32,292 nt of DNA, taken from NCBI GenBank assembly GCA_020629055.1, contig JAHDEB010000001.1, positions 72,761 to 105,052 of the forward strand. The letters run 5' to 3'. Of this stretch, positions 1 to 32,292 are shown piece after piece. The notes under the pieces were generated by a model. That model did not search any database, was not told the origin of the DNA, and saw only the letters and a list, made by a program, of their open reading frames with translations. The position numbers were made by a program, and so were the translations under genes. The DNA comes from Chloroflexota bacterium. Its GTDB lineage: Bacteria > Chloroflexota > Anaerolineae > Promineifilales > Promineifilaceae. Positions within the stretch are counted from its first letter, which is position 1. Each line of letters opens with the position of its first letter.

Positions 1-3000
1 TAGTAAAGGCTGACGGGTTTGTGAAAGCCGATGGATTGGTAAAGGCTGATGGGTTGGTGAAAGCCGATGGATTGGTAAAGGCTGACGGGTTGGTGAAAGC
101 CGATGGATTGGTAAAAGCTGACGGATTGGTGAAAGCTGATGGATTGGTAAAGGCTGACGGGTTTGTGAAAGCCGATGGATTGGTAAAGGCTGACGGGTTC
201 GCAAAGGCGGTTGTCACCTGTTCTGCACCGACCTCGGCTAAATTATCGGTCCCCACTAAATCATCATACGCTTTTTGGATGTCATTAAAAGCGACCAAAT
301 CATAATTTGCAGGGGAATCGTCTAACTTTAAGATCACCTGTTCACCCGGTTGGATGGCAAATTTAAACCAACGAGATTGCCCCGGTACGTCGATGTATTG
401 ACTTACACGGGTGCCGATCAGTGAATCGGTTTTTGGCTCTAGTTCTAATCGCTGGGCTTGGGTCCAATCTGTATTGTTGTCTTGAACAATGTAGCAGGTT
501 GAAAATTCAGACGTGTTTTCGTTCCAATCTGTTAGTGTGGCACTCACGTAGCTACCGAGGGGCAATTCACCTTCGGCCGTGAATGCGAAACCGGCATCTC
601 CAGCCTCGTTGATGATGGCCGTTTTTGTTGACCCAAGATACCAGCCACCTTGGCCGTTTCCTTGGTCACTACATTCGTTACTACCATAGAATTCAACGGT
701 GTAATCTGGGGCTGGCCCACCACCAGAGTGTAATCGGCCTGCGAAGAGTCCATTGATGACGTACATGCCATCTTCCCCTTCACCGGCATAGTAGATGATC
801 GGAGCGTTTTGACCGCCATTAATGCCGGTATCGGTGTCTCCATAATCATTTTCGTCAACGCCATCAGCGCCGATGTCGATGCTGTACCGGCCGTTTTCAT
901 AGATGAAATTCTGGCTAATCATATTGCCAGTCGATCCAGATGTACCGTCAATCGAGATGCCGTTTCCTAAGTTGTTAAATATCTTATTCCCCATGATGTG
1001 GGTGTTGGCGACATCTATCAGCTCGATACCATCATATTCATTATTGGCGATCAAGTTGCCCGCGTTGCTCTCTAATCCACCCAAAGTTGCACCATCGCCG
1101 GTGACTAAGATGCCAGATCCTTTATTGGGAGCCTCGGTGGTCCCATCTGCTCGCATCCCGATAAAATTGCTTTGAACCGTCACGTCATTGGCCGTTATTT
1201 TCAAGCCATTTTCTGGGCTGCCGCCAATCGATAGCCTGTAAATTTCAGTTTGGTCAGCCTGTACATTGAAAATGCTGCCCCCACTCAAGGCGGAGCCATT
1301 AATTTCAATATTTAAAGCTGGGGGTACCGATTGAGCGCGAGCCTGTTTTTCTGGATCAAGAAGACGCCCATCAATGATTACCGCTTCGGTGATTGGTACG
1401 AGAGAGGCGGTTAAATTAATCGTATGGGGGCCATCGCCGTCAATATCAAAAAAGATATAGTCCGGGCTACCCGCATTTGGACTATCATTTGCGGCCTGAA
1501 TCGCTTCGCTAAGTGAGCAGCTGCTGGTGTCACAAATGCCATTGTCCCCTGGATCGGCCGTGGTGTTGACATAGAAAATCGGGCCAAGCTGAGGAGCTCC
1601 TCCCGTCAAAATATCGATATCCGGAGGTCCCGTTTTGGTGACTGAATCAAAGAATGACTCTGTAGGTTCTAAAATTGCACCACCTGTATTGATGGCGCCA
1701 GCGGTTCCGTTTATGTTGGCATCTCCTATCTTGAATGGGGTCAAACCGTTCCCACCATGGACGATAACGATTTCCCCCCCCTCGATTGCCCCAGCAGAGT
1801 TGATAGAGTCTGCGCTACTGCCAAAGAAGATGAAGTTTGTGACTTTGACTGCACCATTGGGCGCTTGTAGCTTAATGTCGCCGCCTGAGGCTTGAAGATT
1901 TTGGCTGTTAATGCTCGAGGCGGTAATGTTTCCAGTAATACTGCTCAATTCAACCGAACTGCCAAGTGTCTGAATATGACCGGTTTCTATATTGGCATAC
2001 GAGGAAACGATAAAGGGGCTATCCTCTTGGATATCGAGGTCGCCATCGGTTAAATCGACACTGCCCCCTACCCCCGGTGCACGTAAATGAGTGGGGTCCT
2101 TAAAGGTCCAGCCGTTTGATTCCCCGATGATATCAAAGCGAAGTTCACCGCGTGAATCGGTGCGGCCGATGTAAACTTTTTTCCAGCCGTCTTTTATCGC
2201 TTCCAGATCAAAATCATTAAGTATAAAAGAGTCTGAAGCATTGACCGGCTGAAGCGTTAAGGTTCCTTCGCCAAGTATGCTGGTGCTGATTTCAATGCCT
2301 GTAGCGCGGAAGCCTTGATTGACGGCCGAGTTTTTACCCGTTCCGTTGATCACCCCGTCCCCTTCGCCTAAATCGATAACTGTGTCACGAAAATCAACAC
2401 CAATAGAGAAATCATCATCATCGTTCGTGGCGTCACCATAGGCAACAAAGTTACCACCACCCGTATAGAATTCGGCAAATTGCGTCCGAATTACTCCCCC
2501 GACGCCCCCTTGATCTGCCAATAAATGGATGTCTAATTGATTGCCTGTTTGATTCCCTGTGGTAATGCTGCCATCGAAAATAATGTCATCGTTGACATCT
2601 AAAATTAAACGATTGCCATCCTCGATATCATCAAGGTTGATATTGGAGTTAAACAACCAAGTTAGGTCGCCATCTTGCCCGCCCAACCCACGATTGGTGT
2701 GGATCGTTACATCATCGATTTTTAAAGCGGCGACAATTTCATCTACGCCGATTTCTGCATCAAGATCATAAACGTAAAAATCTTGATCGATTTGTACTGT
2801 CCCTGTTAAGCCAACCCCGCTTTGGACCGTGACGTCATAAGCAGATTGGAACTCAAAAGCACCCACATCACACGTGGCCGGTCTAGGGAACCCTCTTTGA
2901 TCCGTCTGGCCTGTACAAAACTCAGATCCCATGATTGAAACAGCGTTGCTTGACTGTGCCAGTTTGTGGGTCAGTGTTTCACCGCCATTTTCAGATAAGG

Positions 3001-4000
3001 TTGAATCGAATCCATCTACCTTTGTGTGGCCGCCGGTAAATTGACAGGTTGGGTCATCCACTAAGAGGGTGTCGATTGAGGGGCTCTGCCCTAAATCGCA
3101 GGCGACCCCATCAAAGTTGGTGATGATAAGCCCGAACAAGGAGGTTTCATGATTAACATCTGATCGAATAACTGCGGCCCCAGAGTTGTTGGCAAGCGTG
3201 CTTAGAATTAGGTTTATAAAGCTATCTAAGTCAGGCTCGCTGTTGGCTTCAATTGTTGCACCACTTGCATCGGCTGTGTTTCCAGAAACGGTGGTGTGGG
3301 TCAGTGTGACTGATCCAAAGTTGTTTTTAGTTGAGGTCGCAAGGGCCGACCCGGTGGGTGCCTGATTAAAGGCCAGCAATGAGCGGTTTAGATTGACTTC
3401 CCCATCTTCAGTAAAGATGGCGCCACCCTCGGCCGCGGCCGTATTTGAATTCACGGCGGAATCATTCACGGTTAGTGTTCCACCCCTAACCCATATGCCA
3501 CCCCCAGATTTTGATTCGTCATCGGCCGCATCCCCATACCGAACCGTTAATTGGTTGAGAGTTAAGCGAATAGACGAGTGGCTATCGATTACCCGGTCAA
3601 TCGCTTCGCTTTTTGACTGTCCCGCCTGAATAAAGGTGTTTTTGGCTCCGGAACCATTAATGATTAAGTCATCTAAGATATCTAAATCACCTGTCTGATT
3701 GCCGTTCTCTGCACGCCCTTCAAGCGTTAGGATATAAATTCCGGCCGGAAGCGTAATCGTATCTAAGCCAGAATTGCTAGGGTGATTCGCTTCATCAATA
3801 GCCGCCCTCAGGGTACACAGCCCGTTTTCATCTTTGCAAACCCCGTCCCCTGGTTCAACATCTACTGTGTCGAGCGAGCTATTGACGATAAAGCCAGCCG
3901 CGCTTACAGGGGCAAGGGTGCCAACGGCCATGAGGGCCACTAAGAGGCCAAAAGAGATCAACCATTTGAATGTCGGTCGTGAGATAGATAGCTTATTCAT
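1..4000 (-). CDS. Secreted CSLREA / choice-of-anchor-Q beta-helix surface protein (3' end beyond window)
   Basis: I read this frame by hand from the ATG at 4000 to base 2 and found no stop (1333 codons), so the gene continues off the left edge. AGGA lies 6 nt upstream of the ATG. Residues 1-34 form a signal peptide (cleavage likely after VSA). Residues 36-72 are a CSLREA-type module (GDGVC...CTLRAAIDEAN). Residues about 340-385 match a choice-of-anchor-Q segment (NGGETLTHKL, then DQRGFPRP..CDVGAFEF). Residues about 385-800 are beta-strand repeats resembling hemagglutinin or S-layer passengers. A second CSLREA-like motif (DNGICDTSSCSLSEAIQAAN) sits at 819-838, followed by Asn/Gly-rich right-handed beta-helix coils to about 1060. 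Residues about 1190-1262 look like a small beta-sandwich (WFKFAIQPGEQV). From about 1268 the chain is an NPSAFT hexapeptide repeat. Role: probably cell-surface adhesion or matrix; the exact function is unknown. Confidence 0.88.
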   Translation of the reverse strand, partial: MNKLSISRPTFKWLISFGLLVALMAVGTLAPVSAAGFIVNSSLDTVDVEPGDGVCKDENGLCTLRAAIDEANHPSNSGLDTITLPAGIYILTLEGRAENGNQTGDLDILDDLIINGSGAKNTFIQAGQSKSEAIDRVIDSHSSIRLTLNQLTVRYGDAADDESKSGGGIWVRGGTLTVNDSAVNSNTAAAEGGAIFTEDGEVNLNRSLLAFNQAPTGSALATSTKNNFGSVTLTHTTVSGNTADASGATIEANSEPDLDSFINLILSTLANNSGAAVIRSDVNHETSLFGLIITNFDGVACDLGQSPSIDTLLVDDPTCQFTGGHTKVDGFDSTLSENGGETLTHKLAQSSNAVSIMGSEFCTGQTDQRGFPRPATCDVGAFEFQSAYDVTVQSGVGLTGTVQIDQDFYVYDLDAEIGVDEIVAALKIDDVTIHTNRGLGGQDGDLTWLFNSNINLDDIEDGNRLILDVNDDIIFDGSITTGNQTGNQLDIHLLADQGGVGGVIRTQFAEFYTGGGNFVAYGDATNDDDDFSIGVDFRDTVIDLGEGDGVINGTGKNSAVNQGFRATGIEISTSILGEGTLTLQPVNASDSFILNDFDLEAIKDGWKKVYIGRTDSRGELRFDIIGESNGWTFKDPTHLRAPGVGGSVDLTDGDLDIQEDSPFIVSSYANIETGHIQTLGSSVELSSITGNITASSINSQNLQASGGDIKLQAPNGAVKVTNFIFFGSSADSINSAGAIEGGEIVIVHGGNGLTPFKIGDANINGTAGAINTGGAILEPTESFFDSVTKTGPPDIDILTGGAPQLGPIFYVNTTADPGDNGICDTSSCSLSEAIQAANDSPNAGSPDYIFFDIDGDGPHTINLTASLVPITEAVIIDGRLLDPEKQARAQSVPPALNIEINGSALSGGSIFNVQADQTEIYRLSIGGSPENGLKITANDVTVQSNFIGMRADGTTEAPNKGSGILVTGDGATLGGLESNAGNLIANNEYDGIELIDVANTHIMGNKIFNNLGNGISIDGTSGSTGNMISQNFIYENGRYSIDIGADGVDENDYGDTDTGINGGQNAPIIYYAGEGEDGMYVINGLFAGRLHSGGGPAPDYTVEFYGSNECSDQGNGQGGWYLGSTKTAIINEAGDAGFAFTAEGELPLGSYVSATLTDWNENTSEFSTCYIVQDNNTDWTQAQRLELEPKTDSLIGTRVSQYIDVPGQSRWFKFAIQPGEQVILKLDDSPANYDLVAFNDIQKAYDDLVGTDNLAEVGAEQVTTAFANPSAFTNPSAFTNPSAFTNPSAFTNPSAFTNPSAFTNPSAFTNPSAFTNPSAFTNPSAFTNPSAFT
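3..200. repeat. 18-bp coding minisatellite (NPSAFT hexapeptide repeat)
   Basis: Eleven consecutive 18-bp units run from 3 to 200, with a degenerate unit beginning at 201, and the array continues past the left edge. Two unit variants alternate (GTAAAGGCTGACGGGTTK and GTGAAAGCCGATGGATTG), giving a 36-bp higher-order period. In the minus-strand gene every unit reads as the hexapeptide NPSAFT. The two variants differ mostly at synonymous positions, so the peptide is conserved while the DNA has drifted. It is probably an extended Pro/Thr/Ser linker or stalk near the C-terminus. Confidence 0.93.
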
Positions 4001-4533
4001 TTTTTTCCTGGTTCCTTTAAAGTTTAAAGAGGTTGAGAGGCGTGGATGAGGATGCATTGGCCCTGCGTGTATACTTCAAAGCAGGACAATTAACCGAAAG
4101 GTAAATCCTAATGAGTCGAGCATGTTCAACAGGTACTTTGGTCTTGTCAGTATACCCCAGACAAGAAAAAAGATTTTCTCTAAGACCGCTAAATCTTATC
4201 AAATAACCCTTTTTCCGTTCAAACTGGTTGATCAGCCCTAGGGGGATGTGGCATGCTGATTTGACGACTGGGACCCCTTCAAACGATGTTTGCACGTAAT
4301 TTTTGGTTTTCCTTCACGCTAAGCCACTCATTTTACTTTGGGTGCCACAACTTTATTGTAGAATCAATTTGACCGTACCACAGAGCTATTGGTTAGAAGC
4401 TACCCCAGACCATAGTCATCGCAGCCCCGCAACCACCAAACGAGAAACGAAATTCTAGATCTATCTCCTGTTACCCCACCTACAAGGACATGGGTGGAAC
4501 GGATAGAAAGCATTTTCTAAGAGTGAAAAAACT
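4001..4533. other. Divergent intergenic region
   Basis: This 533-bp gap separates the adhesin (-) from the transporter-HEAT-CNB gene (+), so promoters for both should lie here. I see no clear consensus promoter. A 7-bp inverted repeat TCTTGTC/GACAAGA with an 11-nt loop lies at 4142-4166. A minus-strand open frame at 4017-4295 has no convincing start context or recognisable protein content. Confidence 0.5.
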
Positions 4534-7500
4534 GTGACCAAACTAATGACGGCCATATTGCCCAAGCAGCTGACCCCTGTTCAATTTATATGCATTCAAG
4601 CGTTTTTTGGCGGCGCCACTTTTGTTTTATTCACGGCGGTTACGTATGCCATGTTTATCAATCAGAGTGGGGTTGGTGCATTACCTTGGGTCTTCCTCGT
4701 TTCAGCCGTCTTGCTGCCTGTGGTCACGTGGGGCATTGGCTATTTTAGTAAACATTCCTCAGCCGCGGTTTGGATCTCTTTGTCTGCCTTTTTACTTTTA
4801 GGTTGGGCAATATCTTGGTTAAGTGGAGGAGGTTGGGTTTCACTGGTGCTCATGGTTGGGTATCTGGTGTTTTTGCCCCAAATGGCTTGGGGACAAGGTC
4901 ACACAAACGGCCGACTGATTCCGGATGAACGGGAACGTAAAAATCAGTCGCCGGTCATGTTGATGTGGACGCTGGCCGGTGTATTCTTGTTTGGTCTAAT
5001 GGTGCGCCCATGGATGGTCGTTGCCGGAGACCCTACACACTTAATTTTGATTGCAGCTTTATGCGCGGCCGGGGCTTATTGGCATACAAACCAAGCCGCC
5101 CGAAACTACCCTGATCAGTTTGCAAACCAAGCCGCTCCCCTACCTCATCCAGAAAAAAGCCGGTTTGAGTTGATCAAAGGGCAGCCATTGATCCGCAGCT
5201 TATTTGCATATCAACTCTTGGCCGTTGTCGTAGGGCAGCTTATCTTATTTGTATTTTTATTTCAGGCCGGCCGGTTTTTCGCCCAGACACCCATCGCCTT
5301 GCCCTCGTTTTTTGCTGGATATAGCGCCTTAGTCCAAGCGGCCGGTGCCGCTCTGTTGCTCTTTGTTTTCCGCCCGATGATGAAGCGGGCCGGGCTAAAC
5401 TTTGGCCTGATTACCAATCCTATTAGCGTCTTACTCACGTCGTTACTGCTGTTTGTTTTGGGCATCATGCTGCCGTCAAGCAGCACGATCATTTTATGGT
5501 CAGCGATTTTGTTGCACGGCATTGTCTTGATTTTTGATCATGCCGCTTCCGTGCCAACGATTCAAACCATTAGCCAGATTTTGCCGCAAAATGAACGAGA
5601 AAAAGTGATCGACGCGCTGCGTGATTTTACGCTTCCCTTAGGCATGGCAATATCTGGATTGGTTTTGCTTGGTTTAACTAGATTGCCTAATTTAAACGGT
5701 GTGCTACTGCTTATCGGCCTACTCACGGTTGTTTGGCTTTGGACCGGTTGGCATACGTTCAGGCAATATGGGCAAACACTGCAAGACCGACTGAATCGCC
5801 GTATGTTGGATGAGGTTGCCTTGGCCTTAGACAATGCCGAAACGGTTTCTCGGGTCGAAGGGCTAATCGGGACAGGGAACCCGTCTATGATTCGATTGGC
5901 ACTAAATTTGCTCAAAAATGATGGTCATGCATCTTATACGTCCCGCCTTGTTGGCTTATTAAACTATCGCAACGAAAAAATATTGTCTGACGTGCTAGAA
6001 CGGATCGAGACTGAGCGGCTGACTCATTTGTACCCGACGTTAACTAAGTTGTTTAAACGCCACAGCTCCGGCCGCGTGAAAGGGCGAATTTTGCGCACGG
6101 TCAGCGCCTGTAACCCGGATGAAAGTAGTGAGTTTGTGCAGGCTTATATCGATGATGAAGATCGAGACGTACAGCTAGGAAGTCTGGTCGGATTGCTAAA
6201 ATATGGCGGGTTGCCGGGTAGCGTGTATGCGGGTGTACGGTTGATTGAAATCAATAAAAACGAAGATCAAGCGTCTCAGCTTTTCACTGCAAAAATATTA
6301 GAAGCGGTTGGTGCCAGCAGTTTTTATCAGCCGATTTTGGATCAATTAAGTCATCCCGATACTTGTGTACGCTTGGCGGCATTGCGGGCTGCGAACCAAG
6401 TGGTTAATGGCCGGCTGGTTCTGCCTATTATCAATAATTTAGGCGAGCGGGAAACCCGATCCGAAGCGATTACTGCGCTTTTAGCCCATCAAGACTACCT
6501 AATGCCGCTCGTCGCCGACCTACTTGGGGATGCCAGTGATATTCCTCCGCGAATTAAACGGCGTATCGCACGGGTGTTGGGACAAATCGGATCAACTGAA
6601 GCCCAAGAGATTTTGCTCGCCCATTTTGATCACAAAGATGTACGGGTACGCTCGGCCGTTTTGCACGCGTTGCGCAACAGCGGGTATGCGGCAAATTCGA
6701 TGGCGGATCGTGATCGTATTAATCAACAAATGACGGCCGAGCTCAAAGAAGTTGCTGATCTGATTACGATTCAACGAGATATTGGAACAGGCGCCAGCAT
6801 GACACAGTTACATGAAGCGCTGACGTTGGAGCAAGATTATTCGCGCCATCGGCTGTTTAATTTGCTCGCACTGCTGTATGACCGACGCACCATTTGGACC
6901 GCCAACCAGCAGCTGGGGCGAGCCGTTAGTTTGCACCAAACCCTAGCAGATGAAACCCTCGAAGTCGTTTTAAGCGAGCGACACAACCAGCAAGTTGGCA
7001 TTATGATTGATAGCTCCTTGTCTACGGCCGACCGTTTGGCCCGTTTAGGGCGATGGGTAGAGGTTGCACAGCCTTTGACGGCCGTGGAGCAGCTTGAACA
7101 GTTAATTGATGATGAAGCGTGTCGCAGTTGGACGCGGGCTTGTGCAATTTATGGGGCTGCTTTATCTGGATTTGGTTCTTTGGTGCCTCATATCCGTCAG
7201 GCGACGGAAAATGGGTCTCCATTGGTGGTTCAAACTGCCAATTGGGCGTTACAGCGGTTAACCCCCAAAATTTTAGATGGCGGTGATTGCCCTAAGGAAG
7301 ATGTGATGTTAACGATTGAAAAAGTTGCTATTTTGAAAGCGGCCAGCATTTTTAGAGAAACACCTGAAAATGTTTTGGCATCTGTGGCTGGCATTGTGAC
7401 GGAAATCCCACTTGAAGCCCATGAGACGTTTATAAAACAGGGGGATGCATCGACCGAAATGTATTTGGTTGTGGAAGGTGAGGTCGAAGCGCTGATCAAT

Positions 7501-7734
7501 GGGAAGTCGATCATCAAATTGGGGCAGGGTCAAACAGTCGGTGAATTAGGGATTTTCAATCAAGAGTCACGGTCGGCCGATGTTCGGACATTGGTCCCCA
7601 CCCTTTTGTTTAGCATCGAGCGAGAGGCCCTTGATCAGCTGATGGCTGACCGGCCGGAAATCGCGCAAGGTATTATCGGCGCTTTAAGCCGACGCATCCG
7701 CGAGCAGGGGCAGCTGATGTCTCAGGCCAATTAG
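4534..7734 (+). CDS. MFS/nucleotide-translocase-like membrane protein fused to HEAT repeats and a cyclic-nucleotide-binding domain
   Basis: This is a 1066-residue three-part protein. Residues about 15-405 hold roughly a dozen hydrophobic helices resembling MFS or the bacterial Npt/ATP-ADP translocase fold. Residues about 430-900 are helical HEAT-like repeats (for example APPRIKRRIARVLGQIGSTEA and HKDVRVRSAVLHALRNSG). Residues about 957-1060 form a cNMP-binding beta-roll with the phosphate-binding-cassette pattern GELGIFNQESRSADV, including the Arg expected to contact the phosphate. GTG at 4534 is the likely start: an in-frame stop lies at 4504, AAGAG is about 10 nt upstream, and the alternative ATG at 4546 lacks a ribosome-binding site. 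Transporter-HEAT-CNB fusions occur in several phyla. Their substrate is generally unproven, so a ligand-gated transporter or a membrane sensor are both possible. It appears to be transcribed alone. Confidence 0.82.
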   Translation: MTKLMTAILPKQLTPVQFICIQAFFGGATFVLFTAVTYAMFINQSGVGALPWVFLVSAVLLPVVTWGIGYFSKHSSAAVWISLSAFLLLGWAISWLSGGGWVSLVLMVGYLVFLPQMAWGQGHTNGRLIPDERERKNQSPVMLMWTLAGVFLFGLMVRPWMVVAGDPTHLILIAALCAAGAYWHTNQAARNYPDQFANQAAPLPHPEKSRFELIKGQPLIRSLFAYQLLAVVVGQLILFVFLFQAGRFFAQTPIALPSFFAGYSALVQAAGAALLLFVFRPMMKRAGLNFGLITNPISVLLTSLLLFVLGIMLPSSSTIILWSAILLHGIVLIFDHAASVPTIQTISQILPQNEREKVIDALRDFTLPLGMAISGLVLLGLTRLPNLNGVLLLIGLLTVVWLWTGWHTFRQYGQTLQDRLNRRMLDEVALALDNAETVSRVEGLIGTGNPSMIRLALNLLKNDGHASYTSRLVGLLNYRNEKILSDVLERIETERLTHLYPTLTKLFKRHSSGRVKGRILRTVSACNPDESSEFVQAYIDDEDRDVQLGSLVGLLKYGGLPGSVYAGVRLIEINKNEDQASQLFTAKILEAVGASSFYQPILDQLSHPDTCVRLAALRAANQVVNGRLVLPIINNLGERETRSEAITALLAHQDYLMPLVADLLGDASDIPPRIKRRIARVLGQIGSTEAQEILLAHFDHKDVRVRSAVLHALRNSGYAANSMADRDRINQQMTAELKEVADLITIQRDIGTGASMTQLHEALTLEQDYSRHRLFNLLALLYDRRTIWTANQQLGRAVSLHQTLADETLEVVLSERHNQQVGIMIDSSLSTADRLARLGRWVEVAQPLTAVEQLEQLIDDEACRSWTRACAIYGAALSGFGSLVPHIRQATENGSPLVVQTANWALQRLTPKILDGGDCPKEDVMLTIEKVAILKAASIFRETPENVLASVAGIVTEIPLEAHETFIKQGDASTEMYLVVEGEVEALINGKSIIKLGQGQTVGELGIFNQESRSADVRTLVPTLLFSIEREALDQLMADRPEIAQGIIGALSRRIREQGQLMSQAN

Positions 7735-7838
7735 AAGCCGCTGCACATCACTTCCCAACCTTCGAGTCTACTTTTGAATGAGAACACCCTGCATCTATTT
7801 TTAAATCCGCTAAAATTAGGGCAATCACATAGAAATTC

Positions 7839-7890
7839 GATAGACCTCGCTAGCATTTTTCCCGAATGCTAGCGAGGTCTATCATTTTTG
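7839..7890 (+). terminator. Perfect 19-bp inverted repeat with T-tract
   Basis: The left arm at 7839-7857 and right arm at 7865-7883 are exact reverse complements (GATAGACCTCGCTAGCATT). The loop is 7 nt, and ATTTTT follows. It should terminate transcription of the 4534-7734 gene. It ends only about 15-20 nt before the ATG of the next gene, so it may also act as an attenuator in that leader. Confidence 0.8.
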
Positions 7891-7905
7891 AACCACCGAG
7901 GATAG

Positions 7906-9333
7906 ATGACTATAAAATTTGGAACTGATGGATGGCGTGCCATCATTAGCCGAGACTTTACTTTTGCCAATTTGCAGCTCGTTGCCCAAGCGATCGCTAA
8001 CTTCATCAATGATCAAGAAACGGCCGAAAAAATAGCCGTTGTCGGGTTTGATACTCGTTTTTTGTCTGACCGTTATGCGGCCGAAGTTGCGATGGTGTTT
8101 GCGGCCAACGGCATTAAAACGTGGCTGGCTCGTGCCGATGCACCTACACCGGCCGTTAGCTGGGCCATTGTAGAAAAAAGGGCCACGGCCGGGGTCATGA
8201 TTACCGCTAGCCATAATCCACCCCGTTACAATGGGGTTAAGCTGAAAGCCGGTTTCGGAGGCAGTGCGACGAAAGAACAGCATAGACAGGTCGAAGCGCA
8301 TCTCAAAAGAATTATAGAAAGTGGATACGAGCCGAAAATCGCTGAGTATCAGCCGCTGATTGAAAGCGGCATGATTACCCGATTTGACCCTGCATGGAGC
8401 TATTATGGTCATTTGGGCACCTTAATTAGCTTAGATACGATTTCTCAGGGGAAGTTAGGCATTGTGGCTGATGGCATGTTTGGTGCCGGCCGAGGGGTGA
8501 TAGGGGAGGTTTTAGCCCGTACTCGGGCCGAAGTTACGAATATACGCCACCGAATGAACCCCGGATTTGACGGCATTCATCCCGAACCGATTGCACGAAA
8601 TTTGCAGCAGCTAATGTCGATGATGAAAAGTGGCCATTATGATTTGGGCTTAGCCACTGATGGGGATGCGGACCGCATCGGTGCGGTGGATAACAACGGC
8701 CAATTTGTAGATCCGCATCGAATCTTTTGCCTTATCCTAAAATATTTAATCGAAAAACGGGGGCTGCGGGGGAAAGTGGTTCGCACCGTATCCACCACCC
8801 GTATGATCGACCGTATTTGCGAAAAGAATCAGCTGGAAGTCGTTGAAGTGCCGGTCGGTTTTGGGCTAATTGCTGATTTAATGATGACCGATGACGTGTT
8901 GATGGGTGGTGAAGAATCAGGCGGTATGAGTATCAAAGGCCACATTCCAGAAGGGGATGGCATTTTGATGGGGCTATTGCTTCTTGAGGTCGTGGCATCT
9001 TCTGGCAAGCGGCTAGATCAATTGGTAGATGAATTGCTGGATGAATATGGACCGGCTCAATATCGTCGGACAGATATGAAGCTTTCGCGGCCGGTTGAAA
9101 AAGCAGAAATGGTAGAGATGTTGCTTAAAGCAGCACCTGATCAAATATCTAATGTCGATATTGAAAGAATTGAAACGACCGATGGGGTGAAATATTACAT
9201 GGCAGACGGCAGCTGGCTGCTGATCCGGCCGTCAGGGACAGAACCTGTTTTACGCGTGTATGCCGAAGCGCCGAACGATCAAATGGTTGCTGCTCTATTA
9301 GGCTTTGGCGAAGAAATGGCGGCACGAGCCTAA
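7906..9333 (+). CDS. Phosphoglucomutase/phosphomannomutase family (alpha-D-phosphohexomutase)
   Basis: At 475 residues this is normal length for the family, which interconverts hexose 1- and 6-phosphates through a phosphoserine enzyme in the cytoplasm. All four signature loops are present: the catalytic serine loop TASHNP (Ser102), the magnesium loop DGDADR (252-257), the sugar-specificity loop GEESGG (335-340) and the phosphate-binding loop RPSGTEP (441-447). The N-terminus KFGTDGWRAII is also typical. GAGG lies about 4 nt before the ATG, which is slightly close. GEESGG is shared by phosphoglucomutases and some phosphomannomutases, so substrate specificity cannot be fixed from the sequence. 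Likely role: supply of glucose-1-P or mannose-1-P for glycogen, envelope or exopolysaccharide synthesis. Confidence 0.95.
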   Translation: MTIKFGTDGWRAIISRDFTFANLQLVAQAIANFINDQETAEKIAVVGFDTRFLSDRYAAEVAMVFAANGIKTWLARADAPTPAVSWAIVEKRATAGVMITASHNPPRYNGVKLKAGFGGSATKEQHRQVEAHLKRIIESGYEPKIAEYQPLIESGMITRFDPAWSYYGHLGTLISLDTISQGKLGIVADGMFGAGRGVIGEVLARTRAEVTNIRHRMNPGFDGIHPEPIARNLQQLMSMMKSGHYDLGLATDGDADRIGAVDNNGQFVDPHRIFCLILKYLIEKRGLRGKVVRTVSTTRMIDRICEKNQLEVVEVPVGFGLIADLMMTDDVLMGGEESGGMSIKGHIPEGDGILMGLLLLEVVASSGKRLDQLVDELLDEYGPAQYRRTDMKLSRPVEKAEMVEMLLKAAPDQISNVDIERIETTDGVKYYMADGSWLLIRPSGTEPVLRVYAEAPNDQMVAALLGFGEEMAARA

Positions 9334-9335
9334 GG

Positions 9336-9393
9336 GCTGAACTTTAAATACCCTTGGGGACATTCGGTAATTGTCCCAAGTTTAAAGTTTAGC
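9336..9393. terminator. Long two-part hairpin after the phosphohexomutase gene
   Basis: The outer arms at 9336-9348 and 9381-9393 pair over 13 bp with one G-U. The inner arms CTTGGGGACA (9353-9362) and TGTCCCAAG (9372-9380) pair with one bulged G around an apical loop of about 9 nt. No T-run follows, so this is either a 3'-end stabilising structure or a non-canonical terminator. Confidence 0.55.
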
Positions 9394-9402
9394 TGGATAG
9401 GA

Positions 9403-9438
9403 TCGGGATTTAAGTTGGAATAGCTATTAAAATCCCGA
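9403..9438 (+). promoter_or_regulatory. Leader hairpin before the carboxypeptidase ribosome-binding site
   Basis: TCGGGATTT (9403-9411) pairs perfectly with AAATCCCGA (9430-9438). The loop contains the 10-bp palindrome AATAGCTATT (9419-9428). The stem ends 5 nt before the AGGA of the TTG-started gene, so it could influence translation of that gene. Confidence 0.45.
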
Positions 9439-9455
9439 CCCTAAGGAATAATATT

Positions 9456-11261
9456 TTGTTCAACACTGGTAAATTTTTGTGGGTGTGTGCCTTCACATTT
9501 TTCGGTTTGTTGGGATTTGTACTGTTGGGCGGCCAAGATCACCAAGGGGTCGTACAGGCTGATTCTGCACCTTTTGTAGAAGAACGATTGCAAATCGCTC
9601 AAATCCGATATGCGAATCAGGATGAACTCAACCGATTGATTACCAGCTATGATGTTTGGGACGTCGAGCCAGATACACAGATGGTGACAATCGCCGCAGA
9701 TCGCCAGACGATTAGAAATTTAGTGAACGATGAATGGTCGTTCACCCTTGATCCAAAATTAGCCGAGCTGCATCTGCCCACGTCTGCTGCTGGGCAAAGG
9801 GCGCCAGAAACTTTTTTTGGCGGTTATAAAACCAATGATGAGATCGTAGCAGAGTTGCAGAGATTGGCGGCCGACTATCCAAATCTAACCAAATTGGTTG
9901 ATTATGGAGACAGTTTCTGTAAACAGACCAATGGATGTGAAACACCGGGCGGAGAGACATTGCCCGGCCGAGATTTGCTTGCCCTACGTATCTCAAACAA
10001 ATCAATTACAGGAACCTCTACAATTTCCGGTACACAAATTTTATCTGGAACAAAACCTGTGTTTTTACTGCATGCCGGTATTCACGCACGTGAACTGGCT
10101 GTACAAGAAACCAGCTTACGTTTTGCTGGCTGGCTGTTAGAAAACTATGCGACGAATAGCACCGTCAAACCGATTGTAGATTGGCAAGAAACGTGGGTGA
10201 TTCCGGTAGCCAACCCAGATGGATATGACACCGTTGTCTTAGGCACTCAGCCACCCTACAACACATTCCCATACTCCGGATCCCCCTTGTTACATCGTAA
10301 AAACGGCCGGGTTACTTCCGGCTGTGCTTGGCCATCTTTTGTCAGCAATCAGTTCGGCGTCGACCTAAATCGAAATCACAGCTTTGGCTGGGGGCCGATT
10401 GGCACCAGTACCAACCCTTGCAACACTGTGTTTAACGGATCAGGCGGTGGGTCTGAGCCTGAAACGGTCGCCTATGAGCGTGTGATAGATGCGCTGATCA
10501 TCGACCAACGTGGCCCTAATCGAACAGATGAAGCTCCGGCCGATACTACCGGTATCGCCATCAGCTTGCATAGCTATGGTGGAGATATTATTTACTCTTG
10601 GGGAGACGGTCTGTCCCCAGATATCGCACCCAATAATGACGACCTGCGCGGTATTGCTGATCGACTAAGCAAAGATAACGGATATCGGCCGATTCAGGGA
10701 AATGACTTTTACTCTGTATCTGGTGCGACAGATGACCATATTTATGGCACCTACGGAATTCCTTCGTTTACTTTCGAGCTGGGGACCACATTTTTGCAGG
10801 CATACGGCGAGACCTCTACAACGATTTGGAACGACAATCGCCCTGCCTTGCTCTATGCTGCCAGTATCGCCCGTGCGCCGTATCAATTGGTCAAGGGTCC
10901 TGAATTAAACAACTTGACCTACCAAATTACAGACAGTCAGCTAACTATTAAAGGATCGGTAGATGATGGTCAAAATGGGGCAGATACGATTACGGCCGTC
11001 ACCGCCCAAATGAGTGCCCCATATCCTCTGCCAAGCACGCTCCAAATAGCTGGTACCCCGGACGATGGTGCCTTCGACTCCTCTGCTGAGCAGTTTACAA
11101 TTGGCCCTGTCGATTTAGATGAATACGAATGTAAGGGTGAGTTTTATTTACATGGAACCGATCAAACCGGACAAACAGGCCCCATCGCTTCGGTACACGT
11201 TTCAAGTGAAAGCTGCCAAGATGATCACATGATCTACCTGCCTGTTTCCCCCAATAACTAA
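9456..11261 (+). CDS. Secreted M14-family zinc carboxypeptidase
   Basis: This 601-residue metallopeptidase should remove C-terminal residues from peptides outside the cytoplasm. It begins with a hydrophobic signal segment (residues 7-26) and has an N-terminal region of about 100 residues that may be a propeptide. The catalytic domain spans about 110-470. Zinc ligands are His210 and Glu213 in GIHARE and His372 in SLHSYGG. Asn305/Arg306 in VDLNRN match the substrate-carboxylate binders, and Glu441 in TFELGTTF is the catalytic base. A beta-rich C-terminal domain ends in IYLPVSPNN. The TTG start at 9456 is supported by AAGGA about 8 nt upstream. The next gene, an MFS transporter, starts 11 nt after its stop, so the two are probably cotranscribed, perhaps linking peptide digestion to transport. 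That functional link is inference. Confidence 0.9.
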   Translation: MFNTGKFLWVCAFTFFGLLGFVLLGGQDHQGVVQADSAPFVEERLQIAQIRYANQDELNRLITSYDVWDVEPDTQMVTIAADRQTIRNLVNDEWSFTLDPKLAELHLPTSAAGQRAPETFFGGYKTNDEIVAELQRLAADYPNLTKLVDYGDSFCKQTNGCETPGGETLPGRDLLALRISNKSITGTSTISGTQILSGTKPVFLLHAGIHARELAVQETSLRFAGWLLENYATNSTVKPIVDWQETWVIPVANPDGYDTVVLGTQPPYNTFPYSGSPLLHRKNGRVTSGCAWPSFVSNQFGVDLNRNHSFGWGPIGTSTNPCNTVFNGSGGGSEPETVAYERVIDALIIDQRGPNRTDEAPADTTGIAISLHSYGGDIIYSWGDGLSPDIAPNNDDLRGIADRLSKDNGYRPIQGNDFYSVSGATDDHIYGTYGIPSFTFELGTTFLQAYGETSTTIWNDNRPALLYAASIARAPYQLVKGPELNNLTYQITDSQLTIKGSVDDGQNGADTITAVTAQMSAPYPLPSTLQIAGTPDDGAFDSSAEQFTIGPVDLDEYECKGEFYLHGTDQTGQTGPIASVHVSSESCQDDHMIYLPVSPNN

Positions 11262-11272
11262 CCGAGGAGACG

Positions 11273-12508
11273 ATGAACAATCGATCACCAGAAAATAAAA
11301 CCTTAATCCAGAATTTAATCTGGTTTATTTACTTGCCCGGTTTTTTGTTTGCCGTTGGCACTGGGATGATCGCCCCGGTTCTGCCCCTTTTTGCACGGAA
11401 CTTGACCGAGAGCTTTCAACTGATCGGTTGGGTCTTAGCGGCCGACTTTTTAGGGCAGGTCGTGTCAGATGTTCCGGCCGGATATTTGATGGAGCGCGTC
11501 GGCCGCAAACGGGGCATGATATTGGGATTAATTATAATCGGGGTGGCGACAGGCTTAATCTTTTTAGTAACGGCGGTCTGGCAACTATTTGTATTGCGCG
11601 TTATTGCCGGATTTGGCGTGTCTATGTACTCAGTGGCACGTCATGCTTGGCTGGCTGACGGGGTCGATGTTAGCGCTCGCGGCCGTGCGATCGCCGTGAT
11701 CGGGGGTGTTTTCCGAGGGGGAAAAGTGGTTGGGCCACTGATCGGGGGAACCGTAGCGGTGACATTTGGCCAACGCCCAACGTTTATCCTGTTTACCCTC
11801 ATTCTGCTGGTGCCCATCATGATTTTGGTATTGCGCACTGACCCGAACTTGGCGGCTGAACAGAAACAGCAAGATGAAAAGAATCGGAAGAATGAAAGCC
11901 ATCTAAAAGATTTCGGGGACATTTTGCGCAACTATGGGCATATTATCATTCCGGCCGGTACCGGGGCCTTTTTTGCACAAATGGTTCGCTCCGCCCGCAC
12001 CGTCATCCTACCCTTGTTTGCCGCTGTTAACTTGGGTCTAAACGAACAGCAGATCGGTACGATTTTAGCAACCTCATCTTTAATTGATACGATTCTTTTC
12101 CCCTTAGCCGGTTATCTAATGGATCGGTACGGAAGAAAATATGCGATTGTTCCCAGCTTTGTTTTTCAGGGGATTGGTGTCCTATTCATCGCGATGTCGA
12201 CCGGCTATTGGGGACTTATGTTTGCCGCCTGCTTAATCGGCCTTGGCAACGGCATTAGCTCTGGCACAATGATGACGTTGAGCGCTGACTTGTCCCCTAA
12301 AGAATCACGAGGCGGCTTTTTGGGGTTATGGCGTTTAATCGGAGACGCTGGGTTTGCCAGTGCACCGCTGATTGTTGGGGCGATTGCTGATGCGCTCACG
12401 TTAGGGGCTGCAACGATTGTTTTAGCCTTTTCTGGTGGAATCGCATCAGCTATTTTTGCATGGTTTGTGCCGGAAACGCTGAAGAAAGAACCTGTGGCGG
12501 CCGACTAG
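11273..12508 (+). CDS. MFS transporter (12-TM)
   Basis: This is a 411-residue inner-membrane permease of the major facilitator superfamily. About twelve hydrophobic segments are visible. The conserved loop-2/3 motif appears in each half: PAGYLMERVGRKRG in the N-terminal half and LAGYLMDRYGRKY in the C-terminal half. GAGGAG lies about 3-8 nt upstream of the ATG, and the spacing to the preceding carboxypeptidase stop is 11 nt, which suggests an operon. The overall look is of a drug/metabolite efflux-type MFS. The substrate cannot be read from the sequence, and export of peptides or antibiotics and uptake are all possible. Confidence 0.88.
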   Translation: MNNRSPENKTLIQNLIWFIYLPGFLFAVGTGMIAPVLPLFARNLTESFQLIGWVLAADFLGQVVSDVPAGYLMERVGRKRGMILGLIIIGVATGLIFLVTAVWQLFVLRVIAGFGVSMYSVARHAWLADGVDVSARGRAIAVIGGVFRGGKVVGPLIGGTVAVTFGQRPTFILFTLILLVPIMILVLRTDPNLAAEQKQQDEKNRKNESHLKDFGDILRNYGHIIIPAGTGAFFAQMVRSARTVILPLFAAVNLGLNEQQIGTILATSSLIDTILFPLAGYLMDRYGRKYAIVPSFVFQGIGVLFIAMSTGYWGLMFAACLIGLGNGISSGTMMTLSADLSPKESRGGFLGLWRLIGDAGFASAPLIVGAIADALTLGAATIVLAFSGGIASAIFAWFVPETLKKEPVAAD

Positions 12509-12536
12509 TGCCTGTCAAATGTCATTTGGCAAAACG

Positions 12537-13577
12537 CTAGTCAGACGATAGGGGCTGCCCCCAAACCGCAAACTCATTCCCACTTGGTTCTGTAAAATGG
12601 AAGCGTCGGCCACCTGGAAAATCGAAAATCTCGCGAAAAATCTTCCCACCGGCCGCTACAACTTTTGCTTGTGTCCCTTCTAAATCATCACTGTAAAAGA
12701 CGACCAGAGCACTTCCTTCATCGGCTCGAGCTTTTTGATCAGATTGAAAGAAGCCGCCGTCTAATCCCTCTCCAGAAAAATCGCAGTATGCGGGGCCAAA
12801 GTCTCGAAACGACCAGCCAAACGCGGCTGTAAAAAACGCTTTGGTCGCAGGCAGATTAACGGCCGGCAGTTCGACATAGTTAATCTTCTCATGCCGATTT
12901 GTATCTAATGCCCGATCAGGATAGTTTGTAAAAATCCCATCGACCCCCATATGCCGCATGCGTTCCATGTCTAATTTTTCATTGACCGTATAGACCAAAA
13001 CGCTTAACCCATGGCTGTGGGCAGTGTCCACCATCTTTTTTGTAACCATCCTTAAAGATGGATTGATGCCGACAGCTTCTAAATCGTTTAAAACAAAGTC
13101 ATAATCGATTTCTCCGGTCCAAAATAAAGCGGCTCGTTTATATTTCGGATTAATTTTTTTAGCTTCCATCAGCTCTGCATGGTCAAAGGAAGAGAGAAGA
13201 ATTTGCTCGGCCCGCCACGGCGCAGGCAGATGATTGTCTAAATAGTGAATAACAGGGGCAGCCGTCCCAGGCCCTTTTAGCTCGATGTTTAACCCAACTC
13301 GGCCGTCGATTAGGTTAACGACTTCGCTTAACAATGGGATTTGCTGGCCGTTGCCTGCATCTAGTGAACGCAAGTGGGCTAGGGTGTGGTCCATCACCGC
13401 TCCGGTGCCATTGGTTGTGCGGTCTAAATCATCATCATGAATTACAACCATGTCGTTTTCAACCGCATAAACATCGATTTCGATCCAATCCACCCCCATA
13501 TCTAGTGCTATTTGAATCGCCTCTAAAGTATTTTCCGGGGCATGCCCCATTGCTCCACGGTGTCCGATAATGATCAT
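12537..13577 (-). CDS. Glycerophosphodiester phosphodiesterase fused to a VOC/glyoxalase domain
   Basis: This is a 346-residue single open frame with two domains. Residues 1-225 are a GDPD TIM barrel, which hydrolyses glycerophosphodiesters to glycerol-3-phosphate and an alcohol. Catalytic and metal residues are visible: His6/Arg7 (IGHRG), Glu15/Asn16 (PENT), Glu33/Asp35 (IEIDV), His47/Asp48 (VIHDDDLDRTTNG) and Glu99/Lys101 (IELKG). Residues 231-341 form a glyoxalase/VOC domain (INYVELPAVNLPATKAFFTAAFGW, ending FHFTEPSGNEFAVW). They are joined by only about 6-8 residues. There is no signal peptide, so it acts in the cytoplasm. GAGG precedes the ATG on the minus strand. The gene is convergent with the MFS gene, with a gap of only 28 bp. 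The fusion is unusual; each domain is individually well supported. Confidence 0.9.
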   Translation of the reverse strand: MIIIGHRGAMGHAPENTLEAIQIALDMGVDWIEIDVYAVENDMVVIHDDDLDRTTNGTGAVMDHTLAHLRSLDAGNGQQIPLLSEVVNLIDGRVGLNIELKGPGTAAPVIHYLDNHLPAPWRAEQILLSSFDHAELMEAKKINPKYKRAALFWTGEIDYDFVLNDLEAVGINPSLRMVTKKMVDTAHSHGLSVLVYTVNEKLDMERMRHMGVDGIFTNYPDRALDTNRHEKINYVELPAVNLPATKAFFTAAFGWSFRDFGPAYCDFSGEGLDGGFFQSDQKARADEGSALVVFYSDDLEGTQAKVVAAGGKIFREIFDFPGGRRFHFTEPSGNEFAVWGQPLSSD

Positions 13578-13649
13578 AATTTTTTCCTCAGTTTGCTGTT
13601 TTGCTCAGCCTCGCTTAAGCCGCTCGTCTTCTGCATGGCGACCATTGAT

Positions 13650-15173
13650 TTATTCTTGAATTGTTTCCATTCGCTTGATACCGGTCCGATCTAATATGAG
13701 TCGAATACGGCTGTGAATTTTGGCTTTTTGCGGCCGTACTGTGCGATACCTTGAAACAATGTTCAAGTGATAGACTTTGTGGCACGAAATGGAACGAAGC
13801 TCGCCATCTTCCAAAAAAGCACGTTCTTGAATTGGCTCGGCCATTTTGTTCAGGTAGGCGCGTACATCATATCGCAAAATATCGTTGATGCCGGTAATTT
13901 GCACCATATCCCCAAAGATCCGTTTAAAGGCATCTGCAAATAAAACAATCTCTTTTGAATGGCGGATAATCGTTTCTTCACGGCCGTCATTGTCGATCTT
14001 GCTAAACTGATCTCGATCACGCCTTAAAAGCACCAAGCGTGGTACCTGACTCTCTGTTACAAAGTCGACTTTCTCTTTTAGATACCCTAACTTTACCCCA
14101 TCTTGGGTTCGAATTGTGATGCGCCTGTCATGCAAAAATGGCTGCAATCGCTGAGAGAAAAGGTCTCGCCCTAACTCTTTAATCCTGTCCTTAAACATAT
14201 AGCCAACGACAAGGGCGGTAAAAACGGGCAAGGTAAAACTGCCATATTGTGACTGGAAGTAAAACGCCACCAAGGTCGCAAAAATCATAGCGATCCCGGC
14301 CGCGGCCGCGTTGGTTAAATGGGTTAATCTTTTTCCATCTTTAGAGATGTCTGCACTAAGAAACAAGACGCTGGACGCATATTTTTTTAATACAGAGGCT
14401 CGATAGAGGTAGGTTTCGTTTTCATCTGACATGTTTAATAATGAAAAATACCCATGATGTCGGCGATGTTTGGTCTCGCCCTCCACCCGATCAGATATCC
14501 GCATTCGAAAATCGGGTCGATTACTTTTCTTTGAGTAGGCTTCAACAATCTGAAACAATTCGAGTAACCCTTCTTCTACTAAGATGCTAATCGATTCATC
14601 AGTCAGCCGATACCCATTCAGTAAAGACTCGGGAACATGTGGCAGATTAAATGTCGCAAACATCTCTCGAAACTGATCGCTAATTGTCGCAGTCTCCGTT
14701 AGAAACTCTTCAACCAGTGTATCAACCACAAGGTGAACCTTTCCGTTTTGACTTACCTCTTCGATTCGGCTTTTGATGTGCATCAAGTGCTCACGTATCG
14801 CACTATTTAACATCGCCGCTAGCAGCTTAAGCAACGTATTTAGCTTTGCTATGCTTTTTGAGTCATTGATCCAATCCGGTTGGCCGATCAAAGTTTTAAT
14901 TGCGCTTAAAGGTGAGACGTGGCTTTCTGTAAAGTCACGTAATAGCATCGAAGGGGTTTTTAAGCGTATGTAGTTTTGAACGTCTCGATAGAAATCCTTT
15001 TTGCTATAGGTATCGGCCGATAGACCCAGCGTGTGGGGGGAAAAAATGTAGGTTTCCACGGTGTAGTGTGTTTGGCGACCTTCGAGCAGCTCGTAATCAA
15101 GTTTAATTTCAACCTGATATTGGTCGTGAGGCTTGACAGCCTGTTGAATCGATTCTATTGCTAAATGCATCAT
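13650..15173 (-). CDS. Uncharacterised membrane protein with two TM segments
   Basis: I do not recognise the family. The protein is 507 residues with no signal peptide. Residues 1-285 are a soluble, largely helical region containing motifs such as EGRQTHYTVETYIFSP and YSKKDFYRDVQNYIR. Two closely spaced hydrophobic segments at about 288-308 and 311-327 form a hairpin. It is followed by a basic segment (FKDRIKELGRDLFSQRL) and a soluble C-terminal domain of about 180 residues (ending HSRIRLILDRTGIKRM). That topology puts both large domains on the same side, probably the cytoplasm. ATG 15173 and ATG 15170 are both possible starts. It faces the small-RNA/hydrolase locus divergently across a 394-bp gap. 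Confidence 0.75.
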   Translation of the reverse strand: MMHLAIESIQQAVKPHDQYQVEIKLDYELLEGRQTHYTVETYIFSPHTLGLSADTYSKKDFYRDVQNYIRLKTPSMLLRDFTESHVSPLSAIKTLIGQPDWINDSKSIAKLNTLLKLLAAMLNSAIREHLMHIKSRIEEVSQNGKVHLVVDTLVEEFLTETATISDQFREMFATFNLPHVPESLLNGYRLTDESISILVEEGLLELFQIVEAYSKKSNRPDFRMRISDRVEGETKHRRHHGYFSLLNMSDENETYLYRASVLKKYASSVLFLSADISKDGKRLTHLTNAAAAGIAMIFATLVAFYFQSQYGSFTLPVFTALVVGYMFKDRIKELGRDLFSQRLQPFLHDRRITIRTQDGVKLGYLKEKVDFVTESQVPRLVLLRRDRDQFSKIDNDGREETIIRHSKEIVLFADAFKRIFGDMVQITGINDILRYDVRAYLNKMAEPIQERAFLEDGELRSISCHKVYHLNIVSRYRTVRPQKAKIHSRIRLILDRTGIKRMETIQE

Positions 15174-15315
15174 CCTATCCTACCCAAAGTCTTGCAGAAA
15201 CGCAGATTTTAATTGAAATCCTGCCTAAATTGCCCTCCACTTTATGCAATTCAACCCCTACATTGAACCCTTCTTAGGGGAAACAAGTACAGATTTTCGT
15301 ATATAGGTTTTTGTC

Positions 15316-15331
15316 TGTAATCTAGATTACA
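15316..15331. promoter_or_regulatory. Perfect 16-bp palindrome, candidate operator
   Basis: TGTAATCTAGATTACA equals its own reverse complement. It lies 39 bp upstream of the TTGACA -35 box and between divergent genes, the usual place for a dimeric repressor or activator site. No regulator gene is adjacent. Confidence 0.5.
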
Positions 15332-15370
15332 CTTTGGGTGAATAATAAGTTACTTTAATAGTCCTGAGGA

Positions 15371-15399
15371 TTGACATTGACCTTAGTGGCTGGTAAACT
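15371..15399 (+). promoter_or_regulatory. Sigma-70-type promoter
   Basis: A perfect -35 box TTGACA (15371-15376), a 17-bp spacer and a -10-like box TAAACT (15394-15399, 4 of 6 matches) predict a start near 15405-15407. It is the best promoter match I found in the window and points at the hairpin-terminator just downstream. Confidence 0.65.
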
Positions 15400-15405
15400 C
15401 ATAAG

Positions 15406-15469
15406 TGCATAGGCTCCCCCCCGAGGTGGTAGGTTCAACGCCCGTTGTTCCTCCACCTCACTTTTTTTT
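15406..15469 (+). ncRNA. Candidate small RNA (about 65 nt) ending in an intrinsic terminator
   Basis: A transcript from the promoter above would be about 65 nt. Its 3' part folds into a long stem: GAGGTGG (15423-15429) with CCACCTC (15453-15459), AGG (15431-15433) with CCT (15450-15452), and CAAC with GTTG around a GCCC tetraloop (15440-15443). Eight T's follow (15462-15469). The 5' part is short and C-rich, with no start codon having a ribosome-binding site. It could be a trans-acting sRNA, or a terminated leader of the downstream hydrolase operon. It does not fit a tRNA, 6S or SRP RNA. Confidence 0.5.
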
Positions 15470-15567
15470 AGGGGCCTTTTTTTGTTTTATGGGGTAGTCA
15501 TTGTTTAGGGTATACTTTTTTTCCTTTTTTAAAGAAAGGGTGAAGCAATTGTGCATCTAGGAGAAAA

Positions 15568-16302
15568 ATTATCAGCGCGTGGCATGACTCTGTACTAGTA
15601 GAAAATCAAACTGCAGCTTACATTACCGGTTTAACCCACAGGGTTAGACTCCCAAAAGTTGAAAGTAAAAATGATAAATATCCTACGTTGCTACTGGTTC
15701 ACGGCCGTCATGGGAATGAAGATGTCCCGTGGATATTCGCACGAAATATTCCCGATAATTGGCTGATTGTTTCGCCGCGCGCTATTGAGTTTGAACCAGA
15801 GACTGATCAGCATGAAACAGGATACTCGTGGATCGAAATGCCCCCAGTCGGTTGGCCTGAAATCGGTGACTTTGATGGGGCGGTGCAAGCGATGTCTGAT
15901 TTTGCCGTGGCGTTACCCGATGTTTATGATGCTGACCCTGAACGGATCATCGCTTTAGGCTTTAGCCAAGGCGCGGCTACATTGTTGGCCACGGCCGTTC
16001 AGCATCCGGACTTGTTGCAAGGCATTGCCGCGCTGGTTGGGTTTGTGCCCGATTTAGATGATGAAACGATCCAGCGTAAACCTTTGCAAAATTTATCGGT
16101 TTTCATGGCGGCCGGAGAGCGGGATGAACGTATTCCCGTAGAGATTGCGACCCAATCGCGTGATACGGTACAAGCGGCCGGTGCTAACCTAGAGTGGGAC
16201 ATGTACAGCACCGGGCATAAAATGAATGGAAAAGGGATGCGCGATTTGGAAGCGTGGTTAGAAAATAAAATTAGTCAATTTGAGGATGATGGGGTTGAAT
16301 AG
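15568..16302 (+). CDS. Alpha/beta hydrolase, phospholipase/carboxylesterase family, with a non-standard start
   Basis: This is a serine hydrolase of the small carboxylesterase type. Counting from the first conventional in-frame start (TTG 15688), the nucleophile is Ser93 in LGFSQGAA, with Asp146 in AAGERDERIP and His177 in STGHKMN. The oxyanion region is LLLVHGRHGNED. The TTG cannot be the real start because the same frame is open back to 15544 and reads as protein (SAWHDSVLVENQ, then TGLTHRVRLPKVES), completing the first strands of the fold. No ATG, GTG or TTG occurs in that extension. AGGAG at 15559-15563 is placed to serve ATT 15568 or ATC 15571, giving about 244 residues. A sequence error or frameshift is the alternative. 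An HDAC-fold gene follows within 4 nt, so the two should be cotranscribed. Confidence 0.82.
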   Translation: MISAWHDSVLVENQTAAYITGLTHRVRLPKVESKNDKYPTLLLVHGRHGNEDVPWIFARNIPDNWLIVSPRAIEFEPETDQHETGYSWIEMPPVGWPEIGDFDGAVQAMSDFAVALPDVYDADPERIIALGFSQGAATLLATAVQHPDLLQGIAALVGFVPDLDDETIQRKPLQNLSVFMAAGERDERIPVEIATQSRDTVQAAGANLEWDMYSTGHKMNGKGMRDLEAWLENKISQFEDDGVE

Positions 16303-16306
16303 GCAT

Positions 16307-17341
16307 ATGAGCACACTTTTTTCTTTTGCACCAGCGTACGAACACAATTTAATCGGGCATCCAGAACATGCTGGACGCGGAAAAGCGGTGATGGATCTTT
16401 TAACTTCACAGCAAGTTTTAGCTGATTTAGCGCTTGTTGACCCGGTGATGGCCACCCCTGAACAGGTTCGTCGTGCACATGCGCAAAATGTCATCGAGCG
16501 TGCACAGCAGATTTCTTTGCGTGGTGGTGGCCAAATTGATGCTGATACGTATGCGACCGATGCATCTTATGATCTTGCGATGGTCGCGGCCGGGGCGACA
16601 ACCAATGCGGCGCTAGCTGTCGCAAATGGAGAGCACACCAACGGTTATGTGTTTGTACGCCCACCAGGGCACCATGCGGAATATAGTCGCTCGATGGGAT
16701 TTTGCCTTTTCAATAATATCGCCGTCGCTGCAAAAGAAGTTCAAGCGAAGACCAACTGCAAACGGCTCATGATCGTAGATATCGATGTACACCATGGAAA
16801 TGGGACTCAGGATATTTTTTACGGTGATGACTCAGTTCTTTTCATTTCAACCCATCAGTTCGGTTCATTTTTTTACCCAGGTACAGGGGCCGCTCATGAG
16901 CTTGGGCAGGATGCCGCTTCAGGGTTTAACTTTAATGTGCCAATTGTGGCAGGCGTAGGGGATGCGGGATACCTATCTATCATGGATCAGCTGATCGCCC
17001 CAGCAGCCCAGAAGTTTAAGCCAGACATGATCTTGATTTCGGCCGGTTTTGATGCGCATTGGCAAGACCCATTGGCTTCAATGGAGCTAAGCTTGACCGG
17101 ATATGCTCAGCTGGCCCAAAAACTCGTCTCGATCGCCCAGGAAACATGTGAAGGGCGAATTTTGTTTGTTCAAGAAGGGGGGTATATGCTGGATGTCTTA
17201 TCACACGCGGTCTTAAACTGTCTAAACGGATTGCTTGGCAACGATAAAATCGTAGACCCTTTTGGACTTTCTCCAGTGAAAGGGTCACCTGATCTTGTGA
17301 AGATGATCAAAGAATTACAAGTTCTTCACTTGCTTAAGTGA
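16307..17341 (+). CDS. Histone-deacetylase-superfamily (class II / acetylpolyamine amidohydrolase-like) zinc deacetylase
   Basis: This 344-residue enzyme should hydrolyse acetyl-amide bonds on a lysine side chain or polyamine in the cytoplasm. Catalytic elements are complete: tandem His122/His123 in RPPGHHAE, zinc ligands Asp160 and His162 in VDIDVHHGNGT, Asp249 in SAGFDAH, and the transition-state Tyr293 in QEGGY. I chose ATG 16307 because it lies 4 nt after the hydrolase stop and gives the usual N-terminus MSTLFSFAPAYEHNLIGHPE. Earlier in-frame TTG/ATG codons (16280-16291) overlap the upstream gene. In bacteria, family members act on acetylpolyamines, acetoin-related or acetylated protein substrates, and the exact substrate is not readable here. 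Confidence 0.92.
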   Translation: MSTLFSFAPAYEHNLIGHPEHAGRGKAVMDLLTSQQVLADLALVDPVMATPEQVRRAHAQNVIERAQQISLRGGGQIDADTYATDASYDLAMVAAGATTNAALAVANGEHTNGYVFVRPPGHHAEYSRSMGFCLFNNIAVAAKEVQAKTNCKRLMIVDIDVHHGNGTQDIFYGDDSVLFISTHQFGSFFYPGTGAAHELGQDAASGFNFNVPIVAGVGDAGYLSIMDQLIAPAAQKFKPDMILISAGFDAHWQDPLASMELSLTGYAQLAQKLVSIAQETCEGRILFVQEGGYMLDVLSHAVLNCLNGLLGNDKIVDPFGLSPVKGSPDLVKMIKELQVLHLLK

Positions 17342-17460
17342 CCCTAAATTAGCATAATTGTCCCATATTAAAAGACGAAAAATTTTAAGTTCATCAATTA
17401 AACTAAAGAGCAGAAGCTTTTTAGTTAACCATATTGGAGGAGCCTAAGTCAGAGGTGACG

Positions 17461-20400
17461 GTGAGTCAAATCAATCTCTATTCATATATTGAAGAAATCA
17501 AACAGCATTTTATTTCGGGCGATTATGCCCAAGTAGTTGCTCATAGCCGCCAAATCCTAAAGACTTACCCTCGTTATGTGGAAGCTTACCGATTAATGGG
17601 GTATGCACTTGCGGAGCAAAAAGCTTTTCAAGAAGCAGAGAATGTGCTTTATCGTGTTTTGAGTATCGATATTTCTGATTTCGAAGCGCATCGATATTTG
17701 GCCGAAGGCTTTGCAAGCACGGGACAATTAGAAAAAGCGATCTGGCACATAGAGCATGCATTTGAAATCGACCCGAATCATTTAGAGGTTACAAAGCTAC
17801 GTGAGCAATATTATAGAAGAGCGACGGTTCCAGCACCGGTTGTAAATGGCATGTCGTTGGCCTCTGTTGCTCGGCTCTATGTAAAAGGTGGCATTTACGA
17901 TCAAGCCATCGAAGAATTAAATCGCATGCTGGCCCATAATCCTGATCGCTTAGATTGGCGTACGCTTCTTGCGGTGGCTTATTGGCGCGAAGGTAAAAAT
18001 ACAGAGGCACTTAAGCTCGGAGAATCTATTCTTGAAAAGTTGCCCAACAATTATTATGCTCGGATGGTCATGGGTGATATTTGGAGGCAGAACGGCCGAC
18101 TAGACATTGCGGATAGTCACTTAGACATTCTGCAACAAATTCTGCTGATTGATTATGAACATCGGGCATCATTTCCACTCGCTGCCCCGATTTTAGAGCA
18201 AAGTGAAAAGATTAGTACCGGCTTTTCAGTTACCCGGTTGCCAGCCGATGCGAGCGAAGGTTGGAGCTCGCCAACTTGGGAGAGCGATGCTGATTCAATT
18301 GAAGATGCTGATGAGACCGAGTTCGACGATGTCTTGTCAAGCCTTGAGTTAGCAGATGATGATGCACCAACTAAAAAGATGGCCCCGGTCACACCAGAAA
18401 TTGAATATGACCGTGATGCACTTGGAACAGGCTCTCTCGATTCATTTACCAACCCTGAAGCGTTAGAAACAGAGGGGGGAGCAATTGATGAGAGCGAAGC
18501 AGAGTTGATTTTGCCTGCATCTGAAGAGCCATTTTCTTGGGATGGGGGAGATGATCCTGATCCTTTAACTGATTCTGAATTAAATCAGCTGCCTGATATT
18601 GATAATTTGATGACGGCCGAACTTGATTATGGTGTCGATGCGGATGACCCTACGGTAGAGTCGATTACTGAAGAGCTAAATGCACTTTCCGTAAATAGCA
18701 TCGAGGAACTGGCGGAGCTCGATCGTCAAAAGCGTGCTGATACTGATAGTGAGGATATTGAGCACATCTTATCTGAAGAAGATTTCAATCTAAGCGATGA
18801 AGATTTTGGATTGGACGATGAATTTTTTATCGATTTAACTTTAGAAGATGTGCTGAATGAAGATGCCGACCTAGAAGAATCAACAAATCAGGTAGATGAG
18901 CCAGCTGAATCTATAGAACCTGCCGATTTAGATCTTGGCCAAGAAGACGCCCTGCCCGTCATGAATGAGCAGGAACTTGAGAAGTTTGAAGACTCCAGTG
19001 AGATGGCTGATCCTCCGATCTCTGAACTTGTGATTGAAGTGGATGAAGATTTAGCACAAGCTTTAGATGAACCTCCGATAGAGCCAGAACCGCTCGCGGA
19101 GAGTGACCAAACTGTTGCAAAAAATGACCTAGACTTGAATGATGACCTACCCTCTTGGGATAGCGATAATGATGCACTTGATTGGCTAGACTCAGACAGT
19201 GACAATGAGCTAGATGACGTATTTAGTGATCTTGAACTTGAAGAGGATCTTGGCGTTGCGTCCGAAGCTACAACGACCGATCAGATTACTGAAACGATTA
19301 AGGCGGAAGCTGTGCCGACTGTTGCTGATTTTGAAGATGTTGGTTTAGATGAAGTAGGTCTTGAAGATCCAGGACTTGATTTAGAAACAGAAAGCGGCTT
19401 CACAGACTGGTTAGAAGCGGTTGATGCTCCTGAGGAAGAGCCGCAGGAGCCAGCGAAAATTGAAGATCAAGATCTTGAGGCGTTGATGCTTGAAGCGGAA
19501 GGTTCAGATGATCCGGCCGGGTCTGAGCTCGATGGCTCTACTGATGCTATGCATAGCGGATTGTTCGATTTTCTATCTGACGATGCGAATCAGTTAAACC
19601 CTCTGCCGAGCGACACTCAGGATATTGTTGATCAGCATAATTCCGATTTGGAAGATGAGATTGATGAACCCGATTGGGAAATCGACTTCTCAAATGAAGA
19701 TCAGGGTGAAGACGAGGAACAGCTTCAAGAATTATTTGAGCAAACAAATGATGTTGCTGTCGAGAATGAGGAGCCACTAGTTCAAGAGACCTCTGAATCA
19801 GCGGGGGATGACCCCTTTGACACATCTTGGCTAGACTTGGAACAGACAGAAGAAATTGACCTGTTATCTGAACCGGCCCCAGTTGAAGAAGCTGAGGATG
19901 TAGATCTAAGAACATACGCTGAAAACTTAGAAAGCGATTTTGATCTTTTAGCCCCTGATGACCCAGAGTCAGCTATAGATTTTTCTGAAGAATCTGACCC
20001 TGTGTACGCTTCAATTGAAAACCTTGGTAAAAGGATTCCCGAAGAATCTGATGAAGCCCAGGCTATTGAGTCGGAATCGGAAACTCCAGAATTAGATTCG
20101 GATGTAACTTCAGTTGAAGAACCAAATGTCTTAGAACTTGAAGACAATGATGTTCAAATCGGGACTGACCCTGAAGAGATTGCGGTCGAACCGGAAGAAG
20201 CGCAGGAAGTTGAACAAACATCCTCTCTGGAGTGGTTGATTCCTGGTGAAGAGGAATCGGAATTGGCTGGCTTAGATTCTTCAGATGAAGATTTAGAATG
20301 GCTTTCATTGCTCGAAGACGCAGGACCAGAAACAAAAGACCCAAATGCTGAGGCGCCCCCTAAGGTGCCATGGACAGGAGATTTGTCGGCCGCCGCAAGT

Positions 20401-23214
20401 GCAATCTTAATGCCAGAAGGCCAAAATAGTACGGAAGATTCAACGGTTGATGAAGCCCCTGACTGGCTGAATGAATTTCCCGAGTATAATACAGGCAGGC
20501 TACAGACCGATAAACTTGTAGAAGAAAATGTGATCGATAACGAGACACATGGTACAAGGAAAATTCAATTAGAAGACGATTCATTCGTTGAACCGGCTTC
20601 GGAAGATGAAAAACCGGATGAGGATGACTTTGAGGATGACCAGATATTTGCCCCGGTTGTCTTTCAAGAATCATCTGCAATGAAGCTGCCTGATTGGCTT
20701 TCAGACTCAACTGAAAGCGCAAGTTTAGGATACGAACCAGAACCAGGGTTAAAAGCGGATTTAGAAGCTGAAACTGATCAACCTGCTTCAGATGATCTTT
20801 TAGATATGTCTGACGATCAGATCGACCTACCCCTGGAAGATAGTAACAAATCAAACGATAGTGAATTAATCCTTGAGGATGAATTGGATATGGAATTCGA
20901 TAAAAACGGCAATCCGATACCACCAGAAAGCCAAGAATTGGAAGATACATTAAATTGGCTAGAGGAATTAGCAACGCTTGATTTAGAAGGTGATATTTCT
21001 AAGTCTGCGGTGAACATAAAAAATCTTGCAACCGATGGGGCTAAGGAACAACAGGCGAAAGACGAATCTTTAAATGAAGATCCACTGTCAGACATTTTTT
21101 CTGGTGGCTCTGCTTTACATGCATTTGCTGATTTAGAGAACGAGTCTTCAGAAGCTGTTGCTGAAAATGTTGACGAACCAGATGTCTCTAAGGAGACCTT
21201 GTCTTGGCTAGATAATTTATTTGCACCTGCACGATCTCCTAAAACGGAAGAGGATGCGCCAGAGCCTGTTGAGCCTGAAAATGAGCCAGAAGAGGTAGCT
21301 GCTGAAGCCGAAGTGGTATCAGATAGTTTAGAAGACGAACTCTTCATTGAAGATCTTGAAGGTCTGGATCCTTCAGATCACGATAAGGTCGATGAAGTTG
21401 TTCAAGATATTTTAGGTTTTGCTGAAGAAGAGCCTGAAGACAAAGTTGTAGAAGAACTAGATGAGCTAGATTTAGAATTGCCTGCCCTCGAAGTCGATGA
21501 GCTGATTGAAGAAGAAATTGAGCAAATAAGTTCGAGTTTGGCCGAACCAGTGGAGGAACCTAAGTCTGCTGCTTCAGAATTAGATCCTAGTCTAGATGAT
21601 CTATATATTAGTGAAGAAGAAATTTCAAATGCAGTAGAACATGGTGATGAGGTTCCCGGAATGGGAGACATCCCTGATGATCCTGAAGCACTTATGGCAT
21701 GGCTTAATTTAGAGCCTGAAAGCGAACCAGCGGTTGATACTTCGATTACAGAAGCAGAAGCGGCCATTGATTCTTTTTCAGATGAGCTCGAGTTAGAGTC
21801 TCCTGAATTATTGGAGGATCTGCCTTCTACCCCTGACACTGCTCTTTTAGAGGCTGCTTTAGACGTTGAAGAAATTGACGGCAGCACCGAGCTTGAATCT
21901 GTTGCTGATGTTGTCGATGAGATCGTTGCCGATGGTACGGCCGCAATCGAAGAAACTGTAGCGACTGAAGACAAAAAATCAAGCCTCTTTGATGATTCAG
22001 AAGCCCTGACTGTTTCTGCTGATGAGATTTCAAACGCTGTAGAATTTGGTGACGAAGTTCCTGGGATGGGCGACATCCCAGATGATCCAGATGCCCTAAT
22101 GGAATGGTTGGATCTATCTCCTCTTGAAAGTTCAGATGCTTCAGTTGAAGAAGCGATTGAGATGATTGAGTCTGCAGAATCTAGCGAAGCGGATTTGATT
22201 ATCGCAGACCTTGGATCTGATGATTCTGAACCGCTGTTAGAGGCGAAAGGGACGACCGACGAGCTAAATTTAGAAAAACTAGTTGTAGGGGAAGAGCTTG
22301 ACGATCTTTTTAATGATTTGGCTGGTCCCGAAGGGGCCGACATTGAAGATGAGGATCTTATTTTTGGAGACTTAGGCACCGGCCGACTTTCTGGCACTGA
22401 TTGGCTAGACAAAATGACTTTTGATAGTGACCCAGCATTGCTGGGAGATGTACCCACTGTCTTGCCGACGGCTCCAACTTTGCCAGATGAAGAAGATCTA
22501 GAAGCTCTGACTGAAGATCAAGAGACACCGGCCGAGACAGATACACCTGCACTAGACACCGACATCTCTGATGAAGAGATAGCTGAAAGCGCTGCTGCTG
22601 AGGTTGATCAAATTGAGTCGATTGAAGATTTGCCGGATGATCCCGACGAATTTATGCGGATATTAGAATCCAATGTTCCCCCAACTGAAGCATCAGTTGA
22701 TTTGCTTGATGAAGAACAAGCTGATGGGAGTATCGAGATTCCTGATTGGCTGCAAGTCGAAGCAGATGAGACGGCCGATCCGTTAAATTGGCTGGATGAG
22801 GCATCACCTAGTGGCGTGATGAATTGGCTAGAAGCTGAGGAATCTGCCAAAACTCAAGATGCAAGCGCAAGCGAAGACTCGCCGGTTGAAACTGAACCAG
22901 TTGCAGCTGAAGCAGCACCAGCGGTTGAAACGGTAGAGTCAGAGGTTGAGAAAGCTGTCGAAGACAGCGAACGGTCTATGTTTGATGATGTAGATCAAAC
23001 TGATAGCGCTCAAGACTCTGAAGCTAGCATTGATGATTTGCAAAAAATGCTCGATAGCCGAGATGATCTGCCTGGTTTGATCCGTAAAATTCGGGATCAA
23101 CTTAAAGTTCGTAATGACCCAGCGTTACAAAAGCTGTTGGGTGACGCGTACATGGAAAGCGGTCAATTGCAAGATGCATTGGATGCGTACCGTCAGGCAC
23201 AAAGGTTGCTATAA
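17461..23214 (+). CDS. Giant acidic TPR protein with a disordered Trp-Leu motif array
   Basis: This is a 1917-residue protein from GTG 17461. Alternatives are GTG 17455 or TTG 17434, but the TTG overlaps its own GGAGGAG box, and AGAGG lies 5 nt before 17461. Residues 1 to about 235 hold around six TPR-like helical hairpins (for example EAYRLMGYALAEQKAFQEAE and EAHRYLAEGFASTGQLEKAI). From about 245 to 1850 it is extremely Asp/Glu-rich, low in Lys/Arg and probably unstructured. It is punctuated by 15 WL dipeptides in acidic context between about 575 and 1790 (DALDWLDS, LPDWLSDS, TLNWLEEL, IPDWLQVE and others). A 29-residue motif is present twice (1387-1415 and 1522-1550), with a degenerate third copy at about 1706-1735. 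The C-terminus (about 1885-1917) returns to a TPR hairpin (KLLGDAYMESGQLQDALDAY). No signal peptide or TM segment is seen. It is probably a cytoplasmic scaffold; its function is unknown. Confidence 0.85.
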   Translation: MSQINLYSYIEEIKQHFISGDYAQVVAHSRQILKTYPRYVEAYRLMGYALAEQKAFQEAENVLYRVLSIDISDFEAHRYLAEGFASTGQLEKAIWHIEHAFEIDPNHLEVTKLREQYYRRATVPAPVVNGMSLASVARLYVKGGIYDQAIEELNRMLAHNPDRLDWRTLLAVAYWREGKNTEALKLGESILEKLPNNYYARMVMGDIWRQNGRLDIADSHLDILQQILLIDYEHRASFPLAAPILEQSEKISTGFSVTRLPADASEGWSSPTWESDADSIEDADETEFDDVLSSLELADDDAPTKKMAPVTPEIEYDRDALGTGSLDSFTNPEALETEGGAIDESEAELILPASEEPFSWDGGDDPDPLTDSELNQLPDIDNLMTAELDYGVDADDPTVESITEELNALSVNSIEELAELDRQKRADTDSEDIEHILSEEDFNLSDEDFGLDDEFFIDLTLEDVLNEDADLEESTNQVDEPAESIEPADLDLGQEDALPVMNEQELEKFEDSSEMADPPISELVIEVDEDLAQALDEPPIEPEPLAESDQTVAKNDLDLNDDLPSWDSDNDALDWLDSDSDNELDDVFSDLELEEDLGVASEATTTDQITETIKAEAVPTVADFEDVGLDEVGLEDPGLDLETESGFTDWLEAVDAPEEEPQEPAKIEDQDLEALMLEAEGSDDPAGSELDGSTDAMHSGLFDFLSDDANQLNPLPSDTQDIVDQHNSDLEDEIDEPDWEIDFSNEDQGEDEEQLQELFEQTNDVAVENEEPLVQETSESAGDDPFDTSWLDLEQTEEIDLLSEPAPVEEAEDVDLRTYAENLESDFDLLAPDDPESAIDFSEESDPVYASIENLGKRIPEESDEAQAIESESETPELDSDVTSVEEPNVLELEDNDVQIGTDPEEIAVEPEEAQEVEQTSSLEWLIPGEEESELAGLDSSDEDLEWLSLLEDAGPETKDPNAEAPPKVPWTGDLSAAASAILMPEGQNSTEDSTVDEAPDWLNEFPEYNTGRLQTDKLVEENVIDNETHGTRKIQLEDDSFVEPASEDEKPDEDDFEDDQIFAPVVFQESSAMKLPDWLSDSTESASLGYEPEPGLKADLEAETDQPASDDLLDMSDDQIDLPLEDSNKSNDSELILEDELDMEFDKNGNPIPPESQELEDTLNWLEELATLDLEGDISKSAVNIKNLATDGAKEQQAKDESLNEDPLSDIFSGGSALHAFADLENESSEAVAENVDEPDVSKETLSWLDNLFAPARSPKTEEDAPEPVEPENEPEEVAAEAEVVSDSLEDELFIEDLEGLDPSDHDKVDEVVQDILGFAEEEPEDKVVEELDELDLELPALEVDELIEEEIEQISSSLAEPVEEPKSAASELDPSLDDLYISEEEISNAVEHGDEVPGMGDIPDDPEALMAWLNLEPESEPAVDTSITEAEAAIDSFSDELELESPELLEDLPSTPDTALLEAALDVEEIDGSTELESVADVVDEIVADGTAAIEETVATEDKKSSLFDDSEALTVSADEISNAVEFGDEVPGMGDIPDDPDALMEWLDLSPLESSDASVEEAIEMIESAESSEADLIIADLGSDDSEPLLEAKGTTDELNLEKLVVGEELDDLFNDLAGPEGADIEDEDLIFGDLGTGRLSGTDWLDKMTFDSDPALLGDVPTVLPTAPTLPDEEDLEALTEDQETPAETDTPALDTDISDEEIAESAAAEVDQIESIEDLPDDPDEFMRILESNVPPTEASVDLLDEEQADGSIEIPDWLQVEADETADPLNWLDEASPSGVMNWLEAEESAKTQDASASEDSPVETEPVAAEAAPAVETVESEVEKAVEDSERSMFDDVDQTDSAQDSEASIDDLQKMLDSRDDLPGLIRKIRDQLKVRNDPALQKLLGDAYMESGQLQDALDAYRQAQRLL
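21619..22110 (+). repeat. Duplicated 29-residue acidic motif inside the giant TPR protein
   Basis: Copy A is at 21619-21705 and copy B at 22024-22110. They match at 26 of 29 residues and share the core DEVPGMGDIPDDP followed by LMxWL. Many codons differ synonymously (for example GGTGATGAGGTTCCC versus GGTGACGAAGTTCCT), so this is an old, protein-level constrained duplication rather than recent DNA repetition. A third, degenerate copy lies at 22576-22665 (core DLPDDPDEFM). Confidence 0.85.
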
Positions 23215-23346
23215 ATTAGGCTTCTTAAATAAAAATGAACCTGGATTGGATGAATTTAGTTGCGGGAACGGTAAAGAGCGGTTGGCTAACGTTTAAATAG
23301 CTATTATGATAGCAATGTCAATTTAATTTAAGTTGGCACAAAAAAC

Positions 23347-23369
23347 GGGACACGAAGCATGTCCCTTTT
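23347..23369 (+). terminator. Intrinsic terminator after the giant TPR gene
   Basis: GGGACA (23347-23352) pairs with TGTCCC (23360-23365) around a 7-nt loop and is followed by TTTT. It lies 132 bp beyond the stop codon at 23214. Confidence 0.65.
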
Positions 23370-23403
23370 CCCTAGTCTGATTTTTAATAGAAAAACATCG
23401 AGA

Positions 23404-23437
23404 AAGCAGTCATCCCTATGGGTTTGGCTGTTTTTTT
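23404..23437 (+). terminator. Second terminator-like hairpin, in the ndk leader
   Basis: CAGTCA (23407-23412) pairs with TGGCTG (23425-23430) with one G-U. CCC (23414-23416) pairs with GGG (23420-23422), and seven T's follow (23431-23437). It ends 32 nt before the ndk start. It may be a back-up terminator, or an attenuator if the ndk promoter is upstream. An extended -10-like TGTATAAAT follows at 23442-23450. Confidence 0.55.
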
Positions 23438-23469
23438 CGTCTGTATAAATTTAGGAGTAATGAATAAAA

Positions 23470-23919
23470 ATGGAACGCACACTTATTTTAGTAAAACCTG
23501 ATGGGGTTCAACGTGGATTGATGGGTGAGATTATCGGCCGTTTTGAACGCCGTGGTTTGAAATTGATCGGGATGAAGTTTTTGCAAATGACAAAAGCTTT
23601 AGCTGAAGAGCATTATGCGGTGCACAAAGGCCGTCCGTTTTACGACGCATTGGTAGAGTACATTACGTCTGGACCAATTGTAGCAATGGTTTGGGAGGGC
23701 AATGATGCGATTGCTGCTGCTCGTTCAACCATTGGTGCTACCAAACCATCTGAAGCTGCACCAGGCAGTATCCGTGGCGAATTTGGTATGGAAATCGGCC
23801 GTAACTTGGTTCATGGTTCAGATAGTCCTGAAAATGGCTTGCTTGAAGCAGCTATCTATTTCTCTGAAGAAGAATTGGTTAGCTGGTCTCGTGCAACCGA
23901 CTCTTGGATTATTGAGTAA
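23470..23919 (+). CDS. ndk: Nucleoside diphosphate kinase
   Basis: This 149-residue enzyme, standard length for the family, transfers the gamma phosphate from ATP to other NDPs through a phosphohistidine. The active-site His115 lies in [12 protein letters not shown], and the N-terminus [17 protein letters not shown] with Lys9 is diagnostic. The nearest Shine-Dalgarno (AGGAG, 23453-23457) is 12 nt from this ATG, which is long. An out-of-frame ATG at 23460 lies between them and opens only a short peptide, so translation initiation may be modulated. The gene has terminators on both sides and is probably monocistronic. Confidence 0.97.
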
Positions 23920-23937
23920 TTTAATTACTTAAAAAAC

Positions 23938-23985
23938 AAAAAAGGCTTTTTCCTAAAGTTTTAGCTGGGAAAAGGCCTTTTTTTG
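23938..23985 (+). terminator. Strong intrinsic terminator after ndk
   Basis: The arms 23938-23953 and 23968-23984 form a near-continuous stem of about 16 bp (AAAAAAGGC paired with GCCTTTTTT, then TTTTTCC paired with GGAAAAG with one G-U). The T-run at 23978-23984 is the uridine tract. A-rich left flank makes it potentially bidirectional. Confidence 0.85.
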
Positions 23986-24164
23986 TTTATATGCTTGAAG
24001 TTTATGTGAGCTCGGCGGCAATAACGCTTTTTTTACGGTCTAAATGCAGAGATCGCCAATTATGTAAACCATTAAACAAATAATTACGCACATCCAACTA
24101 AACTGCTAATTGAGATATAGGTAAAGAAGGACTAATTCAATCAGTGTAATTAGGATGTGTAAAG

Positions 24165-24440
24165 ATGAATAACCTAGTATTGTCAGTTGATAGCGAGTAT
24201 TTAATTAATCAAAGTCATTCGGAATTAAAAGCCAAGGCAGATGAAAAGCTTGGCATTTTAAACCAAAGCCAGCGCCCAAATGGATTGCGGTCTGGATTCT
24301 TTTCCCTTTTAGACATCGTCGTCAAAGAAGCTTCGGCCGGAAATAATATTCTTGGTGAATACCCCGGCTTCTTTCGAGCGATGATGGATGATAAAGAGCT
24401 TTACGATCATTTTGTAAAAGAAATGAGCGCCCAAGCGTAA
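24165..24440 (+). CDS. Small uncharacterised protein (91 residues)
   Basis: I do not recognise this family. The frame begins at an ATG preceded by GGATG and AAG at plausible distances. It encodes a mostly helical, soluble 91-residue protein without a signal peptide or TM segment. The C-terminal half (ILGEYPGFFRAMMDDKELYDHFVKEM) has the aromatic/acidic pattern of a folded helical domain, which argues against chance. One CGGCCG site lies within it. It sits alone between ndk and the amino-acid transporter, with clear gaps on both sides. Confidence 0.55.
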   Translation: MNNLVLSVDSEYLINQSHSELKAKADEKLGILNQSQRPNGLRSGFFSLLDIVVKEASAGNNILGEYPGFFRAMMDDKELYDHFVKEMSAQA

Positions 24441-24844
24441 AAGCAAATTATCCAGTAGGGAGCCTTCAATTAACCTACAGCCGGTGCCATTTGCCCCTAT
24501 TTATTTTCATAAAAACAAATAAGCAACCGCTAAACTTAACCAAAAGTCGATTTCCTGTTTTTCATTAAGAGAAGGGTGACTAGATTTTAAGAATATCCAC
24601 TCATTATGGCTGATATCTCCTTTCTTGAGAGAGAAAGTCGGAGGTGTAAGTCTACGGTAAGCTTGATGTAAATTTTGTCCAAAGGCGACGGGTAATTCTT
24701 TGTGCAATGTATACACATTTACTTTTGTCTTTTTTAGTTGTTTCGCTATACTAACGTGTACAATTTGTAAAGTATTTATCTTTCCGGAGAGAATTCTTTA
24801 CAGTCATCTGTCCATAATATCAACAAAATAAGGAGAAGAATTAG
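24441..24844. other. Intergenic region with promoter for the transporter operon
   Basis: This 404-bp gap is AT-rich. Apart from the promoter at 24725-24752 I see only short imperfect inverted repeats (for example GTAGG...CCTAC near 24456-24478). A minus-strand frame at 24507-24716 lacks a convincing ribosome-binding site or recognisable content. Confidence 0.5.
24725..24752 (+). promoter_or_regulatory. Candidate promoter of the amino-acid transporter operon
   Basis: TTGTCT (24725-24730, 4 of 6) and TATACT (24747-24752, 5 of 6) are separated by 16 bp. The predicted start near 24759 leaves a leader of about 85 nt before the binding-protein ATG at 24845. Confidence 0.5.
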
Positions 24845-26023
24845 ATGAAAAACAAGTTTATACTTGGATTGTGTTTAACTGCGTTTGCAGTATTCCTCGT
24901 AGCCTGTGGTGGCGATGCGGGGCAAGCTGTTGCTGATCTTCAAGCAACCGTATCAGACCTAGAGAGCCAACTTGCTGATGCTAAATCAATGGCAGCCGAT
25001 GCAGAAGCTAAACTAGAAGACGCGATGAGCATGGCTGAAGAAGCTGGCGATGGTGCTGCAATGGCATCTGCTGACACTTTGGCTGCTGTTCAAGATCGTG
25101 GCATTTTGAAATGTGGTGTTCCAGCTGGTGTTTCACCTGGATTTGGTTTCATCGAAGAAGATGGTTCTTACACCGGTTTCGACTATGACTACTGCCGCGT
25201 TATCGCTGCAGCGGTTCTAGGTGATGCTGACGCTGTAGAAGTTCGCCCAACAACTGGTACCGAGCGCTTCCCAGTTTTGCAATCAGGTGAAATTGACATG
25301 CTTTCTCGTCAAACCACTTGGACAATCAGCCGTGACACCGCTCTAGGTTTCAACTTTGTTGCTACAACCTATTATGACGGTCAAGGTATGATGGTTCGTG
25401 CAGACTCTGGTATCGAATCACTCGAAGGTCTAGACGGCGGTACCGTTTGTGTTGCTGCTGGTACAACCACAGAAAAGAACTTGGCTGACGTATTCCGTCA
25501 ACTAGGTATCGCATACGAAGCTGTTGTATTCGACGAGCCAGATGCTCCTCGTTCAACCTATGATGAAGGCCGTTGTGATGGCTGGACCACTGACAAATCA
25601 GGTTTGGTTTCAGGTCTAGTTCAAATGAACGACCCATCAGAACACGTGATCTTGGCTGAAACCATGTCAAAAGAGCCTCTTGGCCCACTTGTACGTCATG
25701 GCGACGACAACTGGTTCGACATCGTACAATGGTCAACCCTTTGTACAATGGAAGCTGAAGAGCTTGGTGTGACATCAGCTAACGTTGATGAAATGCTTGG
25801 CAGCGACAATCCAAAAATCTTGAACATGCTAGGTGTTGAAGGTGACTTGGGTCAAGCTCTAGGCTTGAACAATGATTTCTGTTATCAAATTATCAAACAA
25901 ATGGGTAACTACGAAGAAATCTACAACAAAAACCTTGGCCCAGATACGCCATTCAACCTCGCTCGCGGTGTGAACTCACTGTGGACCGAAGGTGGTTTGC
26001 TGTACTCTCCGCCATTCCGTTAA
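24845..26023 (+). CDS. aapJ: General amino-acid ABC transporter substrate-binding lipoprotein (AapJ/BztA-like)
   Basis: This is a 392-residue extracytoplasmic binding protein for amino acids, feeding the two permeases downstream. Residues 1-20 are a lipoprotein signal with lipobox LVAC (Cys21). Residues about 27-68 form an Ala/Leu/Glu heptad-like helix (LQATVSDLESQLADAKSM), predicted to be a coiled coil between the anchor and the binding domain, which is unusual for the family. The binding domain starts near 80 (VQDRGILKCGV). Lobe I includes GTERFPVLQSGEIDML. Lobe II (about 180-285) includes TVCVAAGTTTEKNL and carries Cys202 and Cys244, likely a disulfide. AGGAG lies 9 nt before the ATG. The gene almost lacks CGGCCG sites and uses uniform codons (GCT, GGT), consistent with high expression. 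Confidence 0.93.
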   Translation: MKNKFILGLCLTAFAVFLVACGGDAGQAVADLQATVSDLESQLADAKSMAADAEAKLEDAMSMAEEAGDGAAMASADTLAAVQDRGILKCGVPAGVSPGFGFIEEDGSYTGFDYDYCRVIAAAVLGDADAVEVRPTTGTERFPVLQSGEIDMLSRQTTWTISRDTALGFNFVATTYYDGQGMMVRADSGIESLEGLDGGTVCVAAGTTTEKNLADVFRQLGIAYEAVVFDEPDAPRSTYDEGRCDGWTTDKSGLVSGLVQMNDPSEHVILAETMSKEPLGPLVRHGDDNWFDIVQWSTLCTMEAEELGVTSANVDEMLGSDNPKILNMLGVEGDLGQALGLNNDFCYQIIKQMGNYEEIYNKNLGPDTPFNLARGVNSLWTEGGLLYSPPFR

Positions 26024-26048
26024 TCACGTAGAGTTTTTTAAACTCTTT

Positions 26049-26074
26049 GCGGGGGCGAGATTTCTCGCCCCCGC
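26049..26074 (+). terminator. GC-rich hairpin between binding-protein and permease genes
   Basis: GCGGGGGCGAGA (26049-26060) and TCTCGCCCCCGC (26063-26074) are perfect complements. No T-run follows immediately. A smaller repeat GAGTTT...AAACTC precedes it (26031-26045). Position and form fit a partial terminator or 3' stabiliser that keeps binding-protein mRNA in excess of permease mRNA. Confidence 0.7.
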
Positions 26075-26210
26075 ATCGTATGTTTTTAGTGAACGTTAAA
26101 ATGGTTAAATCGTTGTTAGCGGCGGTTTAACGGAAATAGATTCTCTACCTTTGCATCCAAGTCTATGCGATTAGGTTACACGGAAGTTAGGTTTTCAAGG
26201 AAGGTTCTAA

Positions 26211-27842
26211 ATGGCTCAAATATCGGCCGATCCTCCACCCTCATCTGATACTCAAAAAAATATATTAAGTACGGTCATCTCTAGTATTTTCGACGTACGC
26301 GTTTTAGGTGTGTTGGGGCAAATCGCTTTTATTGTCTTAGTGGTCCTCGGGTTTCGCGCCATTTTTGCGAACTTTGGCGACAATGTTGAAAAATTAGGTG
26401 AGGCTCAATTTATCTGTCGAGATGGTAGATTCGACTATCGATGCGCATATGACTTCATGGAAAATGAAGCAGGCTTTGATATTTCTGACCCGCCTCTTAC
26501 CTACGTCAATACTAATTCTTATTGGTACGCGCTATACCTTGGCTTTCTTAACACACTCCGTGTTGGTGTCTTGGGGGTTATATTTACAACTATTTTGGGG
26601 ACGCTTGCGGGGATTGCGCGACTTTCGACCAATTGGTTAATATCAAAGATCGCGCTTGCCTATGTTGAGATCATTCGGAATACCCCGGTGGTCATTCAGC
26701 TCTTCATTATTTACTTTGTCATCATTCTATCCTTGCCGAAAGTTGATGACGCACTTCAAGTTTTTAACCTACCAATCTTTTTGTCTAACCGTGGTTTAGC
26801 GATGGCATGGCCGCAGCTGATGAGCTCTTCTGCTGTCTGGATCGCTTTTCTTGTCCTCGGTGCCATTCAGTTTCAAGTTACTTGGATCTACTTGGCCCGA
26901 CAAGAAGAACGGACGGGTAAACCTACAAATCAATGGGGATGGGGCATATTCGGCTTTGTCGTTATTGCGATCATCGGATGGATTGTTGCGACCAATGTTG
27001 CAGATACCGAAGCGATGCTAACGCCAAAATCGTCTCTGATTCGTGAAGTTGATGGCATTTCAAAAGTCGTCGTTACAAAATCAGGTACGAACCACATTAG
27101 CGAGGTTCCACTACTGCCAGAAGATCAATTGGCTGAAGCTACACTAAATGTGTGTGTATTGCGCGATTCTAAGTCTGAACCAAACCTGACCCGCCAACTA
27201 AGAAGCCAAAAGGTTCCTTATAAAGTAATCCGTAAAGCAACGCCTGATAAAGCAACGACTGATTTGTTAGACGGCAAATGTACTGTCTTCGCCGCTTCTA
27301 AATCAATCTTAGCTGGTGAACTTGCGACGATTGAATCTCCTACAAGTTACAGATTATTATCGGTAGATGAGCAACCCGTTGTGTGGAGCGTCCCTCGTTT
27401 AGAAGGGTTTAACCTGGCGGGTGGACTTTCACTCTCGCCTGAGTTATTCGCCCTGCTAATCGGCTTGATCATATTTTATGGTGGCGGCCTAGCAGAGGTT
27501 GTTCGAGCAGGAATTTTATCGGTATCGAAAGGTCAAACAGAGGCTGCCCGAGCTCTTGGGCTGAACGAAGCCCAGCGATTAAATCTTATTGTGTTGCCCC
27601 AGGCTCTCAAGGTGATCATTCCTCCTCTTATTAGTACATACTTAAGCTTAATCAAGGACACAAGCCTTGGTTTGGCTGTTGGATTCCCTGACATGTATTT
27701 GATTTCACGAACAACGATGAATCAATCGGGTCGGGCATTGCAAATGATGATTGTCATTATGGCGTTCTATTTGTTAATTAGTTTGGTTTTCTCGCTGATC
27801 CTAAATTGGTACAACAGCAAGATTACCATGGTGGAGCGATAA
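26211..27842 (+). CDS. aapQ: Amino-acid ABC transporter permease (AapQ/BztB-like) with an inserted binding-protein-lobe domain
   Basis: This 543-residue permease is well above the roughly 400 usual for AapQ. TM segments are seen near 34-53, 110-135, 145-175, 205-225 and 243-263. The conserved ABC-permease C-terminal core starts at 408 (LSPELFALLIGLI...EVVRAG), with the EAA loop at 444-466 (EAARALG...VLPQAL). Between them, residues about 265-400 form a soluble insertion. Residues 313-383 align without gaps to lobe II of the binding protein encoded just upstream (offset 113): VCV, NL, Y, the GxC cysteine, S.L and a Pro all match, so Cys315/Cys357 parallel Cys202/Cys244. The first external loop (55-100) also has an extra Cys pair (Cys69/Cys78). 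AAGGAAGG precedes the ATG by 6 nt. Confidence 0.92.
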   Translation: MAQISADPPPSSDTQKNILSTVISSIFDVRVLGVLGQIAFIVLVVLGFRAIFANFGDNVEKLGEAQFICRDGRFDYRCAYDFMENEAGFDISDPPLTYVNTNSYWYALYLGFLNTLRVGVLGVIFTTILGTLAGIARLSTNWLISKIALAYVEIIRNTPVVIQLFIIYFVIILSLPKVDDALQVFNLPIFLSNRGLAMAWPQLMSSSAVWIAFLVLGAIQFQVTWIYLARQEERTGKPTNQWGWGIFGFVVIAIIGWIVATNVADTEAMLTPKSSLIREVDGISKVVVTKSGTNHISEVPLLPEDQLAEATLNVCVLRDSKSEPNLTRQLRSQKVPYKVIRKATPDKATTDLLDGKCTVFAASKSILAGELATIESPTSYRLLSVDEQPVVWSVPRLEGFNLAGGLSLSPELFALLIGLIIFYGGGLAEVVRAGILSVSKGQTEAARALGLNEAQRLNLIVLPQALKVIIPPLISTYLSLIKDTSLGLAVGFPDMYLISRTTMNQSGRALQMMIVIMAFYLLISLVFSLILNWYNSKITMVER

Positions 27843-27845
27843 ACA

Positions 27846-29606
27846 ATGGCTACAACTCTAAACCCCAATGAGTCGCTTAAGGATGAACAACGTTTTAAGC
27901 GCAGAAAAATAAATTGGAATTATTTCCTGCAAGACAACATCACCGGGTCAACTGGACTAACGGTGTGGATTGTATTTATGACGATTGTGAACTTATGGTT
28001 TTCGGTTCGTCAACTAGGTGCCGCCCCCGGCCGGACGATAGTCGTCTTAGCTGTTTGGGCAGCTTTAATTCTGATGGTTGTTGCGGGCGAGATGTTCGGC
28101 ATCCGTAGTCGAGTCAGCGAATGGTTAAAAAACAATCTGCTAACGTCAGTTTCGAATGCTTTGGTTACATTGTTTTTAATGTTATTACTGACAATGGCAT
28201 TTACAAGTTTCTGGCATTATGCGGTAACGACAGCAACTTGGACAGTTGCAGAGTCAAGTATTGATTTTCGTTCCGCCCAGGCTGAGGCTGGTGTAGAGAT
28301 CGGTGCAAGCTGGGGTGTGATCTGGGGATCGCGAAAGCTCCTTCTGACCGGTTTGCTCGAACCACAGTACAACGGCCGGGTTATTACATCTGCCATACTA
28401 ATCGGGGTCTTGTGGCTGCTGACATCGATTACAAATCGAGATAGGTTCGCCGAAAATAATGGCGTACAGATCCTGAAAAATATTACAAACATTGGCTGGT
28501 TGATTTCACCTTTTGCCCTCTATATATTGTTGGCCGGCATCGCATATGAAGGACCCTTTATTAATTTCTCAACTCTGATACGTTGGGAAATTGTGGTTCT
28601 TGCAATTTTTGGACTGTTATACTTTTTCAACGTATTGCAACTGACACCGCTCAATATCGCTATTTGGGTATTGGCGTGGCCCTTGGCTTATGTTATTTGG
28701 CGGTTCATAGGGCAAAATGGCTGGTATCCACCCATTAATGTTGACCAATGGGGCGGTTTGCTGCTAACAATTATTTTTGCGATTTTTGTTAACTTGGCAT
28801 CATTCCCGGTGGGTATTTTGCTTGCACTGGGCCGGCGTGCTGATGTGCAGGGTATTCCATGGTGGATTATTTGGCCCGTTACGCTGATCTTAACGACGAT
28901 ATTGTTATACACAAATACGTTCGGAAACTGTTTGGGGACAATCCCCGCTTTGTGTGAGAACACAAACTTGTGGGCAACTTCTCGAAATAATATTGAACGA
29001 GGGATTGCACTGTGGCCGCTCATCATCCCATTGTTGGCGTACTTGTTCCAGCGGATGTACAACGGCAATATGGTACAAGCTGCAAGCGTTGTGTTTATCG
29101 AATTTGTCCGCGGTGTACCATTGATTACGCTGCTGTTCTTAGCAATCGTTATGGCACCCTTCTTCCTTCCTGTTGACGGTTCTGGCTCATTCAAGAAAGT
29201 ATTTGCGGTAATGATCGGTTATACGATTTTCTCTGCCGCTTATATGGCCGAACTTATACGAGGTGGATTGCAGGCGATTCCGCGAGGACAATACGAGGCG
29301 GCAGATGCCTTAGGTATGAATGCGTTGCAGAAATACCGGTTTATTATTCTGCCCCAGGCTTTACGAATCCTGATTCCAGCTTTAGCAGGGTCGGTTATCG
29401 GTACATTCAAGTCATCATCATTGGTGTCATTGATTGGACTGTTTGACTTTGTGGGAATCGGCCGGGCTGTGTTCACCAACGATCAATGGCTTGGATTAAA
29501 AACAGAAGTTTATCTTTTCCTATTTATCGCTTATTTCCTAGTGAGCTCAATTGTGTCACTTTACAGCCGACGAATCGAAGAGAGTACGGGGCTGGGGATT
29601 CGTTAG
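27846..29606 (+). CDS. aapM: Amino-acid ABC transporter permease (AapM/BztC-like), enlarged
   Basis: This 586-residue partner permease starts 3 nt after the stop of the previous gene, with its GGAG (27833-27836) inside it, so translation is probably coupled. The conserved core is clear: ASFPVGILLALGRR (318-331), FIEFVRGVPLITLLF (417-431), AELIRGGLQAIPRG and the EAA loop EAADALGMNALQKYRFIILP (484-503). AapM/BztC proteins are typically about 380-430 residues. Here extra hydrophobic segments fill residues about 35-290. In addition, about 77 residues (337-413, with two TM segments and Cys362/Cys370) interrupt the stretch that normally joins LALGRR directly to the FIEFVRG helix. Together with the upstream permease it should form the heterodimeric channel. 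Confidence 0.92.
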   Translation: MATTLNPNESLKDEQRFKRRKINWNYFLQDNITGSTGLTVWIVFMTIVNLWFSVRQLGAAPGRTIVVLAVWAALILMVVAGEMFGIRSRVSEWLKNNLLTSVSNALVTLFLMLLLTMAFTSFWHYAVTTATWTVAESSIDFRSAQAEAGVEIGASWGVIWGSRKLLLTGLLEPQYNGRVITSAILIGVLWLLTSITNRDRFAENNGVQILKNITNIGWLISPFALYILLAGIAYEGPFINFSTLIRWEIVVLAIFGLLYFFNVLQLTPLNIAIWVLAWPLAYVIWRFIGQNGWYPPINVDQWGGLLLTIIFAIFVNLASFPVGILLALGRRADVQGIPWWIIWPVTLILTTILLYTNTFGNCLGTIPALCENTNLWATSRNNIERGIALWPLIIPLLAYLFQRMYNGNMVQAASVVFIEFVRGVPLITLLFLAIVMAPFFLPVDGSGSFKKVFAVMIGYTIFSAAYMAELIRGGLQAIPRGQYEAADALGMNALQKYRFIILPQALRILIPALAGSVIGTFKSSSLVSLIGLFDFVGIGRAVFTNDQWLGLKTEVYLFLFIAYFLVSSIVSLYSRRIEESTGLGIR

Positions 29607-29812
29607 GCGATACCCACTTCTAAGAACGACTAATGAATGAGAGATCAATAATTAGAAAAAAGGGTCTCTCATTTTTAAAACGCTAGGAGCTAAAGATTTA
29701 ATACCCACAGGGGTAAATTTCCTAGAAAAATCTTTAGCTAATTAGGAACAAGAATATTTTGGGACAATTCTTAAAATCTTGTTCTTAGGTAATAAATCGA
29801 GGATATAAAATA
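29607..29812 (+). promoter_or_regulatory. Structured intergenic leader before the ATPase gene
   Basis: Three inverted repeats follow one another. The first, AATGAGAGA/TCTCTCATT (29636-29644, 29665-29673), has a 20-nt loop and a short T-tract, so it may terminate. The second, AGCTAAAGATTT/AAATCTTTAGCT (29688-29699, 29728-29739), is a perfect 12-bp stem enclosing a smaller hairpin TACCC/GGGTA (29702-29715). The third, GAACAAGA/TCTTGTTC (29746-29753, 29777-29784), is an 8-bp stem. GAGG (29799-29802) then serves the ATG at 29813. The arrangement suggests RNA processing or leader control of ATPase expression. Confidence 0.55.
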
Positions 29813-30583
29813 ATGGATGTAATGCAAGGTCCAGAAGCAACAAAAACGAAAGAAGCCATCGTCTGTAAAGATGTGCATAAATGGTATGGGGAATTTGAAG
29901 CCTTAAAAGGGGTTGACCTAACGGTCGCATCCGGTGAGGTTGTGGTTATTCTGGGACCATCCGGTTCTGGGAAATCAACATTTATTCGCTGCATGAATCG
30001 TCTTGAAGAACATCAAGAAGGACGCATTATTATTGATGGGACTGAATTGACCCATGACGTGCGTAACATTAATGAGATCCGTCGCGAAGTCGGCATGGTG
30101 TTCCAACAGTTTAACCTGTTCCCACATTTAACTGTTTTGGACAATATTACGTTGGCACCGATTAACGTACGGAAATGGACACGAGAAAAAGCTGAAGATT
30201 TGGCGATGCTGTGGCTAAACCGTGTTGGTATCCCAGAACAGGCAGACAAGTACCCTGGCCAGCTATCTGGTGGTCAACAACAGCGTGTGGCGATTGCACG
30301 GGCATTAACCATGCAGCCGAAGATCTTGTTGTTTGACGAACCGACATCGGCCCTTGACCCTGAAATGATTTCAGAGGTATTAGACGTAATGCGTGACTTG
30401 GCAGAAGCGGGTTATACGATTGTGGCTGTTACCCATGAAATGGGTTTTGCGCGAGAAGTGGCCAAACGGATCATCTTTATGGATGGTGGACAAATCGTTG
30501 AGATTAACAGTCCAGAAAACTTCTTCAATAATCCAACGCATGAGCGGACAAAATTGTTCTTGTCTCAGATTTTAAATCACTAA
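29813..30583 (+). CDS. aapP: Amino-acid ABC transporter ATP-binding protein (AapP/GlnQ-like)
   Basis: This 256-residue cytoplasmic ATPase powers the transporter. All motifs are intact: Walker [10 protein letters not shown] (48-56), Q-loop [10 protein letters not shown] (about 96-105), ABC signature LSGGQ (151-155), Walker B ILLFDEP (171-177), D-loop SALDP and the switch His208 in VTHEMG. The [15 protein letters not shown] segment is characteristic of polar amino-acid transporters. It is the last gene of the operon, separated from the permeases by about 200 bp of structured leader, and ends at a strong terminator. Confidence 0.96.
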
Positions 30584-30604
30584 AATCTGAAATAAAGATC
30601 GTAA

Positions 30605-30646
30605 AAAAAGAGCGTTGTTAGGAAAACACCTAACAACGCTCTTTTT
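30605..30646. terminator. Bidirectional intrinsic terminator
   Basis: An 18-bp perfect stem pairs AAAAAGAGCGTTGTTAGG (30605-30622) with its complement (30629-30646) around a 6-nt loop. A-tract on the left and T-tract on the right make it work for both converging genes, the ATPase (+) and the polysaccharide deacetylase (-). Confidence 0.92.
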
Positions 30647-30673
30647 AGTTCTGACGGTTATTTGTCGGGGCCT

Positions 30674-31945
30674 TTACTTTTCTTTTAACTGTTGTAACCC
30701 TCGGCCGGATAGCTGGAGCAAAAATGGTTGAACTTGCCTCTTTTCCTCTTCAGTTGACATCGAACTTGTCCAGTTACGCATACTTTGGATTGCAGGAATA
30801 TAAACCTTATTTTCTAATGATGGATCAATCGCTTGTCCTGTGATCTCAACATTAATTTTCATCGCATCACGTTTTAGAATATAGCTGTAAATTTCTGTGG
30901 ATGAGGCGACCCACGCTTCATTGCTCCCTTCAGGGCCATAATTTTGCCAAACATGGTCTATCACAGTTTTGATATTGGCTTCTTTTGTGCCATGGGCCAA
31001 GCTGTTGTACCAAAATCGTTGACCACTGGACTGATTGTTTGACATCCAATCGATTGTGGCGATAACCTGTTCTGGTGCGAACTCGATTGAAATATCGCGG
31101 CCGATTTGAGTTCGATTGGTAAGCGTGCGGGCGGTGTTTGACCCAGCGGTAAAATCGCTGTCGCTATTAACCGTTAATAGGTAATCATTCCCTGTTTCTT
31201 GAAGGAGTAAATCAGTTTCTGCCATAGCTTCTGCAAAAGGCTGATTATAAGCGCTGGAAAAGTTGGGAGATGCAAACACCATCACGCGAAAGTCTGGTGC
31301 AAATGAGCGGCCGATGGCGGCTTCTAAATGCGCTTGGCCTTTAAGAATATCTTCTTTGTAATCTTCCGACGTTGGGGTAGATGTGTCGAAGCGTTCATGG
31401 TTCCATGAGTGGTTGCCTAGCGCCCAACCTTCGCTTAGCAGGGTTTGATTGTAGAATGGCTCGTCAACAATCCAATTTTCGTTTCGGTCGATGCGGTAGT
31501 CTTTTGCGATTGCAAAAATCGTTGCTGGCCAGGATTTCGCCCTAAATTCGGAGATGGCATTTTTAAGAAAGGTATTGTCATCAAAACCGTGTGACCATGC
31601 CCATTTTTTATCATCACGTAGGGGGGCAGGGGTGACTTTGCAAAGGTCGGCCGATTGGCTGCCGGGAGACAGGCTCAAGCTGAGCTCAGTTGCTTGGGTC
31701 GTCACAATCAGCTGGTTGCCTGCTTGGGTAAAGGGGATTGAGTCCCGACCTGAACTGAGTGAAACATCGGTGGCGTCGTTTACTTGGATCAAGAGGGTGG
31801 CGTCTTTGTAGTAAAGCTGTGGCACCGCACTTACATCTAAAATGATATTGCAGATCGTGACCGATTGTGACTGAATTTCTGCAGGTCGCAGGAACAAAAG
31901 CAGGAGCGACATGAAAGAGATAGATAAAACGAATAATTTTTTCAT
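30674..31945 (-). CDS. Secreted polysaccharide deacetylase-like (NodB-fold) protein
   Basis: This is 423 residues from the ATG at 31945. That start gives a clean signal peptide (MKKLFVLSISFMSLLLLFL), while the longer frame to ATG 31993 would put 16 arginine-rich residues in front of it. Neither start has a clear ribosome-binding site. Residues about 28-105 are a beta-rich N-terminal domain. Residues about 110-350 show carbohydrate-esterase-4 features: the Asp pair in SHGFDDNTF (Asp122/Asp123) and the metal-binding HxxxH in GNHSWNHERF (His179/His183). The family deacetylates N-acetylated glycans such as peptidoglycan, chitin or exopolysaccharide. It diverges enough that substrate and activity are uncertain. 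The C-terminal region contains NKVYIPAIQSM. Confidence 0.78.
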   Translation of the reverse strand: MKKLFVLSISFMSLLLLFLRPAEIQSQSVTICNIILDVSAVPQLYYKDATLLIQVNDATDVSLSSGRDSIPFTQAGNQLIVTTQATELSLSLSPGSQSADLCKVTPAPLRDDKKWAWSHGFDDNTFLKNAISEFRAKSWPATIFAIAKDYRIDRNENWIVDEPFYNQTLLSEGWALGNHSWNHERFDTSTPTSEDYKEDILKGQAHLEAAIGRSFAPDFRVMVFASPNFSSAYNQPFAEAMAETDLLLQETGNDYLLTVNSDSDFTAGSNTARTLTNRTQIGRDISIEFAPEQVIATIDWMSNNQSSGQRFWYNSLAHGTKEANIKTVIDHVWQNYGPEGSNEAWVASSTEIYSYILKRDAMKINVEITGQAIDPSLENKVYIPAIQSMRNWTSSMSTEEEKRQVQPFLLQLSGRGLQQLKEK

Positions 31946-32292
31946 GACTAAATTTAGAGAACAATATCTGCGAACGCTACATCGGTAGAACATGATGGTC
32001 GTTCACTCTTTGATGGTTCAGAGTATGAGACACATTCTTATGACTGTAATTGGATGGTACGTTGAGGAGCAGGAATGAAACAGATAAACACATCTCGAAT
32101 GGTTATTCCTGCTCGGCAGAGGATTTATTAGGGACAGCCTAAACATTCAGCCTTAATTTTGGGCCGATTAATTTTTTCACAGATTAAATTGTAAGGGTAA
32201 ATGCTGCCAATACGACTAACAATAGCGATAGTTGTTCAGGAAATATTAAGGATTGACAATCGCTACCAACTTCTTTTGCTCCATCTCCCTCG
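31946..32292. other. Upstream region of the deacetylase gene with a 10-bp inverted repeat
   Basis: No convincing gene is present to the right edge. GAGCAGGAAT (32067-32076) and ATTCCTGCTC (32105-32114) are perfect complements with a 28-nt loop, possibly a cruciform or terminator of a gene outside the window. A TTGACA hexamer at 32253-32258 has no matching -10 box. Confidence 0.5.

Follow-up and report, generated by a model that had tools for sequence, protein, structure and literature searches.

In a window of 32,292 nucleotides from a Chloroflexota bacterium, we found that two copies of a 29-residue peptide motif (A and B) are real and are kept by purifying selection on the peptide, and that the motif is the version, particular to this genus, of a Trp-Leu motif that recurs along the acidic linker of a protein with a TPR domain at each end. 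The copies A and B, together with a weaker copy C, probably represent protein-docking elements in the linker of a multivalent TPR-linker-TPR scaffold. The motif is ordinary in kind and the interest lies in the protein family, which offers short peptides and small TPR domains suited to direct testing. The relevant features are listed below.

16280 to 17341, forward strand: gene of an HDAC-like deacetylase, immediately upstream (Hist_deacetyl, 312.6 bits)
17434 to 23214, forward strand: protein of 1926 aa with a TPR on either side of an acidic linker (listed with a TTG start; Pfam TPR at both ends; orthologs)
17434 to 18168, forward strand: N-terminal TPR domain, residues 1-245 (Pfam, alignment, Anaerolinea thermolimosa model)
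18169 to 22998, forward strand: acidic linker, residues 246-1855 (composition)
20872 to 20976, forward strand: island of conserved residues around W1175 (LEDTLNWLEELA), of the same motif class
21619 to 21705, forward strand: motif copy A, residues 1396-1424
22024 to 22110, forward strand: motif copy B, residues 1531-1559
22345 to 22467, forward strand: linker island with the highest conservation, around W1657 (TGRLSGTDWLDKM)
22576 to 22665, forward strand: copy C, residues 1715-1744 (LPDDPDE kept; RIL replaces WL)
22747 to 22827, forward strand: Trp trio W1772, W1786 and W1798, N-terminal to the C-terminal TPR
22999 to 23211, forward strand: C-terminal TPR, residues 1856-1926 (Pfam TPR_2 at 1900-1925; AlphaFold helices)
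23470 to 23919, forward strand: gene of a nucleoside diphosphate kinase, downstream (NDK, 190 bits)

Both terminal domains belong to generic Pfam TPR families (TPR_19, TPR_2 and others), with 61.3 bits for TPR_19 over the whole protein (cut-off: 25; best stretch at residues 155-210) and the best TPR_2 stretch at the C-terminal residues 1900-1925. No Pfam or NCBIfam model above its cut-off describes the linker, the motifs or the architecture as a whole. The linker consists of 32% Asp+Glu and 3% Lys+Arg, carries a net charge of -475 and contains 21 Trp residues.

An earlier sequence-only reading, whose coordinates, frame and translations of A, B and C were exact, had proposed that 26 of 29 residues agree between A and B despite synonymous divergence. 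Indeed, the two copies share 69 of 87 nucleotides, and different codons are used at 13 of the 26 common residues. According to NG86 (Sd: 13.0 over 18.3 sites; Nd: 5.0 over 68.7 sites), dS amounts to 2.18 and dN to 0.077; the resulting ratio of 0.035, far from the value near 1 against which the proposed selection was to be checked, represents a bound and not a precise value, since dS is saturated. The codon bootstrap of pN/pS gave a 95% range of 0.018-0.246. When 18 random base changes were placed 2000 times, at least 6 residues were altered (mean: 12.1) compared to the 3 observed, so that none of these 2000 neutral simulations was as conservative as the A-B pair. The windows of A and B show 83% three-way identity among the orthologs, compared to 38% over the linker and 21% in the segment that separates the copies, which agrees with the selection on the peptide that had been proposed. 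These three-way values leave out the N-terminal TPR, where the ortholog of G002 is cut and the end of that of G003 lies in another frame.

Both copies are present in the same order in the orthologs of two other species of the genus, and 23 of the 29 residues are invariant across all six copies. Two motif sites vary between the species, in step in both A and B. Each copy keeps its own downstream signature across species (NLEPE and DLSP, respectively), from which we conclude that the A/B duplication is older than these species. The likeness of A and B ends sharply at the motif edges, with an identity of 28% upstream and 38% downstream over 40 residues on each side, and no DNA tandem repeat spanning both copies was detected in the window gene. 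The third copy, described before as degenerate, is real as well: C is weaker than A and B, yet its place is conserved in the two nearest orthologs (DLPDDPDEFMRIL / ELPDDPDEFIRIL), with RIL in the WL position in all three species.

In two further members of the genus, G001 and G004, the motif lies in in-frame tandem DNA units of 240-279 bp (279 bp x2.7 at 96%, 240 bp x2.0 at 91% and 273 bp x2.5 at 87% identity) and the pairwise dS between most of the tandem copies is 0.06-0.35. The motif is thus currently spreading by DNA-level duplication in these species; dN/dS of G001 or G004 against the other species was left out, since these sequences were not gap-aligned. It could be argued that A and B are likewise young DNA duplicates, which only seem conserved because little time has elapsed. 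This reading holds true in G001 and G004, but it has hardly any probability for the window gene, where we rejected it on the dS of 2.18, the unlike flanks, the tandem-repeat scan and the presence of both copies in two other species. The assumption that no recent DNA-level duplication is involved is therefore correct for the window gene and does not extend to the whole genus. Both processes, selective retention and recent DNA duplication, are at work, and one genus displays motif birth via DNA duplication as well as retention via selection.

The earlier reading treated the motif as special to two or three sites, but it occurs 15 times as a Trp-Leu site in the linker of the window protein and recurs throughout the family. 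The Trp is kept in three orthologs at all 15 sites tested, and the flanks of these sites have a mean identity of 0.648, a level reached in 2 of 5000 draws; random sites average 0.380. Among 29-residue windows, the three-way identity reaches 90% in the W1175 island and 93% in the W1657 island, and the three columns of the Trp trio do not vary in any of the 16 C-terminal regions aligned. A search for the motif core in other proteins of the genome, which had been suggested, gave no strong match outside the ORF, with E >1 for all matches besides A and B; the exact degenerate DNA pattern matched only these two copies in the genome, and phage records contained no match.

The family analyses are based on the best 80 of 346 loci, picked by the peptide pattern [AS]xWH[LIM][EQ][RH]A[FYS]E, and residues of the N-terminal TPR that fall inside it, e.g. 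W104 and H105, therefore seem conserved because the pattern chose the loci. The Trp statistics comprise 58 of these proteins with more than 700 aa plus the window protein, with the remaining 22 (shorter or cut) excluded. In this set drawn from the best 80 of 346 loci, 1138 of 1754 linker Trp residues are followed by Leu (background: 9%), all 59 proteins have at least five Trp-Leu sites, and L/I/M/F occupies the +4 position of the linker Trp in 41% of the cases (background: 16%), a position which is not hydrophobic in this sense in A and B. Five genes with the same layout from other classes of the phylum retain the linker acidity but differ in motif content, with Trp followed by L/I/V/M/F at 0-2 of 5-12 Trp residues. 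The motif profile alone matched in 22 of 199 genomes of the class, and absence by profile therefore means little. The ending LMxWL, to which the docking function had been tied, was retained within the genus only; in other genera, the helix runs on as WLExLAARQGAxxxELP.

Linker acidity that is retained in other classes at a different motif content, together with the in-frame tandem duplications of 240-279 bp, could suggest that the linker serves as a solubility tag or as an entropic spacer of acidic character, with repeats that are by-products of tandem duplication and have no binding role. However, 23 of 29 residues and the fixed Trp-Leu positions are kept at saturated synonymous divergence, from which we conclude that charge alone is insufficient; the spacer reading is already disfavoured and we regard it as improbable.

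Several genomes contain the family as two adjacent genes, the first encoding the N-terminal TPR and PDWL-type motifs and the second the C-terminal TPR along with the motif copies of the AWLExLAxRQG type. A C-terminal TPR was recognized in 23 of 49 relatives by a regular expression, which was too strict, and in 39 of 49 by eye; most of the relatives that lack it by eye are split genes. The class form AMAWLExLAARQG resembles, by eye, TPR helix A plus the QG turn, and each motif might accordingly be a half-TPR relic of a decayed TPR array. This is very doubtful, since Pfam (E up to 10) places TPR only in the C-terminal parts of the two second-gene proteins that were scanned whole, and the motif stretches of L124 and of the window yielded no TPR match, so that the scan gives the relic no support. 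We consider a relationship of the bacterial motif to the eukaryotic PEX14-like KPWE domain (PF17733) even less probable; this domain reached 26.0 and 26.9 bits in segments of two orthologs (cut-off: 27) and 19.0 bits in the window segment. These scores sum over two copies, with 12-15 bits for single copies, and cover only profile positions 7-29 of 48, leaving the KPWE end unmatched; moreover, the G001 and G004 segments had no match, other places in the same family of genomes score up to 23.2 bits, and none of 52 genomes contains PF17733 above the curated cut-off of 27 bits. We therefore rejected this domain identity as sub-threshold, partial and summed over copies.

The predicted structure differs from the single linear element initially envisaged, as AlphaFold renders the 29-mer as two short helices joined by a PGMxDIPDDP loop (A: 1394-1402 and 1417-1423; B: 1529-1537 and 1552-1559; pLDDT about 80 each), with a helix at 1737-1746 for C. 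The disordered surroundings assumed for the motif agree with the prediction, in which the last third of the linker is mostly disordered. The C-terminal TPR is modeled as four helices (pLDDT about 90), and the N-terminal TPR model of Anaerolinea thermolimosa has mostly pLDDT 90-97. In the latter model, 13 of the 14 helices predicted for the linker coincide with a Trp or come within 4 residues of one, and only 12 of 19 linker Trp residues are in or adjoin a helix. The input alignments were thin (16 and 19 rows), and the predicted linker helices may just be AlphaFold's habitual rendering of amphipathic stretches.

Docking thus remains the likeliest, albeit putative, reading of the motif as judged from sequence and models, although the element is not specific as had been claimed, but one version of a widespread Trp-Leu motif. 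A, B and C would act as short linear motifs that form helices within the disordered, acidic linker, each small helix would contact a protein surface through its Trp/Leu face, and many weak copies might act jointly through avidity. A and B would share one partner, because they retain the same residues and the two variable sites change in step. Within the docking explanation, the likeliest partner, at somewhat less than even chances, would be TPR domains from within the family, bound either in cis or in trans; an external client protein is a further serious candidate, and the remainder falls to something else.

Self-docking, in which the motifs would bind the TPR grooves of their own or a sister molecule and lead to self-assembly or autoinhibition, is the leading special case of the docking explanation, and we regard it as possible but rather unlikely. 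The TPR domains lie on one chain with acidic motifs rich in Trp, binding of Trp-acidic peptides by the TPRs of kinesin light chain is described in excerpts of the literature, and in the two-gene arrangement the AWLE motif copies and the N-terminal TPR are encoded apart, so that a complex between both products is predicted. Furthermore, residues 18, 37 and 39 of the N-terminal TPR are conserved to 85-99% in the Anaerolineae set (best 80 of 346 loci) and missing from the five genes of other classes with few Trp-Leu motifs, although this correlation compares 80 with 5 sequences. Against self-docking, TPR domains remain where Trp-Leu motifs are rare, and the TPR in these five genes therefore needs no motif there.

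A wider and rather speculative version of docking is a widespread cytoplasmic hub of the Chloroflexota with TPR ends, the Trp-Leu code of which would bind TPR in trans, self-assemble and recruit clients. The protein would then be a general organiser with a linker of up to about 2000 residues; Anaerolineae linkers would carry up to some 40 motifs of at least two classes (PDWL and AWLExLAxRQG), some of them spread through in-frame tandem duplication.

To our knowledge, few bacterial examples exist of a dense, repeated and conserved linear-motif code that occupies a disordered linker flanked by folded hub domains. Kinesin light chain is autoinhibited by a linker motif. It resembles the window protein in its TPR domains, in aromatic residues with acidic flanks and in regulation via linear motifs, but it is part of a eukaryotic motor and uses another motif register, and the motif-TPR pairing of the window protein is putative; excerpts of the respective papers describe how its TPR pairs with W-acidic as well as Y-acidic peptides (PMC6224480, PMC6214655, PMC13078783). 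In our best reading, the scaffold is functionally comparable to PEX5 or HubP/FimV and a member of neither. The peroxisomal receptor PEX5 combines a TPR domain with an intrinsically disordered region containing several aromatic motifs (PMC8086558, in part). The window family shares the TPR joined to a disordered region, and its enrichment of Trp with a hydrophobic residue at +4, which A and B lack, may be a further parallel; the window protein is bacterial, has TPR at both ends and uses WL instead of WxxxF/Y; Foldseek, with PEX5 among many TPR matches, indicated no homology beyond the generic TPR fold. HubP/FimV polar landmark proteins have a C-terminal TPR region seen as a client hub, and HubP has a long stretch that is acidic and mostly unstructured and bears imperfect repeats, the number of which varies between close species (excerpts of PMC12918733 and PMC8789113). 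An acidic, disordered region with imperfect repeats of varying number and a C-terminal TPR, as far as these excerpts go, are also found in the window family, but the window protein has a TPR domain at the N-terminus and Trp-Leu motifs dominate. The periplasmic LysM-like domain was absent from the Pfam matches of the whole protein, and the FimV model from those of NCBIfam (whole protein, E up to 0.001; C-terminus, E up to 1).

Judged by titles and abstract openings, we found no literature describing the family; PMC5074805, as far as its excerpt goes, deals with TPR origins. Among relatives with enough flank from the best 80 of 346 loci, the HDAC-like gene lies upstream in 33 of 76 and the NDK gene downstream in 29 of 51; in the hub reading outlined above, these neighbours would point to possible ties to protein deacetylation and nucleotide supply, respectively. 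The family extends across the class Anaerolineae and to other classes of the phylum Chloroflexota, and its cultured members include Anaerolinea thermolimosa and Ornatilinea apprima.

Two copies of a 29-residue peptide lie in the linker of a large TPR protein, and a third, degenerate copy follows downstream:
17434-23214 (+): TPR-linker-TPR ORF of 1926 residues, with TPR repeats at the N- and C-terminus (Pfam)
21619-21705 (+): copy A, residues 1396-1424
22024-22110 (+): copy B, residues 1531-1559
22576-22665 (+): copy C, residues 1715-1744
21402-22457 (-): long Ser-rich antisense ORF opposite the linker, most likely just a reflection of the coding strand's Asp/Glu codon bias

The linker between the TPR ends comprises 1610 residues (Asp+Glu 32%, Lys+Arg 3%, net charge -475). 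The sequence-only reading had placed A and B in exactly the right positions and frame, and 26 of the 29 residues are identical. Eighteen of 87 bases differ between the copies, and 13 identical residues are encoded by different codons. The same reading had claimed selection on the peptide, which proved right: dN is 0.077 and dS 2.18 (NG86), a ratio not near 1, and when 18 changes were placed at random, none of 2000 trials altered fewer than 6 residues, compared with 3 observed. A recent duplication at the DNA level could also leave two similar peptides, but no tandem repeat spanning A and B was found at the DNA level in the window gene, and the 40-residue flanks are only 28% (upstream) and 38% (downstream) identical, the likeness ending at the motif edge. 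The A/B peptide repeat is a conserved linear motif, ordinary in kind.

The two nearest orthologs, from other species of the genus (G002 and G003), both carry A and B in unchanged order, with 23 of 29 residues invariant across the six copies. In all three species NLEPE follows A and DLSP follows B, from which we conclude that the copies were already distinct before the species split. At sites 11 (E or V) and 16 (G or E), both copies of one genome agree, and the window's species differs from the two orthologs. These paired changes fit either co-evolution with a changing shared partner or an old gene conversion, which are inseparable here because synonymous sites are saturated.

The interpretation of A and B as one specific docking element was, selection aside, too narrow in scope, since they belong to a whole set of Trp-Leu elements. 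Three-way alignment identity is 83% for A and B, 38% for the linker and 21% for the A-B interval. Of 1428 alignment windows, 38 score above A or B, and most of these fall in two further islands, one around W1657 and one around W1175. Among the Trp-Leu sites tested in residues 400-1850, the Trp is kept in three species at 15 of 15, and flank identity is 0.648, a value reached in 2 of 5000 draws, versus 0.380 at random sites. The island ranking and the invariably kept Trp place A and B among the best members of this set.

Two further species of the genus, G001 and G004, show how copies originate: a one-motif unit duplicates, and then everything except the motif drifts. Their 6 and 3 motif matches, respectively, lie within in-frame tandem units (279 bp x2.7, 96%; 240 bp x2.0, 91%; 273 bp x2.5, 87%), with dS of 0.06-0.35 between most tandem copies. 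Copy C fits this course; in three species LPDDPDE is retained, and RIL stands where A and B have WL.

AlphaFold2 was run on residues 1381-1926 with a 16-row alignment (mean pLDDT 56.9; below 50 at 279 of 546 residues). A and B were each modelled as two short helices flanking a loop (pLDDT about 80), and a helix was also predicted in copy C (about 80); the C-terminal TPR reached about 90. In the whole Anaerolinea thermolimosa protein, modelled from 19 rows (mean pLDDT 60.3), both terminal TPRs reach 97 and the linker is mostly at 30-50. Thirteen of its 14 linker helices lie at a Trp or within 4 residues of one, but only 12 of 19 linker Trp are in or adjoin a helix. Foldseek returned only generic TPR structures among the matches listed. 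The genus-specific loop resembles PF17733 at a sub-threshold score, a likeness attributed to chance or convergence.

Starting from A and B, an iterative profile search picked up the same core in other genera, in the form P[DE]DP[DE]xAMAWLExLAARQGAxxxELP, at up to eight places per protein among the matches listed; Anaerolinea thermolimosa has three clear AWLExLAARQGA copies. The relatives among the best 80 of 346 loci are mostly Anaerolineae. In 59 family proteins (the window protein and those 58 of these 80 loci exceeding 700 aa), Leu follows Trp at 1138 of 1754 linker Trp, [LI]PDWL is the second main class, and no protein has fewer than five Trp-Leu sites. The N-terminal TPR family occurs in 47 of 201 genomes across the phylum Chloroflexota, of which the window's genome is a member (E 1e-40 or better). 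In five full genes from other classes, the acidic linker and the C-terminal TPR are retained but Trp-Leu sites are few: the architecture either predates the motif or extends more widely.

The family is encoded by one gene in the window and by two adjacent genes at several loci (L121, L124, L128, L142, L150 and L154), the first with the N-terminal TPR and a PDWL-type linker, the second combining units of the AWLESLAxRQGA type with the C-terminal TPR. In L124 and L128, the second gene repeats near-identical DPMAWLESLAKRQGA units.

The best reading of the protein is a multivalent scaffold, in which weak Trp-Leu motifs that form helices would be strung at intervals along a soft acidic chain and act together. 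The leading, albeit unproven, candidate for the docking partner is the TPR domains of the same family, since motifs and TPRs share one chain or an adjacent gene pair, and since kinesin light chain TPR domains bind Trp-acidic peptides according to excerpts of PMC6224480, PMC6214655 and PMC13078783. However, TPR domains persist in the five other-class genes where the motif is rare. As far as portions of PMC12918733 and PMC8086558 describe them, HubP and FimV likewise have an acidic region and a C-terminal TPR, HubP has imperfect repeats varying in number between close species, and PEX5 pairs TPRs with a disordered aromatic-motif region. The similarity is one of working and not of membership; Pfam and NCBIfam found no LysM or FimV domain in the window protein. 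Literature searches revealed no paper describing this family in titles or abstract starts. The family, which appears undescribed in these searches and carries the motif, merits an experiment.

Among the best 80 of 346 loci, an HDAC-like gene lies upstream of the TPR gene in 33 of 76 with enough flank, and NDK and RsfS lie downstream in 29 and 22 of 51, respectively. The window has HDAC-like and NDK genes in the positions seen among relatives; its neighbouring and more distant features are:
16280-17341 (+): HDAC-like gene
23470-23919 (+): NDK gene, following the TPR gene
24165-24440 (+): ORF of 91 residues that matches nothing in Pfam and separates NDK from a transporter-like cluster
12537-13577 (-): fusion ORF with glycerophosphodiester phosphodiesterase and glyoxalase-type domains
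2-4057 (-): large ORF truncated at the boundary of the window, weakly matched by a right-handed beta-helix model in Pfam; a tandem repeat at 3-199 (36-bp (18-bp) unit) encodes TNPSAF units

Follow-up and report, generated by a model that had tools for sequence, protein, structure and literature searches.

The window analysed here, a stretch of 32,292 nucleotides from a Chloroflexota bacterium, encodes an amino-acid ABC permease of the AapQ type (543 aa; 26211..27842, + strand) which carries part of a binding protein within its own membrane domain. Judged by pairwise and profile comparisons, its residues 264–395 constitute an insertion, located outside the cytoplasm, that shares ancestry with lobe II of the AapJ-type binding protein encoded in the same operon. 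Whole fused binding domains and periplasmic docking loops are known from other importers; what appears to be new is a single, apparently ligand-dead lobe in a permease loop, and no previous account of one binding-protein lobe placed within a permease loop turned up in a literature search with subscription journals mostly outside its coverage.

Operon Context

The genes for an AapJ-type binding lipoprotein, the AapQ-type permease, an AapM-type permease, and an ATPase follow one another in this order on the + strand and make up an amino-acid ABC importer. The operon's own binding lipoprotein (392 aa; 24845..26023, +) carries the lipobox LVAC and matches PF00497 (SBP_bac_3, 1.6e-15), with 4z9n as its closest solved structure (1.3e-97). 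The lobe-bearing permease matches PF00528 (BPD_transp_1, 3.3e-15) and exceeds the cut-off of the NCBIfam model TIGR01726 (HEQRo_perm_3TM); both open reading frames, 24845-26023 and 26211-27842, are present as given in the initial annotation. Downstream follow the AapM-type partner permease, which is without an inserted lobe (586 aa; 27846..29606, +; PF00528, 5.1e-17), and the AapP-type ATPase (256 aa; 29813..30583, +), whose match to the NCBIfam GlnQ model (5e-96) lies under the equivalog cut-off. With a BPD_transp_1 domain and an EAA loop in the permease, and with a binding protein, a second permease, and an ATPase in its operon, the subunit has the features of an AapQ/HisM-type amino-acid permease. 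The operon logic is that of AapJQMP, the general L-amino-acid importer (PAAT family) of Alphaproteobacteria, and the identity to AapQ amounts to ≈ 40% over the membrane parts; AapQ from Azospirillum oryzae, with 385 aa, is without the lobe.

In the binding lipoprotein a stalk of 50–60 residues (24905-25070) links the lipobox to lobe I; it is coiled-coil- or alanine-zipper-like in character, where relatives have 'VEVTR'-type repeats instead. The permease itself holds a second, small insertion in its first extracytoplasmic loop, with a conserved cysteine pair of its own, Cys69 and Cys78 (CRDG..YRC; 26415-26444). This small insertion occurs in 33/33 permeases of the family-level group f1, to which the window belongs, and in none of the second lobe-bearing group, f46, or of the insert-less homologues; since the lobe-bearing f46 permeases do not have it, it is independent of the lobe. 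AapM is enlarged in both insert-bearing groups, with 513–875 aa as compared to 366–423 aa in insert-less operons, the extra length consisting mostly of membrane helices and varying in size. The enlarged forms are found at 27846-29606 of the window and at loci L076, L077, L079, and L084-L092, and in L076 the extra part resembles repeated helix units.

Position and Layout of the Insertion

The permease comprises 543 residues as compared to 388–471 in intact insert-less homologues of the same order and class, the longest of which include N-terminal extensions as called. Alignments with eight to nine insert-less AapQ homologues, all of them without the segment, place the extra length mainly at residues ≈ 264–395 (27000..27395, +), flanked by '..GWIVATN' and 'P.LEGFN..GG'. 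A single hydrophobic helix (402–433) lies between the insert and the EAA-type loop (residues 428–450; 27492..27560, +), which was assigned from its motif AEVVRAGILSVSKGQTEAARALG and from this hydrophobic stretch. In ABC permeases of this family the EAA loop is cytoplasmic and binds the ATPase. Because one membrane helix separates the insert from this loop, the deduced topology puts the insert on the extracytoplasmic side of the membrane, where its cysteine pair can therefore be oxidised.

The insert begins with the entry strand of lobe II (residues 264–279; 27000..27047, +), homologous to the hinge strand 'DGQGMMVRADSGIESL' of the binding protein; hhalign aligns positions 2–128 of the insert profile, and the two hinge strands compare as 'DGQGMMVR' in the binding protein and 'DTQGLLV.K' in the insert. 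Between this strand and the first core strand there is an extra helical stretch of at least 30 residues (≈ 280–310; 27048..27140, +) with no binding-protein counterpart, delimited by a gap in the hhalign alignment, by helices in the AF2 model, and by the alignment of the f46 inserts, in which it is longer. The lobe core (residues 313–385; 27147..27365, +) has the order beta-alpha-beta-alpha-beta-alpha according to sequence alignments and AF2, and corresponds at an offset of 113 to residues 200–272 of the binding protein. As the alignment reaches the entry strand, the whole of lobe II appears to be present, with the helical stretch added to it. In two f46 permeases (L086 and L089) the helical stretch holds a long Ala/Glu-rich low-complexity linker.

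Homology to Lobe II of the Binding Protein

Early on a gapless alignment of permease residues 313–383 with residues 200–270 of the binding protein, at an offset of 113, had been put forward, and BLASTP recovers it at 314–384 and 201–271, again gapless and at the same offset, with 25% identity and E = 2e-6 for a single comparison. The binding protein alone, used as query, also matches the inserts of seven further permeases, down to 1e-10. The homologous region of the binding protein is its lobe II (25370..25690, +; BLASTP and hhalign). Profile–profile comparison by hhalign gave E = 4e-16 over 96 columns with 18 family members, and E = 4e-17 with a score of 98 for 33 distinct f1 inserts against lobe II, while 30 column-shuffled control profiles scored at most 17.4. 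The insert profile scored 15 towards lobe I and 11 towards the C-terminal part of the binding protein, which is no match in either case; the insert is thus without lobe I and falls short of a complete two-lobed domain. In the genome of the organism itself (6.6 Mb), the insert profile has one further significant match only, which covers exactly lobe II of the operon's binding protein (E = 4.6e-8); the next best lies at 0.58. In the whole PDB, the only significant match is to residues 131–205 of 4z9n, that is, to its lobe II (E = 1e-7).

The Pfam model SBP_bac_3 matches neither the permease nor any of 18 inserts. Weak Pfam matches to DUF4154 (YfiR/HmsC) were returned for the region 27048-27365 in 8/18 inserts, the best at 0.0015. 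An identity with DUF4154 was rejected, as the PDB profile search gave 4z9n at 1e-7 and no YfiR structure up to E = 10; the weak matches are taken as a distant fold echo or as chance, and YfiR and the binding-protein lobe are possibly related at a distance.

The predicted structure points in the same direction as the profiles. Modelled alone by AF2, the insert has a core with pLDDT values of 81–90, its strands and helices in the expected order, and Foldseek places 4z9n, an AapJ-type protein, at the top (E = 9e-4, probability 1.00, TM (query) 0.51, rmsd 7.2 Å), and each of the top ten matches is either an amino-acid binding protein or a sensor derived from such proteins. The TM-score is just ≈ 0.5 because the ends of the insert are poorly modelled, and the claim of a lobe is therefore carried by the sequence evidence. 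According to the model, the insert has the fold of a binding-protein lobe, as the initial annotation had expected. The AF2 model of the full-length permease, with a pLDDT of 50, is too poor for placing the lobe. Profile comparisons, orthologue alignments, and predicted fold together uphold the original description of lobe II only, situated inside an extracytoplasmic permease loop and distinct from a terminal fusion.

Conserved and Lost Residues

A residue survey compared 42 distinct inserts with 41 neighbouring binding proteins. Both cysteines are invariant throughout (42/42 inserts and 41/41 binding proteins), Cys315 (codon 27153..27155, +) being the equivalent of Cys202 in the binding protein and Cys357 (codon 27279..27281, +) that of Cys244. 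The pairing proposed at the outset, 315/357 versus 202/244, thus stands as an equivalence, and the conserved cysteines argue for a Cys315–Cys357 disulfide in the insert. The asparagine N212 of the binding protein, N325 of the insert, is invariant in all 42 + 41 sequences, and E-x-N, G-x-C, Tyr239/352, Leu254/367, and His267/380 are largely common to both sets; the correspondence of VCV, E-x-N, Tyr, G-x-C, and both cysteines between the window's two proteins is as had been claimed.

The ligand face shows the opposite behavior. In the binding proteins G206, T207, T208, T209, T248, T249, and D250 are each found in 41/41 sequences, whereas the f1 inserts have at these seven positions mostly D/G/E, S/A, P/A/S, S, V/A, A, and S/P, respectively; 31/33 f1 inserts have Pro, Ala, or Ser at the equivalent of position 208, and the Asp equivalent to Asp250 is kept in 3/42 inserts as compared to 41/41 binding proteins. 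The ligand-contact motifs GTTT and TTD are replaced in nearly all of the 42 inserts. Judged by shared motifs and not by an alignment, Ser120, Thr121, and Gln122 of the LAO binding protein would correspond to T207–T209, and its Asp161 to D250. In LAO these four lobe-2 residues line the ligand site (PMC5740067, Table 3), and Ser363 of the permease (codon 27297..27299, +) occupies the position at which the binding protein has its ligand-binding Asp250, a role read from the equivalent Asp161 of LAO (PMC5740067). OccJ tolerates Asn at the position of this Asp, and its loss alone would therefore be no proof; it is because the whole ligand face is lost and lobe I is missing that binding of substrate by the insert itself is unlikely, and that the insert may be regarded as a ligand-dead lobe.

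The ligand-sensing option raised in the initial annotation is disfavoured by the same residues. The lobe might be conceived as a half-domain still able to sense or hold substrate, either by itself or together with lobe I supplied by the soluble protein, and the kept lobe fold as well as E323 and R341, invariant in all 33 f1 inserts, could be quoted in its favor; both residues, however, are not kept throughout the f46 inserts, and given that lobe I is absent and that nearly all inserts have exchanged the ligand-contact residues, such a half-domain is very improbable.

Comparison with Known Systems

The insert matches lobe II of 4z9n, an AapJ-type protein from Brucella ovis with glutathione bound, by sequence and predicted fold, and the two cysteines are common to both; it differs from 4z9n in consisting of one lobe, in the loss of ligand residues, in being embedded in a membrane protein, and in the extra helical stretch. 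Ionotropic glutamate receptors also interleave binding-protein lobe and membrane domain within one chain; there the pore interrupts a binding domain complete with both lobes, whereas here one lobe lies inside a transporter. In GlnP and OpuA the binding domains are attached at a terminus. For importers of this GlnP/OpuA type, two reports describe permeases of type I importers to which binding-protein sequence is linked covalently (PMC8025302, PMC11065425). There, complete ligand-binding domains are involved, in contrast to the insert described here, which is internal, single, and without the ligand residues, and which is accompanied by a separate, retained binding protein. The P2 loop of MalF has an unrelated fold that does not derive from a binding-protein lobe; like the insert, it is a domain outside the cytoplasm that is flanked by membrane helices within a single permease subunit. 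Movement of the MalF P2 loop around MalE has been described (PMC8134467), as have interactions between MalE and the periplasmic loops of MalFG (PMC8276074).

Distribution, Origin, and Selection

In a first search of 40 genomes, full-length permeases with the insert were found in 18, all of group f1, and one more was cut by a contig end. Among 396 genomes of the class, strong matches to the insert (E < 1e-18) fall in permeases of f1 and f46 only, and the weaker ones (≈ 1e-4 to 1e-13) in frames sized like stand-alone binding proteins; in a phylum-wide set of 301 genomes, none outside f1 reaches 1e-14. The search among Chloroflexota AapQ homologues, which the initial annotation had recommended, thus located the insertion in f1 and f46 only, two family-level groups of one Chloroflexota class, with other AapQ homologues seen without it. 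Named insert-bearing records are metagenome bins of Anaerolineae or Chloroflexi, including an Ardenticatenaceae bacterium and 'Candidatus Desulfolinea nitratireducens'. Matches were obtained in 2052 plasmid records, in none of which did they span 80% of the query. A misassembly or chimera was rejected, as the same organization is seen in 42 distinct permeases, which come from separate assemblies and belong to many genera.

Profile comparison of the f1 with the f46 inserts gives a match at 8e-32. On the membrane-domain tree, whose root is not fixed by an outgroup, permeases with and without the insert form the two sides of one branch; on the lobe tree, built from few columns and with long branches, inserts and binding proteins separate with one label change. 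Because of this separation, a recent duplication from the binding-protein gene of the window was rejected, and two independent gains are unneeded in view of the 8e-32 match and the single change which the membrane-domain tree requires. Taken at the level of sequence, an AapJ-type lobe was probably inserted once, in the common ancestor of the f1 and f46 permeases. In one f1 genome (G012, L027) AapQ is without the insert and falls on the tree among insert-less ones of other families, which suggests a replacement or a different lineage.

For pairs with usable synonymous divergence, dN/dS of the lobe is 0.10–0.23 versus 0.02–0.08 for the membrane parts, values based on small counts and with one near-identical pair being uninformative. 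These ratios indicate that the lobe is under purifying selection, although less constrained than the rest of the permease. That the insert diverges faster than the rest, and that insert-less homologues exist, could fit an evolutionary relic with little function; purifying selection, the invariance of the cysteines, and the persistence of the lobe in many genera of both family-level groups speak against this, and we find such a relic scarcely credible.

Possible Function

A separate binding-protein gene lies next to the permease gene in every insert-bearing operon with a readable upstream side. As the separate binding protein has been kept, the lobe would supplement it. We lean, slightly beyond even chances and by analogy, towards the lobe being a ligand-dead structural docking or gating module on the permease, with a role like that of MalF P2. 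A copy of an AapJ-type lobe II, comprising its central contiguous segment and the hinge strand, sits in an extracytoplasmic AapQ loop just before the EAA region, apparently through one ancestral insertion, and has lost its ligand-contact residues, with cysteine pair and scaffold kept. The lobe would form a disulfide-stabilised domain on the outer face of the permease, beside the gate where the binding protein docks; there it may contact and position the incoming binding lipoprotein and signal its arrival to the gate, as can be imagined by reference to MalF P2, while binding no substrate itself. Docking or gating is more economical than a competing role, because the separate binding protein is kept and the insert is predicted on the docking side. 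Against a need for such a module it has to be noted that insert-less AapQ homologues manage without the lobe.

The divergence of the insert bears on this reading and on its rivals. The divergence of the insert is roughly double that of lobe II in the binding protein itself; it tracks the divergence of the adjacent membrane helices (r = 0.76 by distance correlation), and the same approach revealed no signal of co-evolution between insert and binding protein beyond that of the membrane domain (partial r about -0.2 to 0.04). Owing to this fast divergence and to the lack of tracking of the binding protein, the case for a tight and conserved docking surface is weaker than expected. The link to the adjacent helices is also what an assembly or stability domain might produce, namely a brace between AapQ and the enlarged AapM with no direct role towards the binding protein, and it is in both insert-bearing groups that AapM is enlarged too (see above). 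The enlargement, however, is mostly made up of membrane helices and varies in size, and the coincidence may be lineage history only, such that a brace seems rather unlikely to us.

Alternatively, the lobe could act as a decoy or autoinhibitory element, which mimics lobe II and holds the docking site of the permease until it is driven out by binding protein carrying its ligand; futile ATP hydrolysis would then not be set off while the binding protein is empty or scarce. The origin of the lobe from one that meets the permease in related importers, its predicted location on the docking side of the membrane, and a kept scaffold with a lost ligand face would all suit a decoy, but a lobe that diverges fast, and does so without tracking the binding protein, does not, and we hold this alternative to be improbable as well. 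A more daring proposal is that the lobe was exapted as a permanent, ligand-dead 'pseudo-binding-protein', which would keep half of the docking site occupied or shaped, with gating made dependent on exchange with the separate binding protein. We offer this tentatively, as a possibility with the odds against it; if true, it would represent a new way to couple a binding protein to an ABC importer.

The lobe is invisible to Pfam and is missed by domain annotation; similar lobes may hide in other permeases. The permeases of these two Chloroflexota groups offer, as an experiment of nature, a way to see what such a lobe contributes to an importer beyond substrate binding, be it docking, signalling, or gating.
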